Below are positions 1-64,000 of a stretch of DNA of 64,000 nt, piece by piece; the first letter of the stretch is position 1, and each line of letters starts with the position of its first letter. This DNA comes from an uncultured Acidimicrobiales bacterium. Its GTDB lineage: Bacteria; Actinomycetota; Acidimicrobiia; Acidimicrobiales; SZUA-35. The notes beneath the pieces are model-generated. The model did not search any database. It was not told the origin of the DNA and saw nothing but the letters and a program-made list of their open reading frames with translations. Both the position numbers and the translations under genes were made by a program. The stretch spans positions 1 to 64,000 of the forward strand of contig CALKZY010000001.1 in assembly GCA_938002965.1 (NCBI GenBank). Reading direction: 5' to 3'.

Positions 1-1
1 A

Positions 2-583
2 ATCCTCATCACCCACCGACCAACCACCCTCACCCACACCACCCGAACCATCAACATCACCCAACCCAACACCCCACCAACCACCCCAAACACACAAACC
101 GAAACCATCGACCAACTCCTCAACAACCTCGGCACACCAAAGATCGAGACCGAACCCGACGTTGACCTCACCGGTTGGGCCCGAGCCACTCGCCGCTTCA
201 TGGTTGACCGCAGCGACATCGAGGTCCGCGTCAACCAGGAGTCGTACTACTTCAGCACTGACGATTCGCCAATCACCATTGGCCGCATGATCGACAACGA
301 CGTCGGAGTCTCCGGTGGGGAAACGTCGCGGCACCACCTGGAAGTCACATGGTCCAACCTCGGTTGGGCCGCCCATGATCTATCCCGCAACGGCATCTAC
401 GACAGTCTCGGGCGATCCCTTCCCCGTACCAATCTGGTGAGCGGTCAGCTGCGCCTTCACCTTGGTTCGATTGACAAGAATTTAGTCGTGCTACGCCTCG
501 TACCCAAGGGAACCAAGGATCTCCTCGGGCCGCCGGCTTCGGCCAAGCGGCGGCGAGCCAACCGGTCCGCCACCGGCAACTAG
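2..583 (+). CDS. ABC transporter ATPase C-terminus fused to an FHA domain (5' partial)
   Basis: The frame is open from the left edge, so only the last 193 residues are seen. The first residues, ILITHRPTTL, resemble the H-loop segment near the end of an ABC ATPase domain, where the His senses the ATP gamma-phosphate. A Thr/Pro/Asn-rich linker of about 45 residues follows. Then comes a forkhead-associated fold: ITIGR at about 91-95, SRHH at about 109-112 and HDLSRNGIY at about 125-133, the usual phosphothreonine-binding loops. An ATG at 200 would give only the FHA part, but the upstream frame is open and ABC-like, so a fusion is preferred. Two glycosyltransferases follow at once, so export of a glycan or glycolipid under Ser/Thr-kinase control is a reasonable inference. 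The ABC assignment rests on a short tail; the FHA assignment is firm. Confidence 0.7.
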   Translation: MLITHRPTTLTHTTRTINITQPNTPPTTPNTQTETIDQLLNNLGTPKIETEPDVDLTGWARATRRFMVDRSDIEVRVNQESYYFSTDDSPITIGRMIDNDVGVSGGETSRHHLEVTWSNLGWAAHDLSRNGIYDSLGRSLPRTNLVSGQLRLHLGSIDKNLVVLRLVPKGTKDLLGPPASAKRRRANRSATGN

Positions 584-592
584 GAACTATCT

Positions 593-1795
593 ATGCAACC
601 CAAGCTCACCGTCGTCGTCCCAACGCTCAACCGACGGCAACTACTGGAACAGTGTTTGGACGCGCTGGTGGGCCAGGCGACATCCGACGTCATCGTGCGG
701 GTGTTCGACAGCGGCTCGAACGACGGCACCAGCGAGTTCCTGGCCGGCCTCTCATCTCCGATTGTCGAGGCGATAACCGACAAACCGGCCAGAAGCCTGT
801 TCGACAACTGGAGCCGTGCCCTGGACTCCGTGAGCACTCCATATCTAGCCGTGGTCGCAGACGATGACTTGTGGTATTCGGGATACGCCCAGGCAGCCAT
901 CGACGCGCTGGACGACCACTCTGAGGCCGCATTAGCGTTTGCCGACACTGAGCTGCTCGACCACGACGGTCGACCCAGCGGCACACGCCATTACCCGTTT
1001 GCCCCAGGAGTATTCGACGGGCTGGACTATCTCGAGGGCATCGTCAACGGCGAGAACATCATCATTGACAGCTCCGCCGCCGTGGTCAGGACCGAGGCAC
1101 TGCGAGCGGTCGGTGGTCTGGACAGTCCTCACATGAGCCACGACATCATCTTCAACTATCAGTTCCGGCTAGCCGCTCGCCACCGCTTCGTGCGGATCGC
1201 CGAACCACTAGTCGGTGTTCGACAACACGAAGGACAAGGTCATCTGGAGTCGGCCGGATCGCTGGCCGCCGTCGGTATGACGGCTGAACGTATGGAAGCA
1301 GCCGCTCGACTCCTGGCGTCGCCCAGAGCCCAAGACCCGGCCTACCGGGCTTGGCTGTCGGACCGGCTGGTTTGGATCGGACGCCTCCGCAGCCAGTACA
1401 CCGCTGACGTGGCGCCTGCCATCAACGACTCAGACAAACACCGTCTTGACCGGGCCTTAGAACGAGTCCTCGCCGTCACCGCGAAACACGACATGATCGC
1501 CGTCGCCGGTGAGGATCTGATCTATGACCAACGACTAACCGACGCCCGCACCACGACGCCGTTCCCGTCCACTGACGGTCACTACGGCGGGGTCCCGGAC
1601 GACGATGATAACGCCATCATCGAGCTCAAGCGATGTATCGAGGCGGGGGCAACCCATCTGGTGGTGGCCTGGCCATCTTTTTGGTGGTTGGACTATTACC
1701 ACGGCCTCCGCCAAGTCCTCAGCAACTACACCCTGGCGGCATCCAACAGCACTGTTGTCGTGTACCAACTCACCGACGGTGACGGCGATGGCTGA
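593..1795 (+). CDS. Family 2 glycosyltransferase
   Basis: A 400-residue cytoplasmic GT-A glycosyltransferase transferring a sugar from a nucleotide donor. The N-terminus has the GT2 core: TVVVPTLNR at 6-14, DSGSNDGTSEF at 39-49, and the metal/nucleotide-binding acidic cluster ADDD at 89-92. After the catalytic domain the last ~110 residues form a separate module ending in a W-P-x-F-W-x-L-D-Y-Y motif that recurs in the next gene. AGGA about 8 bases upstream supports the ATG. The stop overlaps the next start (ATGGCTGA), so the two are translationally coupled. Acceptor and sugar cannot be told from sequence. Confidence 0.9.
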   Translation: MQPKLTVVVPTLNRRQLLEQCLDALVGQATSDVIVRVFDSGSNDGTSEFLAGLSSPIVEAITDKPARSLFDNWSRALDSVSTPYLAVVADDDLWYSGYAQAAIDALDDHSEAALAFADTELLDHDGRPSGTRHYPFAPGVFDGLDYLEGIVNGENIIIDSSAAVVRTEALRAVGGLDSPHMSHDIIFNYQFRLAARHRFVRIAEPLVGVRQHEGQGHLESAGSLAAVGMTAERMEAAARLLASPRAQDPAYRAWLSDRLVWIGRLRSQYTADVAPAINDSDKHRLDRALERVLAVTAKHDMIAVAGEDLIYDQRLTDARTTTPFPSTDGHYGGVPDDDDNAIIELKRCIEAGATHLVVAWPSFWWLDYYHGLRQVLSNYTLAASNSTVVVYQLTDGDGDG

Positions 1796-3101
1796 ACAGC
1801 CGACAATCTCTGTTGGCATGCCGGTCTTCAACGGCGAGCGGTTCCTTGAGATCTCTGCACGGGCGCTGCTTGACCAGACGTTTGAGGACTTCGAGCTCAT
1901 CATCGGTGACAACGCTTCGACTGACGCCACCCCGGACATTTGTCGGCGGTTGGCCGCGGCCGATGACCGCGTTCGGATTGTTCGCCACGCCTCGAATATC
2001 GGAGCAGTCGAGAACTTCAACGCCGTCGTCAGGCAATCGGTCGGCCGCTTCTTCAAATGGGCGGCCGACGACGATCTCCATCACCCCCGGTTCCTGGAGG
2101 CATGTCTCGAAGCACTCCACCATCACCCCGAATCTGTACTGGCCTACACCCGAGCCGAGTCGATCACCTCCGCCGACGTTGTACTCCGCCCCGATTGGGG
2201 CGACCGACCGGAGTTCGCCGACGCCTCTGCCGCCATCAGGTACCGCGCCGCCCTGGCCCCGCCGCGCGACCCGATTCCGCTGCCGATGTTCGCCGTGATC
2301 AGAGCCGACACGCTGTCCAGCACCGGGTTGCTGGCCCCGATGCCCGAATTCGACCGAGCACTCATCGCCGAATTGGCCCTGCACGGATCGTTCATCGAAG
2401 TACCCGACGTCCTATTCGGTCACCGCGAGCACGATCAGCGGATGGGCCCGGCATTGGCCTCTAACAGTGGGAAAGCCGCTGCGCTGCTCGGGCAACAACG
2501 CCGTCTACCCCACTGGCGGCTCTGGCAACGCCACCTGGCATCGGTTAGCCGTCGGCCGCAAGGCGTTGCTGCCCGACCGCTATTGAGGGCCACCACCTCT
2601 TGGGCCTGGCGGTGGCGCCACCAACTGATCTCGGATCTGACCGACGCCGCCATGCAACCACTGGGCGCCATCGCGCCCCTCGGTCGGTTGGCTGAGCGAA
2701 GCCGATCACGACGACGCATGAACCGGTGGGACGACCAGCAGCGGTCGATGACCGCAATCCTGGCCAAGAGCCTGCGCTCCGACGATCGACTGATCTTGAT
2801 CGACGGCGACTCGCTGGACATCGACCAGCTCAAGCGGTGGTCGACTCAACCGTTACAGCCGTCGGACTCGCCCGACGGGAGCATTCCGCCAACCGCCCAA
2901 GCAGCCATCACTCGGTTGATCCAACAGCGCGACTTGGGCTTCACCCACGTGGCCATTGCCTGGCCGGCGTTCTGGGTCCTTGACTACTACCGTGACTTTG
3001 CCCGTCACCTCGACGAGAATTGCCGGCTGCTGAGTAGAAGCCAAGATGTGATTTTGTACCGCCTCCCCGAACACACCAGAGGGCCGACAGCAACCGATTG
3101 A
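1788..3101 (+). CDS. Family 2 glycosyltransferase
   Basis: A 437-residue GT2 enzyme. TISVGMPVFNG at 6-16, GDNASTDATPD at 40-50 and ADDD at 93-96 give the nucleotide-sugar and metal sites. The frame is open further upstream, but the ATG at 1788 begins exactly where homology begins and overlaps the previous stop by 8 bases, so I take it as the start. The C-terminal ~100 residues repeat the module of the preceding enzyme (THVAIAWPAFWVLDYY). The middle section (about 260-320) is Arg-rich and not recognisable. The paired enzymes probably act in one extracellular glycan pathway together with the ABC protein upstream. Confidence 0.9.
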   Translation: MAEQPTISVGMPVFNGERFLEISARALLDQTFEDFELIIGDNASTDATPDICRRLAAADDRVRIVRHASNIGAVENFNAVVRQSVGRFFKWAADDDLHHPRFLEACLEALHHHPESVLAYTRAESITSADVVLRPDWGDRPEFADASAAIRYRAALAPPRDPIPLPMFAVIRADTLSSTGLLAPMPEFDRALIAELALHGSFIEVPDVLFGHREHDQRMGPALASNSGKAAALLGQQRRLPHWRLWQRHLASVSRRPQGVAARPLLRATTSWAWRWRHQLISDLTDAAMQPLGAIAPLGRLAERSRSRRRMNRWDDQQRSMTAILAKSLRSDDRLILIDGDSLDIDQLKRWSTQPLQPSDSPDGSIPPTAQAAITRLIQQRDLGFTHVAIAWPAFWVLDYYRDFARHLDENCRLLSRSQDVILYRLPEHTRGPTATD

Positions 3102-3140
3102 GACGCCTCATCGGTTCGGTCAGATAGATTTGGAACCACG

Positions 3141-3362
3141 ATGACCGACTCGGCCTTTGGCGACCACACCCTGCTAGTTCCCGACGCCGAGATCGTCTGC
3201 GTCGACTGTGGCGGCACCTGCTACCCGCTCGGTTGGCACACCGAGGACGGCCCGGTTGAGTCCGGCACTATCGTCGCCTACCGCTGTAGAGACTGCCTCG
3301 ACCGGTGGGATATCGTCATCGAGGGCGACAACGATCGCACTGACATTCACCGCTTCGACTGA
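3141..3362 (+). CDS. Small zinc-ribbon protein, unknown function
   Basis: A 73-residue protein with CVDC at about 20-23, another Cys at 27 and CRDC at about 50-53, arranged as one likely zinc-binding ribbon. It is acidic overall, with no membrane segment. The ATG at 3141 lies 39 bases after the glycosyltransferase stop, and a weak inverted repeat (CCGA..TGAG/CTCA..TCGG, about 3094-3113) lies between them. The gene is convergent with recG, ending 7 bases before its stop. No family recognised; the cysteine spacing is the main evidence that it is real. Confidence 0.6.
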   Translation: MTDSAFGDHTLLVPDAEIVCVDCGGTCYPLGWHTEDGPVESGTIVAYRCRDCLDRWDIVIEGDNDRTDIHRFD

Positions 3363-3369
3363 CCAGGCG

Positions 3370-5556
3370 TCAGCTCTTGAGCAGGAACTCGGTGTCGGCG
3401 TCGGCCAGGAACAGCCTGATCTCATCGGCCAAGGCCGGATGGGCTTCGAGGGAAGGATCGGCATCAACCACGTCGATGGCTGCCTTTCGGGCCTGACTCA
3501 CCACCTTGCGATCTCTTCGTAGCGAGGCCAACTTCAGGTCGTTGCGGCCCTTCTGCCGTTCACCCAGAATGGTGCCTTCGCCACGCAGGTCAAGATCGAC
3601 CTCGGCCAACTCGAACCCGTCGGTTGAGTCGACCAACGCCTCCAAACGGGCCTCCCCGTCTTCAGTCTGGGCTTCGCCGACCAGCCAACATGTCGACTGG
3701 TGCTGGCCTCGCCCAACCCGCCCCCGCAGCTGATGCAACTGGGCGATGCCGAATCGACCGGCGTCGAGGATGATCATGACGGTGGCGTTGGGAACGTCAA
3801 CGCCGACCTCGATCACGGTGGTGGCAACGAGTACATCAAGGTGCCCTGACCGAAACAGATCCATGGTTTGATCTTTGTCGGCTGGACCCAGGCGGCCGTG
3901 CAGCAAGCCGAGGCGCAAGCCGTCGAGTTCGACGTGCATAAGACGGTCAAAGGTCGCTTCGGCCGAGGCCACCTCCAGCTTCTCAGACTCGTCGATCAAC
4001 GGACAGACCACGTAGGCCTGCCGGCCATCGGCGATCTGTTCGCGAATCTCATCCCACATGGCTTCAAGGTCGTTGGCTGCAGCAACGCTCTCGGGAGCCT
4101 GGGCCAAGTCGCCTGGTGCCGCGACCCAGCGGGTGACAATAGGGCTGCGGCCGGGCGGCAACTCGTCGAGCACCGATACATCAAGATCGCCGTAGACCGT
4201 CATGGCCGCCGTCCTCGGGATCGGGGTGGCGGTCATAACCAGAACGTCGGGCGTTGTTTCGCCGTAGCCCCGGTCTCGCAGCGCCGCCCGCTGTTCCACC
4301 CCGAATCGGTGCTGCTCGTCAACTACGACCACCCCGAGAGAGGAAAACATGACGTTGTCTTGAATAAGAGCATGAGTGCCGATGGCAATGTCGATCTCAC
4401 CCAGAATCAACTGGTTGAGAATTCGCTTCCGATCTGCGGCCGTCACCCGGTTACTCAACAACTCCACTTTCAGCGGCCGCTCGGCCAACAGCGAGGACGT
4501 GTCCTCGACGGTCAGGCCTTCTAGTAGTTGTTTGATGCCGGCGTGGTGTTGTTCGGCCAACACCTCGGTCGGTGCCATCAAGGCACCTTGGTGCCCGCCG
4601 TCAACCGCTGCCAGCAAGGCGGCAACAGCCACCAGCGTCTTTCCGGCGCCAACATCACCCTGTAGCAGGCGGTTCATGGGAACCGGTCGAGTCATGTCGC
4701 GGTGAATCTCGTCAATGGTCCGCTTCTGAGCCCCCGTCAGCTCGAACGGGAGTGTGGCAGTGAACCGGGCCAGCAGCGGGCCGTCCGTGGTGTGTTCAAC
4801 CCCGTTGGCGTTTCGCTCCATAGCCCGCTTTCGGAGAACGAGAGCCAGCTGCATGCGGAACAGCTCGTCAAATACCAGCCGCTTTCGAGCGGCCATCACC
4901 TCGGGCATCGACTCCGGCTGATGTATTCCGGCGAAGGCGGCGTTGCGATCCACGAAATCGTGTTCGTCAAGCAAGTAGTCGGGTAGCGGATCAACCAACC
5001 CGCGCCCGGTCGGTGGCACAGTACGGCGCAGGATCTCCGACACCCACTCTCCGATGTCCCAACTGTTGAGGCCGCTCTTGGTTGACTGCGGGTAGACGGG
5101 GATGATCCGACCGGTCCGATCGCCGACCAGGTCAACTACCGGATTGGTCATCTGGCGTTGCCCCCGGAAGACTTCGACCTTTCCAAAGACCACCGCCTGG
5201 CGACCAGCGGTTAGCTGGCGCTCTCTCCATGCTTGGTTGAAGAAGGTCAGCTTAAGACTGCCGCTGTCGTCACTGACCGTGACGAAGACCATCACCTTTC
5301 CACCGCGAACCCTACGACTAGACGAGCTGTTGACGGTGACCAATACCGAGGCTTCCTCGCCTTCGGCCAACTCGACGATGCGGGCTTCCTTTGTCCGGTC
5401 GAGGTAGCGGCGGGGATAGTGGGTCAACAGGTCGAGCACAGTGAACAACTCGGCTTTGGCCAGCCCTTTCGCCTTCTTTGGCCCTACTCCATGCAGGTCT
5501 TCAACCGATCGGTCGGCCAGATCTTTGAGTTCAACGCCGTCGGGGCTTCCGCTCAC
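3370..5556 (-). CDS. recG: ATP-dependent DNA helicase RecG
   Basis: RecG remodels stalled forks and branch-migrates Holliday junctions. The protein shows the family order: helix-hairpin-helix-like start (DLHGVGPKKAKGL), an OB/wedge domain, then SF2 helicase motifs including GDVGAGKT (Walker A), DEQHRFGVEQR (motif II), TATPIPRT (motif III) and QLRGRVGRG (motif VI). From the GTG at 5556 it is 728 residues, within the family range. A GTG at 5625 would add 23 residues without family resemblance and without a clear ribosome site; the GTG at 5556 has AGGG shortly upstream. The 3' end is convergent with the small zinc-ribbon gene. Confidence 0.93.
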   Translation of the reverse strand: MSGSPDGVELKDLADRSVEDLHGVGPKKAKGLAKAELFTVLDLLTHYPRRYLDRTKEARIVELAEGEEASVLVTVNSSSSRRVRGGKVMVFVTVSDDSGSLKLTFFNQAWRERQLTAGRQAVVFGKVEVFRGQRQMTNPVVDLVGDRTGRIIPVYPQSTKSGLNSWDIGEWVSEILRRTVPPTGRGLVDPLPDYLLDEHDFVDRNAAFAGIHQPESMPEVMAARKRLVFDELFRMQLALVLRKRAMERNANGVEHTTDGPLLARFTATLPFELTGAQKRTIDEIHRDMTRPVPMNRLLQGDVGAGKTLVAVAALLAAVDGGHQGALMAPTEVLAEQHHAGIKQLLEGLTVEDTSSLLAERPLKVELLSNRVTAADRKRILNQLILGEIDIAIGTHALIQDNVMFSSLGVVVVDEQHRFGVEQRAALRDRGYGETTPDVLVMTATPIPRTAAMTVYGDLDVSVLDELPPGRSPIVTRWVAAPGDLAQAPESVAAANDLEAMWDEIREQIADGRQAYVVCPLIDESEKLEVASAEATFDRLMHVELDGLRLGLLHGRLGPADKDQTMDLFRSGHLDVLVATTVIEVGVDVPNATVMIILDAGRFGIAQLHQLRGRVGRGQHQSTCWLVGEAQTEDGEARLEALVDSTDGFELAEVDLDLRGEGTILGERQKGRNDLKLASLRRDRKVVSQARKAAIDVVDADPSLEAHPALADEIRLFLADADTEFLLKS

Positions 5557-5685
5557 GCCTACAACCCTAGAATCGCCCGGCCAAAGTCCGGTGGATGAAA
5601 CTCGAACGATGCTCAGTAGACGCACACCCGCTGAGCCAACACCAGGCTGGCCACATGAACGATCGAGCTGTCGTAGACTCTGGCC

Positions 5686-6372
5686 ATGAATGGGGGAACC
5701 GCCGAGACCTTCGCCGGAGACCGCAAGTCAGGCCAATCAATGCTGGGGCCTGTCGAGCGGCGCTTCATCGATTGGGCCGTCCCAAAGATCCCTGCACCGG
5801 TGAAAAGCCATCACCTAACGATGCTCACGCTGGCGTGGTCGGTTCTCATGGTGTTGTTCGGGGCGCTGGCTAATCAGACGCCGGTTTGGTTGCACGCCAT
5901 GTCGGTGCTGGTTTTCCTTCAGTGGCTTACAGACTCACTTGACGGCTCCCTGGGCAAGTACCGCAAGCAAGGTCTGGTCAAGTGGGGATTCTTTATGGAT
6001 CACCTACTGGACCTGCTCTTCGCCGGCAGTCTGGTTATCGCCTACTCCTTCATGGTGGAGGTGTGGTGGCTACGTCTGTGCTTCTTGGTGCTACTTCTCG
6101 TGACGTGCGCCACCATGGCTGTTTCATTTCTGTCGTTCGCCGCCACCAACCGGTTCCAGATCGCCTACTACGGCATCGGGCCCACCGAGATTCGTATCGG
6201 TTACATCGCTCTCAACACGCTCGTCTACGCAATCGGTACAGCCGTTTTCAGCTGGGGCGTTCCCGTCGTCTTGACCATAAACGTTGCCGCCCTGGTCATT
6301 TTGACAGCACAAACAAGTCACCAACTGTGGACCATCGACGTTGAAGCCAACGTCGATGGAGCGCCCCGCTAA
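5686..6372 (+). CDS. CDP-alcohol phosphatidyltransferase family membrane protein
   Basis: A 228-residue integral membrane protein with about six hydrophobic segments. Residues about 83-108 carry a variant of the CDP-alcohol phosphotransferase signature: D-x2-D-G, then GK where most members have AR, and G-x3-D-x3-D at the end (MDHLLD). In the family these Asp residues bind metal and the CDP-alcohol, exchanging CMP for another alcohol to build phospholipids. The Lys for Arg change and one extra residue in the spacer set it apart from PgsA/PssA, so the substrate is uncertain. It diverges from recG. Confidence 0.75.
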   Translation: MNGGTAETFAGDRKSGQSMLGPVERRFIDWAVPKIPAPVKSHHLTMLTLAWSVLMVLFGALANQTPVWLHAMSVLVFLQWLTDSLDGSLGKYRKQGLVKWGFFMDHLLDLLFAGSLVIAYSFMVEVWWLRLCFLVLLLVTCATMAVSFLSFAATNRFQIAYYGIGPTEIRIGYIALNTLVYAIGTAVFSWGVPVVLTINVAALVILTAQTSHQLWTIDVEANVDGAPR

Positions 6373-6732
6373 CCAAACCAGGTCAAAATGCCCAACGACG
6401 GGCCGCCGGACGGTTTTCCAACCTTGATCCAAAGACGAGATACACAAGGTCGGTCGATCGACATTTTCGATGGGCCCTATGGTTGGTGGCGATACTTACA
6501 GATTGCACTTGCCTACCGACCGGCACTCGGGCCTTACTAATAGAACGGTTTCTGGTTAGACCACTCGGGAGCCCAATCCAAGTAGCCTGTGAGCGCCAAG
6601 CCAACCAAACTTCGGGGATACCTGTCCAGTACCGTCGCAAGACAACGCTGGAACAAGAAAGACCGGGGCCGGATGGACTACGGCATTCGCATCAGATCAA
6701 CATTGGTTGTTAAGAGGAAGTAGGTCCGCATC
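6373..6732. other. 360-base intergenic region, nothing recognised
   Basis: No convincing gene, tRNA or known structured RNA could be read here. The short open frames on both strands lack ribosome sites and family resemblance. A GAGGAAG stretch near 6714-6720 and a nearer AGG probably belong to the ribosome site or promoter of the following cold-shock-like gene. Confidence 0.4.
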
Positions 6733-6978
6733 GTGCAAGGTGTCGTCAAATCGTATGATCCAACCACTCGTGACGGAGTGATTGTGACCGATACAGCCGA
6801 CATGGCCGAGTACGAACTTGCCGAAGGGGCGCTGGAAGGAACCGTCTTCCGGATGCTCCGTCCAGGGCAACGTGTGGTTTTTGACCTCGACGCAACTTCT
6901 CGAGCTACTGGACTACGTCTCGGCTCCGAAGCCGATATGGAAACTGCCGAGTGGGCAGAAGCCGAATCCGACAACTAG
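6733..6978 (+). CDS. Cold-shock-like domain protein
   Basis: An 81-residue protein starting at GTG. It begins MQGVVKSYDPTTRDGVIVTD, which follows the first two strands of the cold-shock OB fold (the usual form is GxVKxFxxxxGxGFI), and later has LRPGQRVVFDLD, like the family's xxGQxVxFxV strand. The aromatic RNP1/RNP2 residues of true CspA proteins are only partly kept, so nucleic-acid binding is likely but not certain. The acidic tail is unusual. Two strong hairpins follow it, before pckG. Confidence 0.7.
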   Translation: MQGVVKSYDPTTRDGVIVTDTADMAEYELAEGALEGTVFRMLRPGQRVVFDLDATSRATGLRLGSEADMETAEWAEAESDN

Positions 6979-6983
6979 CCAAC

Positions 6984-7047
6984 TGACGAGCATCACCCGG
7001 AAGGGCGAGTCTCGTCACCGACGGCCGGGGCACAACCCAGCCGTCGG
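6984..7047 (+). promoter_or_regulatory. Tandem hairpins between the cold-shock-like gene and pckG
   Basis: Two adjoining inverted repeats. TGACGAG (6984-6990) pairs with CTCGTCA (7011-7017), with an inner CCC-GGAA-GGG stem-loop. CCGACGGC (7018-7025) pairs perfectly with GCCGTCGG (7040-7047), with an inner GGG/CCC stem. No T-run follows. They could terminate the upstream gene or form a structured leader for pckG. Confidence 0.5.
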
Positions 7048-7134
7048 GCGATTACACATCAAGGTGACAGCAAAGCCGACAAAATGCCGGTGCCTTGAGG
7101 CGTGATCGTACGACCGAACAACGAGGTTCCGGGA

Positions 7135-8949
7135 ATGACAACGATTGTTGAGCCAACGACCAATACCCGTCTTTTGGCGTGGGTGAGCGAATGGGCTGAG
7201 ATCTTTCAGCCCAATGACATCTACTGGTGTGACGGAAGCGCCGAGGAGTACGACCGACTGGCCGGCCTTCTCGTGGAGACCGGGACGTTCACGAAGCTGA
7301 ACGAAGCCAAGCGACCCAACAGCTACCTGGCATTGTCCGACCCGGCCGACACCGCCCGGGTCGAAGAGCGGACGTTCATCTGCTCAACCGACGAGGCTGA
7401 CGCCGGGCCGAACAATAACTGGCGAGAGCCAACCGCCATGAAAGCTGAATTGCTTGAGCTGTTCACCGGCTCGATGCGCGGTCGCACCATGTATGTGGTG
7501 CCGTTCTCCATGGGCCCTCTCGGCTCCCCCATCGCCCACATCGGCGTTCAACTCACCGATTCGGCCTACGTGGCCGCATCCATGCGAACCATGACCCGCA
7601 TGGGCGCTGGCGCCCTTAACGCACTGGGCGACGGCGACTGGGTTCCCTGCCTGCATTCTGTCGGCTATCCCCTGGTCGACGGACGCACCGAAGTCCCGTG
7701 GCCATGCGACGGTGACAACAAATTCATCTCCCACTTCCCTGAGACCAAGGAAATCTGGAGCTACGGCTCCGGGTACGGCGGCAACGCCCTTTTGGGCAAG
7801 AAGTGCTTCGCCCTACGCATCGCGTCGACCATGGCCCGACGCGATGGCTGGTTGGCCGAGCACATGCTCATCATCGGCGTCACCCCACCCAAGGGCGAAA
7901 AGCGTTACATCGCTGCCGCCTTCCCTTCCGCCTGTGGCAAGACCAACATGGCCATGATGATTCCCTCGTTGCCAGGTTGGAAGGTTGAAACCATCGGCGA
8001 CGACATCGCCTGGATGAAGTTCGGCCCCGACGGTGAACTGCGAGCTATCAACCCCGAAGCCGGGTTCTTCGGCGTGGCTCCCGGCACATCAGATCAAACC
8101 AATCCCAACGCCATGGAGACGCTCTCAGGCAACTGCGTGTTCACCAACGTAGCCAAGACCGAGGACGGCGACGTGTGGTGGGAAGACATGACCCCCGACG
8201 CACCGGCCCGTCTGACCGACTGGCGGGGCGAAACCTGGACGCCTGAATCCGACACCCCGGCTTCTCACCCCAACGCCCGGTTCACAGCTCCAGTCGACCA
8301 ATGCCCATCGGTCGCTCCAGAGTGGGAAGACCCCGCCGGTGTGCCGATTTCGGCCATTCTGTTCGGTGGGCGCCGCGCCACCAACGTTCCGCTTGTCACT
8401 GAAGCCAAAGACTGGAATCACGGTGTCTTCCTGGGCTCCATCATGAGTTCCGAGAAGACGGCTGCCGCCGCAGGCACAGTCGGGGATGTCCGTTTCGATC
8501 CGTTCGCCATGTTGCCGTTCTGCGGCTACAACATGGCCGACTACTTCCAGCATTGGCTGAATCTCGGCGACTCCTCGAATGGTGCTGCCTCGGCAGCGAA
8601 GTTGCCAAAGCTCTTCTGGGTCAACTGGTTCCGTCGTGACGAGGATGGCAGCTTCATGTGGCCGGGATTCGGTGAGAACGCCCGCATCTTAAAGTACGTC
8701 CTCGAGCGACTCGCAGGCAACGGTGACGTCATCGAGACAGCGATCGGGAACATACCGACCGCCGACTCGATCGACATCGGCGGCCTCGACCTCGACGACG
8801 AGACGATGAACAAGCTGTTGGCTGTGGACAGCGAATCGTGGCAACAGGAGGTCGCTCTCATACGTGAGCACTTCGCCACCTTCGGTGACCGACTGCCTGC
8901 CTCTTTGGCTCAACAACTCGACCAACTCGAACAGCAGTTGGTCGCCTAG
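7135..8949 (+). CDS. pckG: Phosphoenolpyruvate carboxykinase (GTP)
   Basis: Converts oxaloacetate and GTP to phosphoenolpyruvate, CO2 and GDP, the entry step of gluconeogenesis. The protein is 604 residues, the usual length. [15 protein letters not shown] at about 260 is the phosphate loop with the hyper-reactive Cys of GTP-type enzymes; [12 protein letters not shown] and [16 protein letters not shown] are further family landmarks. The ATG at 7135 has GAGG 8-9 bases upstream; an in-frame GTG at 7102 is the alternative. The leader carries two hairpins and the 3' side has a terminator-like hairpin. It is the first of several anaplerotic enzymes in the window. Confidence 0.96.
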
Positions 8950-8957
8950 CTTCTCAA

Positions 8958-8990
8958 GGCGCCCGGCCCTGGACTTCCAGGGTCGGCGCC
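8958..8990. terminator. Terminator-like hairpin between pckG and ispD
   Basis: GGCGCC (8958-8963) pairs with GGCGCC (8985-8990) and inside it CCCTGG (8967-8972) pairs with CCAGGG (8977-8982) around ACTT, giving a long imperfect stem. There is no T-run on either strand. It sits between two convergent genes and may act in both directions. Confidence 0.55.
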
Positions 8991-9013
8991 ATAGAGGTCG
9001 CCCTCGAGGGGCC

Positions 9014-9706
9014 TTACGGAATGTCGTAGGCGTCGTCAGCCAGCAGATAGCTGGCCAAATCCAGATCCCGCGGCTCGACGATGTGGTGTGACCAACGATC
9101 GCCGGGCACCCAAACCACTCGACCACCGAGCTGTTCGATAACCACAGTTTCCTCGGTGATGCTGCCGGGTGACGTGGAGTCATCGGCCATGAGATGTGCA
9201 ATGGCCTCTCTCAGGGTCGAAAGGCGGTAGGCCATCGGGCTTTGGGCCACCAGCATTCCGTCCCTACCCAAATGCTGGAGCGAACCGTCCGAGCGCAGAC
9301 TCTTGATCGTGTCCGGTGTCGGCCAAGCCGACATCGCTGCGTCGGCTTGGCCGTCGGTTACGGCCGCCAGCACCGAATGACAGATATCCAGTGTGGCCAG
9401 CGGCCGCGCCGGGTCGTGCACCACGACAAAGTCGGTATTCGGCGGCAGCGCGTCAACAGCAGCTGACAGCGATTGAAGGCGAGAACCGCCTCCGCCGACC
9501 CAGGCATAAACCGGCGGTCCATCCCAGATGTAGCCGGTCGGAACTGCGACCACAGGCTCGCCAACCGCTTTGGTGACCAGGCGAACAGCCCGATCGACCA
9601 AGCGCTCTCCGTTCAATTGGGCGAACTGTTTTGCTGATCCAAACCTCGTGCCGGACCCAGCCGCCAAGACAATGCCGGCAACCGCGGCCGGCCTTTCACT
9701 CGTCAT
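9014..9706 (-). CDS. ispD: 2-C-methyl-D-erythritol 4-phosphate cytidylyltransferase
   Basis: Couples CTP to methylerythritol phosphate in the non-mevalonate isoprenoid pathway. The N-terminus has the nucleotidyltransferase loop LAAGSGTRFG-x3-KQF, and HDPARPL in the middle is the family's conserved acidic/Arg segment. The protein is 230 residues from the ATG at 9706, which has AGGTGG 8 bases upstream; an ATG at 9736 would add ten residues. The usual partner ispF is not next to it. The gene converges on pckG. Confidence 0.9.
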   Translation of the reverse strand: MTSERPAAVAGIVLAAGSGTRFGSAKQFAQLNGERLVDRAVRLVTKAVGEPVVAVPTGYIWDGPPVYAWVGGGGSRLQSLSAAVDALPPNTDFVVVHDPARPLATLDICHSVLAAVTDGQADAAMSAWPTPDTIKSLRSDGSLQHLGRDGMLVAQSPMAYRLSTLREAIAHLMADDSTSPGSITEETVVIEQLGGRVVWVPGDRWSHHIVEPRDLDLASYLLADDAYDIP

Positions 9707-9879
9707 ATCCTGTCCCACCTGACTCGGCGACAACATCGCCTAGCTCTCGACGGGAAACGATACCGGTAAAGATACCCAGACGAAAGGGCACCTCTACCCA
9801 CTAGTCATTCGTTACCCATTGGCGGTGCTTGATGTCGGGCGCGTCGAATGAACCAACAACCTCACCGGCTCAAGCCCTG

Positions 9880-10746
9880 TTACTCGACCGGGTCGACCGG
9901 AATGGCGTTTCTTCGATCCTCGGCACTCAGGCCGGTGTCGCCATCAATGACGCCTAGGACTCCCGACTGTCCGAAACGGGGCACGGTTGGAACGTCACGG
10001 AAGAAGCGGACGGACTGTTTGCCCACCGCCCGTACGAAAGCCCAATTGGCGGAACCACCGACTACGGCCCCGATACCAAAGGGCAGAAGCTTGCCTGCGG
10101 CCAATGCGCTGCGCCTCGTGCCGTACTTCTTGACGACTTCAGCCGCCAAATTGGTGTTAATTCGACGCAAAGCTTCGACTGCCGCCATGTCGCCGCCGAA
10201 CATCGTGGCGCCCCGGGCCGAGGCTGCGTCGCCTGCTTTGTCAAGCATCGTGCCAACACCGGCTCCCTTGGCTGGCCCCGCCTCAGGATCGAGCTGAGCC
10301 ACCAACGTGGAGAACTCTCGTGCCGCCTGCTCACCGAAGGCCATGACGGCCAACACCCAGGCCCGGCGTTCTTCGATCGAGGACTCGGTGTGTCCGTGAA
10401 GAGCACCGATGGTCATGATCATGTCGGTGGCCCGCATAGCGAACCAGCCGAGATCGGCGGCTAACGCTCCGGCCGCGGTTGCGGTTCCCAAACCGGGAGC
10501 AGCAGCGACCGCTCCGGTAGCGGCACCGACAACAGTCAACTCCCGCCGGAACGACTGGAGGACGTCGCCGACACGATCATCGACGTTGTTCCCGTCGGCT
10601 TCGGCAGCGCGCTCCAGCGCACTACCCCATCGTTCCTCGACTGCCTTGTCGATGCCTTTGAGGACGGCTTTTCCAAGCATGTCGAGGGCCGGCTCCGGGA
10701 CTCGCTCAATGGCCTCTTTTTGCAGGTACTTCTTGATTCGGGACAC
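9880..10746 (-). CDS. EcsC family protein
   Basis: A 288-residue protein matching the EcsC family: Gly/Ala-rich amphipathic helices (GAVAAAPGLGTATAAGALAADLGWFAMRATDMIMTIGALHG) and a late LPFGIGAVVGGSANWAFVRAVGKQ segment. EcsC was named from the Bacillus ecs locus, but its biochemical role is not settled; peripheral membrane association is likely. It starts at GTG with GAAGGGCGAG upstream. It lies 42 bases after the small membrane protein on the same strand, so the two may be co-transcribed. Confidence 0.8.
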   Translation of the reverse strand: MSRIKKYLQKEAIERVPEPALDMLGKAVLKGIDKAVEERWGSALERAAEADGNNVDDRVGDVLQSFRRELTVVGAATGAVAAAPGLGTATAAGALAADLGWFAMRATDMIMTIGALHGHTESSIEERRAWVLAVMAFGEQAAREFSTLVAQLDPEAGPAKGAGVGTMLDKAGDAASARGATMFGGDMAAVEALRRINTNLAAEVVKKYGTRRSALAAGKLLPFGIGAVVGGSANWAFVRAVGKQSVRFFRDVPTVPRFGQSGVLGVIDGDTGLSAEDRRNAIPVDPVE

Positions 10747-10788
10747 GTTGGTGGCTCGCCCTTCGTCCTTGAACGGTCTGACCGCAGT

Positions 10789-11154
10789 CTATCCGTCGGG
10801 CAGAAAGACGGTCCGTAGAGCCAATCCCATGATGAACAGGCCACCAAACCCATACAGCAGAAAGCGCCACTTGGGGATCTGAAGACGGTAGGAGTACAAG
10901 ATGGCAACCGAAATCAACGTGAGGAAGCCGTAGAACTCATGGATGCCGGGGGCTTCCCGACCGCTGGACTGCTGGAAGACGACACCGAGAATCACCTGAA
11001 GGCCTACAACCACTTGACTGGTGGCAGTGACCCACCACAGCCACCGCGATCGCAGGCCCTCCACCCAATGGGCGGTCAAGGCCCACAGACCGACTAGGCC
11101 GCTGGTGACAACGACAGTCCAACCAAGCACGGTGTGCAGCGCAGCCAAACTCAC
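10789..11154 (-). CDS. Small four-helix membrane protein, unknown
   Basis: A 121-residue protein with about four hydrophobic helices (roughly 5-26, 38-60, 74-90 and 98-117). His residues at 7, 29 and 72 lie near helix ends, reminiscent of heme- or metal-binding small membrane proteins, but that is only a resemblance. The start is GTG. It is the first gene of a probable pair with the EcsC protein. I do not recognise the family. Confidence 0.7.
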   Translation of the reverse strand: MSLAALHTVLGWTVVVTSGLVGLWALTAHWVEGLRSRWLWWVTATSQVVVGLQVILGVVFQQSSGREAPGIHEFYGFLTLISVAILYSYRLQIPKWRFLLYGFGGLFIMGLALRTVFLPDG

Positions 11155-11241
11155 GAGGCGAATCCTAGCCAGGCCGCTCTAGCCATCCCCCGTTGAGTGA
11201 ACGCTGGTGCCTTTGGCCTCGTTTGATGAGATAGTGAGGTC

Positions 11242-11532
11242 GTGCGACACCGACGTTTCTACATCACTGAGCTGACCACGTCAGGCCGTGTTGTGCCCTC
11301 GCGTGGAGGGGACCTGATCATCGCCGCTCGGGATGAAACGACCGATATCGACTGGGAACTGATTCATCGATCAAGCAAACGTCACCTGATCAAACAGGAG
11401 CCCTACGACCTCGAGATGCAGGGGCCGGAGGGCACATTCGCCGGCCCGGCCATTCTGGTGCGATCCGACGGTCTCTCGCACGTGTTCCGAGGGGTGGGAA
11501 CACTCGAAGGTTTCGACGCCTCCGGTTTGTGA
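11242..11532 (+). CDS. Conserved-looking hypothetical protein
   Basis: A 96-residue soluble protein starting at GTG (AGTGAGGTC just upstream contains GAGG). It is mixed alpha/beta with no membrane segment, Cys motif or recognised domain. Codon usage looks like that of its neighbours. It is divergent from the small membrane protein and 51-60 bases upstream of the protease, so it may be the first gene of a pair with it. Confidence 0.6.
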   Translation: MRHRRFYITELTTSGRVVPSRGGDLIIAARDETTDIDWELIHRSSKRHLIKQEPYDLEMQGPEGTFAGPAILVRSDGLSHVFRGVGTLEGFDASGL

Positions 11533-11592
11533 GCGACGCCACCGATCGCTGCCCGAATCGCCTGATCGTCACTGAACAGTAGGATGGACGAC

Positions 11593-12378
11593 GTGTACAC
11601 CGAAGCGGCGGCCGTTGAGAAGATTCGACCAAGTCCGGTTTTCATCGGATTGGTAGTGCTAACCGTTGTGGCCGCCTGGCTTACGACGACCGATTTGGTC
11701 TCGCCGGGTATCGCCGTTTTTCTCTTCGTCATCCTGGCCTGGATCTTGTCGGTTACCTTCCATGAGTTCGCTCACGCGGTCGTCGCATGGCGAAGCGGCG
11801 ACCGTAGCGTCGCCCAGCGCGGCTACTTGACCCTCGATCCACGCAAGTACACCCACCCCATTCTGTCGATCGCTCTTCCGATCTTCTTTGTGCTGATCGG
11901 GGGTCTTCCCCTGCCGGGTGGGGCGGTCCTGATCAACCGAGCGGCACTCAGCGACCGGGAGTCAGTTCTGGTCGCCTTGGCTGGGCCCTTCACCAACCTG
12001 GCTCTGGGGGCCATGGCGTTGTACGCAGTTGGCGGTGGCCTTGTAGACAGCGCGACTCAGCCGACCCTGGTGGCTGCCCTGGGCTTGTTCGGAATCTTTC
12101 AGATCTTCGTCTTCGTACTGAATATGCTGCCCATACCCGGGCTGGACGGCTACGCCGCCATCGAACCGGCGCTACCGGAATCAACTCGCCAACTACTGCG
12201 ACCAGTGGCCCAGTACGCCTTCATCATTCTTTTCATTGGTTTGTTCTCGTCGCCCTGGCTGGGGCGATTGTTCTTCGACGGGGTATTCGCCATCGTCGAC
12301 TTGTTCGGTGTCAGCCGAAACAGTTTCCAAACCTGGTACGAACTCTTCCGCTTTTGGGGTGACATCGGGCTGTTGTAG
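11593..12378 (+). CDS. Site-2 protease family (M50-like) membrane protein
   Basis: A polytopic membrane metalloprotease-like protein of 261 residues. HEFAH at about 57-61 gives the zinc-binding HExxH in a transmembrane helix, and NMLPIPGLDGYAAI at about 180 gives the second zinc ligand motif (N-x-L-P-x-P-x-L-D-G). This is the short S2P type without a PDZ domain. AGGA lies 8 bases before the GTG at 11593; an ATG at 11584 abuts the AGG and is less likely. Members cut regulatory proteins within the membrane; no substrate can be named here. Confidence 0.85.
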   Translation: MYTEAAAVEKIRPSPVFIGLVVLTVVAAWLTTTDLVSPGIAVFLFVILAWILSVTFHEFAHAVVAWRSGDRSVAQRGYLTLDPRKYTHPILSIALPIFFVLIGGLPLPGGAVLINRAALSDRESVLVALAGPFTNLALGAMALYAVGGGLVDSATQPTLVAALGLFGIFQIFVFVLNMLPIPGLDGYAAIEPALPESTRQLLRPVAQYAFIILFIGLFSSPWLGRLFFDGVFAIVDLFGVSRNSFQTWYELFRFWGDIGLL

Positions 12379-12388
12379 CCCCAACAGC
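12369..12388. terminator. Bidirectional terminator-like hairpin
   Basis: GCTGTTG (12369-12375) pairs with CAACAGC (12382-12388) around a six-base loop. It lies across the stop of the protease gene and directly before the stop of the convergent CoA-transferase gene. No T-run is present. Confidence 0.5.
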
Positions 12389-12389
12389 A

Positions 12390-13532
12390 CTAGGCCACGG
12401 CACCAGAACCTTTGAGCCCGGCCGTATCCTCTGGGCTGAACCCAAAGCGTGCAAGCACTTTGTCGGTGTGCTGGCCTGGATGAGCAGCCGAACCCTGCAC
12501 TTTCGGCTCGGTTCGACTGAATCGGGGTGATGGACCGGCCTGAGTCATGCCGTCCACGTCAACAAAGGTCCCACGGTGAACGTTGTGCGGATGCTTGGCC
12601 GCGTCCTCCATGGACAACACCGGAGCGAAGCAGACATCACTGTGCTCCATCAGTTCGCACCACTCGGCTCGCGTCTTAGAAGCAAAGAGCGTGGCCAGCC
12701 GATCTTTGGCGTCAGGCCACGAGGATTGATCATGTTGGGGACCAAGGTCGTCTTCGGTTAGTCCGGTCTTCTCCAGCAGCTCGGCGTAGAACTGTGGCTC
12801 CAGCGAGCCGATCGAGATGTACTCGTCGTCGGCACAACGGTAAACGTCATAACAGGGGGCGCCGGTGTCGAGCAGATTGGTTCCCCGCTCGGGACCCCAC
12901 ATTCCTGCTGCTTTGAGGCCCCACACGAAGTTAGCCAGCGTGGCCGCCCCGTCGACCATTGCTGCATCCACCACCTGGCCGGACCCCGAGCGACGGGCTT
13001 CGAGGATGCCGCAGACCATGCCGAACGCCAGCATCATGCCGCCGCCGCCGAAGTCACCCAACATGTTCAGGGGAGGTACGGGTCCCTCTCCTCTGCGGCC
13101 GATGGGCTCCAGCGCACCGGCCAACGAGATGTAGTTGATGTCGTGTCCGGCTGCATGAGCGTAGGGACCCTCCTGACCCCAGCCGGTCATCCGGCCGTAC
13201 ACCAAGGCCGGGTTGCGGGCCATGCAGTCCTCAGGACCCAGTCCAAGCCGTTCAGTTACCCCAGGTCGGAACCCTTCGATGACCCCGTCGGCTTGTTCGA
13301 CCAGTCGCATTACGGTCTCCACGCCGTCGGCCTGTTTCAGATCAACGCCAAGAGACGAACGGCCGCGCCCTAAAACGTCAGGTGGCGGTCGGTCGGGTGC
13401 CGGGCGACGCACAGCCGATGCCCGATCAACGCGAACCACGTCGGCCCCCATATCCGAGAGCATCATGCCACAAAATGGGCCAGGCCCAATTCCGGCGAGC
13501 TCGATGATGGTCAATCCTTCCAGCGGTCCCAT
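12390..13532 (-). CDS. CaiB/BaiF CoA-transferase family, alpha-methylacyl-CoA racemase-like
   Basis: A 380-residue class III CoA-transferase fold protein. GPGPFCGMMLSDMGADVVRVDR near the start and GHDINYISLAGAL at about 150 are typical of the racemase (Mcr/AMACR) branch, in which a His-Asp pair removes the 2-proton so that 2-methylacyl-CoA esters become degradable by beta-oxidation. LEPQFY at about 245 matches the Glu region. Substrates are likely branched or sterol-derived acyl-CoAs. A true CoA-transferase is the alternative; the HD pair favours the racemase. Confidence 0.88.
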   Translation of the reverse strand: MGPLEGLTIIELAGIGPGPFCGMMLSDMGADVVRVDRASAVRRPAPDRPPPDVLGRGRSSLGVDLKQADGVETVMRLVEQADGVIEGFRPGVTERLGLGPEDCMARNPALVYGRMTGWGQEGPYAHAAGHDINYISLAGALEPIGRRGEGPVPPLNMLGDFGGGGMMLAFGMVCGILEARRSGSGQVVDAAMVDGAATLANFVWGLKAAGMWGPERGTNLLDTGAPCYDVYRCADDEYISIGSLEPQFYAELLEKTGLTEDDLGPQHDQSSWPDAKDRLATLFASKTRAEWCELMEHSDVCFAPVLSMEDAAKHPHNVHRGTFVDVDGMTQAGPSPRFSRTEPKVQGSAAHPGQHTDKVLARFGFSPEDTAGLKGSGAVA

Positions 13533-13611
13533 GGCGCCAACACTAGATCGAACCGGCCGCTGGAACCTTGTCGGACCGCGGGCTCCACAATCTGATGCCT
13601 AAGCTAAGCCG

Positions 13612-14115
13612 GTGAGCAGCCAGGAGACAAGCGACGAACCGGTGGTCGCGGTGAAGACGGGACCGGACTTGACAGTGGGTGAGCTCCACGATCTTCTTCG
13701 CTTGCGCACGGAGATTTTTGTGGTCGAGCAGGAGTGCCCCTACCAAGAGGTTGATGGCAGAGATCTGCTGGCCACCACCACACACCTATGGGTTCAGGGC
13801 GAGGACGGACCAGTCGCCTGTCTTCGACTGCTGGGCGATGATGGCCAACACCAAATCGGCCGGGTGGCAACGGCCGGTTCAGCCCGCGGTAGAGGCCTGG
13901 CATCGCTTTTGGTGGCGCAAACACTGGCCCGCCTCGACAACGTGGGCGACTCCAACCGACAAGAGATGCCAGTAGTGCTGGCCGCCCAGACCTACCTAGT
14001 TGACTTCTACCGAAGCCATGGCTTCGATGTTGACGGGCCAGAGTTCATCGAAGATGGCATCCCCCACACGCCAATGCGGCGGATTCGACAGCCACATGCT
14101 GGGCACACGACGTAG
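13612..14115 (+). CDS. GNAT family N-acyltransferase (ElaA-like)
   Basis: A 167-residue acetyl-CoA-dependent acyltransferase. LLRLRTEIFVVEQECPYQEVDG near the N-terminus resembles ElaA, and GRVATAGSARGRGLASLLV carries the acetyl-CoA loop (R-G-x-G-L/A). The end, VDFYRSHGFDVDG-x-FIEDGIPH, is the usual ElaA-type finish. It starts at GTG and is divergent from the racemase gene, 79 bases away. The acceptor is unknown. Confidence 0.85.
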   Translation: MSSQETSDEPVVAVKTGPDLTVGELHDLLRLRTEIFVVEQECPYQEVDGRDLLATTTHLWVQGEDGPVACLRLLGDDGQHQIGRVATAGSARGRGLASLLVAQTLARLDNVGDSNRQEMPVVLAAQTYLVDFYRSHGFDVDGPEFIEDGIPHTPMRRIRQPHAGHTT

Positions 14116-14195
14116 CCGGGTCAGCGGAGTCACAACAAACAATCGGCCATTGCCATGCCCCGTGCCACCGGCGCCATCTAGCCTGGGGTCACGTC

Positions 14196-14981
14196 ATGGA
14201 GTGGGGTAACACTCTCGAAGGTTCAGTCGTGGCATCTAAGTCGTCAGCCAAATCCCGTTCCAAAGAACCACCACGCAAGCCGCGCCGCCCAGGAAGGGTC
14301 CTGGCCATCGGTGTTCTGGCTTTCTCGGTCGCCGGCCTGGCGAGCGCAGTATTGGGCTTATTCGGAGACGACCAAAACAACAGCCAGAACAACAGCGCCA
14401 TTATCAGCGCCTCCGACGGGAGGGATGACAACACCCCCGATGCAGGGAGTGCCACCAGTGCCTCGGCCGATGTGGCCGGAGTGGAAGCCGAAGTGGCAGC
14501 ACAGTCGGCGTTAACCGAAGCACCGCCGCGGCTCGGCCAGTATCAAGAACTGGTGGATCTCGACGGTTGGATCAACAGCAACGCCGTTGACCTCGGCTCG
14601 TTCAGCGGTCAGGTAAGGATCGTCAAGTTCTGGACGTTCGGCTGTGTGAACTGCAAGAACACTCTCCCCCACCTGCGGGAGATCTACAGCCGTTGGCAAC
14701 CGGAAGGCTTGGAGATCGTCGGCGTGCACTCCCCAGAATTCGACTTCGAACGTGACCCGGAGGCCGTCTCTCAGGCCACGGTCGACCAGAGCATCCCTTG
14801 GCCCGTTGCCCTGGACACCGACAAGACCAACTTCCATGCCTGGCAGGGATCACGTCGGTTCTGGCCCCGAACCTACGTGATTGATCAGAGCGGACAGCTT
14901 CGCTACGACCACATAGGCGAGGGCCGCTACGACGAGTTGGAAGCAACCGTGTCCTATCTGATTCAGAACCCGGGCGCCTGA
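14196..14981 (+). CDS. Membrane-anchored thioredoxin-like (TlpA/DipZ-type) protein
   Basis: A 261-residue protein with a Lys/Arg-rich N-terminus, one membrane anchor at about 35-56, a Ser/Ala/Asp-rich linker to about 100, then a thioredoxin fold outside the membrane. The active site is WTFGCVNCKNT, a CxxC redox pair, in the form seen in DipZ C-terminal domains. Such proteins reduce or isomerise disulfides on exported proteins. An in-frame GTG at 14229 with AAGG upstream is a credible alternative start. A CcdA-like protein follows 33 bases downstream and could supply its electrons. Confidence 0.85.
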   Translation: MEWGNTLEGSVVASKSSAKSRSKEPPRKPRRPGRVLAIGVLAFSVAGLASAVLGLFGDDQNNSQNNSAIISASDGRDDNTPDAGSATSASADVAGVEAEVAAQSALTEAPPRLGQYQELVDLDGWINSNAVDLGSFSGQVRIVKFWTFGCVNCKNTLPHLREIYSRWQPEGLEIVGVHSPEFDFERDPEAVSQATVDQSIPWPVALDTDKTNFHAWQGSRRFWPRTYVIDQSGQLRYDHIGEGRYDELEATVSYLIQNPGA

Positions 14982-15014
14982 GCGCTCCCGGCCGATGCTA
15001 AAACGTTGCTTGTC

Positions 15015-15611
15015 ATGTTGATGCTATTGGTTGAAGGATTCGAGGCAGCGATCCTGCCATGCACCCTCATTCTTTTGATACCTGGGATAGCGGTCGCCTT
15101 AACGGCTCGAGAGACGGCGCTCCCGGCGTTGACCGGCTTCTGCCTCTCGGTACTGATCTTCTCCTGGCTTCGATTTAGCGAATCAGGCGCCGGTTGGCAT
15201 CGACTCTTCGCTGCCTTGGCGTTGTTCATAGCCGTTGCCATCCTGCTCGCTCCTCCCGTCGCCCGCCTCGACCTGGTTGCGCTTCTGGGTGGCGCGCTGG
15301 CTGGATTCGCCGCCGCCGAACTGTGGTTGCCTTGCGTGGGTGCTGAATTTGGTCAGCTACTGACCCGCCTGCCCGAGCTGGGAACGTCGGGCTTGGGGTC
15401 TATGGCCGTCTACCTGCTTGGAGCGTTGAGTCCTCTATTGGCCCTCGGCGCCATTCACCACCTAACAGCCGACTGGTTCCTCGAACTCATCGAACCACCG
15501 CTCTCCATAGTTGGCGCCGCCATCATGGCTGGATTGGCAGTCGCTACTGCTGTCGGCTTTCACGAGACCCTCGTCGGCAAGCTCTTCGAATGGAGCTTGG
15601 CCTATGTCTAG
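15015..15611 (+). CDS. CcdA-like membrane electron-transfer protein
   Basis: A 198-residue protein with about six membrane helices. AILPCTLILLIPG near the start and LWLPCVGAEF at about residue 110 place one Cys in each of two helices, matching the CcdA pattern (SPC-x-LPLIPG and TPC-x-GP), which carries electrons from cytoplasmic thioredoxin across the membrane. A TTG at 15006 and an ATG at 15021 are alternative starts. With the preceding thioredoxin-like gene it makes a split version of the fused DipZ/DsbD system. Confidence 0.75.
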   Translation: MLMLLVEGFEAAILPCTLILLIPGIAVALTARETALPALTGFCLSVLIFSWLRFSESGAGWHRLFAALALFIAVAILLAPPVARLDLVALLGGALAGFAAAELWLPCVGAEFGQLLTRLPELGTSGLGSMAVYLLGALSPLLALGAIHHLTADWFLELIEPPLSIVGAAIMAGLAVATAVGFHETLVGKLFEWSLAYV

Positions 15612-15655
15612 ATCGGCATCCGAGCAAGCTGGTTTCTAGGCCGCCTCGGCGAGGC

Positions 15656-16444
15656 TCACGGTGCGTGCCCGAGCACGCCTCTCCACCCTCGACGTAGCAG
15701 CCATGACTGAGCCCACAGGCTCCACAACGCCACCCCGACTCCGGCCAGTGCCGCCAGGCGCATCCAACGACTGATCGAATCGCGGGCGGTCTCAACGGCG
15801 TCTCGGACCTCGCCAAAGCCGGCCTGAAGCTGGTTTAACTCTTCGCTAACCTGCGCTGCGTCCGCGGTCGGAATCCTGCCGCTGTCAGCTCCGCTCGCCG
15901 CGGTCTCAGCGATGGACGTACTGGATCGCTCAATGCCGCCCAGCACGCCTTCCAGCGGCTCAAGCTCAAGCGGCAGCCATCGGTACACAGGGTGATCGGC
16001 GATCGCCGACAAGCTTCGCTGTGCCCCATCGGCCAGGTCAGCCAAACTATCGGCCCGAGCCGACAGCAGATCAATGTCAGTCTGTGGTACACCAGACCGT
16101 CCGACCAACTCATCAGCTTGGTCAACCCTTGTTTCAAGCTGACTCACCGAAGAGGCAATGGGCTCAATTAGGCGGTCGGTGGAGTCGCCGGCCGCCAACC
16201 CGAACCTAAGCAGAACTACAACGACCGCCAGCGACAGCAAGCAGCCGATCAGTCCCGCCAGGGTTGCGATGAGGCCAAGAAAGCGCCCACCCAGTTGACC
16301 CCCGGTACCCCGTTTGGACAGAGTCGGAGGCACAACCGCCAAGTCATCGTCTTCAAGTATCGACGGTGCCTCCGGTTCCGGGTCGAGCCCGGTAGTCGGC
16401 AGATGCTCTGTCAGTTCGTGTGGCTGGTGGTCGGGCATCTCCAT
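15656..16444 (-). CDS. Two-helix membrane protein with external coiled-coil region, unknown
   Basis: From the ATG at 16444 the protein is 262 residues: an acidic Pro/Glu-rich cytoplasmic head, a membrane segment at about 56-80, a region of about 140 residues rich in Ala, Ser, Asp and Leu with heptad-like spacing, then a second membrane segment near 235-253 and a short Arg-rich tail. The frame runs 47 codons further upstream but that part shows no gene-like character. I do not recognise the family. It is convergent with the CcdA-like gene. Confidence 0.65.
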   Translation of the reverse strand: MEMPDHQPHELTEHLPTTGLDPEPEAPSILEDDDLAVVPPTLSKRGTGGQLGGRFLGLIATLAGLIGCLLSLAVVVVLLRFGLAAGDSTDRLIEPIASSVSQLETRVDQADELVGRSGVPQTDIDLLSARADSLADLADGAQRSLSAIADHPVYRWLPLELEPLEGVLGGIERSSTSIAETAASGADSGRIPTADAAQVSEELNQLQAGFGEVRDAVETARDSISRWMRLAALAGVGVALWSLWAQSWLLRRGWRGVLGHAP

Positions 16445-16561
16445 GATCCCGCTCGTCGTCCGGTGGGAAGCAGAACCTACAGTAGTGTCGAACAGCACCA
16501 AAGTTGACCATCGCCCGAACACCGGAATCGTTCCGGCGCACAACATGTGGCAGGAGACAAC

Positions 16562-17584
16562 ATGGCGACCAATCCGGCGGACCAAGTTTCACCCGATGAG
16601 GACCAGGAGGGTCATGCACTGGCCCATGCCATGGTGGCCTCATCAGACGTAACAATCCATTGCGTCATCGCCACCCCTGACGGCGAACCGCTGGACACCG
16701 TCGTGATGGTGCACGGTTTCCCCGAACTCTGGTATTCATGGCGACACCAGCTCCGAGCTCTCTCGGCAGCCGGTTACCGGGCAATCGCCGTGGATGTCCG
16801 AGGCTACGGGCGATCGAGTGCACCACAAGAAATCGAGGCGTACTCTATGACCTCGCTGGTCGGAGACGTCATCTCGGTGCTCGACCACTTTGGCTGTGAA
16901 CAGGCGGTTGTCGTCGGGCACGACTGGGGCGCCCCTGTTGCTTGGAACACCGCGCTGTTGCGGCCCGACCGGGTCAGTGGCGTGGCAGGCCTTTCCGTCC
17001 CCTACAGTCCGCGGGGCGACGCGAAACCGCTCGACGCCTTCCGCTCCTTCTCGCCGGAAGAGCTCTTCTATATCGACTACTTTCAGGAGCCCGGGGTCGT
17101 CGAAGCCGAAGTGAAACCTGACCTGGCCGGTTGGCTTAAGGGCTTCTACTTCAGCGCATCGGGCGAGGCCGACCTCACAGAACCCTCGATGGGCTTCGTG
17201 CCCCCCGGTAGGGCGATGCGAGAGCGATTCCAAACGCCCAAATCGGGACAGATGGCCTGGATGAGCGACGAGGACTTTCAGTACTATCTCGACGAGTTCT
17301 CACGAACCGGTCTGACCGGTGGTTTCAACCGTTACCGCAACATCACCCGAGACTGGCACGAGCTTGCCGCCTGGCGCTACGCACCCATCGCGGTTCCCGC
17401 CCTGTTCGTCGGCGGAGACGTCGACGGCCCGACCATGCTCGGCGCTGATGCCATTAGGCGATTCGATCGGAACCTCCCCCACCTCACGCGCAGTGTGATT
17501 CTTGATGACTGCGGTCATTGGGTACAGCAAGAGAAACCGTCTGAGGTCAACCAGCTGCTGATCGAGTTCTTGAACGGTCTGTAG
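16562..17584 (+). CDS. Alpha/beta hydrolase, epoxide hydrolase-like
   Basis: A 340-residue cytoplasmic enzyme that opens epoxides through an ester intermediate. HGFPELWYSWRHQ at about 51-63 gives the oxyanion motif, GHDWGAP at about 119-125 the nucleophile Asp, and GHWVQQEKP near the C-terminus the catalytic His. The HGFPE and HDWG combination is that of soluble epoxide hydrolases rather than esterases (which have GxSxG); haloalkane dehalogenases are the nearest alternative. AGGAG five bases before the ATG at 16562 fixes the start over the GTG at 16547. Confidence 0.88.
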   Translation: MATNPADQVSPDEDQEGHALAHAMVASSDVTIHCVIATPDGEPLDTVVMVHGFPELWYSWRHQLRALSAAGYRAIAVDVRGYGRSSAPQEIEAYSMTSLVGDVISVLDHFGCEQAVVVGHDWGAPVAWNTALLRPDRVSGVAGLSVPYSPRGDAKPLDAFRSFSPEELFYIDYFQEPGVVEAEVKPDLAGWLKGFYFSASGEADLTEPSMGFVPPGRAMRERFQTPKSGQMAWMSDEDFQYYLDEFSRTGLTGGFNRYRNITRDWHELAAWRYAPIAVPALFVGGDVDGPTMLGADAIRRFDRNLPHLTRSVILDDCGHWVQQEKPSEVNQLLIEFLNGL

Positions 17585-17654
17585 AACTAAGCTGCTTTCA
17601 GTGCTGAACGGGCGAACGCACAAGGATTTTTCGGCCGGACTGTGACCCGGGTCG

Positions 17655-18749
17655 GTGACAACAGTACCGTTACCGAGCGTGCGATCTCCGAAGGACTTCT
17701 TCCGCCCTCTGGCCCTAGGCGCCCCTGACCCGGTCAACGAAATCCCGGTTCGACCGAGCCGTATGATTCACTTCTTTCCGCCGTCGGTGGAAAAGATGCG
17801 GGCCAAGGTCCCCGACATTGCACCAAACGTTGACATTCTCCTCGGCAACCTCGAAGACGGCGTCCCTGCATCGGACAAAGAGGCCGCCAGAGCAGGAATG
17901 GTCGAAGTCGGGCGCAGCGTCGACATGGGTGACACCCAACTATGGACCAGGGTCAACTCACTTGACTCACCATGGTTCCTAGACGACGCCACCACGCTGG
18001 TGTCGGAGATCGGCCACACGCTGGACGTCATCATGGTCCCCAAGGTTGAAGGCCCCGAAGATATCCACTACGTCGACCGTCTGCTGGCTCAACTGGAAGC
18101 AAAGGCACAACTCGATCGACCGATTCTGGTCCACGCCATCTTGGAAACAGCCCGAGGCGTGGCCAACGTGGAAGAGATTTGTGGAGCCTCACCTCGAATG
18201 CAAGGTCTCTCCCTGGGTCCGGCCGACCTGGCTGCTAACCGTCGCATGAAAACAACTCGTGTCGGGGGCGGACATCCCGGCTACCTGGTTCGGGAGGATC
18301 CGGCTGAAGGCGCTGATGCCACCCAGGCCGAGGGACGAGCCACCCACCAACAAGATCTCTGGCACTACACCATCGCCCGTATGGTCGATGCCTGTGTGAT
18401 GCACGGGATCCTTCCCTTCTACGGACCGTTCGGCGATATTGCCGACACCGTCGCCTGCGAAGACCAGTTCCGCAATGCCTACTTGTTGGGCTGCGTCGGA
18501 GCCTGGTCGCTTCATCCGGTGCAGATCGGGGTGGCCAAGAAGGTCTTCAGTCCCGATGCGGCTGAGGTGGCCCACGCCACTCGGGTCATCGAGGCCATGG
18601 GCGACGGGACCGGCGCCATCATGCTCGACGGAAAAATGGAAGACGACGCCTCGGTCAAACAATGTCGGGTGGTGGTTGAATTGGCCAAATCGCTGGCCGA
18701 GCGTGATCCTGACCTGGCCGAGCTCTACGGATTCCGAGCAACAGCATGA
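17655..18749 (+). CDS. HpcH/HpaI-type lyase, L-malyl-CoA/beta-methylmalyl-CoA lyase-like
   Basis: A 364-residue TIM-barrel C-C lyase. [13 protein letters not shown] (Mg2+-binding acidic strand), [16 protein letters not shown] (catalytic Glu strand) and [26 protein letters not shown] match the malyl-CoA lyase branch known from the 3-hydroxypropionate cycle, which cleaves or forms malyl-CoA and beta-methylmalyl-CoA with acetyl- or propionyl-CoA and glyoxylate. GTG start. Its stop overlaps the start of the second lyase (ATGA), so they are made together. Exact substrate is inferred, not shown. Confidence 0.85.
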
Positions 18750-19645
18750 ACGCATCGATGAGTGACCAACCCATCAAGCCGCGACGCAGCGTGTTGTACA
18801 TGCCGTCGTCGAACGCACGTGCTCTGGAGAAGGCCAAGACCATCCCCGCCGACGGGCTAATTCTCGATCTTGAAGACGCCGTGGCCCCCGATGCCAAGGC
18901 CGACGCCCGATTAGCGGCAGCGGCAGCAGCGAAGCTGGCGGCTGAAACCGAGGAATACGGCCACCGCGAAATCACCATTCGGGCCAACGGTCTCGACACC
19001 CCCTGGGGGCCTAGTGATCTGGGGGCAATCGCCGCCTCCGGAGCCTCAGCCGTGGTCGTACCGAAGGTGAATTCCATCGCCCAACTCGACAAAGTGTCAG
19101 GGAGGCTGACCAACGCCGGCGCTCCGGACGAGCTTTCGATTTGGGCCATGATCGAAACACCGACTGCCATCATCAATGCCGCCGCCATCGCCAACTTCAG
19201 TCGGGTCTCCGTGCTCATCATTGGCACCAACGATTTAGTCAAAGAACTCCGAGGCGACGCCGGCAACAACCGCGAGGGTCTCGTACCCCATCTGGCTACG
19301 GCCGTCGCGGCCGCCAGGGCCGCCGGCGTGGACATTATCGACGGCGTCTTCAACGACATCGCCGACGACGACGGCTTCCGAGCCGAGGCGGAACAAGGCT
19401 TCAGACTAGGGTTTGACGGCAAGACCCTGATCCACCCGTCCCAGGTCGGTCCGGCCAATGAGGTATGGTCACCGTCGGAAGCTGACGTGGCTCACGCTCA
19501 CGAGGTGGTAGCAGCCTTTGCCCAGGCTGAAGCCGAAGGCCTCGGAGTGGTCACCGTCAACGGGCGAATGGTTGAGAACCTGCACCGTGATAACGCCTTG
19601 CGAACCCTGGCGGTAGCCGAGGCCATTTCTCGTCTTGGCACCTAG
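18746..19645 (+). CDS. CitE-like CoA ester lyase/thioesterase
   Basis: A 299-residue HpcH/HpaI aldolase-fold protein. [18 protein letters not shown] and [16 protein letters not shown] at the N-terminus are typical of CitE-like proteins, and [13 protein letters not shown] near the end is a family landmark. Free-standing CitE-like proteins act as (S)-citramalyl-CoA lyases, malyl-CoA thioesterases or malate synthases. Coupling to the preceding lyase by an ATGA overlap suggests the two handle successive or related intermediates, for example malyl-CoA formation and hydrolysis. Confidence 0.85.
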
Positions 19646-19707
19646 CACTCCGACGGTCATGGTGGCCGTCTATCCCCCGTCGCCATCGGAAGGTACGATT
19701 CCGAACG

Positions 19708-20979
19708 ATGGCCTCTGGGACTGCTTCTAGGATTCACCGCCTCGAATCAGGCTCCGACGACCGTGGGTTAACGCCGATCATCTCACTCGGGATTTACACC
19801 ATCACCGCCTACGGAACCTGGGCATATGGCTTTGGCGTCCTGCTGGAACCCATCTCCGCCGACACCGGATGGGGTGTCGCATTCCTGGGCGCCATCTACG
19901 GCTGGGCCATGGCATTGTCGGGCGTCGGTGCCTTTTGGGCCGGTCGTCTTCTCGACCGGTTCGGCGCTCGAGCCCCGTACGCAATCCACCTGGTGGCGGC
20001 CAGCGGCCTGATGGCAGCCGCGCTTGTAGTTGACAACCGTTGGCTGTTCGCCGCCCTGTTTGCCACCGGGGCCGGACTCGGGGGCGCCACCGGCTTCTAC
20101 ACCATCACCACGGTGATTGTGTCCAGGGTCCGACCAGACAGGCCGGACTGGGCCATCAACGCGCTCACTATTGTTGGAGCGTTCAGCAGCCCCTTCTACC
20201 TTCCCGTCACCGCGTGGCTGGCTTCGCTGTGGCCCTGGCGTTCCGTGGCTACGGTGCTGGTGGCGGTTGGAGCAATCGGGGCGGCCCAGGCAATGGTTCT
20301 AGCCTCAGGGGGAGCGTCGAGCGATGCTGGATTCGCCGCCTCAAGCAGTCCACTGGCAACGTTGCGCAAGGCGCTGGGTAACCCATCAGTTCGGCGCATC
20401 CTTCTGATCTACCTGCTGGCCGGAGCAGCCGGTAGCACCATTTGGGTCTACCAGGTCCCGATGATGACCGGCGTCGGTTTGTCGCTCGGTCTCGCCGGAG
20501 CCTTCGGCGGTCTACGGGGGCTCTGCCAGCTCTTGGGACGAGTCGGGCTCTCGGACCAAATCGAGCGGCGGGGCACAGACACCCTGTTGCGAGGCGCCTA
20601 CCTGGCAACAGCGGCAGCCGGAACGGCCCTTGTCGTCGGGGCCGTCGTCGTCGGGCCGGAGCCAACGGCCAATGACCCACTACTCATTGCCGCAGCAGCC
20701 GTATTTGCCGTGCTGGCCGGGGCCGGACTCGGGGCGGCCAGTCCGCTGCAAGCCATCCATGCCCGCAGTCGGTTCGATCCCAGCGACCTGGGCCTGCTCA
20801 TGGGCCTTCAGGGTTTGGTGCTGGGTGTGGCCGGAGGTATCGGCCCGTTTGCCGGGGGTCTGGTCCGCGACCTGTCCGGCACATGGACAACCACAATCAT
20901 TGCCGTCATTGCGGTTCTAGGCGCTGCCGTCACACTCCTCAAACCGGACGCGCCACAGACGTTGTCTACTGGGTCTTGA
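19708..20979 (+). CDS. MFS transporter
   Basis: A 423-residue transporter with about twelve hydrophobic helices in two halves separated by a short loop near residues 200-225. GRLLDRFGAR after the second helix is the MFS loop motif (G-x3-D-R-x-G-R). It resembles the monocarboxylate/oxalate-formate antiporter branch. Placed between acyl-CoA lyases and malic enzyme, it may carry a mono- or dicarboxylate; that is inference from position only. It converges with the malic enzyme gene, 4 bases between stops. Confidence 0.85.
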   Translation: MASGTASRIHRLESGSDDRGLTPIISLGIYTITAYGTWAYGFGVLLEPISADTGWGVAFLGAIYGWAMALSGVGAFWAGRLLDRFGARAPYAIHLVAASGLMAAALVVDNRWLFAALFATGAGLGGATGFYTITTVIVSRVRPDRPDWAINALTIVGAFSSPFYLPVTAWLASLWPWRSVATVLVAVGAIGAAQAMVLASGGASSDAGFAASSSPLATLRKALGNPSVRRILLIYLLAGAAGSTIWVYQVPMMTGVGLSLGLAGAFGGLRGLCQLLGRVGLSDQIERRGTDTLLRGAYLATAAAGTALVVGAVVVGPEPTANDPLLIAAAAVFAVLAGAGLGAASPLQAIHARSRFDPSDLGLLMGLQGLVLGVAGGIGPFAGGLVRDLSGTWTTTIIAVIAVLGAAVTLLKPDAPQTLSTGS

Positions 20980-20983
20980 GCAC

Positions 20984-22387
20984 TCAGAGGCGACACACGC
21001 CATCGGCGCGTGCCGCGTCGGCCACGGTGGCGGCAACCCGCATCGGGACATCTTTGTCGAACACCGATGGCACCACAAAGTCGGCTGACAGCTCTTCAGG
21101 CGAAACCGAATCGGCGATGGCCGTCGCCGCAGCAAGCTTCATGTTCTCGGTAATGTCGGACGCCGACGCGTCGAGGGCACCACGGAAGACCCCGGGGAAT
21201 GCCAACACGTTGTTGATCTGGTTAGGGAAGTCGCTGCGACCGGTCGCCATCACTCCAACGATGCCTTCTACGGCTTCGGGGCGAATTTCGGGATCCGGAT
21301 TGGCCATGGCGAACACGATCGGATCCTGAGCCATCGACTTCACGTCGTCGACGGTCAGCAAATCGGGGGCGCTCAGCCCGAGGAATACGTCGGCTCCGGC
21401 CAAGACGTCACCGATCGAACCCGAACGCCGATCGCTGTTGGTGTGTTCGGCGAACCACTGCTTGGCCGAATTCAGATTGTCCCGCCCGTCGTAAACCGCC
21501 CCCTGGCGATCGACGCCGATGATCGAACCCACCCCCGCACCAAGCAAGATCTTGCCAACGGCTACACCGGCCGCCCCCATGCCTGCGACGACCACACTGA
21601 TCTCGTCCATCTTCTTGCCCACGACTTTGAGGGCGTTGTTCAAACCGGCCAAGGCCACGATGGCGGTGCCGTGTTGATCGTCGTGGAACACCGGTATGTC
21701 CAGACGTTCCTTCAGAGCCGCTTCAATTTCGAAAGCCCCCGGCGCAGCAATGTCCTCCAGATTGACCCCGCCAAAGGTGGGGGCTAGACGAACCACCGTT
21801 TCGATCAGTTCTTCCGGAGTGTCAATGTCGAGGCAGATAGGAAAGGCGTCCACGTTGCCGAACTCTTTGAACAGCAGAGCCTTGCCTTCCATGACCGGCA
21901 TTGCCGCTTTCGGGCCGATATCTCCCAAGCCGAGCACGGCCGACCCATCAGAAACAATGGCCACCGTGTTACGTCGTACGGTGTGACTGTCGGCCAACGC
22001 CGGATTCTCGGCTATGGCGGTACACACTCGGGCCACACCGGGGGTGTAGGCCATCGACAAGTCATCCTTGTCTCCCACCGGGCACAGCGGCAGGACCTCA
22101 ATTTTGCCGCCTTCATGCATGCGGAACGTGCGATCGTAGTGATCGAGCAAATCGACGCCGTCGACGGCGGAGGCGATCTTGATGATCTCGTTCTGGTGAG
22201 CCACGTCGGAGCAGTTCACGACGAGGTCGCGCTCAAGAACCGGACCTTTGGCTACAAAGCCGTCGATAGCAAAAATGTTGCCGCCGGCTTCGCCGATGGC
22301 TACGGCCAACCGACCGAGGACACCGGGTCTGTTATCCAAACGAACACGTAGGTTGACCGAGTAGTGGGCTGCGGGTACTCCAGGCAT
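20984..22387 (-). CDS. NAD(P)-dependent malic enzyme with N-terminal ACT domain
   Basis: Oxidatively decarboxylates malate to pyruvate. The first ~80 residues are an ACT-type ligand-binding domain ([27 protein letters not shown]), then the malic enzyme core: [32 protein letters not shown], a divalent-metal segment with [11 protein letters not shown], and the Rossmann loop [13 protein letters not shown]. It is 467 residues from the ATG at 22387; a TTG at 22426 is less likely. The ACT domain suggests feedback control by a small molecule. Together with pckG it links C4 acids to pyruvate and PEP. Confidence 0.93.
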
Positions 22388-22426
22388 GGCGCCACGGTAG
22401 CGGTGGCTTGCCCGTTTTACCGGCAA

Positions 22427-23053
22427 CTACATGCGGTTGAGCAACTCAGTCTTCTTGACGGCGAACTCGTCGTCGGAAATGATCCCCCGCTGACGGAGCA
22501 CATCAAGCTGTTCAATCTGTTCGGGGATACTCAAACCGCTACCTGAGGCGTTGTTGCCGACTCGGTCGAACTTGCGATTCTCGTTGTTTTCCATCTGGTT
22601 GTAGATCTCGTTTTGAACGTCGAGCGGCTGACGCACGTTGGCGAACTGTTGTCTGCCCATCTCCCCCGCTGACTCCACCACCAAGTTGCCTGCGCCGATC
22701 ATCCGCTCGAACAGATTCTGACGAAAGAAAACGGTGTTGATCCGTTCCAGCGGTATCTCAACGCCTTCACGGCTGAAGACGCCGGAGCGATTGATGAGCC
22801 GATCGCTGGTGAGCACAAAGTTGGTTGTGGTCCACACCACGTATCGAGCAATAAACCAAGCCAGCACGACGACGATCAACGCCGCAGCCAACAGACTGAC
22901 CAGCGGGCTGCCGCCGAAGAAGGCCAAGGCGATGACACCAAGAATGACGGCGCCGATCAACGCCACCGTCTGGCTGGCGAAGAACCACCAGTGCGGACGC
23001 AGATCGAGCACTACCTGCTCACCGGTGTTCAACTGCTTTTCGGAGAAGGCCAC
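22427..23053 (-). CDS. bPH2 (YdbS-like) membrane protein with C-terminal SHOCT domain
   Basis: From the GTG at 23053 the protein is 208 residues and begins at the usual family start (AFSEKQLNTGEQVVLDLRPHWW). Two membrane helices at about 25-70 precede a bacterial PH-like domain (VLTSDRLINRSGVFSREGVEIPLERIN). The last ~35 residues, EQIEQLDVLRQRGIISDDEFAVKKTELL, are a SHOCT short helical module. The function of this family is not known; membrane stress or envelope roles have been suggested for relatives. The longer frame to 23161 would overlap the divergent helicase gene. Confidence 0.8.
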   Translation of the reverse strand: MAFSEKQLNTGEQVVLDLRPHWWFFASQTVALIGAVILGVIALAFFGGSPLVSLLAAALIVVVLAWFIARYVVWTTTNFVLTSDRLINRSGVFSREGVEIPLERINTVFFRQNLFERMIGAGNLVVESAGEMGRQQFANVRQPLDVQNEIYNQMENNENRKFDRVGNNASGSGLSIPEQIEQLDVLRQRGIISDDEFAVKKTELLNRM

Positions 23054-23160
23054 CGCATCAATTTGGCCTGCGGCGACAACCGCTGTCGTGCAGTCGACAA
23101 CTGGCCGCAACATTGCCAACCCAATCTGCTCGCTAGTCACGAGGTGTCGTCGCTGTCTCA

Positions 23161-25242
23161 ATGCCGGGTTACTGTGACCACGTGGGCCATGAGCAGTTGT
23201 CAGCGGCGATAGGGCAAGAAGACCCGGCCGACAAGCAGGGGGCCCAACTGCTGGACGGGCTCAACGAGCGGCAAATCAAGGCGGTCACGGCCGAGGCTGG
23301 GCGGACTGTTGTCCTGGCCGGCGCCGGCTCCGGCAAAACGAGGGTCCTGACCCGCCGAGTTGCATGGCGGATAGCGGCCGGTCAAACGGATCCGGCCCGA
23401 GTGCTCGTCTTGACGTTCACCCGGAAGGCGGCAAGTGAACTTCGGCAACGTCAGGTTCGCCTCGGGCTGCGAGACGCCGTTCCGGCTGGCACGTTTCACA
23501 GCTTCGCTCTGACCCAGCTCCGGGAGCGATGGGCAGAGCGGCGAACGGTTCCGCCAGCAATCCTCGACGGCAAGATTCGTCTCTTGGCACAAATCGGAGC
23601 CCGCAAGGCCGACACCGACCTCTTGGACGTCGCCGGTGAACTGGAGTGGGCCAGAGCTCGCCTGATCGAACCCGACGGGTACGACAGTGCAGCCAAGGCG
23701 GCCAGCCGAGCTTCTGTGGGCGAACCGGGCTTCATCGCCGAGGTGATGACCAAGTATCAGCAGGAGAAGCGACGCAAACGAGTGGTCGACTTCGATGACC
23801 TTTTGTATCTGGCCATTCGAGACCTCCAAGCAGATCCCGACTACGCCGAGGCCATCCGCTGGCGTCACCGACACTTCTACGTCGACGAATTCCAAGACGT
23901 CAACCCCTTGCAGCACAAGTTGCTGGAACTCTGGTTGGGCGACCGTCGGGACCTGTTCGTCGTAGGCGATCCTCGGCAGGCCATCTACGGCTGGAACGGT
24001 TCAGACCCGGCCTTGCTTGACCGGGCGGCAGCGTCAGCCGAAACAGTCATCAACCTTGACACCAACTACCGGTCGACCGAAGGAATTCTGGCGGCATCAG
24101 CGGCCGCTTTGGGTCCCGACGTCGCACCTCTGGTGGCCTATCGGGGCCAGGGCCCCGACCCCTCGGTGACGTCGCATGAGTCCGATACCCACGAAGCCCG
24201 AGCCATCGCCGCCACTCTCAAGCAGGACAAGGGCATGGGTCGCTCCTGGTCCGACATGGCCGTGTTGGTTCGAACCAATGCACAGTTGGCGGTCATCGAG
24301 CGGGAACTGTCGACAGCCGGTGTGCCTTCCAGGTTGCGTAGCGGCCCGGGTCCGCTGGGAAGCCCCGAGGCCAAAGCCAAACTCAAGGAACTAAGCCGCC
24401 CCGGTATCGATCTTCGAAACCAACTCGAACAGCTCGACGTGTATCTGGAGGAAAACACCGTACCCGGGCGGACCGCCCCCGGTGCCACCACCGAACGAAT
24501 CAACAATCTGGCCGCTCTGAGCCGCCTCGTTCACGACTACCTGTCCGTCGAACTCAACCCAACCGGTGCCGGCCTGGCCGCCTGGATTCAGACTCTGCAT
24601 GCCGGCGATGTCGACGCAGAGGATTCCGCCGTCGATCTCGTCACCTTCCACGGCTCCAAGGGCCTTGAATGGCCAATCGTGCACGTAGCCGGTGTCGAAG
24701 TTGGGTTTGTCCCCATCGCCTATGCCCGCACCGAAACTCAATTGTCCGAGGAACGACGACTCCTCTATGTGGCCATGACCAGGGCGGCCGACGAACTCCA
24801 CATGCACTGGAGTCGTAGCCGCACTTTCGGAACCAAGGTGGTGGACCGCCAACCGGCGCCGTGGCTCAACGGTATGGAGTTCGGATCGGATGCCGTGAAG
24901 AGTCGCCGGCCCCAGGAGGCAACCTGGCGTCGTCACGTCGAGAAATCAAGACGCCATCTCGATGAGCCTCCGACCGGCGGCCGATCGACCACCGATAGTT
25001 CCTCACCCGAGGAAGATCTCTACGTTCGACTACGAGCCTGGCGCGACACTAAGGCCCGAGCGTCCGGCGTTCCTGGCCGGGTCATTTTGGATGACGCCAC
25101 GTTGCGCACACTGGCACGAGCCAGGCCTACATCAACCGCGCAACTGGCCGCCGTGGCCGATCTTCGCCCGACCAAACTGGCACGCCTTGCCCCCGAGTTG
25201 CTGGAGCAACTGGGTGCGACCGGCGAGCAAAGCCAGCAATAG
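23161..25242 (+). CDS. UvrD/Rep-type ATP-dependent DNA helicase with HRDC domain (UvrD2-like)
   Basis: A 693-residue SF1A helicase. AGAGSGKTRVLT at 53-64 is Walker A, VLTFTRKAASELRQR is motif Ia, VDEFQDVNPLQ motif II, GDPRQAIYGWNGSD motif III, TFHGSKGLEWP motif V and VAMTRAADELH motif VI. The last ~75 residues form an HRDC domain (LRAWRDTKARASGVPGRVI-x5-LRTLARARPTS). This order matches mycobacterial UvrD2, but I see no tetracysteine cluster between helicase and HRDC. The start is taken at the ATG; a GTG at 23182 is possible. It is convergent with the antiporter gene. Confidence 0.9.
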   Translation: MPGYCDHVGHEQLSAAIGQEDPADKQGAQLLDGLNERQIKAVTAEAGRTVVLAGAGSGKTRVLTRRVAWRIAAGQTDPARVLVLTFTRKAASELRQRQVRLGLRDAVPAGTFHSFALTQLRERWAERRTVPPAILDGKIRLLAQIGARKADTDLLDVAGELEWARARLIEPDGYDSAAKAASRASVGEPGFIAEVMTKYQQEKRRKRVVDFDDLLYLAIRDLQADPDYAEAIRWRHRHFYVDEFQDVNPLQHKLLELWLGDRRDLFVVGDPRQAIYGWNGSDPALLDRAAASAETVINLDTNYRSTEGILAASAAALGPDVAPLVAYRGQGPDPSVTSHESDTHEARAIAATLKQDKGMGRSWSDMAVLVRTNAQLAVIERELSTAGVPSRLRSGPGPLGSPEAKAKLKELSRPGIDLRNQLEQLDVYLEENTVPGRTAPGATTERINNLAALSRLVHDYLSVELNPTGAGLAAWIQTLHAGDVDAEDSAVDLVTFHGSKGLEWPIVHVAGVEVGFVPIAYARTETQLSEERRLLYVAMTRAADELHMHWSRSRTFGTKVVDRQPAPWLNGMEFGSDAVKSRRPQEATWRRHVEKSRRHLDEPPTGGRSTTDSSSPEEDLYVRLRAWRDTKARASGVPGRVILDDATLRTLARARPTSTAQLAAVADLRPTKLARLAPELLEQLGATGEQSQQ

Positions 25243-25264
25243 GGCGACGCCTCGACGCCAACTT

Positions 25265-27475
25265 TCAGCCGGACCCGTTCGTCGTCGGAAGGCTGTCGGG
25301 AGTCACAACAACGACCACCGTTTGTTCGGCGTGCTCAAGGATGTGCTCAACGTTTGGCCCGAGGCTCGGCCGGACTTCTTCCAATCGGCGCAACTGGGCG
25401 CCGACGATGATCAGATCGGCTTCGATGTCGCCGCCATGTCGAACAATGTCCAAACCAGGCGAGGCAGCGAAGCGAATTTCCATCTCCGGTTCGGCGGCGG
25501 CGTTGGTGTCGATGATGTAGTCGTGGGCCTCGTCAAGCAGACGTTCGCCCACCTCGTCAGTGATCTCGCTGTTTCCATCGCCTCGAAACAAACTGAAAAA
25601 ACCGCCTGCGTGTTCAACCTGAGGTCGGTAGATCACGTGGCTCAACGTCAACTTTGTTCCCAGGTTGGCCGACAGGTTGGCCGCCAGCTCCAGGGCCCCT
25701 CTCGACGATGCACTACCGACCACCGGCAACAAGGCATGCCCGAACGCACCTGGCAGACGACCTGGATGGTTCATGGCTTTGCGAACCAGGACAACGGGAA
25801 CCTCGGTCTGGCGTAACACCTCGGTCACCAGGCCTGATAGCAGCCGCCGTTGTTGACCGGCGATTTCCTGGCGGGCGCCGAGGGTGATAACCCCGTACCC
25901 CAGACGTGAGCGGGCAACGATCTCGGCCGCCATGTCTTCGTCCGAGCCGTCAACTTCAACATCGGCCATCTCGATCGTCCTGCCATACAAGACGTTCTTT
26001 ATGGCCTCAAGGTCCGAGTCATCGACCGGTTCCCCGAGCTGCATCACGGTGGCGCCGACTTCTTTAGGCCAGGCGAAATGACCAACCTGAGCGGCGACCA
26101 AGCTGTTGGCCTCGGCGTCAAATGGGACTAACAGCCGACTGTTTCGCACCAACAGGTTGGAATCGAGGGCCTGCTCGCGGGCCAAACGTTCCCGTTCAGC
26201 CACCGAGCCCTCAAGGCCCCGGCTGAAGACACGCAACCCAATGGAGGCAACCAACGACGTCACCAACGGGATCATAACGATGATGGTGAACGTTGTCTGA
26301 TTGAACACCCCTAGCGAAAGTCCGACGGTGGCGATGATGATCTCAAGGGCACCTCGGGCGTTGAGGCCCGACCCCAGAACCATGCCTTCTTGACTGGTAA
26401 GTCCAGCCGCCCGTGCCCCAATGAACGTTCCGGCGAACTTAAGCACCAAGGCCACGGCGAGAAGGGCCAACGCCCACAACAACGCCGAGCCACGGAGCAA
26501 AGACAAGTCCAACCGCAGACCAGCAGTGGCAAAGAACAGCGGTGCGAACAACACCGAAGTCAGTTCCTCGATGAGATGCTCGGCCTCGTTCTGATGAAAC
26601 CGGGAACGGGTGAGGATTACACCGGCCACAAACGTTCCCAGCACAGCCTCCACCCCGATGGCCTGGGTGATAACACCGAAGATCAACATGGTGGAGACAA
26701 TCACGGTCAAAGCACCGCTCACGTTCCGGCCGTTCCGCCGCACGTAACGCAGAGACCGGTCGACCATTCGCTGACCTACCGTCAGCGCCCCAAACATGAA
26801 CGCCCCCAGAGCAGCGACCGTGAACAGTGCCTGGCCAATCGACAACTCGCCTGAGGCGGCCAGGCCGGCAATGACACCGAGAATGACCCACCCGACCAGA
26901 TCATTGGCCATTCCCGCGGCGATCGTGATCTGGCCGACGTCACGACGCATGAGTCCCAAGTCACCCAGGATCTTGGCCACAACAGCCAAAGCCGAGACGG
27001 CAACGCTGGCAGCTACAAACAAGGCGAAGACCAACTGGCTTGGTTGCTTGCCGTCGAGCGTGCCGTAGAAGTCGGCTGGCATCGACAAGCCGACGACCAA
27101 CCCACCGGCCAGCGGTACGACAACGCTTCCCAACGTCACCAAGAAGGCGGCCCGCCCCAATCTTGTGATGAGATCCAGGTCGGTCTCGAAGCCGGCGACA
27201 ACTAACAGGAACGCCGCCCCAAACCATGAGACGGCCAAGATCATGGCCGACTGGGTGATGCTGTAGTCACCGGAGGGAAGAAACCAGTCGAACCCGGAGG
27301 GCCATAGGGCGCCGAAGACACTCGGCCCGAGTAGTAGGCCGGCCGACAATTCGCCGACTACCGATGGAAGACCGATTCGACGAGCTCCCGCTCCCAGCAC
27401 GCGGGCAACGGCGAACAGCGCCAGCAGCTGGGTCCAGAAGACCAGCAACTCGTGGTGGCTGAGACTTCTAAGCAT
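25265..27475 (-). CDS. Cation:proton antiporter (CPA2) fused to universal-stress-type domains
   Basis: A 736-residue protein. About the first 400 residues form 12-13 membrane helices of the NhaP/Kef-type exchanger, with GLPSVVGELSAGLLLGPSVFG early and GANGARG-like GLNARGALEIIIATVGL late. The remaining ~330 residues are soluble and contain two USP-like alpha/beta units (LVPFDAEANSLVAAQVG and LLPVVGSASSRGALELAANLS), a common cytoplasmic sensor or regulatory tail. It likely exports Na+ or K+ in exchange for H+. The ATG at 27475 is preferred to a TTG at 27526. Confidence 0.88.
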   Translation of the reverse strand: MLRSLSHHELLVFWTQLLALFAVARVLGAGARRIGLPSVVGELSAGLLLGPSVFGALWPSGFDWFLPSGDYSITQSAMILAVSWFGAAFLLVVAGFETDLDLITRLGRAAFLVTLGSVVVPLAGGLVVGLSMPADFYGTLDGKQPSQLVFALFVAASVAVSALAVVAKILGDLGLMRRDVGQITIAAGMANDLVGWVILGVIAGLAASGELSIGQALFTVAALGAFMFGALTVGQRMVDRSLRYVRRNGRNVSGALTVIVSTMLIFGVITQAIGVEAVLGTFVAGVILTRSRFHQNEAEHLIEELTSVLFAPLFFATAGLRLDLSLLRGSALLWALALLAVALVLKFAGTFIGARAAGLTSQEGMVLGSGLNARGALEIIIATVGLSLGVFNQTTFTIIVMIPLVTSLVASIGLRVFSRGLEGSVAERERLAREQALDSNLLVRNSRLLVPFDAEANSLVAAQVGHFAWPKEVGATVMQLGEPVDDSDLEAIKNVLYGRTIEMADVEVDGSDEDMAAEIVARSRLGYGVITLGARQEIAGQQRRLLSGLVTEVLRQTEVPVVLVRKAMNHPGRLPGAFGHALLPVVGSASSRGALELAANLSANLGTKLTLSHVIYRPQVEHAGGFFSLFRGDGNSEITDEVGERLLDEAHDYIIDTNAAAEPEMEIRFAASPGLDIVRHGGDIEADLIIVGAQLRRLEEVRPSLGPNVEHILEHAEQTVVVVVTPDSLPTTNGSG

Positions 27476-27805
27476 TGTGGTCCCGTAGCCATGGCTCCAT
27501 CGACCCGGCAAGGTCACGCCTACCAAGTCGGGCGGGGGCGCCCCTGTCGGCGGCTTCGCTGAGGTGGATCCTGTAGAAGGCCATTGGATTCGTGTTGTCG
27601 CCCTGTCTCGGACTGGCCGCCGACGCTAGACGGCGACGGGAATGTTTCCGCCAGCGGCGACGATCGATATCGGTTTGTCCAGAGACATCCTAGCCACGAC
27701 GGCTACGATCCGTCCGAGACAACGAACCCCGCTCCATCGGCCGTGACTACCTCGAGGCAAGGAAATCGCCGCCACGTTCACTCCAACTCCGATCGCCGTC
27801 GACTC
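27476..27805. other. 330-base intergenic region, no clear gene
   Basis: Lies between the antiporter start and the 3' end of xth. It should hold the antiporter promoter. A perfect 10-base inverted repeat, TGTCTCGGAC (27604-27613) and GTCCGAGACA (27712-27721), is 98 bases apart. Short open frames here look accidental. Confidence 0.35.
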
Positions 27806-28579
27806 TCAGATCTCGTAGCGAGCCAGCACCGGGGCATGGTCGCTGGGCTTCTTGCCTTTTCGTGCATTGCGGTCAACCAGATCGAGCCGGCAATTCTCGG
27901 CTAACGACTCCGATGCCAGCAAGTAGTCGATCCTCATTCCCTGCCGCTTGTGGAATCGGCCCGCCTGATAGTCGTAGTAGCTGTAGAGTCCAGCGTCGTC
28001 GTACCGGCGACGGAAGGTGTCGATGAGGCCCCATGCCCGCACCTCAGCCACGGCCGTCCGCTCGGCGTCAGTGACGTGGGTCATCCCATCGAAGGCCGCA
28101 CGGTCCCAAACGTCACGGTCATCGGGTGCAACATTCCAGTCGCCGGCGACGACAACATGGTCGGTTGGTTTGGCAGTTGCATCAAGGTGGTCGACCAGAC
28201 GGCCGAGCCAGCTGAGCTTGTATTGATAATGATCATCGTCCACTGCCCGGCCGTTCGGCACGTAGACGCTGTGAACACGAATCCCGCCACACGTTGCGGA
28301 GACCAATCGGGCATCAGTGTCAGGTTCCAGCGACGAATCGAAGCCGTCAATCACGTCGTCCAATCCGACGTTGGAGAGAATGGCCACGCCGTTCCACTGG
28401 CCCTGTCCGTGGTGAGCTACCTGGTAGCCGAACTCTTCGAACACCGCAGTTGGAACGGCTTCATCGGCCAGCTTGGTTTCCTGGAGGCAAACAATGTTGG
28501 GCTGAACCTCGCTTAGCCACTGTTCGACTCGAGGCATACGGGCATTCAACGAGTTGACGTTCCAGGTCGCAACCAGCAT
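27806..28579 (-). CDS. xth: Exodeoxyribonuclease III
   Basis: A 257-residue AP endonuclease/3'-5' exonuclease for base-excision repair. ATWNVNSLNAR and CLQETKL (catalytic Glu), GDWNVAP (Asp-x-Asn), RIDYLLAS and SDHAPVLARYEI (catalytic Asp-His) are all present in order. The ATG at 28579 gives the standard length. The same frame runs upstream to 29083, but that part is the complement of the kgd linker and is not coding. It is divergent from kgd. Confidence 0.95.
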   Translation of the reverse strand: MLVATWNVNSLNARMPRVEQWLSEVQPNIVCLQETKLADEAVPTAVFEEFGYQVAHHGQGQWNGVAILSNVGLDDVIDGFDSSLEPDTDARLVSATCGGIRVHSVYVPNGRAVDDDHYQYKLSWLGRLVDHLDATAKPTDHVVVAGDWNVAPDDRDVWDRAAFDGMTHVTDAERTAVAEVRAWGLIDTFRRRYDDAGLYSYYDYQAGRFHKRQGMRIDYLLASESLAENCRLDLVDRNARKGKKPSDHAPVLARYEI

Positions 28580-28702
28580 GACCAGTACCCTAGCGGCCGA
28601 ATTTTCCCCACCTTGTCGGACGGGTCGCCAACGAATTGGAGCAAGAGTCCAAGGCTCGGTTGCAACTCCTTCGCTTGGATCATCACCGACTAGGATCGGG
28701 GC

Positions 28703-31700
28703 GTGAGCTCTCCAGAAAACGACTCCGCCGACGACAACACCGACAGTACAGCCGGGCCGAACTCTTGGTTCGTCGACGAGTTGTACAACCAGTACCTCGA
28801 CAACCCGAAATCGGTGCCCGACCAGTGGCAAAAGATCTTCGCCGACGGCAAACCTGTGGGGTCGGTGGCCACGACCGAACCTGAAGGTGAAACAGTGTGG
28901 TTCGACGGCTCCCCACTTCGACGGGGGGACGCCAGGGCCGGTGTCCAACCCGAACCTGCCCAGGCGACCTCGAATTTCGCAGAGTCCAACGCGGCCGACC
29001 AAGCAGCGACTCCGGTAGCACAGACGCCGACTCCGCAGACCTCGACAGCACAGACCTCGACAGCACAAACCTCGGCACCGCACACTCCCAATGGTGCGGC
29101 CACCAGCGAGACTCCAGCCGCCAATGTCAGCGCCGACGATCAGACCGCCGAGTCAACCGAGACGGCTGACCTGAAGCCAACCGGCGAGCCGATCAGGGGC
29201 GTCGCCGCACTTATCGCCTCCAATATGGAAGCCAGCCTGGAGGTTCCCACTGCCACCAGCTTCCGCGAGGTTCCGGCCAAGCTATTGGAAATCAACCGGA
29301 CCATTCTGAACAACCACCTCAAGCGCGTTCGCGGTGGAAAAGTCAGCTTCACTCATGTGATCGGCTACGCCGTAGTTCAAGCAGTGAAATCAGTGGCCCC
29401 GTCGCTGAACAACCACTACGAAACCGACGACGACGGCAAGCCGATGCTGGTCCGCAACCCGCGCGTCAACCTCGGTATCGCCGTCGACATGCAAAAGAGC
29501 GACGGCTCACGCACACTGCTCGTCCCGGTTATTAAGGGCGCCGACGAGATGACCTTCGACGAGTTCGTCGACTACTACGAGGCTCTTATTGCCAAAGTCA
29601 AGGGTGGCAAGATCACGGTCGACGACATGACTGGCGCCACCATGACACTCACCAACCCGGGCACAATCGGCACGCTGCAATCAGTACCGCGCCTCATGCC
29701 CGGCCAGGGGGCCATCATCGGTGTCGGACGTATTGGGTATCCCACCGAGTTTCAGGCGGCCGATCCCAAGATGCTGGCTCAACTCGGCGTGTCCAAGATC
29801 ATCGCCATCACCTCGACCTACGATCACCGAATCATCCAAGGTGCCGAGTCGGGCATGTTTTTGAAGAAAGTCCACGAGCTCCTACTCGGCGAGGACGGCT
29901 TTTACGACCAGACCTTCAGTGACGTCGGTGTTCCCTACGAGGCGGTCAAGTGGCGCATCGATCACGGGGCAGCCGAGCACGAGGACAGTGTCCACGGAGC
30001 GGTGGCCAAACAACTGTCGGTCAACACGCTGATCAACCAGTACCGGGTACGCGGCCATCTCATCGCCAATACCAACCCGCTGGCCGACAAAGCCGCCGCC
30101 ATGCACCCTGAGCTTGATCCGGCGACCTACGGCCTGACGATCTGGGACCTTGACCGCGAGTTCCTCACCGGGGCCGAGGACGGCATCTACGCCTCCATCG
30201 GTGGAGCCGCCCGGATGATGAAACTGGGCGACATTCTCGGCGTGTTGCGCGACGCCTACTGCCGCTCGGTCGGCGTCGAGTACATGCACATCGCCGACCC
30301 CGGCGAGAAGCGCTGGATCCAAGATCAGGTCGAAGGCAGCCCCATCAAATTCGAGCGAGACGAGCAAGGTCACATCCTTGAACGGCTGACAGCGGCCGAA
30401 GCACTCGAACTCTTTCTAGCCAAGCGCTATGTCGGTCAAAAACGATTTGGTATCGAAGGTTGCGAAAGCGCCATTCCCATCCTCGATGCTGTCCTGTCCG
30501 CCGCGGCCGATGAAGAAATGGAGCGGGTACTGGTCGGCATGGCCCACCGTGGTCGCCTCAACGTGTTGGTCAACACCATGGGCAAGAACTACCAGGACCT
30601 GTTCACCGAGTTTGAGGGCGCCCTGGATGAGACTGCGGTCCAAGGCACGGGCGACGTCAAATATCACCTTGGTCAGGTCGGCAAACATCAAAGCCCCGCC
30701 GGGAACCAGATCGATATCGAGCTGGCGGCCAACCCGTCCCACCTCGAAGCGGTTGATCCCGTGGTGGTCGGAATGGCGCGGGCCTACATGGATCAATCCA
30801 CCTCCGGGAACTACCCCATTCTGCCGATCCTCCTTCACGGCGATGCAGCATTCGCCGGTCAAGGTGTAGTGACCGAGACTCTCAACTTGTCGCAAGTCAA
30901 GGGCTACAAGGTCGGCGGGACCATCCACCTGATCATCAACAATCAACTGGGTTACACAACAGCACCTCACCAGTCCCGGTCATCGCAGTACTCGACTGAT
31001 GTGGCCAAGACGGTCCAGGCTCCCATCTTCCATGTCAACGCCGACGATCCCGAGGCCTGCGTCAGGGTGGCGCAGCTGGCCTTTGACTACCGCCAGAAGT
31101 TCAATAAGGACGTCGTTATCGACATGATCGGCTACCGCCGGTTCGGTCACAACGAGGGTGACGACCCCAGCTACACCCAACCGATGATGTACCGCAAGAT
31201 CTCCGAGCGACCATCGGTGCGCACGCTCTACACCCAGGCCCTGATCGACCGAGGTGATATTTCGTTGGCCGAGGCCGACGAGGCCATGGACTACTTCCAG
31301 CATGTCCTTCAGGATGCGCTGGATCAGACCCGTGGTTCGGTCCCATCCGAAGAAGTCAGAGCACGACCCGCTCCCCCGGCCGCCGGTGTCTTGCCCCACG
31401 TCGAGACCGGTGTCAGCGCCGAACTTCTAGCCAGCATTTATCGCACCATGCAACAAACCCCTGAGGGTTTCACCGTGCACCCCAAGCTAGGAAAGCAGCT
31501 TCAGACCCGCGATGCCATGTTCGAGTCCGGCGAGGTCGACTGGGCTCTGGGAGAGGCGCTCGCCCTGGGCACACTGCTGGCCGACGGCGTATCGGTCCGC
31601 TTGGCCGGCCAAGACTCGCGGCGTGGAACTTTCGCCCACCGCCACGCCACGCTCCACGACTACGAGACCGGCAGCGAGCACACTCCTCTTGACGATGTTG

Positions 31701-32569
31701 CCGCTGTTGGTACCGACTTCTGGGTCTACGACTCCACTCTGTCGGAGTACGCCGGTCTTGGCTTCGAGTACGGCTACGCCGTGGCTAACCCTCACGCCCT
31801 GGTTCTCTGGGAAGCTCAGTTCGGCGACTTCGCCAACGGCGCACAGGTCATCATCGATCAGTTTCTCGTCGCTTCCGAGGACAAGTGGAGCCAGTCCATC
31901 AATCTTGTCATGCTGCTTCCCCACGGGTACGAGGGCCAAGGGCCGGAACACTCATCAGGTCGACTTGAACGCTTCCTATTGCTGTCGGCTGAAGACAACA
32001 TTCAGGTGGCCAACGTGACAACGGCAGCCCAGTTCTTCCACCTGATTCGCCGTCAGGTTGTTCGGACGAACTCCCGCCCTCTGGTGGTGTTCACTCCAAA
32101 ATCACTTCTGCGGGCTAAGACATCGAGATCACCTTTGACCACTCTCACCCGCGGCTCGTTCGAAGAGGTCTTGGACGACAACGTGTCCAACGCCGCTCAG
32201 GTGAGTCGAATTGTCTTCGCTTCGGGAAAGGTGGCAGTGGAAGCACTCGGCTACCGAGACGAACACTCGATAGATCAGGTGGCGATCGTCCGAGTCGAGC
32301 AACTCTACCCCTGGCCGTTCAAGCGTGTGGCCCAAGCGATCGAGCGCTACTTCAACGCCAGGGAGATCGTCTGGCTACAAGAGGAGCCGGAAAACATGGG
32401 TGCATGGAACGCCGTCAAAGGACGGCTGTACGAGGCTCACGGAGACACCCACGAAATCCGGCGAGTAAGCCGACCCGAGTCAGGTAGTCCGGCGACTGGG
32501 TCGGTGGTTATCCACCGTCAGGAACAAGCTCAGCTCCTCGAGCGTGCTTTCGGCGGCCTGAGCGGCTAG
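28703..32569 (+). CDS. kgd: Multifunctional 2-oxoglutarate metabolism enzyme (fused E2-E1, Kgd/SucA-type)
   Basis: A 1288-residue enzyme of the actinobacterial type, combining a lipoyl-less E2 succinyltransferase domain and an E1 thiamine-diphosphate decarboxylase in one chain. Residues 1-45 resemble the E1 assembly segment (SWFVDELYNQYLDNPKSVPDQW). A Thr/Gln/Ala-rich linker (about 80-150) follows, then the E2 core with TYDHRIIQGAESG (catalytic His). E1 spans about 450-1288 with GMAHRGRLNVLVN, HGDAAFAGQGVV (ThDP loop) and QFGDFANGAQVIIDQFL. It runs the 2-oxoglutarate step of the TCA cycle together with a lipoylated partner encoded elsewhere. GTG start with AGGA upstream. Confidence 0.95.
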   Translation: MSSPENDSADDNTDSTAGPNSWFVDELYNQYLDNPKSVPDQWQKIFADGKPVGSVATTEPEGETVWFDGSPLRRGDARAGVQPEPAQATSNFAESNAADQAATPVAQTPTPQTSTAQTSTAQTSAPHTPNGAATSETPAANVSADDQTAESTETADLKPTGEPIRGVAALIASNMEASLEVPTATSFREVPAKLLEINRTILNNHLKRVRGGKVSFTHVIGYAVVQAVKSVAPSLNNHYETDDDGKPMLVRNPRVNLGIAVDMQKSDGSRTLLVPVIKGADEMTFDEFVDYYEALIAKVKGGKITVDDMTGATMTLTNPGTIGTLQSVPRLMPGQGAIIGVGRIGYPTEFQAADPKMLAQLGVSKIIAITSTYDHRIIQGAESGMFLKKVHELLLGEDGFYDQTFSDVGVPYEAVKWRIDHGAAEHEDSVHGAVAKQLSVNTLINQYRVRGHLIANTNPLADKAAAMHPELDPATYGLTIWDLDREFLTGAEDGIYASIGGAARMMKLGDILGVLRDAYCRSVGVEYMHIADPGEKRWIQDQVEGSPIKFERDEQGHILERLTAAEALELFLAKRYVGQKRFGIEGCESAIPILDAVLSAAADEEMERVLVGMAHRGRLNVLVNTMGKNYQDLFTEFEGALDETAVQGTGDVKYHLGQVGKHQSPAGNQIDIELAANPSHLEAVDPVVVGMARAYMDQSTSGNYPILPILLHGDAAFAGQGVVTETLNLSQVKGYKVGGTIHLIINNQLGYTTAPHQSRSSQYSTDVAKTVQAPIFHVNADDPEACVRVAQLAFDYRQKFNKDVVIDMIGYRRFGHNEGDDPSYTQPMMYRKISERPSVRTLYTQALIDRGDISLAEADEAMDYFQHVLQDALDQTRGSVPSEEVRARPAPPAAGVLPHVETGVSAELLASIYRTMQQTPEGFTVHPKLGKQLQTRDAMFESGEVDWALGEALALGTLLADGVSVRLAGQDSRRGTFAHRHATLHDYETGSEHTPLDDVAAVGTDFWVYDSTLSEYAGLGFEYGYAVANPHALVLWEAQFGDFANGAQVIIDQFLVASEDKWSQSINLVMLLPHGYEGQGPEHSSGRLERFLLLSAEDNIQVANVTTAAQFFHLIRRQVVRTNSRPLVVFTPKSLLRAKTSRSPLTTLTRGSFEEVLDDNVSNAAQVSRIVFASGKVAVEALGYRDEHSIDQVAIVRVEQLYPWPFKRVAQAIERYFNAREIVWLQEEPENMGAWNAVKGRLYEAHGDTHEIRRVSRPESGSPATGSVVIHRQEQAQLLERAFGGLSG

Positions 32570-33210
32570 ACGCCGATCAGATCGGACAGATCAACATCGA
32601 CCAGACCGTTCAGATCGATGAGAGCTTGGCTCTCCGTGACCACCTTGATGGTGGTCATGCCCATTTGTCGAGCCGGTTTGAGGTTGACGCCCAGGTCGTC
32701 GAGGAACACGACTTCACTCGCCTCGACTTCTGCCTTGGCCAGGGCATGTTGATAGAACAGCGGCTCCGGTTTTCGTACCCCGACCACCGACGACTCGATG
32801 ACGTGATCGAACAACTCGAGCACCGAGGCCCGCTCCCGGTCGTGGCCGCCGGCAGCAAAGTTGTTGGTCAGGCACAGTCGCTGGTATCCGGCGTCAGCCA
32901 GCCGTTTGATGGCCTCGACCATCGCCGGTCTCACGTCAGTGGACAGCAGCGACAGAACACGGGCGCCGTCAAGGTCATGACCGAAGGACGAGGCCTCCGC
33001 CTCAAAGACAGGTTCGAACTCCGAAGGCGAAAGTTCGTTTCGTTCAAGCCGAGCCCAGGCGTTCGAATCAGGGTTTGTAGCGTTGATACGACGGATGGTT
33101 CCTTCCGGCACGCCGACCTCGGCCTCATAGGCCACAAAGGCGTCAAAGGGACTGGTGGTGATGACACCGCCGAAGTCGAAAAACACCGTGCTGATCGCGT
33201 CCGTAGGCAT
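32566..33210 (-). CDS. HAD superfamily hydrolase (epoxide hydrolase N-domain-like)
   Basis: A 214-residue HAD subfamily IA phosphatase. FFDFGGVI at 10-17 provides the nucleophile Asp, but the second acidic residue of DxDxT is Gly, as in sEH N-domain-like members. CLTNNFAAGG is motif II, VGVRKPEP motif III with Lys, and VVFLDDLGVNLKPAR motif IV. Substrate unknown. Its TAG stop shares the palindrome CTAG (32566-32569) with the TAG stop of kgd, so the convergent genes overlap by 4 bases. Confidence 0.87.
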   Translation of the reverse strand: MPTDAISTVFFDFGGVITTSPFDAFVAYEAEVGVPEGTIRRINATNPDSNAWARLERNELSPSEFEPVFEAEASSFGHDLDGARVLSLLSTDVRPAMVEAIKRLADAGYQRLCLTNNFAAGGHDRERASVLELFDHVIESSVVGVRKPEPLFYQHALAKAEVEASEVVFLDDLGVNLKPARQMGMTTIKVVTESQALIDLNGLVDVDLSDLIGV

Positions 33211-33323
33211 CCGATGAGCGTACCGTCACCGCTCTCAGCCATCTTGGCCCGGCAACGACTCATCGTCATTTCTGGCCGGAAGCGTTCGGTTTGGGTGTGG
33301 CATGTGATTGACTGTCCAATGTC

Positions 33324-34901
33324 ATGAGTCGCCGACGTCGACACGTCGTCATCGATGGTTCCAACGTAGCCACTGAGGGACGATCACTACCCAGCCTCGC
33401 GCAATTGCGCGCCGCTATAGACGCGTTCAAGCACGAGCAGCCGAAGGATCAGCTGACGATCGTCGTCGATGCAACCTTCGGTCACCGCATTGCCAAGTCG
33501 GAACGCACGGCGTTCAACAAGGCCGTCGATGGGGGCGAGATTGTGGTTCCACCGGCCGGGGCTGTTGGCCGCGGTGACGGCTTCATCCTTCAGATAGCCG
33601 ACAAGGCTGGGGCCGTCGTATTGTCGAATGATTCCTTCCAAGAGTTCCACGGCGAACACGCCTGGCTCTTCGAGGAAGGTCGACTGCTCGGAGCGAAGCC
33701 CATTGAAGGAATCGGCTGGGTCTTTGTCGAGCGGGTACCCGTTCGTGGGCCCGTCAGCCGACGAGCAGAGCGGATGTCGAACAGAAGCCGTAAGGGGGAA
33801 ACCTCGGCTGATACCGACAGCTCCGACACCAAGAGCAGCCGGACTAAGAAGTCGGCGAAGGCATCCGATGCCTCTCGATCGTCCGGCCGCTCACCGAGGA
33901 ATCGCAGGGCGACGGATCAAAAATCGGACAAGACCGATGGCGACGGCAGGAACCCGAAGGAGTCGTCGCAACGAAAGACTTCGAAGCAGTCCGACAGCAG
34001 AACCGCCAAGAAGTCCAGCGGTCGCTCCACCAGGATCAAGGAGTCGGACAAGCTAAACGACAAGGGTTCGTTCGTCGGCTTCATCGCGGTCAACTCCATC
34101 GGCGACGTCGTCGAAGGCGAAGTAGCGCAGTTCTCATCCCATGGCTGCTACTTAAGCGTCAGCGGGGCAACCTGCTACCTCCCGGTGAAGGCCATGGGTT
34201 CACCAACGCCAACCAAAGCGCGTGACGTGGTTCGCCTGGGCGATGTGATTCGGGTCAAGGTCGAGTCGCTTGACTCAGATCGCCGAGGCATCAACGTGTC
34301 TTTGGTTGCAGCCCCGATAGCTTTGTCAGGTCGATCATCGGCCGATGCCAAAGGGTCGACGCGACGTCGAAGAAGTTCGTCCAACCCGCAACAGCGAAAG
34401 CGTGGCGGGGGCGAGAAGCAAGCTACCAACATGAGGAGCACAGAAACCGTGGCCACTAAGACCACCAAGAAGTCCGCCAAGAAAGCAGCGAAGAAGGCTC
34501 CGGCCAAGAAAGCCGCAGCAAAAAAGGTAGCGAAGAAAGCTCCAGCTAAGAAAGCACCGGCCAAGAAAGCCACAGCAAAAAAGGCCACCAAGAAAGCACC
34601 GGCCAAGAAAGCCACAGCAAAAAAGGCCACCAAGAAGACGCCGGCCAAGAAAGCCACAGCAAAAAAGGCCACCAAGAAGACGCCGGCCAAGAAAGCCACA
34701 GCAAAGAAGACCACCAAGAAAGCACCGGCCAAGAAAGCCGCAGCAAAAAAGGCCACCAAGAAAGCACCGGCCAAGAAAGCCACAGCAAAAAAGGCACCAT
34801 CTGCCGGTCTTAAGAAGCGGGTCGCGGCAACAAAGAAGAGCGGCACCAAGCGTCAGGCGAAAGCCAAGACCAGCTCGCAGGCCAAGAAGGCCCGACGCTA
34901 A
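33324..34901 (+). CDS. NYN/PIN-like ribonuclease-S1 domain fusion with histone H1-like Lys/Ala-rich tail
   Basis: A 525-residue multidomain protein. Residues 1-150 match a Zc3h12a-like NYN nuclease: VVIDGSNVA (Asp11, Asn14), VVDATF (Asp49), GRGDGFIL (Asp85) and SNDSFQEF (Asp103) supply the acidic metal site. Residues about 155-245 are a charged Ser/Lys/Arg-rich linker. About 250-330 form an S1-type RNA-binding OB fold ([20 protein letters not shown]). From about 376 to the end is a [13 protein letters not shown] repeat like bacterial H1-like proteins. I infer an RNA nuclease held on nucleic acid by two binding modules. No characterised protein with this whole order comes to mind. Confidence 0.82.
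34449..34901 (+). other. Possible in-frame internal start giving a separate H1-like protein
   Basis: Within the NYN-S1 gene, a GTG at 34449 is preceded by GAGGAG (34433-34438) and followed by [15 protein letters not shown], just how free-standing bacterial histone H1-like proteins begin. Used as a start it would yield a 150-residue Lys/Ala/Pro protein. It could be a true nested product or the relic of a gene fusion. Confidence 0.35.
34557..34796 (+). repeat. 42-bp tandem repeat, about 5.7 copies, coding
   Basis: Copies begin at 34557, 34599, 34641, 34683, 34725 and 34767, each starting CCGGCCAAGAAAGCC and encoding a 14-residue [17 protein letters not shown] unit. Differences between copies are few (ACG for GCA, AAGAAGACC for AAAAAGGCC, GCC-GCA for GCC-ACA). 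Copy number is likely to vary by slippage. It encodes most of the Lys-rich tail. Confidence 0.9.
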
Positions 34902-34940
34902 CCGCCAACTCAGTCAGGCTGCGCCGATAGCCTCGACCCC

Positions 34941-36629
<1,689 letters not shown>

Positions 36630-36701
36630 CGGACGCCGTCCGGCCGAAGGGCCACCAACGTAGTTTCTTATCTCGTCGGGTGAATAGCCGATGGAGCCGC
36701 T

Positions 36702-37088
36702 ATGGCAGCGTCCACGGATACCGATTCCAAACCCCCGATGAACGAGAACTGGCAGAGCCGCGCCGTGCTTCGCCTCATCGAAGCCGGGAGTATCGCTGAG
36801 TGTCCGCACTGTGGCGAGCGAGTCAAATTCAGGGCTCGGCACCGTGATCAGCAGGTGATCTGCAACGTCTACGAGAACAGCGTCTGGAAGCGGGTCGAAC
36901 AATACCACGAGCATTGCTACGAAGAAGCGGACAAGCCTTACGGCGAACCGATCTTCAAGCCGATGCGTCGCAAGAGTCGATCAGCCAAACCAGCCGAGAC
37001 GTCGGAGACTTCAGGCACCGATACCAAATCCGATGAGGCGGCCGACAGCAACACGAAAGACGCCGCTGCGAGCGGCGGCAAGAAGTAG
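36702..37088 (+). CDS. Actinobacterial zinc-ribbon protein, unknown function
   Basis: A 128-residue protein. CPHCGERVKFRARHRDQQVICNVY at about 34-57, followed by H-x-HCY at about 69-72, make a likely single zinc site. The last ~40 residues are low-complexity Ser/Thr/Asp/Lys. The core resembles a small family I have met in Actinobacteria, without a known role. ATG start. It lies 6 bases before cysQ and 72 after ettA, so it may be in one transcription unit with them. Confidence 0.72.
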   Translation: MAASTDTDSKPPMNENWQSRAVLRLIEAGSIAECPHCGERVKFRARHRDQQVICNVYENSVWKRVEQYHEHCYEEADKPYGEPIFKPMRRKSRSAKPAETSETSGTDTKSDEAADSNTKDAAASGGKK

Positions 37089-37094
37089 CAGACG

Positions 37095-37940
37095 ATGACG
37101 ATAAGTAGCGACGCATTGTCCGAGCCGGGCCCCGAGCGGTCACTGATGACCGCAGGTAGGGTACCGACAGTGACCGACATCTCACCGGACCTGAACGATC
37201 ACGAGTTGGCTGCCGCGCTCGCTACCGCCACCGGCTCCGTCCTCACAAAGGTCCGCCAGGAAATGATCGACCGTGGCACCGATCATTGGACGCTGAAAGA
37301 CGTCGGCGACCTTTCGGCTCACGAGTTCATCATGGACGTGCTGGGCCGAACCCGCCCCGACGACAAGATCTTGTCCGAAGAGGGCGCCGATCGCTCAGAT
37401 CGTCTGGATGCCCCCAGGGTCTGGATCGTCGACCCGGTTGACGGCACCAGAGAATTCGCCGAACCCCCCAGAGTTGATTGGGCCGTTCATATCGCTCTTG
37501 TTCAAAACGGCGAGCCGGTAGTCGGAGCCGTGGCGCTCCCAGCCGAAGAGCTGACGCTGGCAACCAGCCCCGCCCCGGTGCTTCCACCGGCCCACGGCGG
37601 CGCCCCCAGGGTGATCGTCAGTCGGACCCGGCGACCACCGGCAGCACAAATGTTGGCTCGCAGACTCGACGCCCAGTACATCGAGATGGGATCGGCCGGA
37701 GCCAAGGCAATGGCGGTGGTGCGTGGAACCGCTGATATTTACGCTCATTCCGGCGGACAATATGAGTGGGACTCGTGCGCACCGGTCGCAGTGGCACAAG
37801 CCGCCGGACTTCATTGCTCAAGACTTGACGGCTCTCCGATGTTGTACAACAACCCGGATCCGTACCTGCCCGATCTTCTCATCTGTCGACCGGAGTGGGC
37901 CGAGCAATGCCTGGAGATCCTGGCCAACCCTGACCGCTAG
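37095..37940 (+). CDS. cysQ: Inositol monophosphatase family, 3'(2'),5'-bisphosphate nucleotidase CysQ-like
   Basis: A Mg2+-dependent phosphatase that removes the 3'-phosphate from PAP/PAPS. LSEEGADRSDR carries the metal-binding Glu, WIVDPVDGTREFA the D-P-x-D-G-T-x-E motif, and YEWDSCAPVAVAQAAG the C-terminal W-D motif of the family. R-E-F after DGT fits CysQ better than inositol phosphatase. Start uncertain: ATG 37095 gives 281 residues, while ATG 37149 or GTG 37170 would match mycobacterial CysQ length better. Confidence 0.85.
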   Translation: MTISSDALSEPGPERSLMTAGRVPTVTDISPDLNDHELAAALATATGSVLTKVRQEMIDRGTDHWTLKDVGDLSAHEFIMDVLGRTRPDDKILSEEGADRSDRLDAPRVWIVDPVDGTREFAEPPRVDWAVHIALVQNGEPVVGAVALPAEELTLATSPAPVLPPAHGGAPRVIVSRTRRPPAAQMLARRLDAQYIEMGSAGAKAMAVVRGTADIYAHSGGQYEWDSCAPVAVAQAAGLHCSRLDGSPMLYNNPDPYLPDLLICRPEWAEQCLEILANPDR

Positions 37941-38012
37941 GAACTCAGCGCGTCAGCGTCGGCTTCCGACGCCGAGGCAGACGACGATGCAGCGCCGAAC
38001 TACGGTATCGAT

Positions 38013-38927
38013 ATGACCGACTCGGCCGACCATCACACAACGGATTCAAGCTCGGCTTCAGACCTTGAGCTGAAGGCCACGACCTATGCCGTGCATGGTC
38101 GAAGTGCCGTCATCACACTCAATCGTCCTCATCGAGGCAACGCCTGGACCGGACGACTTCACGCCGAGTACCGTCAGTGCCTCCGCCAGGCCGACAGGGA
38201 TCCCACGGTTGGTGCCATTGTGGTTACCGGCGCCGGCGACAAGTTCTGTGTCGGCGGTGACTCAGAAGCCTTAAGCGGCCACGCCAAACGCGGCACCTAC
38301 GACGACGGGCTGCAGGCGGCAACAGCCGACGAGGCCGACGCCCAAGTTGATGTTGCCCCGGCTGGGTCAGCGCTGGGAAAACAAACCGCACAGGTACACG
38401 CCGAGTTTGCCCCAGAGTTCGCCTATCACTTCGGCGTCTCTAAGCCGATCGTGGCCGCGCTCAACGGCGCAGCAGCGGGTATTGGATTGGCACTGGCCTG
38501 TTTCGCCGACCTTCGATTCGCTGTCCCCGGGGCAAAGCTGACCAGCGCCCACGGCAAGCTGGCCCTGCCGCCCGAATACGGCTTGTCATGGCTCCTCCCC
38601 CGCCAAGTCGGCTTGCCGCGGGCCTTAGAGGTCCTGCTCACCTCCCGGGTGTTCACCACCGAGGAAGCTCACGCTTGGGGTCTGATAACCGAGCTGTCCG
38701 AACCAGGGGAACTCCTTGCCCGGACGTTGGCGTACTGCGACAATTTGGTTGGCTCCGTGGCTGCCGCCTCGCTGGCATCTACCCGTCACATGATCTACTT
38801 GGACCTTCACCGCGGAGTCGGCGAGTCTGTTAACGACTCCCTGACGCGACTCAATTCGATGATGGGCTCCGAAGACTACCGAAAGGGAGTCCGAGCGCTC
38901 CGAAACCGTCAACCCGCTGAATTCTGA
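38013..38927 (+). CDS. Enoyl-CoA hydratase/isomerase family protein
   Basis: A 304-residue crotonase-fold protein. AVITLNRPHRGNAWTG and VVTGAGDKFCVGGDSEAL form the first half of the CoA-binding/oxyanion site; KPIVAALNGAAAGIGLALACFADLRFA gives the second oxyanion loop. LPPEYGLSWLLPRQVG provides an acidic residue (Glu) at the second catalytic position. A loop of about 45 residues between the halves is longer than in EchA. Hydration of enoyl-CoA in beta-oxidation is likely; isomerase activity is an alternative. ATG start. Confidence 0.87.
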   Translation: MTDSADHHTTDSSSASDLELKATTYAVHGRSAVITLNRPHRGNAWTGRLHAEYRQCLRQADRDPTVGAIVVTGAGDKFCVGGDSEALSGHAKRGTYDDGLQAATADEADAQVDVAPAGSALGKQTAQVHAEFAPEFAYHFGVSKPIVAALNGAAAGIGLALACFADLRFAVPGAKLTSAHGKLALPPEYGLSWLLPRQVGLPRALEVLLTSRVFTTEEAHAWGLITELSEPGELLARTLAYCDNLVGSVAAASLASTRHMIYLDLHRGVGESVNDSLTRLNSMMGSEDYRKGVRALRNRQPAEF

Positions 38928-39059
38928 GCTGGCAACAGCGACCAAGGTGACCCTTCTCACACCCAAACGGGAGCAGCCGGGTTCAAGGCGAATCCACTTG
39001 GCACCCGATCTCCGTAGTATCGAAGTAGGCGGCAACTGTCTGCCGTTAAGGCAAATCAC

Positions 39060-40718
39060 ATGACCTCTGCGTTCTCTTCCCCAACCCATCCCGACTCCGA
39101 CGGCGCTCCCGAATCGGCGGGAACATGCGACGACCTCGATCTTGGCTCGTTCTCGGACAACGGCCCGTGGTCGATGGCGGCGCAAGAGCCCGACTGGCTG
39201 CGCACGGTGCCCATTCGACGCAAGCACCAGGCATCCAACCTGCCGAACTTGACCCGACCGGCGCTGGTGCCGCCCATCAGGCGGGCACTAACGGTTGTAC
39301 GAGTCCTCGGCTCGGCTCTGTTGGCCTGGCGTTTCAAAGAACGAGGACGACCTACATCGCGTTCCGGTCTCTCGTACCGCATTCGGCGGGCGGCGGAACT
39401 ACTCGGGCCGACCTATATCAAGTTGGCTCAAATCATTAGCGCCGGCGAGGGGTTGTTCCCGCCGGAGTTGGTCGAGGAGTGCAAGAAGTGTCGGGACCAG
39501 GTACCCGGAGTTCCCTTCGCCAAAGTCAAAGAGGCGGTCGAACGAGAGCTCGGCCGTCCACTGGCCGACGTCTTCGAACACTTCGATCCCGAACCAATTG
39601 CGGCGGCATCGATCGCCCAAGTTCACCGAGCCCGTTTGCGGGCCGAACCCGGAGTGGCCGGTGGCGGGAAAGACGTTGTAGTCAAGGTTCAGCGGCCGGG
39701 CATCGACGACGTCGTGCGACGGGACCTCAGGGTGCTCAGCTGGTTGGCGCCGTTCCTGGTTGGCCGCATTCCGGTGGCGGCGCTAGCCAATCCGCCAGCG
39801 TTGGTCGAACTATTCGCCGAGACCATTGTCGAAGAGCTCGACTTCAACCTGGAGGCGGCGAACATGATCGACGTCGGCCGGGTGTTCGCTGAGCTCGGGC
39901 AGCGGGACTTCATCGTGCCGCGTCCGCATCCCCAGTACGTAACCCGCAAGCTGCTCGTCATGGAAGAGCTGAGTGGCTTCAACTTCAACGACGTTGCCGG
40001 CATGAAAGACGCTGGCGTCGACACCCAAGCGGTCCTCAAGACCGGCATGATCGGCTTTCTCGAAGGAGTGTTCCTGCACGGGGTCTTCCACGGCGATCTT
40101 CATGGAGGCAATCTGTTCGTCATGGGCGACGGCCGAACGGCGCTGATGGACTTCGGTATCACCGGACGGCTGAGCGAGCGCGAACGAATGGCCTTCCTGC
40201 GAATGATGATGGGCGCCACAACCAACAATGTGGTTACCCAGGTCGAGGCGCTGCGTGATCTTGGAGCCCTCCCCCGTGACACCGACATCGAGACCGTAGT
40301 TTCCGACCTGGGCCTCGACGGCCCGCCTGTGGATCCGACGACACTCGACCCCGACGAGTTGGTGGCCGAGCTGCAACGAGTTGTGAAAGCCCTGTTGGGG
40401 TACGGGGCTCGGATGCCCAAACCACTAATGCTCTACGTTAAGAATCTGATTTTCATCGACGGTGCAACCGCCACCCTCGCCCCCGATCTGGACCTCTTCA
40501 CCGCCATCACCGAGGTCGCAACCCATTTCGCCACCACCCATGGGGCAACCATCGCCGCTCAGCTCGGCATGTCCGACGCCGACTGGCAACTTGACCTCGA
40601 CGGGGTCAAGGCAGGCTTGGGAGTAGATCCAGCCGAGCACGACTCGTTGACCTACGCCGAACTGCGGGATCGGCGGGAGCTGATTCGCAAGCGCCTCGGA
40701 ACCAAGCCTCTCCGCTAG
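39060..40718 (+). CDS. AarF/ABC1/UbiB-type kinase-like protein
   Basis: A 552-residue atypical kinase. LGPTYIKLAQIISAG at about 114-128 is the KxGQ-region variant, VVVKVQRPGID carries the nucleotide-binding Lys, FNLEAANMIDVG the ExD segment, and HGDLHGGNLFVM and LMDFGITGRLS the catalytic and metal (DFG) motifs. UbiB proteins support quinone or lipid metabolism through ATPase activity at the membrane. Residues 1-60 are unconserved. The gene ends 9 bases before nucS, probably co-transcribed. Confidence 0.87.
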   Translation: MTSAFSSPTHPDSDGAPESAGTCDDLDLGSFSDNGPWSMAAQEPDWLRTVPIRRKHQASNLPNLTRPALVPPIRRALTVVRVLGSALLAWRFKERGRPTSRSGLSYRIRRAAELLGPTYIKLAQIISAGEGLFPPELVEECKKCRDQVPGVPFAKVKEAVERELGRPLADVFEHFDPEPIAAASIAQVHRARLRAEPGVAGGGKDVVVKVQRPGIDDVVRRDLRVLSWLAPFLVGRIPVAALANPPALVELFAETIVEELDFNLEAANMIDVGRVFAELGQRDFIVPRPHPQYVTRKLLVMEELSGFNFNDVAGMKDAGVDTQAVLKTGMIGFLEGVFLHGVFHGDLHGGNLFVMGDGRTALMDFGITGRLSERERMAFLRMMMGATTNNVVTQVEALRDLGALPRDTDIETVVSDLGLDGPPVDPTTLDPDELVAELQRVVKALLGYGARMPKPLMLYVKNLIFIDGATATLAPDLDLFTAITEVATHFATTHGATIAAQLGMSDADWQLDLDGVKAGLGVDPAEHDSLTYAELRDRRELIRKRLGTKPLR

Positions 40719-40727
40719 CATCTCGTT

Positions 40728-41387
40728 GTGCGCTTGGTCATTGCGGACTGCACCATTGATTACGACGGTCGTCTGACCGCTCACCTTCCCAGAGCCCCGC
40801 GGCTGATTATGGTCAAAGCGGACGGCTGCGTGTGCGTCCATGCTGACGGCGGTGCCTACAAGCCGATGAATTGGATGACCGCTCCAAATACTCTGAACGA
40901 GTCCCCAGGGGAATGGGTCGTCACCAACCCCAAAGGTGAGACGCTCACCATCACGCTGCACCAGGTACTCAGCGATTCCAGCCACGAACTCGGTGTCGAC
41001 CCCGGTCTCCAGAAGGACGGGGTTGAAGCACATTTGCAGGAGTTGTTGGCCGTTGACCCGGAACAACTTGGCCAGGGAATGAAGCTGATTCGGCGCGAAT
41101 ACCCGACCGAGATCGGGCCGGTCGATCTGCTGTGCCGCGACGCTGACAATCAAGTAGTGGCGGTCGAGGTGAAACGCCGCGGAGAAATCGACGGGGTCGA
41201 ACAGCTGACCCGCTATCTCGACTTCCTCAACCGGCAGCCCGACCTAGCACCGGTCAAAGGCATGTTTGTGGCCCAGGAGATCAAGCTCCAGGCCAAGACA
41301 TTGGCCACGGATCGCGATATTGCCTGGGTTGAGGTCGATTACGACGAGCTGAGAGGCATTGAACGCCCGCAACAGCGTTTGTTCTAA
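40728..41387 (+). CDS. nucS: Endonuclease NucS (EndoMS)
   Basis: A 219-residue nuclease that makes double-strand breaks at mismatched bases and replaces MutS/MutL in most Actinobacteria. The N-terminal DNA-binding domain starts [16 protein letters not shown]. The C-terminal RecB-like nuclease has [10 protein letters not shown] and [21 protein letters not shown], with D-x(n)-E-x-K catalytic residues. The last residues QQRLF fit the sliding-clamp binding motif reported for NucS. GTG start, 9 bases after the aarF-like stop. Confidence 0.94.
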
Positions 41388-41465
41388 GCGCCGTCGATTA
41401 TCATCTCGATGGCAATGCTGTGAAGCGACACCATTGGTCGACCGTCACATGCAAGAATAGGTCAC

Positions 41466-44270
41466 GTGACTTCGGAGGAGAGTAACGACAAGGGTGCTTC
41501 CGCGTCTGGCGTCCCAGGTGACGATGGGGACAATCCAGTCGATGTGCTGCTGGATGCCCTTCTCAGTGACACCGACAGCTCGTTGCCGGATGAACCACCG
41601 ACGATCGGGGCGTCTACTCGGTCAGATGATGCATCCGACCTTGAAGAAGGCATCGTCAGTTCACTGTTAGACGATTTGATGTCATCGGTGCCCGGATCAT
41701 CCGACCCGGACTTCACCGAAGGAGCCACCGCTATTCCCTTCTCCCCCGAGAGTGGGAGCCCGGAGTCACCAGACGGGCCGGGCGCCTCGCAAGCTCCGCG
41801 GGTGGAACCATTCGCACCTGACGACCCGACGTTGGCCATTGCCGCCCTGGCAGGCAACGAGGACCCGACCGCTGCGGTCGAGGCGTTCATCGATCCCGAG
41901 CCAACCTCGCTCATAGACCTTCCCGACACCGATGGCGAAGAAACCTCCGTGGTCGTCGGCAGCGAAGACCCAACAGCCATCATCGACGCCCCAACCACCG
42001 TCGGCAGCGAAGACCCAACAGCCATCATCGACGCCGCAGCCACCGTCGGCAGCGAAGACCCAACAGCCATCATCGACGCCGCAGCCACCGAGGACCTTGT
42101 AGCTCCTGACGAGTCCTCGCCTTCAGTCGAAGTATCGACAGACGGGTCGGAGTCCGACACCGCTGCCGACGCCACGACCATCATGGCTTCTTCAGCCGCA
42201 GCCGCCGTCACCGACTCGCCTGACGCCACCGAGGTCATGCCGACACCGGCCGAAACCGATCTCGAAAGCGACCTCGCCAACAGTGCATCGTCATCGACTG
42301 TTGCCACCGAAGCAGCTGAAGCCACAATCGTCGATACCTCCGACGATCAAACGCCGCCCTCGGTCGACGAGCGGCGAGACAGTAGCCGTCGTCCCGCCTC
42401 CGGCGGGGGCCGGCGCGTCGGAAGCGTCTTGGCGCTGTGTGCTGTCGGCCTGGTCGGCCTGCTGGGAGCAGCATGGGCGATTGACACGTTAAGTAATCAA
42501 GGCAAGGTGCTCCGAGGCACGACCTATGCCGGTGAGTCAATACAGGGCCTGTCCGAGACCGATCTCGAAGAACTACTCGACACCCGCACCGCTGAGTTGG
42601 CCAACCAGCCGATGGACGTGACGATCGGCGACGTCACCGTGAACTCCGACCCGGTAACGCTGGGGGTCTCACTCGACCGTGAGACCATCATCGACGATGC
42701 TCTCGGTGCTGGCCGTGACGGGTTCATCTTATTCCGGCCCGTCAGTTGGCTGGGAAGGTTCTTCTCCAGTCAGGACATCGACGAGCGCTACAGCTACGAC
42801 TCCAACGTGACAACCGAGGCGGCCGAAACCATCCTTCTGGCTCCGCTAAACCAGGTCAAAGAACCAGAGCTCACTTACGAAGGAACTGCTATCGGCGTAG
42901 AGCGAGGCGCTATCGGCACCACAGTCGACGCCGGCGAGTTGGTGGACGCTCTCCCGTCCACAATGGACTCGGGTTCGCCCTACCAGGTCAGCCTGGCTCC
43001 CATCGACCAAACACCAGCGTTGACCGACGAACAGGTCGAGGCGGTCGCCGACGAGATCAACGACACCACCGCGGAACCTTTGGCTCTGCGGGTGTTGGAC
43101 GACGTGGCCGTTGTAGAGTCCGATCAACTCCGAGCCTGGTCCAAGCTTGTTAATGAGGGCGACGGTGAGGCCGCCTGGGCCCTCGACACCGAGTTAGCCC
43201 AAACCGAACTTCAGCCGCTGTTCCCATCACTGGGGTCCGAAGATCAACAGGCCAAGTTCGCGATCGTGGATGACGAACCGACCATCATCCCCGCATCTGA
43301 AACCGTTATTTGCTGCGCCGAAGACTCCGCAGAGCGAATCCGCGACGGCCTGAACGAACCCCCACTCGAACTCAGCGAAGAAGAGCTGGAAGAGCTGGAG
43401 AACGACGATCCGACCGCCGCACTACGCGTCGTCAGCTTGGAGCCCATCACCGTTGGAGCTGATGAGGGCGTTGCTGAGTTGGAGTCTCTCGGCATCATCG
43501 AAGAGGTATCCACCTTCACTTCAAATCACGCCTGCTGCCAAAACCGGGTGACCAACATTCAGCGGTTTGCCGACCTTATGCAGGGGGCGATCATTCGGCC
43601 GGGTGAGTCCATTTCATTGAACGGCCATGTCGGTCAGCGAACCAGAGAGAAGGGATTCGTCGCTGATGGCGCCATCAACCTGGGTGTGCTCGAACCCCAG
43701 GTAGGCGGGGGAATTAGCCAGTACGCCACCACCTTCTTCAATGCCTCGTTCTTCGCAGGCCTCGAGTTCATTGAGTACCAGTCCCATTCGCTCTACATTT
43801 CCCGATATCCGAGGGGCCGTGAGGCCACCATCTCCTGGCGCCGGCCCGACCTCGAGGTCAAGAACAACACGCCGTACGGGATCCTGGTCTGGAATACCTA
43901 CACCCCGACCTCCATCACCGTGACGTTCTACTCGACCAAGCACCTTGAGGTTGAGGCCCTGCCGCTAAGGCGGGCATCGGAACGGCAATGTCGAGTGGAC
44001 ATCACTCCGCGATTGATCACGTTCGAAGACGGAACCGAAGTCGAGGACTCGGTATACGCCGTCTACCGTCCAGGGGAGGGTCTCGACTGCAACGGCAACT
44101 CCACCCGTCCCGACCTTGAGCCGGAGCCGGCCTCCACCACACCAACCACAACCCAAGACACCGACGGCGATCAAGCGGCGGGCGTGACGACAACCGTTCC
44201 CGCCAACGACGACGGTATCGACGACGCCATCACAACCACGGTGGCGGAAGACCCCAACGGCGATACCTAG
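41466..44270 (+). CDS. VanW family protein with acidic N-terminus and one membrane anchor
   Basis: A 934-residue protein. About the first 300 residues are acidic, Asp/Ser/Thr/Pro-rich and cytoplasmic, with a threefold 15-residue repeat (GSEDPTAIIDA). A membrane helix at about 320-340 follows, then about 350 external residues with two related lobes (peptidoglycan-binding-like), and a VanW domain at about 680-830 (RVTNIQRFADLMQGAIIRPGESISLN; GGGISQYATTFFNASFFAGL). CC pairs near 618 and 685 may form disulfides. Such proteins are thought to act on the cell wall; their activity is unproven. The start is GTG with AGG 5 bases upstream. Confidence 0.85.
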   Translation: MTSEESNDKGASASGVPGDDGDNPVDVLLDALLSDTDSSLPDEPPTIGASTRSDDASDLEEGIVSSLLDDLMSSVPGSSDPDFTEGATAIPFSPESGSPESPDGPGASQAPRVEPFAPDDPTLAIAALAGNEDPTAAVEAFIDPEPTSLIDLPDTDGEETSVVVGSEDPTAIIDAPTTVGSEDPTAIIDAAATVGSEDPTAIIDAAATEDLVAPDESSPSVEVSTDGSESDTAADATTIMASSAAAAVTDSPDATEVMPTPAETDLESDLANSASSSTVATEAAEATIVDTSDDQTPPSVDERRDSSRRPASGGGRRVGSVLALCAVGLVGLLGAAWAIDTLSNQGKVLRGTTYAGESIQGLSETDLEELLDTRTAELANQPMDVTIGDVTVNSDPVTLGVSLDRETIIDDALGAGRDGFILFRPVSWLGRFFSSQDIDERYSYDSNVTTEAAETILLAPLNQVKEPELTYEGTAIGVERGAIGTTVDAGELVDALPSTMDSGSPYQVSLAPIDQTPALTDEQVEAVADEINDTTAEPLALRVLDDVAVVESDQLRAWSKLVNEGDGEAAWALDTELAQTELQPLFPSLGSEDQQAKFAIVDDEPTIIPASETVICCAEDSAERIRDGLNEPPLELSEEELEELENDDPTAALRVVSLEPITVGADEGVAELESLGIIEEVSTFTSNHACCQNRVTNIQRFADLMQGAIIRPGESISLNGHVGQRTREKGFVADGAINLGVLEPQVGGGISQYATTFFNASFFAGLEFIEYQSHSLYISRYPRGREATISWRRPDLEVKNNTPYGILVWNTYTPTSITVTFYSTKHLEVEALPLRRASERQCRVDITPRLITFEDGTEVEDSVYAVYRPGEGLDCNGNSTRPDLEPEPASTTPTTTQDTDGDQAAGVTTTVPANDDGIDDAITTTVAEDPNGDT
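41955..42089 (+). repeat. 45-bp tandem repeat, three copies, coding
   Basis: Three copies start at 41955, 42000 and 42045. Each begins GTCGGCAGCGAAGACCCAAC and encodes VGSEDPTAIIDAxxT. The copies differ only at a few bases near their ends. They lie in the acidic cytoplasmic part of the VanW-family protein and look recently duplicated. Confidence 0.92.
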
Positions 44271-44368
44271 GCCGTACGGCTGCGCCACCGCCGCAATCTG
44301 AGCCACATCCCCGATGGTCGGCTGACACAACCGGCATGCGAGCCCGCTCCGCCCGGTACCTTTTGTAA

Positions 44369-45637
44369 GTGGTGGCTGGCCAGGACGACAAAACGCTCAC
44401 ATCCGACGTTCTCATCGTCGGTGCCGGACCGGCGGGAACGGCGGCAGCCATCGAAGCTGTGCGCTCAGGATTGTCAGCCCTCGTGGTCGATAAGGCCACC
44501 TTCCCTCGCCCCAAGTGCTGCGGTGACGGTCTAACGACAAGTGCCCTTCGGCACTTGGAAGAGCTCGGGTTCGAGCCCAACTCACTTCCCAGCTGGAAAC
44601 AAATCGAACGCTTCACGTTGAGTAGCCCGGGTGGACGTCAGCGCTCGTATCCCCTGCCTCAGGTTGGCGGACTGTATGCCGCTGTGGCGCGACGCAGCGA
44701 ACTCGATGCCGAGTTGGTGTCCCTGGCTCGACGTGCCGGTGCTCAAGTTCTCGAGAATACAGCGGTCGTCGACGTTGTTCAGCCGAGCGATGACCTAGGC
44801 GACTCCCAGGTGACCGCAACAGTGCAACAGGGTGACGTCACAATGACGATTCGGTCGACGTTCCTCATCGCAGCCGACGGCATGTGGTCGACGATCCGCA
44901 AACTGACATCGACACAATCCGCTGGCTACCGCGGAGACTGGCATGCCTTCCGCCAGTACTACGTCGATGTCGAGGGACCGGCGGCCGACGGTCTCATGGT
45001 CTGGTTCGAAGAAGATCTGCTGCCGGGATATTTCTGGTCATTCCCACTTGGTGATGGTGCCGTAAACGTCGGTTTCGGCATCATCCGGGGAGAAGGCGGC
45101 AAACAGGTCCAGCGAATGAAGACGCTATGGCCGGAATTGTTGAAAAGGGAGTCCATCGGCAACGCGTTAGGCCCCGACGCCAGACCGGAGGAGGCACACC
45201 GAGCGTGGCCGATCCCGGCCCGCTTGGGGCACCTCCCGTTGAGCGATGGACGGATCATCTTCGTAGGTGACGCCGCGGCGGCGACAGATCCGATGAGTGG
45301 CGAAGGCATCGGCCAAGCGTTGGAAACCGGACGACTGGCTGTTTCATCGATTGTTCAAGCTGGCCCAAATCAGCCGAGCTCGGTGAGAGATGTGTACGAA
45401 ACCCACCTTCGGCGTACGATGATCGCCGATCATCGACTCGCCGGTCTTCTTTCTCGACTTCTCGGCAATCCAACAGTGGCCGAGGCGGCGTTGGCTCTCA
45501 CCGGCTCTTCGGATTGGACTCGACGCAACTTCGCCCGTTGGCTATTCGAGGACTACCCACGAGCCGCGGTCTTCAATCCTTGGCGATGGCGAGACGGGCG
45601 ACCTCCACAGGTCGGGGCCTACACACAGAGCGCTTAA
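44369..45637 (+). CDS. Geranylgeranyl reductase family FAD-dependent oxidoreductase
   Basis: A 422-residue flavoprotein. VLIVGAGPAGTAAAIEA at 14-30 is the FAD-binding Rossmann motif, FPRPKCCGDGLT at about 45-56 is the GGR-family signature, and IIFVGDAAAATDPMSGEGIGQALETGR at about 295-321 is the second FAD motif. Members saturate polyprenyl chains on menaquinone, chlorophyll or archaeal lipids; side-chain reduction of menaquinone is the likely actinobacterial role. The start is one of two adjacent GTG codons (44369 or 44372). Confidence 0.88.
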   Translation: MVAGQDDKTLTSDVLIVGAGPAGTAAAIEAVRSGLSALVVDKATFPRPKCCGDGLTTSALRHLEELGFEPNSLPSWKQIERFTLSSPGGRQRSYPLPQVGGLYAAVARRSELDAELVSLARRAGAQVLENTAVVDVVQPSDDLGDSQVTATVQQGDVTMTIRSTFLIAADGMWSTIRKLTSTQSAGYRGDWHAFRQYYVDVEGPAADGLMVWFEEDLLPGYFWSFPLGDGAVNVGFGIIRGEGGKQVQRMKTLWPELLKRESIGNALGPDARPEEAHRAWPIPARLGHLPLSDGRIIFVGDAAAATDPMSGEGIGQALETGRLAVSSIVQAGPNQPSSVRDVYETHLRRTMIADHRLAGLLSRLLGNPTVAEAALALTGSSDWTRRNFARWLFEDYPRAAVFNPWRWRDGRPPQVGAYTQSA

Positions 45638-45704
45638 CAAGGGGCGCCTTGGGCATCAGGGCAATGGTTGGTTCTCCCGCCCCCGACGCCTCTACCATGC
45701 AGCC

Positions 45705-46700
45705 ATGGCACGACAGCTTGTCTCCGGACGCTCATCTCTTCCACCAGCCGACTACCTGGCTGAAACTCGAGCGTTATACGACTCGCTGGGATACGACTCG
45801 TACCGGTGGGCCGAACGAGCAGACATCGTTCCGCTGACGCCGATCGCCAAACCGCTGTCGGCGAGCAAGGTCATGTTGATCGGATCCGGCGGCGTGTACC
45901 GACGGGGCCAAGTTGCGTTTCACACCAAAGACGACACGTCTATTCGGCTGATCGCTTCAGATAGCCCAACCGAAGATCTTCGCACGGCCCACTTCGCCTA
46001 CGACCAAACAGATGCCAGGTTCGACATCAATTGTGTATTCCCGCTGCAACACCTCCGCAGGCTGGTCGACGACGGTCTGGTCGGCTCCGTCACCGACGTT
46101 CACTGCGCGTTCATGGGTGGAATCTACTCAACTCGACGGTTGCTGACCGAAACTCTCCCCCACTTGTTGCAGCAGTGCGAGCAACAACAACCAGACATCG
46201 TCTTGCTGGTACCCGTTTGACCGGTCTGCCACCAGTCGGTCGGTCTGATCGCACGAGAACTCGAAGTAGCTGGCTACCCAACAGTGGGTTTCACCTCCGC
46301 CTGGTCGATCACCGAGAGGGTTCAGCCGCCCCGGACGGTGTTCGTTGATGCCCCTCTCGGTCACACCACCGGCGCCCCGGGCGAGTCATCTACCCAACTT
46401 CAGCTGCTCACCGACGGCTTGGCCGCCGCCGCAGCCATCAACGACTCGGGCACTATCGTCCCTCTGCCCTACCGGTGGAGCGACGACGAATGGAAGACCG
46501 ATGCCTTGGCCTGGAGCCGACATCGCCAAGACCTCGGCGACACCGGCCGACCCCCGGGGTCAGCACCAAGCGACACCCGAACTGAGCGGAACCCTGAGCC
46601 CCAGTACCAAAGCGAAGACGACTCCCGACTTGCCGACGCCACCGACTGGGGTGACCAGTGTTTAGTCTGCGTTGGCATCGAGCCGTCAGAGTCGGTCTGA
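45705..46700 (+). CDS. Candidate selenoprotein: GrdB/PrdB-like reductase B subunit, with in-frame TGA at 46218
   Basis: One frame runs from the ATG at 45705 to the TGA at 46700, interrupted only by a TGA at 46218-46220 (codon 172). Upstream: PDIVLLVPV; downstream, with no shift: PVCHQSVGLIARELEVAGYPTV, then PLGHTTGAPGESSTQ. Both halves fit the glycine/sarcosine/betaine/D-proline reductase selenoprotein B family, where the same site is U or Cys followed by PxCHQ. So the site would be a redox U-x-x-C. Length with Sec is 331 residues. A hairpin starts at the TGA. Alternatives: a nonsense mutation or sequencing error. Substrate is not evident; no Grd/Prd partner lies nearby. Confidence 0.75.
46218..46241 (+). 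promoter_or_regulatory. Possible SECIS-like hairpin at the in-frame TGA
   Basis: GACCG (46219-46223), which includes the last two bases of the TGA, pairs with CGGTC (46237-46241). Inside it CTG (46226-46228) pairs with CAG (46233-46235) around CCAC. A second CGGTC at 46241-46245 offers a larger alternative fold. The apical loop is 9-12 bases after the TGA, rather closer than in E. coli fdhF. Confidence 0.45.
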
Positions 46701-46806
46701 GGCAGGACGGACCACCAGGAGCTGTTCACAGCCCGGCCGGTGCGACAAGTGGGCGTTAGGCCCACCTAGACTGATGCCGCGACGTTGACCCTACGGAAGG
46801 AAACTC

Positions 46807-47715
46807 ATGGCAGCTGAACTTGGATTCGATGGCAAGGTAGCAGTCGTAACCGGTGCAGGCGGCGGGCTTGGCCGTGAACACGCCCTGGAGTTCGCCCGAC
46901 GAGGCGCCCGGGTTGTAGTCAACGATCTTGGCGGCTCCGTGGACGGTTCCGGCGGTTCCACAGGTCCGGCCCAAGACGTCGTGGCGGAAATCGAGGCTCT
47001 TGGTGGCGAAGCCGTCGCTGACGGCAACAGTGTGGCCACTGAAGCCGGTGGCGAAGCCATCATCCAAACAGCCATCGACAGCTTCGGCCGGGTGGACATT
47101 GTGGTCAACAACGCCGGAATCCTACGGGACAAGACATTCCACAAGATGACCGACGAGCTGCTAACACCGGTCATCGACGTTCACCTCAAGGGTGCTTTCT
47201 ACGTCACCCGACCGGCTTGGCTGCACTTCCGGGAGCAAGGCTACGGACGAGTCATCAACACCTCTTCGAGCTCCGGCTTGCTCGGCAATTTCGGCCAGGC
47301 CAATTACGCCGCGGCCAAGATGGGCCTTGTCGGTTTCACCCGGGTTCTGGCCGCCGAAGGCGCCAAGTACAACATCAACGTGAACGCCATCGCCCCAGTG
47401 GCCAAGACTCGCATGACCGAGGATCTGCTTGGAGCCATGGCCGAACAGCTTGACCCGAAGCTTGTCACCCCGTTGGTGGTCTGGCTGGCTCATGAGTCAA
47501 ACACGACAACCAGCTCGGTGTACTCGGCCGCCGGAGGCATCATCTCCCGGTTCTTCATCGGTTTGACTCAGGGTTCCAACCTGGGAGCGGACTTGACCGT
47601 TGAGTCAGTTCGCGATGGTTGGGATGACATCAACAGCGAAGACGGCTACCTGGTTCCATCAGGTCCGGCCGATGAGTTCGGCAAGCTGCTTAAGCAGTTT
47701 GAAGCCGGCCAGTAA
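46807..47715 (+). CDS. Short-chain dehydrogenase, 3-hydroxyacyl-CoA dehydrogenase (MFE2-like)
   Basis: A 302-residue NAD(P)-dependent SDR. VVTGAGGGLGREHALEFARRGARVVVNDLGG at 13-43 is the cofactor site with an Asp favouring NAD, NNAG at about 100 and YAAAK at about 175 with upstream Ser give the catalytic triad. NDLGGS and the extended C-terminus match the dehydrogenase unit of peroxisomal multifunctional enzyme 2, which oxidises (3R)-hydroxyacyl-CoA. AAGGAAA just upstream of the ATG is a good ribosome site. It may work with the Mcr-like racemase and hydratase in this window. Confidence 0.88.
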   Translation: MAAELGFDGKVAVVTGAGGGLGREHALEFARRGARVVVNDLGGSVDGSGGSTGPAQDVVAEIEALGGEAVADGNSVATEAGGEAIIQTAIDSFGRVDIVVNNAGILRDKTFHKMTDELLTPVIDVHLKGAFYVTRPAWLHFREQGYGRVINTSSSSGLLGNFGQANYAAAKMGLVGFTRVLAAEGAKYNINVNAIAPVAKTRMTEDLLGAMAEQLDPKLVTPLVVWLAHESNTTTSSVYSAAGGIISRFFIGLTQGSNLGADLTVESVRDGWDDINSEDGYLVPSGPADEFGKLLKQFEAGQ

Positions 47716-47724
47716 CAACCGAGG

Positions 47725-48132
47725 TTAGTGCTGGTTCAGCACTGGGCCAGCGTGGTGGGAAATGACCCGCCACCGCTGTCCGTCGTGTTCAAAGATGTTG
47801 ACCGCGGTGGCTGCCCCAGTGTGACCATCTGAAATCATGTTCTCGGTCAATGTGATCCAGCCGACTTGGCCTCGTTGCACCACCCGCTCCTCGGTGGCGA
47901 TGATCTGCGGATTGCCTCCGAACGAGAAGATGCTCTTCCACGAGGCCAACACCTCGCCCCAACCGAGCAACGCCGCTCGTCCGGGGTGAGCACAGCTGAC
48001 ATCCGAGCTGTGCTGCCAAAGTGACGTCATCAGATCAATATCGGCTGTCTCCAGCGCCCGGTAGAAGTCGGCGTTGGCGGCCAGGAGGGTCTCTCGCCGT
48101 CCATCAGGGTCATTGGCTTCAGTCACCCCCAC
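47725..48132 (-). CDS. NTF2/SnoaL-like family protein
   Basis: A 135-residue cone-shaped NTF2-like fold protein. FYRALETADIDLMTSLWQHSSDVSCAHPGRAALLGWGEVLASWKSIF and the closing VNIFEHDGQRWRVISHHAGPV strands fit the nuclear-transport-factor-2-like actinobacterial family. Members range from small enzymes to binding proteins, so no reaction is assigned. It starts at GTG (48132, or 48126). It is convergent with the SDR gene and divergent from the PAP2 gene. Confidence 0.82.
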   Translation of the reverse strand: MGVTEANDPDGRRETLLAANADFYRALETADIDLMTSLWQHSSDVSCAHPGRAALLGWGEVLASWKSIFSFGGNPQIIATEERVVQRGQVGWITLTENMISDGHTGAATAVNIFEHDGQRWRVISHHAGPVLNQH

Positions 48133-48195
48133 AACTGTAGATCTCGACCGCCGATAGACCCATGTACGACCGATAGCAAACCTTAGAGTGAAGCA

Positions 48196-48774
48196 GTGAG
48201 CAACGAGACCTCTACCGGCGGCGACAACCCAGCTGACGACACGGCTGCATGGAAGAAGGCCGTGTCAAGTGTGGACGACACGGTCGACTCCTGGTTCACG
48301 CCATTGCGGGGCAAACGCCAAGTTGACCGGATTTTCTACTTGGCCAGTGAGGGCGCTGACTACTCCAAGGCATGGCATGCTATCAACCTGCTCATGGCCC
48401 TGGCCATGCCGTCTCGGCGGCACCACGCCGTACGGCTGGCCGTCTCATTGGGAGTGGAGTCAGCGTTCGTTAACGGCCTACTCAAGAGTGTGTTCGAACG
48501 GGAGAGGCCGCCCCTGCTCCCAGACGCAGCTTTCGACGTGCGCCGGCCCAAGACGAAGAGTTTTCCCAGCGGTCACGCCAGCTCAGCCACGTTGACCGCT
48601 GTTTTGTTATCAGATGCCATGCCTCGCGGGCGGCGGTTGTGGTGGCTGCTGGCTGCCATTGTGTCGGCCAGCCGGGTACACAACCGAATGCATCACCCAT
48701 CAGACGTTGCCGCCGGGTTAGCAGTAGGTACGTTCATGGGCCGACTGATAAAGCGCTGGTTCCCACTCCCCTGA
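48196..48774 (+). CDS. PAP2 superfamily membrane phosphatase
   Basis: A 192-residue membrane phosphatase. The three PAP2 motifs are present: KSVFERERP (K-x6-R-P, about 96-104), SFPSGHAS (PSGH, about 123-130) and SRVHNRMHHPSDV (S-R-x5-H-x3-D, about 162-174), giving the phospho-His mechanism. It likely dephosphorylates a lipid phosphate such as phosphatidate or a polyprenyl pyrophosphate. Start is GTG. Few helices are strongly hydrophobic, as usual for the short members. Confidence 0.9.
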   Translation: MSNETSTGGDNPADDTAAWKKAVSSVDDTVDSWFTPLRGKRQVDRIFYLASEGADYSKAWHAINLLMALAMPSRRHHAVRLAVSLGVESAFVNGLLKSVFERERPPLLPDAAFDVRRPKTKSFPSGHASSATLTAVLLSDAMPRGRRLWWLLAAIVSASRVHNRMHHPSDVAAGLAVGTFMGRLIKRWFPLP

Positions 48775-48805
48775 CCAGCGACTTCGGTCGGACTAGCATT
48801 GGTTC

Positions 48806-49195
48806 ATGAACCCCGAAGAGATGAACCTCGGTGCCTTTTCAATCAGCCTGGCGGTCGAGAATCTGACTCGTTCGATGGCCTTCTACCGGGCTCTGGGTTT
48901 CGAGCCCACCGGCGGTGACCAGGAGTCGTGGGCCATCATGGTCAACGGCCAAACAGTCATCGGACTCTTCCAAGCCATGTTTGATAACAACATCTTGACG
49001 TTCAACCCAGGGTGGCAGGGGGCAGGACAGCCTGTCGATGGGAACTTCACTGACGTCAGGGAACTCAAAGAAACACTCGAAGCAGCGGGAATTCCCGTTG
49101 TTTCCGAAACCACCTCGGAGACGCCATCAGGCCCCGCCAGCTTTACCGTCGTTGACCCTGACGGCAACACCATCTTGGTTGACCAGCATGTCTGA
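48806..49195 (+). CDS. VOC (glyoxalase/bleomycin-resistance) family protein
   Basis: A 129-residue VOC-fold protein: LAVENLTRSMAFYRALGFEPTGGD at the start and FTVVDPDGNTILVDQH at the end are the paired beta-alpha-beta-beta-beta units. The usual first metal His is not clear (SISLAVEN rather than HxxxxV), so it may not be a metal glyoxalase. No substrate can be assigned. ATG start, 31 bases after the PAP2 stop. Confidence 0.83.
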   Translation: MNPEEMNLGAFSISLAVENLTRSMAFYRALGFEPTGGDQESWAIMVNGQTVIGLFQAMFDNNILTFNPGWQGAGQPVDGNFTDVRELKETLEAAGIPVVSETTSETPSGPASFTVVDPDGNTILVDQHV

Positions 49196-49248
49196 TCGAT
49201 ATGTTGACGTCGGCCACGACCAAATGGCCGAGAACGACGTCTTCAGGC

Positions 49249-49428
49249 CTACTGCAGCTGCTTTGCTTTCTCGCTGAGCAGCATCCTCACGTCGAGGAGC
49301 AGATCCGTGACCTCGGAGGCCGATACCAGATTCCGCTCAGTGAGTCCTCCCAGACGCTCATCGATGAGAGCCACAGCCTCATCGAGTGTGGTCAATTGGG
49401 ACTCATCTAGTTGTTCGAGTTCGGTCAC
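49249..49428 (-). CDS. Small acidic helical protein, unknown
   Basis: A 59-residue acidic, Leu/Glu-rich, probably all-helical protein (VTELEQLDESQLTTLDEAVALIDERL...). AAGGAG four to five bases before the GTG at 49428 is one of the strongest ribosome sites in the window and fixes the start there, rather than at an ATG at 49503 that would add a Ser/Gly/Arg-rich tail. I do not recognise it. Confidence 0.6.
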   Translation of the reverse strand: MTELEQLDESQLTTLDEAVALIDERLGGLTERNLVSASEVTDLLLDVRMLLSEKAKQLQ

Positions 49429-49810
49429 AGGTCTCCTTGTACCGCCGGTCGATCTTGTGGGTACTTCACCACTACTCCGGTTGGAGTCTTGGGGCCCTGA
49501 CATCGTTTACAACCTCAATTTCGTCCCCGCCATTCCATCATCGATCACCTACTCTAGGTCGTTTCCGCGATGGTCCGAGCAGCGGCGCATTGACGGCGTG
49601 GCTGTTGAGATGTCGTCACTGTAACTCACTTCGTCACAAGGGTCACTTCAGTTTCAAAAAAGGGGCAGTACGACCCGAACCGACGTGTGAAAGATGTCTA
49701 CTCGCTCCCGACCGACCTGTACTGCCGCCAACCCACGTTCCACTGCCGGTAGTACGAGAAATCCCCCGAGAATCCGTGTGATCGGGCCCTCACCGTGTAA
49801 ACCTGGGGCC
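49429..49810. other. 382-base intergenic region with GGCAGTAC-type inverted repeats
   Basis: Between the small helical gene and the HerA-like gene. GGCAGTAC (49664-49671) is matched by GTACTGCC (49719-49726) and, with one mismatch, followed by an inverted copy GGTAGTAC (49748-49755). The region also holds the promoters of the two divergent genes. The frame of the downstream gene stays open to 49694, but that part is not protein-like. Confidence 0.4.
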
Positions 49811-52246
49811 ATGGCACGACCTGCAGGGCATCTTCTTATTGGCGAACAGATAGACCCCGGTTCCGGTGATAGGACGGGCGACTCAGTTCTTCTAGATAGT
49901 GGCGATCTCACCACCCACGGCGTCATCGTCGGCATGACGGGTTCCGGCAAGACCGGTATGGGCGTGGTCATGTTGGAGGAGGCCCTCCTCAACAACATTC
50001 CTGTTCTAGCGCTGGACCCCAAGGGGGATCTCGCCAACCTGTGTTTGACATTCCCCAACCTGGCCGGTGCCGACTTCGAACCCTGGGTTGATGAAGGCAC
50101 GGCCAGGGTCGAACAAAAGACCGTGACCGAACTGGCCCAGTCCACTGCCGACCTTTGGAGTTCCGGGCTTGCCTCTTGGGGTATGGGCGGGGCCGACGTT
50201 TCCCAGCTTCAGCAAGCGGCGAAGCCCATCGTGTACACCCCCGGCTCCGACGCCGGAGTTCCCTTGGACGTGCTAGGTCGCCTCAGCGTTCCGGCAACCG
50301 ACGACCCGGCGGCCCGCCAAGACGAGATCGACTCGACCGTCAGCGGAATCCTCAGCCTGATCGGCGTCGAAAGCGACCCGCTGTCGGGGCGTGAACATAT
50401 CCTGTTGGCCAACCTCATCGCCCGGGCCTGGGACGCAGGAACCGACCTGGACCTGCCGACGCTGCTGGCCCAGCTCCTGGATCCGCCGATCCGCAAGCTC
50501 GGAGTGTTGGAACTCGACAGCTTCTTCCCGGCCAAAGACCGTCAGGCTCTGGCCATGAAGCTGAACGGCCTGCTGGCCTCCCCCAGCTTCGCCGCCTGGT
50601 CCCAAGGCGCTGCGCTCGACATTCAACAGATGCTGTGGGACCCATCGGGCAGTCCTCGGGCCGCTGTGGTCGCCTTGAACCATCTTGAGGAATCAGAGCG
50701 CCAGTTCGCCATCACCTTGGTGTTGTCCAAGCTCATCAGCTGGATGCGCTCTCAATCAGGCACCGGACAGCTTCGAGTTCTGGTCTACATCGACGAGGTC
50801 ATGGGTCTGGCGCCACCGAACGGTAACCCACCGACGAAGAAGCCCATCTTGACCCTCCTTAAGCAGGCCAGGGCCTTCGGCGTCGGTCTCGTGCTATCCA
50901 CTCAGAACCCGGTGGATCTCGACTACAAGGCCATCAGCAACGCCGGCACCTGGCTAATAGGTAGGCTGCAGACCGAACAGGATAAGAATCGCCTGGTTGA
51001 CGGGTTACGCACAGCCGATGGTTCAACCGACGTGGGCGAGCTGCAGGACATCATCTCCAGCCTGGGCAAGCGTCAATTCCTGCTACGAACCACCAAGTCG
51101 TCCACTATGCCTGTGCTGACCTCTCGCTGGGCGCTCAGCTACCTGGCCGGACCGCTGACCAGGAATCAGCTCGGCACACTCATGGCCGACCATAAAGCGG
51201 CTCTCGGTACAGGTGAACCTGCAGCCGGAACGGCGCCAGCTGCCCAGGCGGCCACGCCAACCGGTGCCGCCGCCTCAGCGGCACCAGCTTCCAACCTGGC
51301 CGACGACGAATCCTCGGTTGCCCCCGACGTACCCGATTCACTACCGGTTCGATACGTGACGGCGGGTACTCCATGGCTGACCGATCTCGACCTTGGCGCC
51401 GATCCATCATCCGACCGACTACAAGCCGTCCTGGCCGCTCGGGTCAACCTGCTCTTTGACGAGCGGGCAGCCGATCTCCGTCATTCCGAGGAGTGGGAGG
51501 CCATCGTCCCGCTCACCGGTGACCGAATCGACATGGACGAAAGAATCAACGTCGACTTCGACGACCGGGACTTCACCTCAACTGCACCCGACGGCGCCAT
51601 CTATGTTCTTCCCCCGTTCGAGATTTCAGCTAGCGGGGTCCGTTCAGCCCAAGCCAATCTCAAGTCGATGCTGGTGGCCGACGAGACGATCGAACTGATG
51701 AAGAATCCTGAGCTCAAGCTGTGGTCTCGACCAGGCGAGTCTGCCGACGACTTCGCCGCCCGTTGTCGTGAGGCGGCCGATGACGAAGCTGACGCGGAAA
51801 CGGGCAAGATTCGGGATCGGCTTGAGAAGAAGCAGGCCACCATCGAGGCCGCGCTGGCCAAAGCCGAGGACCGAGTGGAAGAACTCGACGTACAGGCAGA
51901 TGGCCGACGCAACGCACAACTGGTCGACATCGGCACCTCGGTGCTGGGTGGGCTCCTGGGGGGACGGAGCCGGACGCGTGGCCTAGCAACTGCTGCCCGC
52001 CGGATGTCCAGTAGCAGCCGCCAGAAGGCCTCAACCGAAGCCCGACTCGACAGCGCCCGCAATCGGGTGGCCGAGAAGATCGACGATCTCGACGAGCTGG
52101 AGATGGAGCTGCAAGAGGCAGTACTGGAGATCGACGCCGAGTGGCTTGAGAAGTCGCAAGCCATCGAGACAGTCCAGGTTCCGTTGGAGAAGACGGACAT
52201 TTCTGTCGAGGACTTGATGCTGGTCTGGATTCCGGTCCGCCGCTAG
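49811..52246 (+). CDS. HerA-like/DUF87-type ATP-binding protein with C-terminal coiled coil
   Basis: An 811-residue ATPase. GMTGSGKTGMGVVMLEEAL at 41-59 is Walker A, PVLALDPKGDLANLCL is the typical following strand, LRVLVYIDEVMGLAPP is Walker B, and LSTQNPVDLDYKAISNAGTWLIGRLQTEQDK is the sensor/Arg region of the HerA/FtsK-type ATPases. After about 480 there is an Ala-rich linker and a beta-rich region, then a coiled coil (about 660-780) rich in Glu/Lys/Arg with a Gly-rich break. HerA relatives move DNA; the partner nuclease is not here. Start at the ATG at 49811. Confidence 0.85.
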   Translation: MARPAGHLLIGEQIDPGSGDRTGDSVLLDSGDLTTHGVIVGMTGSGKTGMGVVMLEEALLNNIPVLALDPKGDLANLCLTFPNLAGADFEPWVDEGTARVEQKTVTELAQSTADLWSSGLASWGMGGADVSQLQQAAKPIVYTPGSDAGVPLDVLGRLSVPATDDPAARQDEIDSTVSGILSLIGVESDPLSGREHILLANLIARAWDAGTDLDLPTLLAQLLDPPIRKLGVLELDSFFPAKDRQALAMKLNGLLASPSFAAWSQGAALDIQQMLWDPSGSPRAAVVALNHLEESERQFAITLVLSKLISWMRSQSGTGQLRVLVYIDEVMGLAPPNGNPPTKKPILTLLKQARAFGVGLVLSTQNPVDLDYKAISNAGTWLIGRLQTEQDKNRLVDGLRTADGSTDVGELQDIISSLGKRQFLLRTTKSSTMPVLTSRWALSYLAGPLTRNQLGTLMADHKAALGTGEPAAGTAPAAQAATPTGAAASAAPASNLADDESSVAPDVPDSLPVRYVTAGTPWLTDLDLGADPSSDRLQAVLAARVNLLFDERAADLRHSEEWEAIVPLTGDRIDMDERINVDFDDRDFTSTAPDGAIYVLPPFEISASGVRSAQANLKSMLVADETIELMKNPELKLWSRPGESADDFAARCREAADDEADAETGKIRDRLEKKQATIEAALAKAEDRVEELDVQADGRRNAQLVDIGTSVLGGLLGGRSRTRGLATAARRMSSSSRQKASTEARLDSARNRVAEKIDDLDELEMELQEAVLEIDAEWLEKSQAIETVQVPLEKTDISVEDLMLVWIPVRR

Positions 52247-52380
52247 CCGCGACCTGGCCTGAGCCAAAACCACTCGATAGAATCGTATGTTGGCCGATTG
52301 AATGCAGGTATCGGTCGTCGATCGGTCCGGGATCTTCCTGGCGCGCATCGACACGCAACAGGCTAGGAAAGCGTGGGCAT

Positions 52381-53454
52381 GTGAGCCTCAATAATCTTCG
52401 GGTCGGGCTGACCTTCGACGACGTTCTGCTGGTTCCGCAGCGGTCCGCCATTCGATCCCGCAAAGACGTCTCGGTGGCCAGTCTGCTGACTAAGAACCTT
52501 GAACTGGATATTCCGATCGTCGGAGCCAACATGGACACCGTCTGTGAGACGGACATGGCGGTGGCGCTGGCGCAACTGGGTGGCATTGGCATCATTCACC
52601 GCTTCATGCCTCCAGAACTGCAGGCCGACATGGTCGGCAAGGTCAAGGCCGAAGACCTCCGCGTAGGCGCTGCCATCGGTACCGACGGCGACGCGGTAGA
52701 TCGCAGCGTCGATCTGGCCGAATCAGGCGTTGACGTGCTCGTACTGGACATCGCCCATGGTCACGCCCAACATGCAGTTGATCTGTTGACCGATTTGAAA
52801 AAGCGGCTACCAAACGTGGACGTGATCGCAGGCAATGTGGCTACACGGGCCGGGGCTGAAGACCTGGTGGCCGCCGGTGCCGATGGCATCAAGGTTGGGG
52901 TGGGGCCGGGCGGCGTCTGCACCACCCGACTAGTGGCCGGGGTCGGAGTGCCTCAGCTCACCGCCATCGCCGACTGCGCAGGCACTCCCCTGTTCGATGG
53001 TGACGGGCGACTTGTTCCCGTCATCGCCGATGGAGGCATTCGAGGATCGGGCGACATTGCCAAGGCACTGGGTGCAGGGGCCAGCACCGTGATGATCGGC
53101 AGTCTTTTCGCCGGCACCAAAGAGAGCCCGGGCGAGGTGGAACAGTCGCCGACCGGCCTGGTTAAGCGAGTTCGTGGAATGGCGTCGTTCGAAGCGTTAG
53201 AGGCCCGCGCCCACCGCCAGGGTGAGCCGGTCGACCGGGAGTATTTCGAGCAGCGAGCGCCGGAAGGTGTGGAGGGAACTGTGCCCTACCGCGGTTCGGT
53301 GATCAAGGTGGTGGCCAGAATGGTGGCCGGGCTTCGCTCGGGTATGAGCTACAGCAACGCCACCACTGTTGGCGAGTTCTGGGAAAACGCCGAGTTCATC
53401 CAGATCACCGGCAACGGGGGCCGGGAGAACCAGCCTCACGCCACTCTTAACTAG
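52381..53454 (+). CDS. IMP dehydrogenase/GMP reductase family protein lacking CBS domains
   Basis: A 357-residue TIM barrel of the IMPDH/GMPR family. [18 protein letters not shown] at the N-terminus, [19 protein letters not shown] and [14 protein letters not shown]2-AGVGVPQ (catalytic Cys at about 180) are clear. It goes directly from barrel strand 2 to 3 without the ~120-residue CBS pair of typical GuaB. The region [21 protein letters not shown] lacks a clear adjacent Arg-Tyr pair of IMPDH, so GMP reductase activity is a real alternative. GTG start. Confidence 0.85.
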
Positions 53455-53481
53455 TCCAACGGGGACTGGCTGATGGCGGTC

Positions 53482-54432
53482 TCAGTAGCCTCGCGTGCGG
53501 TCGACTAGCGGATAGGCCCGCTCGCCTTGACGTAACCGTGTGACGTTGGCGGCGATCACTCTCGAAGCGCTGGAAATCAGTGTGGCGCCTGCAGTGTGCC
53601 CAGTCAGTACGACCTTGGGGTGGTCGAACAGCGGCGAGGCCCGCAACGGCGGCTCAGGGGCTGTCACATCAAGCACGGCCTGGCCCGGTCGGCTTTTCCG
53701 CAACGCCACCGCCAAGTCGTACTCGTCAACCACCGTGCCCCGACCGATATTGACGAAAAGCGCTCCGGGCTGGAACGCGGCCAGGAGCTCGGGGCTGAGC
53801 AAGCCGGCCGTGTCAGCGGTGTTGGGCAGCACGTTGATTACGGCCCGACTAGCACCCAGAAAGTCCGTTAGTTCCTCAGCGCCGACAAATCGCGACGGCT
53901 CGTCACTTGCCTCTTTCCTGGTGCGTGTCGGCGCTGTTCGGCTCCATGCATTGACGGGATAGCCAATATCGGCGAATGCTCGGCCGATCCGGCTTCCAAT
54001 GGTCCCGTAGCCGAGAATGCCGACCGGGTAGTCCTCAGCCGGAGTGTAAGGCGGCTGCTCAAACCGGTGCTGGCGCTGTAGTTCTTCCATCTGATCGAAC
54101 GAGCGTTGGAAGTGCAGCACCCAATGCAGCGCGTAGGCCGCCATCTCGTCGGCCATTGCCGGATCAACCAAGCGAACGACGTCCACGTCGGCCAGCATCG
54201 GGTGCTCGGCCAGCGCCTTCCATTGGTCCACACCGGCCCCAAGCGAAAAGACGGCTTCAAGGTTGCTAAAGGCTGCCAAGTCATCGGCTGACATCGACCA
54301 AGCCAAAACGAACTCCACCTCCGAGGTCGAGCCGACATCGGGCCACAGGTGAAGACGCTCGTCCGGTAGCAACGCTTTCAACGCCGACATCCACTGCTCG
54401 GCCCGGGAGAACGGATTTACTACAATCGACAT
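53482..54432 (-). CDS. D-2-hydroxyacid dehydrogenase, glyoxylate/hydroxypyruvate reductase A-like
   Basis: A 316-residue NAD(P)H-dependent enzyme. VGILGYGTIGSRIGRAFADIGYPVNAWSRT is the cofactor loop with an NADPH-like SRT, VINVLPNTADTAGLLSPELL and FVNIGRGTVVDEYDL contain the substrate Arg region, DVTAPEPP the catalytic Glu and LTGHTAGAT the catalytic His. The short N-terminal domain starting MSIVVNPF resembles GhrA. It could reduce glyoxylate made by the malyl-CoA lyase pair upstream. ATG at 54432 has GAGAGG upstream. Confidence 0.88.
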   Translation of the reverse strand: MSIVVNPFSRAEQWMSALKALLPDERLHLWPDVGSTSEVEFVLAWSMSADDLAAFSNLEAVFSLGAGVDQWKALAEHPMLADVDVVRLVDPAMADEMAAYALHWVLHFQRSFDQMEELQRQHRFEQPPYTPAEDYPVGILGYGTIGSRIGRAFADIGYPVNAWSRTAPTRTRKEASDEPSRFVGAEELTDFLGASRAVINVLPNTADTAGLLSPELLAAFQPGALFVNIGRGTVVDEYDLAVALRKSRPGQAVLDVTAPEPPLRASPLFDHPKVVLTGHTAGATLISSASRVIAANVTRLRQGERAYPLVDRTRGY

Positions 54433-54562
54433 CGGGCGCCTCTCGAACTCTCGCCTGTCACGGCGTCAGACTACACGGCCCATCGCCGGACAACCGATCA
54501 ACCTTGTAGAGATCGAGGCCTCGACCACCTCGATGGTGGTCTCGGTGAACTGAACATCGAAG

Positions 54563-55552
54563 CTATCGGGGGGCCAGATCAATCATGGCTTGAATCTGAT
54601 CGACGCCGGCAAACCCCATTACCGCCAGGGCCGGGGTGTCAACGCCGTTGGCCCGGTACCGCTCAATGTGTTCCCGGCACTGCTCAGCGGAGCCGTGGAT
54701 GATCAGTTCATCAACTACCTGATCGGGGATGGCGGTCACTGCGGCCTTGCGGTCTCCGGCCGCCCAGGCATCCCACATCGGCTTTAGTAGCTCTGACCTT
54801 CCGAGCCACTGGTGGAAGGCGGCGTACACCGGGACGGTCAGGTAGGCGGCGATGGCGAACTTGGCCTCAGCCAGTACCCGGTCACGGTCTTCGCTGGGAC
54901 AGACGAACAGTCGGGCAACGATCTCCCTGGGCTTTCCGCCTGACGCCTCGTGCACGATCGGGGCCACAGTGGAGACGTCATCGGCCGACAACCAGTTGAT
55001 AATGGCGCCGTCAGCCTCTCGACCGGCCATCTTCAGCATTTGCTCTCGCAGTGCCGCCACCAGGATTGGGGGCTGATGTTCGGGGACCGCAGTGAGCCGG
55101 AATCCTTTGACCGAGAACGTCTCGTAGTCCTCGGTTACCTTTTCTCCCCCCAGAGACGCCTTCAAGAAACGCACCGTGTCACGAGTGCGGTGATAGGGCC
55201 GATCGAAGTCGATTCCGTTCCATCGCTCGACAATCACATTAGATGACGATCCGACGCCCATTACGAACCGGCCCGGGGCGGCATCGGCCAGTGATGCCGC
55301 ACTCTGGGCCATCAGCGCGGGACCGCGGGTGTACGCCGGGACGATGGCGGTTCCGAGGCGAAGCTCCGGAGCCCAGGCCGCCGCCAGAGACAATGGGGTG
55401 AAACCATCTGCCCCATTGGCTTCGGCGCTCCAGATGTCGGTGTAACCGAGATCCACCATCTGCCGGTACAGATCCTGGTGCTGGTGTAGTGCGATACCGC
55501 CGAAAGGGACGGTTATCCCGTATCGGGGCTGGGCGTTGGTGTTGTCGGCCAT
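54563..55552 (-). CDS. LLM class F420-dependent oxidoreductase
   Basis: A 329-residue luciferase-like TIM barrel. YTDIWSAEANGADGFTPLSLAAAWAPELRLGTAIVPAYTRGPALMAQSAASLADAAPGRFVMGVGSSSNVIVERWNG follows the actinobacterial F420-type LLM pattern, and QPPILVAALREQMLKMAGREADGAI is the typical second half. Most such proteins in Actinobacteria use F420, some use FMN; the cofactor cannot be settled from sequence. Substrate unknown. ATG start. Confidence 0.87.
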   Translation of the reverse strand: MADNTNAQPRYGITVPFGGIALHQHQDLYRQMVDLGYTDIWSAEANGADGFTPLSLAAAWAPELRLGTAIVPAYTRGPALMAQSAASLADAAPGRFVMGVGSSSNVIVERWNGIDFDRPYHRTRDTVRFLKASLGGEKVTEDYETFSVKGFRLTAVPEHQPPILVAALREQMLKMAGREADGAIINWLSADDVSTVAPIVHEASGGKPREIVARLFVCPSEDRDRVLAEAKFAIAAYLTVPVYAAFHQWLGRSELLKPMWDAWAAGDRKAAVTAIPDQVVDELIIHGSAEQCREHIERYRANGVDTPALAVMGFAGVDQIQAMIDLAPR

Positions 55553-55694
55553 GGGCTCAAGTATGACTGTTGAGGCACATCAACACCCTGAAATCCCCTT
55601 GTTTTGGCCACTCAAGGGCGATTTACCTGCTCTTTTTCACAACCTGCCCGTAAAAGCGGCTTCGTTGTCACACCGCTTGTTCATTATGGTCCAC

Positions 55695-55934
55695 ATGGCA
55701 AGCGCACAGCTACAGCTCATCTCCAGCCACACGAACTGGAAGCTTGATCGAGAAACAATCGAAGTCGGCCGGGCCGGCATCGCCAAAGCCCGTGCCGCCC
55801 TTGAGCTGGCACACGAACGGGCCGAAGCCCGCACGGTAACGGCGGAGCCGACCATGATCTCGGTCAGTGCCGGTGGCGGCTCAACGGCAACCCAGTTGGT
55901 CATCGAGCTTCCAGAGTTGGCTGCGGCCGCCTAG
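55695..55934 (+). CDS. Small hypothetical protein
   Basis: A 79-residue protein from the ATG at 55695 (MASAQLQLISSHTNWKLDRETIEVGRAG...). It has a helical middle (IAKARAALELAHERAEAR) and a beta-rich end with GGGSTATQLVIELP. The frame is open further upstream to 55536 but that part lacks protein-like character. A strong terminator follows at 56016, which supports real transcription. No family recognised. Confidence 0.6.
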   Translation: MASAQLQLISSHTNWKLDRETIEVGRAGIAKARAALELAHERAEARTVTAEPTMISVSAGGGSTATQLVIELPELAAAA

Positions 55935-56015
55935 GCGACCTACAGAACCCGCTCGGCGGGAAATGCGCATGGACCAGCCACGCCGACATGCGCAATCCTG
56001 AACCCCCAAAAGGGG

Positions 56016-56049
56016 AAAGGGCCCGGTTCCACTAGGAACCGGGCCCTTT
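56016..56049. terminator. Strong bidirectional intrinsic terminator
   Basis: AAAGGGCCCGGTTCC (56016-56030) pairs over all 15 bases with GGAACCGGGCCCTTT (56035-56049) around ACTA, and GTTATTT follows on the plus strand. A smaller CCCC-AAAA-GGGG hairpin (56004-56015) abuts it. It lies between the ends of the small hypothetical gene and pstS and can serve both. Confidence 0.93.
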
Positions 56050-56083
56050 GTTATTTGGTCTTCAGGTGACCTACTTCCAGGGG

Positions 56084-57145
56084 TTATCCCTTGGCTGATT
56101 CCCAGTTGGCCTGAACCTCAGCCAATTCGCCAGCCGGCAGCTCGACATAGCCGCTGTCACCGAAGGCCTTCGTGACCGACTCCGAGTAGGCATCGCCCAG
56201 GTAGTAGTCCACGTAGCCTGCCAAAGCGGGATTCTCATTGACTTTGGTATTGCTTACGTAGATGTACAGTGCACGGCTGACCGGGTAGCTGTTGTCAGCA
56301 ATGGTCTCGGCCGTCGGAAGAACACAATCGCCACCCGGTTTCTCGGAGATGGCCAATGCCTTCACTACATCGGCGTTGGCGTCAGCAAAGGCGAAGCCAA
56401 CCCAACCAAGACTTGATTCCGAACCAGTGATGCCTTCGACGATGACGTTGTCGTCGGCGTTGCCGGCAAAGTCCTGGCGGACGAATTGGCCGTCCTCACC
56501 TTCGTTCTCTTCGCCCAGCTCTTCAAGGACGATCTCAACGAGGCTGTCGTAGGTTCCAGACTCCGTTCCCGGAGCGGAGACATCAAGCGGGAGGTCCGGG
56601 TAGGGGGCAACATCCGAGCCAAGCTCAATGGCTAGGTCACTGGCGTCCGACCAATCGGCGTAGCCCTCGCTTTGGCCACCAAGCAGGGCGTACAGGTCCA
56701 CGAAGGAGAGGCACTCAACAGCGTTGTTGGGGTTGGTCATCACGGCAATGCCGTCGTTGGCCACTTTGATCTCGGTGAACTCGATGCCGTTGGCATCACA
56801 GTCTGCCGCCTCTGAGTCTTTGATGGCACGTGAGGCGTCTGAGATATCGGTTTCACCGGCACAGAACAGAGCGAACCCGTCACCGGTACCCGGCCCATCA
56901 ACGGTTACGACGGTGTCGGGACATACGTCCTCATACAACTCGGCAGCCCGACGACTAATAGGCTCAACGGTGGATGAGCCGGAGACGTTGATGCTGCCGA
57001 CAGCGCAACCCTCAGGCGCGCCCTCCTGGGCGGCTTCTCCGCCCGCTTCAACGCCATCCTGGGACGAATCCGTGGTGCAGGCTCCCGTGATCATAACGAG
57101 CCCGAGCAACAAAGCGAGCACTTTCGCTACGTGGTTCTTACTCAA
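56084..57145 (-). CDS. pstS: Phosphate ABC transporter substrate-binding lipoprotein PstS
   Basis: A 353-residue secreted lipoprotein that binds phosphate outside the membrane. The signal peptide ends in a lipobox (MITGAC, Cys at about 23). The mature part starts with an acidic Gly/Glu-rich stretch and then INVSGSSTVEPISRRAAELYED, the PstS phosphate-loop start, followed by GPGTGDGFALFCAGETDISDASR and later SAPGTESGTYDSLV. The start is TTG with GAGGAGAG upstream, a strong ribosome site. No pstC, pstA or pstB genes adjoin it. A strong terminator follows. Confidence 0.92.
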   Translation of the reverse strand: MSKNHVAKVLALLLGLVMITGACTTDSSQDGVEAGGEAAQEGAPEGCAVGSINVSGSSTVEPISRRAAELYEDVCPDTVVTVDGPGTGDGFALFCAGETDISDASRAIKDSEAADCDANGIEFTEIKVANDGIAVMTNPNNAVECLSFVDLYALLGGQSEGYADWSDASDLAIELGSDVAPYPDLPLDVSAPGTESGTYDSLVEIVLEELGEENEGEDGQFVRQDFAGNADDNVIVEGITGSESSLGWVGFAFADANADVVKALAISEKPGGDCVLPTAETIADNSYPVSRALYIYVSNTKVNENPALAGYVDYYLGDAYSESVTKAFGDSGYVELPAGELAEVQANWESAKG

Positions 57146-57420
57146 CGACTGACTCTCCTCTGGGTTCCGGGTGCAAGCCCGGCTTGTCTAACACTGCAAA
57201 CGTTAAAGTGAGCAGGTAACCGACGGCACGGTCTTACATGACCGCAAGGTAAACAACAAGAAAACAGTCGTTCCGATGGCGCTACGACTGGGCAGATCGA
57301 CATACGAGCATCGAAAACCATGCTGATGTCATCGGCCGAACCAGGCCAAACGTTACTTCCGAACTTCCCCTTCATCAGCTAGAGGCGATCCAACCGGAGC
57401 CGCCAAAAGGGAACGTTCGC

Positions 57421-57945
57421 ATGACTACCGGTAGGTCTACCAGACTTCTTCTCATCGGCCTAGGTCTGACCATGACCTTGATGGGGTGCTCATCGCAATC
57501 GCAGACAACGCTCAGACCAGGGCAGGCATCGGTCAGTCGAGTAGTTGACGGTGACACCATCGAAGTGGCTATCGGCAACGAGATTCACCGGGTCCGATTG
57601 TTGGGAATCGATGCGCCGGAAACCGTACACCCGACGAGACCGGAGCAATGCTACGGCCGGCAGGCCTCAGACGAGCTACGTCGTCTTCTACCCGCTGGCT
57701 CGGTCATCCAACTGTCGCGAGACATCGAACCACGAGATCACTTTGAACGCCTCCTGCTCTACGTCCACCGCGAAGACGGTCTGTTCGTCAACCAGTGGTT
57801 GGTAGACGAAGGTCTGGCCGATTCAGTCTTCTACGAGCCGAATACCTTCCATCGGGTGACGTTCACTCGGGCGGCCAACCGGGCCAAAGCAAACGGCGCA
57901 GGTCTGTGGGGAGCGTGCGAAGGCCCGGATCAACCGCTGCCCTGA
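57421..57945 (+). CDS. Thermonuclease (SNase)-like lipoprotein
   Basis: A 174-residue exported nuclease. An N-terminal signal with lipobox LMGC (Cys at about 23) anchors it outside the membrane. VSRVVDGDTIEV and RVRLLGIDAPETVHP are the SNase metal and substrate motifs. In RDHFERLLLYVH the second Arg lies where family members often have R-x-x-G-R-x-L-x-Y-V. LADSVFYEPNTFHRVTFTRAANRAKANGAGLWGAC closes the OB fold. Extracellular DNA or RNA may be its target, possibly for phosphate, as it faces pstS. Confidence 0.87.
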   Translation: MTTGRSTRLLLIGLGLTMTLMGCSSQSQTTLRPGQASVSRVVDGDTIEVAIGNEIHRVRLLGIDAPETVHPTRPEQCYGRQASDELRRLLPAGSVIQLSRDIEPRDHFERLLLYVHREDGLFVNQWLVDEGLADSVFYEPNTFHRVTFTRAANRAKANGAGLWGACEGPDQPLP

Positions 57946-58002
57946 CACAGTCAACCGGTCGCAGACCACCACTCACCCATACGAGCCGCTAGTGTCAGCT
58001 TT

Positions 58003-58851
58003 ATGAGCCGCCTGCTTGAGATCCTCGGCCGTGAGCCGACCGATCGGTTGGTCATCATCACCTGTGTTGGTTTGGGTTCCTCCAACGCCGCCAACCACGG
58101 TGTTCTGAACGCTCTTCGGGAAGGTTTAGCAACCTCGGCGGCAATCCAGGTGCCCTGTCCCTGGTCGCGAGCGGCCGCAGCCGAACACCGTGGCGAAGAC
58201 GTCGGTGTCTCACTTACGTTTATCTCCGAGCACGCTACCTACAGGTGGGGTCCGATCACCCGGGCCCCGTCGCTGCTGGACGGCAACGGTGGCTTTCCCA
58301 GCTCCAGCATGGACCTCGGCGAGCACGCCGACATCGACGAGGTCATTCGCGAGTCAAGAGCTCAGCTCGAACGAGCCGTCCTTTGGGGCTTCGACCCAAC
58401 CCACCTCAGCACCCACCTCGACGCGTTGTGCCACCGACCAGAGTTGTTCGACGCTTATCTGGAATTGGCGGTCGAGTTCAACCTCCCCATCAGCCTTCCC
58501 GACCCTACTATTGATCTCGGGTTCCCAGCCCACAAACTGGCGGGCGACGAGGGTCTGCTGGTACCCGATCGGGTGGTTTCACCACCGTTAGGCGGTGAAG
58601 CCCGACCCTTGGTTGATGAGGCCATCAATTCGCTGGAGCCGGGAGTGACCGAGATCCGGGTACGACCAGCCATCGACACACCAGAACTTCGAGCGATCAC
58701 TACTCAATGGCCCACACACGTCGGCGATGCTCATCTGGTCACCAGCGACTGGGCGTTCCGAGCGGCCTTGGCCCGATCCGGAGCGCTTACCATTGGCTTT
58801 CGTGAACTTCGGCAGGCCCAGCGTTCCCAGCGGTCTCCCCGGTTGCGCTAG
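58003..58851 (+). CDS. ChbG/YdjC-fold protein with lost metal ligands (likely pseudoenzyme)
   Basis: A 282-residue protein aligning along its length with the ChbG/HpnK/YdjC carbohydrate deacetylases (SAAIQVPCPWSRAAA, TYRWGPITRAPSLLDGNGG, RAQLERAVLWGFDPTHL). The catalytic site is changed: the usual N-A-D-D-x-G reads T-C-V-G-L-G at 20-25, the G-V-H-L-T His reads Ser (Ser70), and T-H-L-D-S-H reads T-H-L-S-T-H at 133-138. Two of the three known zinc ligands would be missing. It may bind rather than deacetylate. Its TAG shares CTAG with the SCP2-like gene's stop. Confidence 0.8.
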   Translation: MSRLLEILGREPTDRLVIITCVGLGSSNAANHGVLNALREGLATSAAIQVPCPWSRAAAAEHRGEDVGVSLTFISEHATYRWGPITRAPSLLDGNGGFPSSSMDLGEHADIDEVIRESRAQLERAVLWGFDPTHLSTHLDALCHRPELFDAYLELAVEFNLPISLPDPTIDLGFPAHKLAGDEGLLVPDRVVSPPLGGEARPLVDEAINSLEPGVTEIRVRPAIDTPELRAITTQWPTHVGDAHLVTSDWAFRAALARSGALTIGFRELRQAQRSQRSPRLR

Positions 58852-59195
58852 TCGGCAGCCTGGGACAGGTCGACCGACTCGAACAGTTCGACGAGCGATA
58901 AGAACGCTCCGATCGAGCCTTCAGGTTTCACATCGCCCTTGATGTACGACGTTGCCAGCGACTCCCGGCCAGCCAACAGGTCATTTAGTTGGCTACCGGT
59001 AAACGGCACGCTGACCGACACATCGTCGTCGACGCCACCGCCCGTGACGCGACCCGACTCCAGCGCCACTACGGCACGTCGGGTCTTGCCAATGGTGAGA
59101 GCGACGGTAGCCGGACCCGCTGTCGTCTCTGGAGCGTCGGATGTGGCCGCCACCAGAGTATCGATCCACTCTTCGCTTAGGAGTTCAGCCGCCAT
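58848..59195 (-). CDS. SCP2 sterol-carrier-like domain protein
   Basis: A 115-residue single-domain protein of the SCP2 fold: a central beta sheet (ATVALTIGKTRRAVVALESGRVTGG) and a helical end (FTGSQLNDLLAGRESLATSYIKGDVKPEGSIGAFLSLVELFESV), the typical lipid-binding pocket. Similar domains also close mycothiol-dependent isomerases. Its ATG overlaps the stop of the preceding mca gene (ATGA), so it is translated together with it, which hints at a link to thiol metabolism. It is convergent with the ChbG-like gene. Confidence 0.82.
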   Translation of the reverse strand: MAAELLSEEWIDTLVAATSDAPETTAGPATVALTIGKTRRAVVALESGRVTGGGVDDDVSVSVPFTGSQLNDLLAGRESLATSYIKGDVKPEGSIGAFLSLVELFESVDLSQAAD

Positions 59196-60040
59196 CAGGT
59201 AAGTCCTTCCAGCAAGTCGGACTCAGGAAGAGAGGTCTCCACCTTCGACCGGGCCAAGATGTAGTCCTCATAGGGATAGGCGTCAGCCGCCTCGGCGTCC
59301 GGGAGGCCGAACCAGAATTTCTCCTCCGGGTCGACTTGGGTCTCGTGAGCAAGCAAGGCTTCACGTCGAGCCCAGTAGAAGTCGGCGACATCGACCTTGG
59401 TGGTGATTCTGTGATCCTGCGATTCGCGCTCAAACCACCTTTCATCAAACGGCGACTCCAGTCCGAGCTGCTCGAAGCGTTCGTGATGGGCCAGCATTCT
59501 GGCTCGGCTCCACGTCGAGTAATAGAGCTTCTGAGGTTCAAACGGCTCCCCAGCATCGGGATACCACCCAGAGTCACCCGAGCGCTCGAAGGCAAGGATC
59601 GAGATGTCGTAGACCCGAAGATGATCGGGGTGGCGGTAGCCCTGTTGGTTGTCGGAATAGGTGATGACCACATCCGGCCGGTAACGCCGGAACAAACCGA
59701 CAAGTCGGCCTGTGGCCTCTTCGATGTCGGCCTGGGCGAAGCAATCCGGATTGGCGTTGGCCTCGCTGTCCTCCATGCCGGAGTCGCGGTAACCGAGCCA
59801 CTCAAGATGTTGAAAACCGATGGCCTTGACCGAGCGTTCCAACTCGGCGGCCCGGACTGTTGGCAAGTTCTCCAGCACTTCAGGCCGATCCATGGCCTTG
59901 TTGATGATCTCGCCCTCCTCTCCCCCGGTGCAACACACCAGAACCGTTGTGTGGCCTTCAGCCACGTACCGGGCGATAGTCGGTGCGCCCTTGGACGCCT
60001 CATCATCAGGATGAGCGTGAACGCTAAGGATGACTGCCAT
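59195..60040 (-). CDS. mca: Mycothiol S-conjugate amidase
   Basis: A 281-residue zinc hydrolase of the PIG-L/MshB family. HAHPDDEASKG near the N-terminus and GYRHPDHLRVYD in the middle provide the His-Asp-His zinc site. The protein is longer than MshB-type GlcNAc deacetylases and has the Mca-like ERFEQLGLESPFDERWFERESQD section. Mca cleaves mycothiol conjugates of electrophiles into a mercapturate and GlcN-Ins. The ATG at 60040 is chosen over the upstream TTG/GTG-type start at 60079. Confidence 0.9.
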   Translation of the reverse strand: MAVILSVHAHPDDEASKGAPTIARYVAEGHTTVLVCCTGGEEGEIINKAMDRPEVLENLPTVRAAELERSVKAIGFQHLEWLGYRDSGMEDSEANANPDCFAQADIEEATGRLVGLFRRYRPDVVITYSDNQQGYRHPDHLRVYDISILAFERSGDSGWYPDAGEPFEPQKLYYSTWSRARMLAHHERFEQLGLESPFDERWFERESQDHRITTKVDVADFYWARREALLAHETQVDPEEKFWFGLPDAEAADAYPYEDYILARSKVETSLPESDLLEGLT

Positions 60041-60211
60041 ATCTCTAAAACTACCGACAAAAATCACCGCAAAAGTCACCGGATATAGACGCCGTGAGTA
60101 GTCACCGTTAACGCCCAGCCTGTCACGAAAGGAATTTCTTCGTTGTCAGGTTTGCTATGGACCACGGTCGCTGTGTCAGTCTCGACCCACCGACAAACTC
60201 AAGGACGGGCC

Positions 60212-61027
60212 ATGCCACCATCAAGTAGCAACAGCCAACAGGATCAAGTGCTGTTGGCGATGACCAACTTGCGAGATCAGGGCGGCTACCGAACCGAGGA
60301 CGGTGGCGTGATCCGCACCGGTTTGTTGTATCGGGGTGGACACATGGCCGACCTTGATGACAGCCAGCGTGACACCTATCAGGCCCTTGACCTGGCAACC
60401 ATCGTCGACCTACGCAGACACGACGAGATTGACAAACGGCCGACCCCGACCTTCGGTGACGAGACAAACTTGCACTGCTCGGTCTCAGAGGGCGACTCGG
60501 CCTTCGCTCAAATGGCCGGATTTTTAGAAGACCCCGACGCCGCCGACAGGATCGTCGCCGCTGGAGCCGGGTACTACGAGCGAATCATCACCCACAATCT
60601 AAGTCGATTCAAACCCGTCTTCGGCGCCCTACTCGACCCGGACCGCCTACCGGCGTTGTTCCACTGCACCGCAGGCAAAGATCGCACTGGATTCACCGGA
60701 GCTGCGATATTGACCTGGCTCGGGGTTCCCCAGGACGTCGTGATGGCGGACTTTCTTTTGAGCAACGAGGTTCGTCGGCCTTACACGGAACGGCGGGCCA
60801 AAGAACTTCGCGTTCAGTTGGCGGCCACGCGCGGCGTCGAACCAGTCGACATACCCGAACGGGAGGTTCAAGCATTCCGCACACTGCTCTCGGTGAGCGA
60901 GTCGTATCTCCTGGCCGTCCACGAGGCCGTTGCCGAGCGTTACGGCAACTGGGATCAGCTTCGACGCAAAGGGCTGGGTATCGACGACTCGACGTTCGAA
61001 CGGTTCCGCCAAGCCGTCGTTGAGTGA
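60212..61027 (+). CDS. Protein tyrosine phosphatase family (PtpB-like)
   Basis: A 271-residue cysteine phosphatase. NLRDQGGYRTEDGGVIRTGLLYRGGHMADL at about 17-46 is the typical start of the bacterial PtpB/YvhJ-like family, and HCTAGKDRTG at 151-160 is the C-x5-R active site (Cys152) with the K-D extra acid. Substrates may be phosphotyrosine or phosphoinositides. AAGGA seven bases before the ATG at 60212 fixes the start over a TTG at 60143. It is divergent from mca. Confidence 0.9.
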   Translation: MPPSSSNSQQDQVLLAMTNLRDQGGYRTEDGGVIRTGLLYRGGHMADLDDSQRDTYQALDLATIVDLRRHDEIDKRPTPTFGDETNLHCSVSEGDSAFAQMAGFLEDPDAADRIVAAGAGYYERIITHNLSRFKPVFGALLDPDRLPALFHCTAGKDRTGFTGAAILTWLGVPQDVVMADFLLSNEVRRPYTERRAKELRVQLAATRGVEPVDIPEREVQAFRTLLSVSESYLLAVHEAVAERYGNWDQLRRKGLGIDDSTFERFRQAVVE

Positions 61028-61236
61028 GCGTTCTGGATGAGCGCAGTGCCAGGCGCTCAGTGACATGAGCGGCATTGGGCGCGGAGCCACCACTAAAACC
61101 CATGAAGCAACCACCGACTGGTCGACTGGATATGCGCCACCGCCAACAATAAAGTTACGGCTGGGGGGAAGCGACTATGGTGTCTAACAATGATCTGGGA
61201 GTTGCGGCTCCGGGAGAATGTGAACTGTGAGGGTGA

Positions 61237-61707
61237 ATGAGTGAATCTGCGCTTTGGGCCACAATCTGGTTGACGGCCGCTGCCGTCTTCGGCATCGGCG
61301 AGATGCTCCTGGCCGGTTCGTTCTTTCTCCTGCCTTTTGCCGCTGGCGCCGTCATGGCCGGACTAGTAGCAGCACTCATCCCCGGCCCGCTTTGGAGCTG
61401 GCTGGCGTTCATCGTCGGATCACTGGGAGCCTTCACCGCCATGAGGCCAATGGCCCGTCGGCTTGACGAGAACGCACCGGAAACCGCAGGAGTGGGCGCC
61501 AATCGACTTATCGGTGCCGTCGGTGTTGTCACCGAGTCCATCTCGGCCACACCGGGCGACGCCGGCATGGTCAAAGTCGGTTCCGAGGATTGGCGAGCCG
61601 ATTCACCGTCCGGGGTAGCTATCTCGCTGGGAGCGAAAGTCGAGGTCACCGAAGTTCACGGGACCCGGCTCATTGTCGTGCCGGCGCCCTACCAGGACAT
61701 CCGCTAG
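61237..61707 (+). CDS. NfeD-like membrane protein
   Basis: A 156-residue protein with about three membrane helices (roughly 7-27, 31-50 and 53-72) and a C-terminal OB fold ([33 protein letters not shown]), the short NfeD form. NfeD and SPFH/stomatin proteins are encoded together in most bacteria and assemble flotillin-like membrane domains. It precedes the SPFH gene by 67 bases. ATG start. Confidence 0.9.
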
Positions 61708-61774
61708 CCGCCATCCACAATCGTTACTTGAAGTACCCGCCACACAAGAATCAAAGAGAGTTAGAGGGATCGTC

Positions 61775-62950
61775 ATGTTTGGTCCAGCACTATTTCTGCT
61801 CGTCCTACTCGTCATCGTCGTGTTGGTCTACGTCGCCTTGGGTGTACGCATCGTGCGTCCCTACCAACGCGGCGTGGTCGAACAGCTCGGTCGGTACAAA
61901 GAGACCGTCGATCCTGGGCTTCGGATCATCAAACCGATCCTGGAACGAATGCGTACCGTTGACATGCGAGAACAGGTCATCGATGTTCCTCCGCAAGAGG
62001 TCATAACCGAAGACAACGTGGCCGTTTCGGTCGACGCCGTCATCTACTTCGAGCCAACCGACCCCCAGCGCCTGCTGTACAACGTCAACAACTTCATACT
62101 TGCCGTCACCAAACTGGCCCAAACCAACCTGCGTAACGTCATCGGCGAAATGTCGCTCGATGAAGCGTTCACGTCCCGAGAACGGGTCAACGCTGCACTC
62201 CGGCAAATTCTCGACGACGCTACCGACAAATGGGGCGTACGGGTAGTCCGAGTTGAGATTCAACGAATCGATCCGCCGGCCGATGTCATGTCCGCCATGC
62301 ACGAGCAGATGAAGGCCGAGCGAACCCGTCGAGCGGTTGTCACCGAGGCTGAAGGTACCCGTGAAGCCGAGGTCACCAGGGCCGAAGGCGAAAAGCAAGC
62401 AGCGATTCTCACCGCTGAAGGTGTCCGCCAACGAGACATCCTCACCGCCGAGGGTGAAGCGCAAGCAGTCAAAACCAGAGCCGACGCCGAACAATACCGG
62501 ATCGAGCAAGTGGCCTTGGGCGAAGCCGACGCCATCCACAACGTCTACCGGGCCATCAGTGAAGCAGGCACCGACGATCGAGTCATAGCCATCAAGTACC
62601 TGGAGGCGTTGCAGGGCATCGCTGACGGTCAAGCAACCAAGATCTTCGTTCCAGCCGACATGAGTGCCACGTTGGGGACTCTGGGCGGTATCGCCGAGCT
62701 TCTACGCGACGGTGACTTTCCTCCGGCCGTACCCCGCTCACAAACCGAAGCGGCATCGGCTCGCCAACAGCCAACCACAGCCTCCCAATCGGCAGGTGGC
62801 GGTCAACGCGCCGTGGCTCGACGTCCGGTGGTCACCCAGCCGGCTCCTCAGCCCACGCCGGTGCAAGGGAACCCTATGGGCACAACGCCCGGGCCGCCGG
62901 CCCAGCAGACCCCGCCACCGCCTTTCGTCGAGCCACCGTTCGATCAGTAG
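61775..62950 (+). CDS. SPFH/stomatin-family protein
   Basis: A 391-residue protein: one N-terminal membrane segment (about 3-25), an SPFH domain ([28 protein letters not shown], then [23 protein letters not shown]), a charged coiled coil rich in Glu/Ala/Arg at about 185-260 ([19 protein letters not shown] repeats), and a Pro/Gln-rich tail after about 320. AGAGGGA precedes the ATG at 61775. With the NfeD gene it likely scaffolds membrane microdomains. Confidence 0.93.
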
Positions 62951-62996
62951 CAGATCGGTAGTAGAGCGATAGCAGCCAGAACTCGGCGCCGATGCG

Positions 62997-64000
62997 CTAA
63001 CGGCTCCCAGCAGATTCAATCGGCTCCAACTCGGCATCGCCGTCCTCGCCTTCGACCAGCCTCCAACCGAGCAGAGCAGCCAAAACCTCTGTTCCCTCCT
63101 CCGGGCCGCTGGCCAGAATACGGTCGTTGGCCCGAAGAGTCGTCGACCGGCCGGGACGGTACAGGTAGCGACCGTCGCGCTCAATAGCCAAAACGTTGAA
63201 CCCCGGTTCGATCGGAAGGTCCAACTCGCCCAGCGTCGAACCCACAGCCGGGGACTGGGCGGCCACCGGCATGAGAACAGCCGAATCGTCGGTATCGCCA
63301 AGAGCAATGTGCAGAACCGGATGAAGGTCGCTTTGCTTTTCCACCAGCCACACCATCTGTTGGGCCTGGTCTCCGAGATCTTCGGCCGCAGCCCCGAGGT
63401 GCAACAACCCGCGAAGCGGCTTGGGGTTGACGTCGTCACCGGCGGCCCGCAAAACCCACAATTCCAGCCGAATCTTCATCTCGTCCAGGCGATCCTCCAG
63501 ATGGCAGACCTCGGCGGCCAGGCTCCGATCTCGGAACATCAATGCCGAGTAGGCCAATCCCACGGCCGCTTCCGACAAGTTCTTCATTTCCACCAAGGTG
63601 TCGACTGCCCGATCCAGGTCGGTGAGCACCGTTGATTCGGCATCGCTGGGAGGCGGATTCCAAGCCGGTGCTCCGGCCAACTCTCGGAGCCGGATGATTC
63701 CGTCGGGCGAGCCCCGTAGGAACAGCACATCGCCTGGGTTGAGAATCTCGTCACCGTCAGGATCAATGACCCAACGACGGTCACGGCGAATCGCCATGAC
63801 CCGCATGCCGCTAACCACCGGCAACTCGAACGAACCCAGCGGTCGGTTGGCGAAATGTGAGCCGTCAGCGACCGCCACCCGATGAGAGACCTCTTCAGCC
63901 TCGCTGAGATCCACCAGAAGCTGTCGGGGAATGCCCAGCCGTCGACTAACGATGCGAGCGATGTCGACAGCGTCATTGCCGATGGCCTCCACCGCGCTGA
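62997..64000 (-). CDS. PhoU-TrkA-C type potassium channel/transport regulator (5' partial)
   Basis: The frame is open to the right edge, so the N-terminus is missing. What is seen: the end of a helical PhoU-like segment (EAIGNDAVDIARIV), a TrkA-C/RCK-C domain (about 30-105: VADGSHFANRPLGSFELPVVSGMRVMAIRRD ... DVLFLRG), a second PhoU-like helical region (about 115-225) and a second TrkA-C domain (about 240-320). This repeated order is found in actinobacterial K+ channel accessory proteins. A GTG at 63992 is not the likely true start. Confidence 0.85.
   Translation of the reverse strand, partial: SAVEAIGNDAVDIARIVSRRLGIPRQLLVDLSEAEEVSHRVAVADGSHFANRPLGSFELPVVSGMRVMAIRRDRRWVIDPDGDEILNPGDVLFLRGSPDGIIRLRELAGAPAWNPPPSDAESTVLTDLDRAVDTLVEMKNLSEAAVGLAYSALMFRDRSLAAEVCHLEDRLDEMKIRLELWVLRAAGDDVNPKPLRGLLHLGAAAEDLGDQAQQMVWLVEKQSDLHPVLHIALGDTDDSAVLMPVAAQSPAVGSTLGELDLPIEPGFNVLAIERDGRYLYRPGRSTTLRANDRILASGPEEGTEVLAALLGWRLVEGEDGDAELEPIESAGSR

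Follow-up and report, generated by a model that had tools for sequence, protein, structure and literature searches.

A reading frame with a single internal TGA codon was found in the window, a 64,000-nucleotide stretch of DNA from an uncultured Acidimicrobiales bacterium. We hypothesize, with a probability of roughly 0.6, that this frame encodes a stand-alone selenol reductase of 331 residues from the GrdB/PrdB family, which would act without a partner subunit and would be recharged by a CxxC motif of its own. Insertion of selenocysteine (Sec) at codon 172 is predicted with near certainty. The family has long been known from metagenomes and is hence not rare, and the window gene differs from the enzyme that gives the family its name in two tested features. 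The features of the locus are as follows.

45705..46700, plus strand: PrdB-like selenoprotein gene, 331 residues if UGA 172 encodes Sec
46218..46220, plus strand: TGA codon 172, predicted Sec in the motif U-P-V-C-H-Q (TGA in 80/80 loci, the best 80 of 238)
46225..46255, plus strand: site of the family SECIS-like hairpin, columns 8–38 from the UGA, located by family covariation and a dip in codon-shuffle folding
46497..46697, plus strand: C-terminal extension, residues 265–331, past the TIGR04483-aligned part
46659..46670, plus strand: C-terminal CxxC (C-L-V-C, residues 319–322), proposed resolving dithiol
46807..47715, plus strand: short-chain dehydrogenase, next gene downstream, a neighbour at clade level only; membership of a common system not shown

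Reading frame and family assignment

The frame starts with ATG at 45705, ends with a terminal TGA at 46698–46700 and contains one internal TGA only. The context of the latter, LVPV-U-PVCHQSV, and its place at 46218–46220 (codon 172) were confirmed as reported in an earlier sequence-only reading of this DNA. In Pfam, the protein narrowly passed the gathering cut-off of PF07355 (GRDB; 23.3 bits against 22), with a match covering a 101-residue stretch only. The top NCBIfam match was TIGR04483, D-proline reductase PrdB (E 1e-42), which aligned residues 44–259 with profile positions 20–235 of 238 at 146.2 bits, under the curated equivalog cut-off of 300. The TIGR01918 subfamily model (glycine/betaine/sarcosine reductase B) gave 31 bits, under its cut-off of 65.45, and the protein was far under the cut-offs of the NCBIfam models for GrdB, GrdF and GrdH. 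The U/C-x-x-C redox motif was present at the PrdB-family position as U-P-V-C. Judged by these profile matches, the label "GrdB/PrdB-like selenoprotein" holds at the family level. Of the earlier designation "GrdB/PrdB-like B subunit", the relation to the PF07355/PrdB family stood, and the term "B subunit" proved misleading, as no pyruvoyl partner was found.

The AlphaFold2 model of the window protein had a pLDDT of 89 and a pTM of 0.90, with residues 319–322 and 325–331 at a pLDDT below 50. No solved structure matching the model at E ≤ 0.001 and no credible sequence relative in the PDB were found.

Conservation of the TGA codon and of both halves of the protein

A scan of GTDB genomes returned 238 relatives, of which the best 80 by similarity to the window protein were kept, a selection that may favour tailed forms. 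All of these 80 loci carried TGA at the same codon. According to their database labels, they belonged to Acidimicrobiia, Gammaproteobacteria, Candidatus Binatia, Myxococcota, Acidobacteria, Chloroflexi and others. Of 296 genomes from the window's own class, 88 had a homologue, and at least one in-frame TGA was counted by hand in 112 of the 115 matches from these 296 genomes; the exact place of the TGA was checked only for the fetched loci, namely the best 80 of 238 and the class loci L022–L050. For 28 of the latter 29 loci its place coincided with the motif, the search pattern having missed L045. The rarity implied by the sequence-only reading was thus contradicted, both by the 88 class genomes and several other phyla and by ocean surveys, in whose available text such genes are common (PMC1088965, PMC2398784). 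A conserved internal TGA within a continuing frame is far beyond chance.

Homologues without Sec were taken from a set of 204 proteins, in which only those of at least 250 residues were used; the window protein itself (P0001) and 13 rows lacking the motif were not counted. The Sec position was occupied by Cys in 73 of the resulting 75 proteins and by Thr in the other two, and the Cys homologues extended through the downstream half. This agrees with the earlier statement that the family has Sec or Cys at this point, and the alignment at codon 172 gave U or Cys in the relatives apart from the two Thr forms.

Fluent protein had been noted on both sides of the TGA, and the downstream half was indeed conserved. 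Codon 172 was TGA in all three relatives used for the selection comparison (L051, L054 and L055). Against the nearest of these, L051 (80% identical), dN/dS was 0.088 upstream of the TGA and 0.061 for residues 173–264, and the tail had a dN of 0.132 with dS saturated. The ratios against L054 were 0.215 upstream, 0.299 downstream and 0.422 in the tail; those against L055 were 0.111 downstream and 0.21 in the tail, with dS saturated upstream. These ratios indicate that purifying selection acts both upstream and downstream of the TGA of the window gene.

Most of 93 database homologues were annotated at approximately 180–220 residues, and the short ones that were inspected stopped at LVPV or alike, directly before the TGA. 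As most database relatives are cut at the UGA, their annotation shows neither the second half nor the tail.

Selenocysteine machinery of the host genome

The genome to which the window belongs is a draft of 4.69 Mb in 57 contigs (91% complete, 6% contaminated). It contained a tRNA-Sec with the anticodon TCA (66.3 bits against a cut-off of 47), selA adjoining selB, and selD (365 bits; G000:C17:47905-48840, L017). This selD has an in-frame TGA of its own in the context GAG-U-ACK and is itself a predicted selenoprotein. The full Sec set of selA, selB, selD and tRNA-Sec, for which a check had been proposed, was therefore present in the draft. Together with the sel genes and tRNA-Sec, the Cys homologues and the family hairpin described below make the earlier proposal of Sec insertion at codon 172 very likely.

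The tRNA-Sec, selAB, selD and the window gene were spread over four contigs, whose tetranucleotide correlations with each other were 0.93–0.96 in a comparison without a foreign control. Contamination as the origin of the sel genes was considered and rejected, since contig composition agrees (subject to the same lack of a foreign control) and relatives carry selA. In the window's class, selA scored over the cut-off in 200 of 296 genomes and, by hand count, in 82 of the 88 with a homologue. Among the selA-less genomes with a homologue, the homologues of G158 and G194 had no TGA, and those of G174, G188, G234 and G292 had one; the latter four assemblies were 70, 79, 90 and 96% complete, respectively. 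Of 50 genomes bearing GTDB-scan loci (50 of the best 80 of 238), 44 had selA over the cut-off.

Two matches to the terminal-oxidase subunit I family PF00115 were found in the draft, and these predicted genes fit an aerobic host. The earlier description of an unusual stand-alone protein in an aerobe was borne out in its stand-alone part and in the probable aerobic lifestyle; the word "unusual" did not stand.

RNA structure at and after the UGA

The hairpin set comprised 81 sequences, reduced to 61 by removal of near-identical ones; base pairs were counted on 60 of the 61, with L059 left out. Compared with synonymous codon shuffles, the 42 nucleotides from the UGA folded more stably, with a mean z of −1.24 ± 0.12 (n = 61). 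The overlapping windows gave z −1.21 at offset −6 and −0.72 at +6, and the remaining ones lay between −0.49 and about 0.25, except for offsets +18 to +36. There, z reached values of up to +1.19, meaning less folding than in the codon shuffles, as though the RNA were kept open; counted from the UGA, the poorly folding stretch covers offsets +18 to +77, corresponding to 46236–46295 in the window.

The consensus upper stem was AUCAGUCC paired with GGACUGAU (columns 14–32). Three of its pairs had changes on both sides, namely UA/CG in 9, GC/AU in 6 and UA/AU in 5 sequences. The covariation score was 0.145, whereas shuffles averaged 0.107, and none of 500 shuffles reached the observed value. In the family structure 84.5% of the cells paired, compared to 28–40% when the structure was slid along the alignment. 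Measures over the whole structure (double-change pairs, further pair types) were not above shuffles, and the version slid by −1 had more double-change cells than the structure itself (32 against 21). For the 61 sequences, RNAalifold reached no more than −1.99 kcal/mol, perhaps because two of the pairs are disrupted in the window clade.

In the window copy, the upper stem is formed by 46231–46237 with 46243–46249 around the loop GGUCG, with the mismatches C.A and U.U. Folded as a single sequence, the region after the UGA of this copy showed no advantage over shuffles, with z between 0.19 and 1.41. The window clade (16 of the 81 sequences) carries the same C.A and U.U mismatches in the family upper stem and was compared with a sample of 40 of the 65 other sequences. 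Its z values were −1.14 ± 0.25 at offset −6, −0.62 ± 0.21 at 0 and +0.59 ± 0.20 at +6, whereas the sampled other sequences had z −1.11 at +6. The +6 window contains the hairpin but not the UGA, so any fold in this clade includes the UGA, and the family hairpin has no support there. A SECIS-like hairpin is thus supported as a predicted element of the family; the window copy alone, and its clade at offset +6, did not support it.

Search for a pyruvoyl partner

GrdB and PrdB are known for acting on a pyruvoyl-bound substrate. They work in complexes in which a pyruvoyl subunit (PrdA or GrdE) holds the substrate, according to the available part of a review (PMC13188914). No match to the corresponding family PF09338 was found in the window's genome, a draft of 91% completeness. 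The same search returned matches in 20 of 296 class genomes, which shows that the model works here. As regards PF09338, the absence of nearby reductase partners remarked on earlier can therefore be extended to the entire draft. PF09338 was likewise found in none of 50 genomes bearing GTDB-scan Sec loci (50 of the best 80 of 238), in a search in which no control gave a match, although it used the model that had worked in the class genomes. GrdA (PF04723) gave no match in the window's genome, with no control genome ringing either.

By hand count, 15 of the 88 class genomes with a homologue contained PF09338. In two of them, G022 and G138, the match adjoins a weak homologue, which probably is a true GrdB. 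In the class family f45, PF09338 was present in 9 of 10 genomes with a homologue (hand count), on a different contig from the homologue or, in G272, separated from it by more than 175 kb. The f45 homologues were 46–48% identical to the window protein. All nine in PF09338-bearing genomes were without the tail CxxC; the homologue of the tenth genome (G137, locus L032) had the tail CxxC, and PF09338 was not found there. The pattern of the f45 loci (L029, L031–L039) looks as if the tail might replace the partner; it concerns one clade and was seen after the fact. The tail-less loci L022, L024, L026–L028 and L030 sit in genomes in which PF09338 was not found. With one clade only and such tail-less loci in PF09338-free genomes, no rule connecting the tail and PF09338 was drawn.

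We regard it as very probable that the window protein is not a subunit of a D-proline reductase. Without a pyruvoyl group, D-proline or glycine held as a Schiff base is an unlikely substrate for it.

C-terminal extension and CxxC motif

The PrdB profile stops within a few residues of residue 259, and the window protein continues with an extension of approximately 70 residues that finishes in QCLVCVGIEPSESV. Neither this tail nor its CxxC was mentioned in the sequence-only reading. CPTC and CPGC resemble thioredoxin-type motifs. Of 80 Sec loci (best 80 of 238), 71 had a CxxC among their final 30 residues and 9 did not; the spacers among the 71 included CPTC (15) and CPGC (8). In the 75 Cys or Thr homologues of at least 250 residues, some of which may be cut by contig ends, no CxxC occurred in the last 35 residues, and the tails of the 13 rows lacking the motif contained none either. 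Within the window's class, the tail CxxC was present in 3 of the 18 class loci L022–L039 and in none of the 10 divergent loci of L040–L050 that matched the motif pattern.

A tree was constructed from 109 of 184 rows after removal of redundancy, leaving out the divergent subfamilies except six rows; the search was a quick one that did not use the mixture model, and the divergent rows include long branches that come together. Of its 109 rows, 59 had Sec and 46 were tailed. Sec/Cys changes occurred at least 5 times and tail changes at least 9 times on this tree. Starred branches alone gave 2 independent Sec–tail pairs and the full set of branches gave 5; the sign test was not significant, so the link between Sec and the tail rests on few independent events. 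A Cys clade (P0013, P0022, P0004, P0030, P0095, P0097 and P0098) was placed inside Sec lineages with a support of 84–92 (unstarred), and six of its seven members retain a single tail Cys, a pattern that would be expected from coupled loss.

On balance, we favour the view that the tail of the window protein is a resolving arm. In the literature covered, the tail CxxC was not found described, which makes it a new observation within that scope: a search by title and the start of the abstract, with preprints and most subscription journals outside its range, returned no account of a PrdA-less form or of the tail CxxC.

Gene neighbourhood

The gene upstream of the window gene encodes an FAD-dependent oxidoreductase with a weak match to geranylgeranyl reductase. 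The short-chain dehydrogenase downstream recurred within 1.7 kb, at an identity of at least 76%, in only 6 of 80 loci (best 80 of 238), namely L051, L055, L057, L058, L059 and L064. When 846 ORFs around the 80 loci were clustered, no cluster was common to more than 19 of them. Neither a conserved neighbour nor a solved relative gave a pointer to the substrate. Named from representative sequences, the nearby clusters included enoyl-CoA hydratase-like proteins (19 of 80 loci), short-chain dehydrogenases (14) and acyl-CoA dehydrogenases (8). In three database proteins (P0083, P0086 and P0088), an alpha/beta hydrolase or CoA-transferase III domain lies in frame upstream of the UGA-cut PrdB-like part; these are possible gene fusions that hint at function.

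Comparison with described systems

With clostridial PrdB (TIGR04483), the window protein shares the core and the U-x-x-C motif, as far as the available text of PMC13188914 describes them. It differs in its score under the cut-off (146 against 300 bits), in the additional CxxC-bearing extension of approximately 70 residues, in the terminal-oxidase genes of its host, and in that PrdA (PF09338) was not found in the window's genome or in 50 further genomes (from the best 80 of 238). The B proteins of glycine, sarcosine and betaine reductase (PF07355; GrdB, GrdF, GrdH) have a U-x-x-C type motif in common with it, and the Pfam gathering score was passed; in contrast to these, the window protein matches only 101 residues of PF07355, is far under the NCBIfam cut-offs and has no detected PF09338 partner. 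FarB/FarE, the fluoroacetate reductive dehalogenase of Cloacibacillus, is, in the accessible portion of its description, a GrdB-family selenoprotein recruited to another substrate, with a GrdE-like partner and an anaerobic host (PMC10838667). Such a partner was not found in the window's genome.

Ocean surveys have counted genes of this kind as "proline reductase PrdB" since 2005, and the family is among their commoner selenoproteins, as far as the accessible portions go (PMC1088965, PMC2398784). The Sargasso Sea survey filed 42 Sec sequences with U-x-x-C under Proline reductase PrdB (PMC1088965), and the GOS survey listed 235 Sec and 110 Cys sequences under the same name with pfam07355 (PMC2398784). 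Likened by description, namely the shared U-x-x-C and, in GOS, pfam07355, these marine sequences and the window gene very probably belong to the same family. The portions of the two surveys that were available assign proline reduction by homology and make no mention of a missing partner, a tail CxxC or paralogues. In similarly partial text, a later marine survey gives proline reductase as 6.4% of selenoprotein genes (PMC9402790), a genome survey reports 131 proteins in 110 organisms (PMC5029168), and two reviews handle the family as D-proline reductase (PMC13188914, PMC9312934).

Proposed mechanism and alternative explanations

Selenolate attack on the substrate is the role of Sec in GrdB and PrdB. 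In the proposed mechanism, SelB would read UGA 172, aided by RNA structure at and directly 3′ of the UGA. The selenolate of U172 would then attack a small polarised (electrophilic) substrate, and a selenenyl sulphide may form between U172 and C175 of the U-x-x-C motif. This bond would be reduced by the tail dithiol C319/C322, which a thioredoxin-type reductase could recharge.

The most serious alternative, itself unlikely, accepts the stand-alone selenoprotein and takes the CxxC for a zinc or other metal site, a structural site or part of a partner-docking tail. The CxxC residues are modelled at a pLDDT below 50, several Sec-containing clades have no CxxC, and the Sec–tail link was not significant on independent pairs. 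Against it stand the recurrence of the thioredoxin-like spacers CPTC and CPGC (15 and 8 of 71) and the occurrence of the CxxC in none of the 75 non-Sec forms. A role in acyl-CoA or related catabolism, with the neighbouring dehydrogenases and hydratases as pathway partners, appears improbable: the enoyl-CoA hydratase-like (19/80), short-chain dehydrogenase (14) and acyl-CoA dehydrogenase (8) clusters near the best 80 of 238 loci and the three proteins with a hydrolase or CoA-transferase domain would suit it, but the positions of the neighbours are scattered and lineage-specific, with no cluster in more than 19 of the 80.

Still less probable is that the protein is a D-proline reductase PrdB proper, its PrdA lost in an assembly gap or too diverged for detection. 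This reading would explain why TIGR04483 is the top NCBIfam match (E 1e-42), it agrees with the assignment of marine relatives in the accessible parts of the metagenome papers (PMC2398784, PMC1088965), and PF09338 does occur in 9 of 10 f45 genomes with a homologue, on other contigs or far off. It is opposed by the score of 146.2 bits, where the curated cut-off is 300, by the roughly 70 extra tail residues, and by the failure to find PF09338 in the window's genome and 50 further ones, which gaps are unlikely to explain altogether given that the model works in 20 of 296 class genomes. Hardly credible is a UGA that represents a true stop, a sequencing error or a decaying gene with an N-terminal product of 171 residues only. 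The short annotations of most of the 93 database relatives, with the inspected ones ending at LVPV or alike, and the degraded family hairpin in the window clade would fit such a stop. The downstream half, however, is conserved and under purifying selection, TGA is kept in 80/80 loci (best 80 of 238), the genome has the Sec genes, and the Cys homologues continue through the same half.

Beyond the partner-free selenol reductase of the window, a more tentative generalization, for which the chances are somewhat below even, is that the "proline reductase" selenoproteins of oxic settings are mostly partner-free selenol reductases with a dithiol arm of their own. The arm would have evolved with Sec and been lost at Sec-to-Cys changes, and in aerobic Acidimicrobiia, as in many further phyla, the proteins would cleave bonds of some other kind reductively. 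In the available text of ocean surveys, proline reductase ranks as one of the most abundant selenoproteins of the sea, and amino-acid metabolism is deduced from it; if their counts hold the partner-free form, that deduction is wrong. A widespread selenium-dependent activity in oxic bacteria would then await a substrate. The missing PrdA and the C-terminal CxxC make the proposal directly testable.

Paralogues and divergent relatives

Two PrdB-like paralogues with an in-frame TGA in UPVCH were found in the window's genome, outside the DNA available to the sequence-only reading (L137, G000:C18:233874-234701; L138, G000:C32:75250-75726). They represent distant subfamilies, 29 and 34% identical to the window protein, and both have stable folds after the TGA (−21.1 and −18.6 kcal/mol over 50 nucleotides). 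Seven loci (L041–L044 and L048–L050) form a separate subfamily with PG-U-PMCHRS, an in-frame TGA and a shorter C-terminus. In the two Thr homologues, P0032 and P0037, Thr replaces Sec/Cys (VPV-T-PVCHQS), by which the redox motif would be broken. The gene was also carried by metagenome-assembled records labelled Ferrithrix thermotolerans (L066) and Klebsiella pneumoniae (L130), of which at least the Klebsiella label looks wrong.
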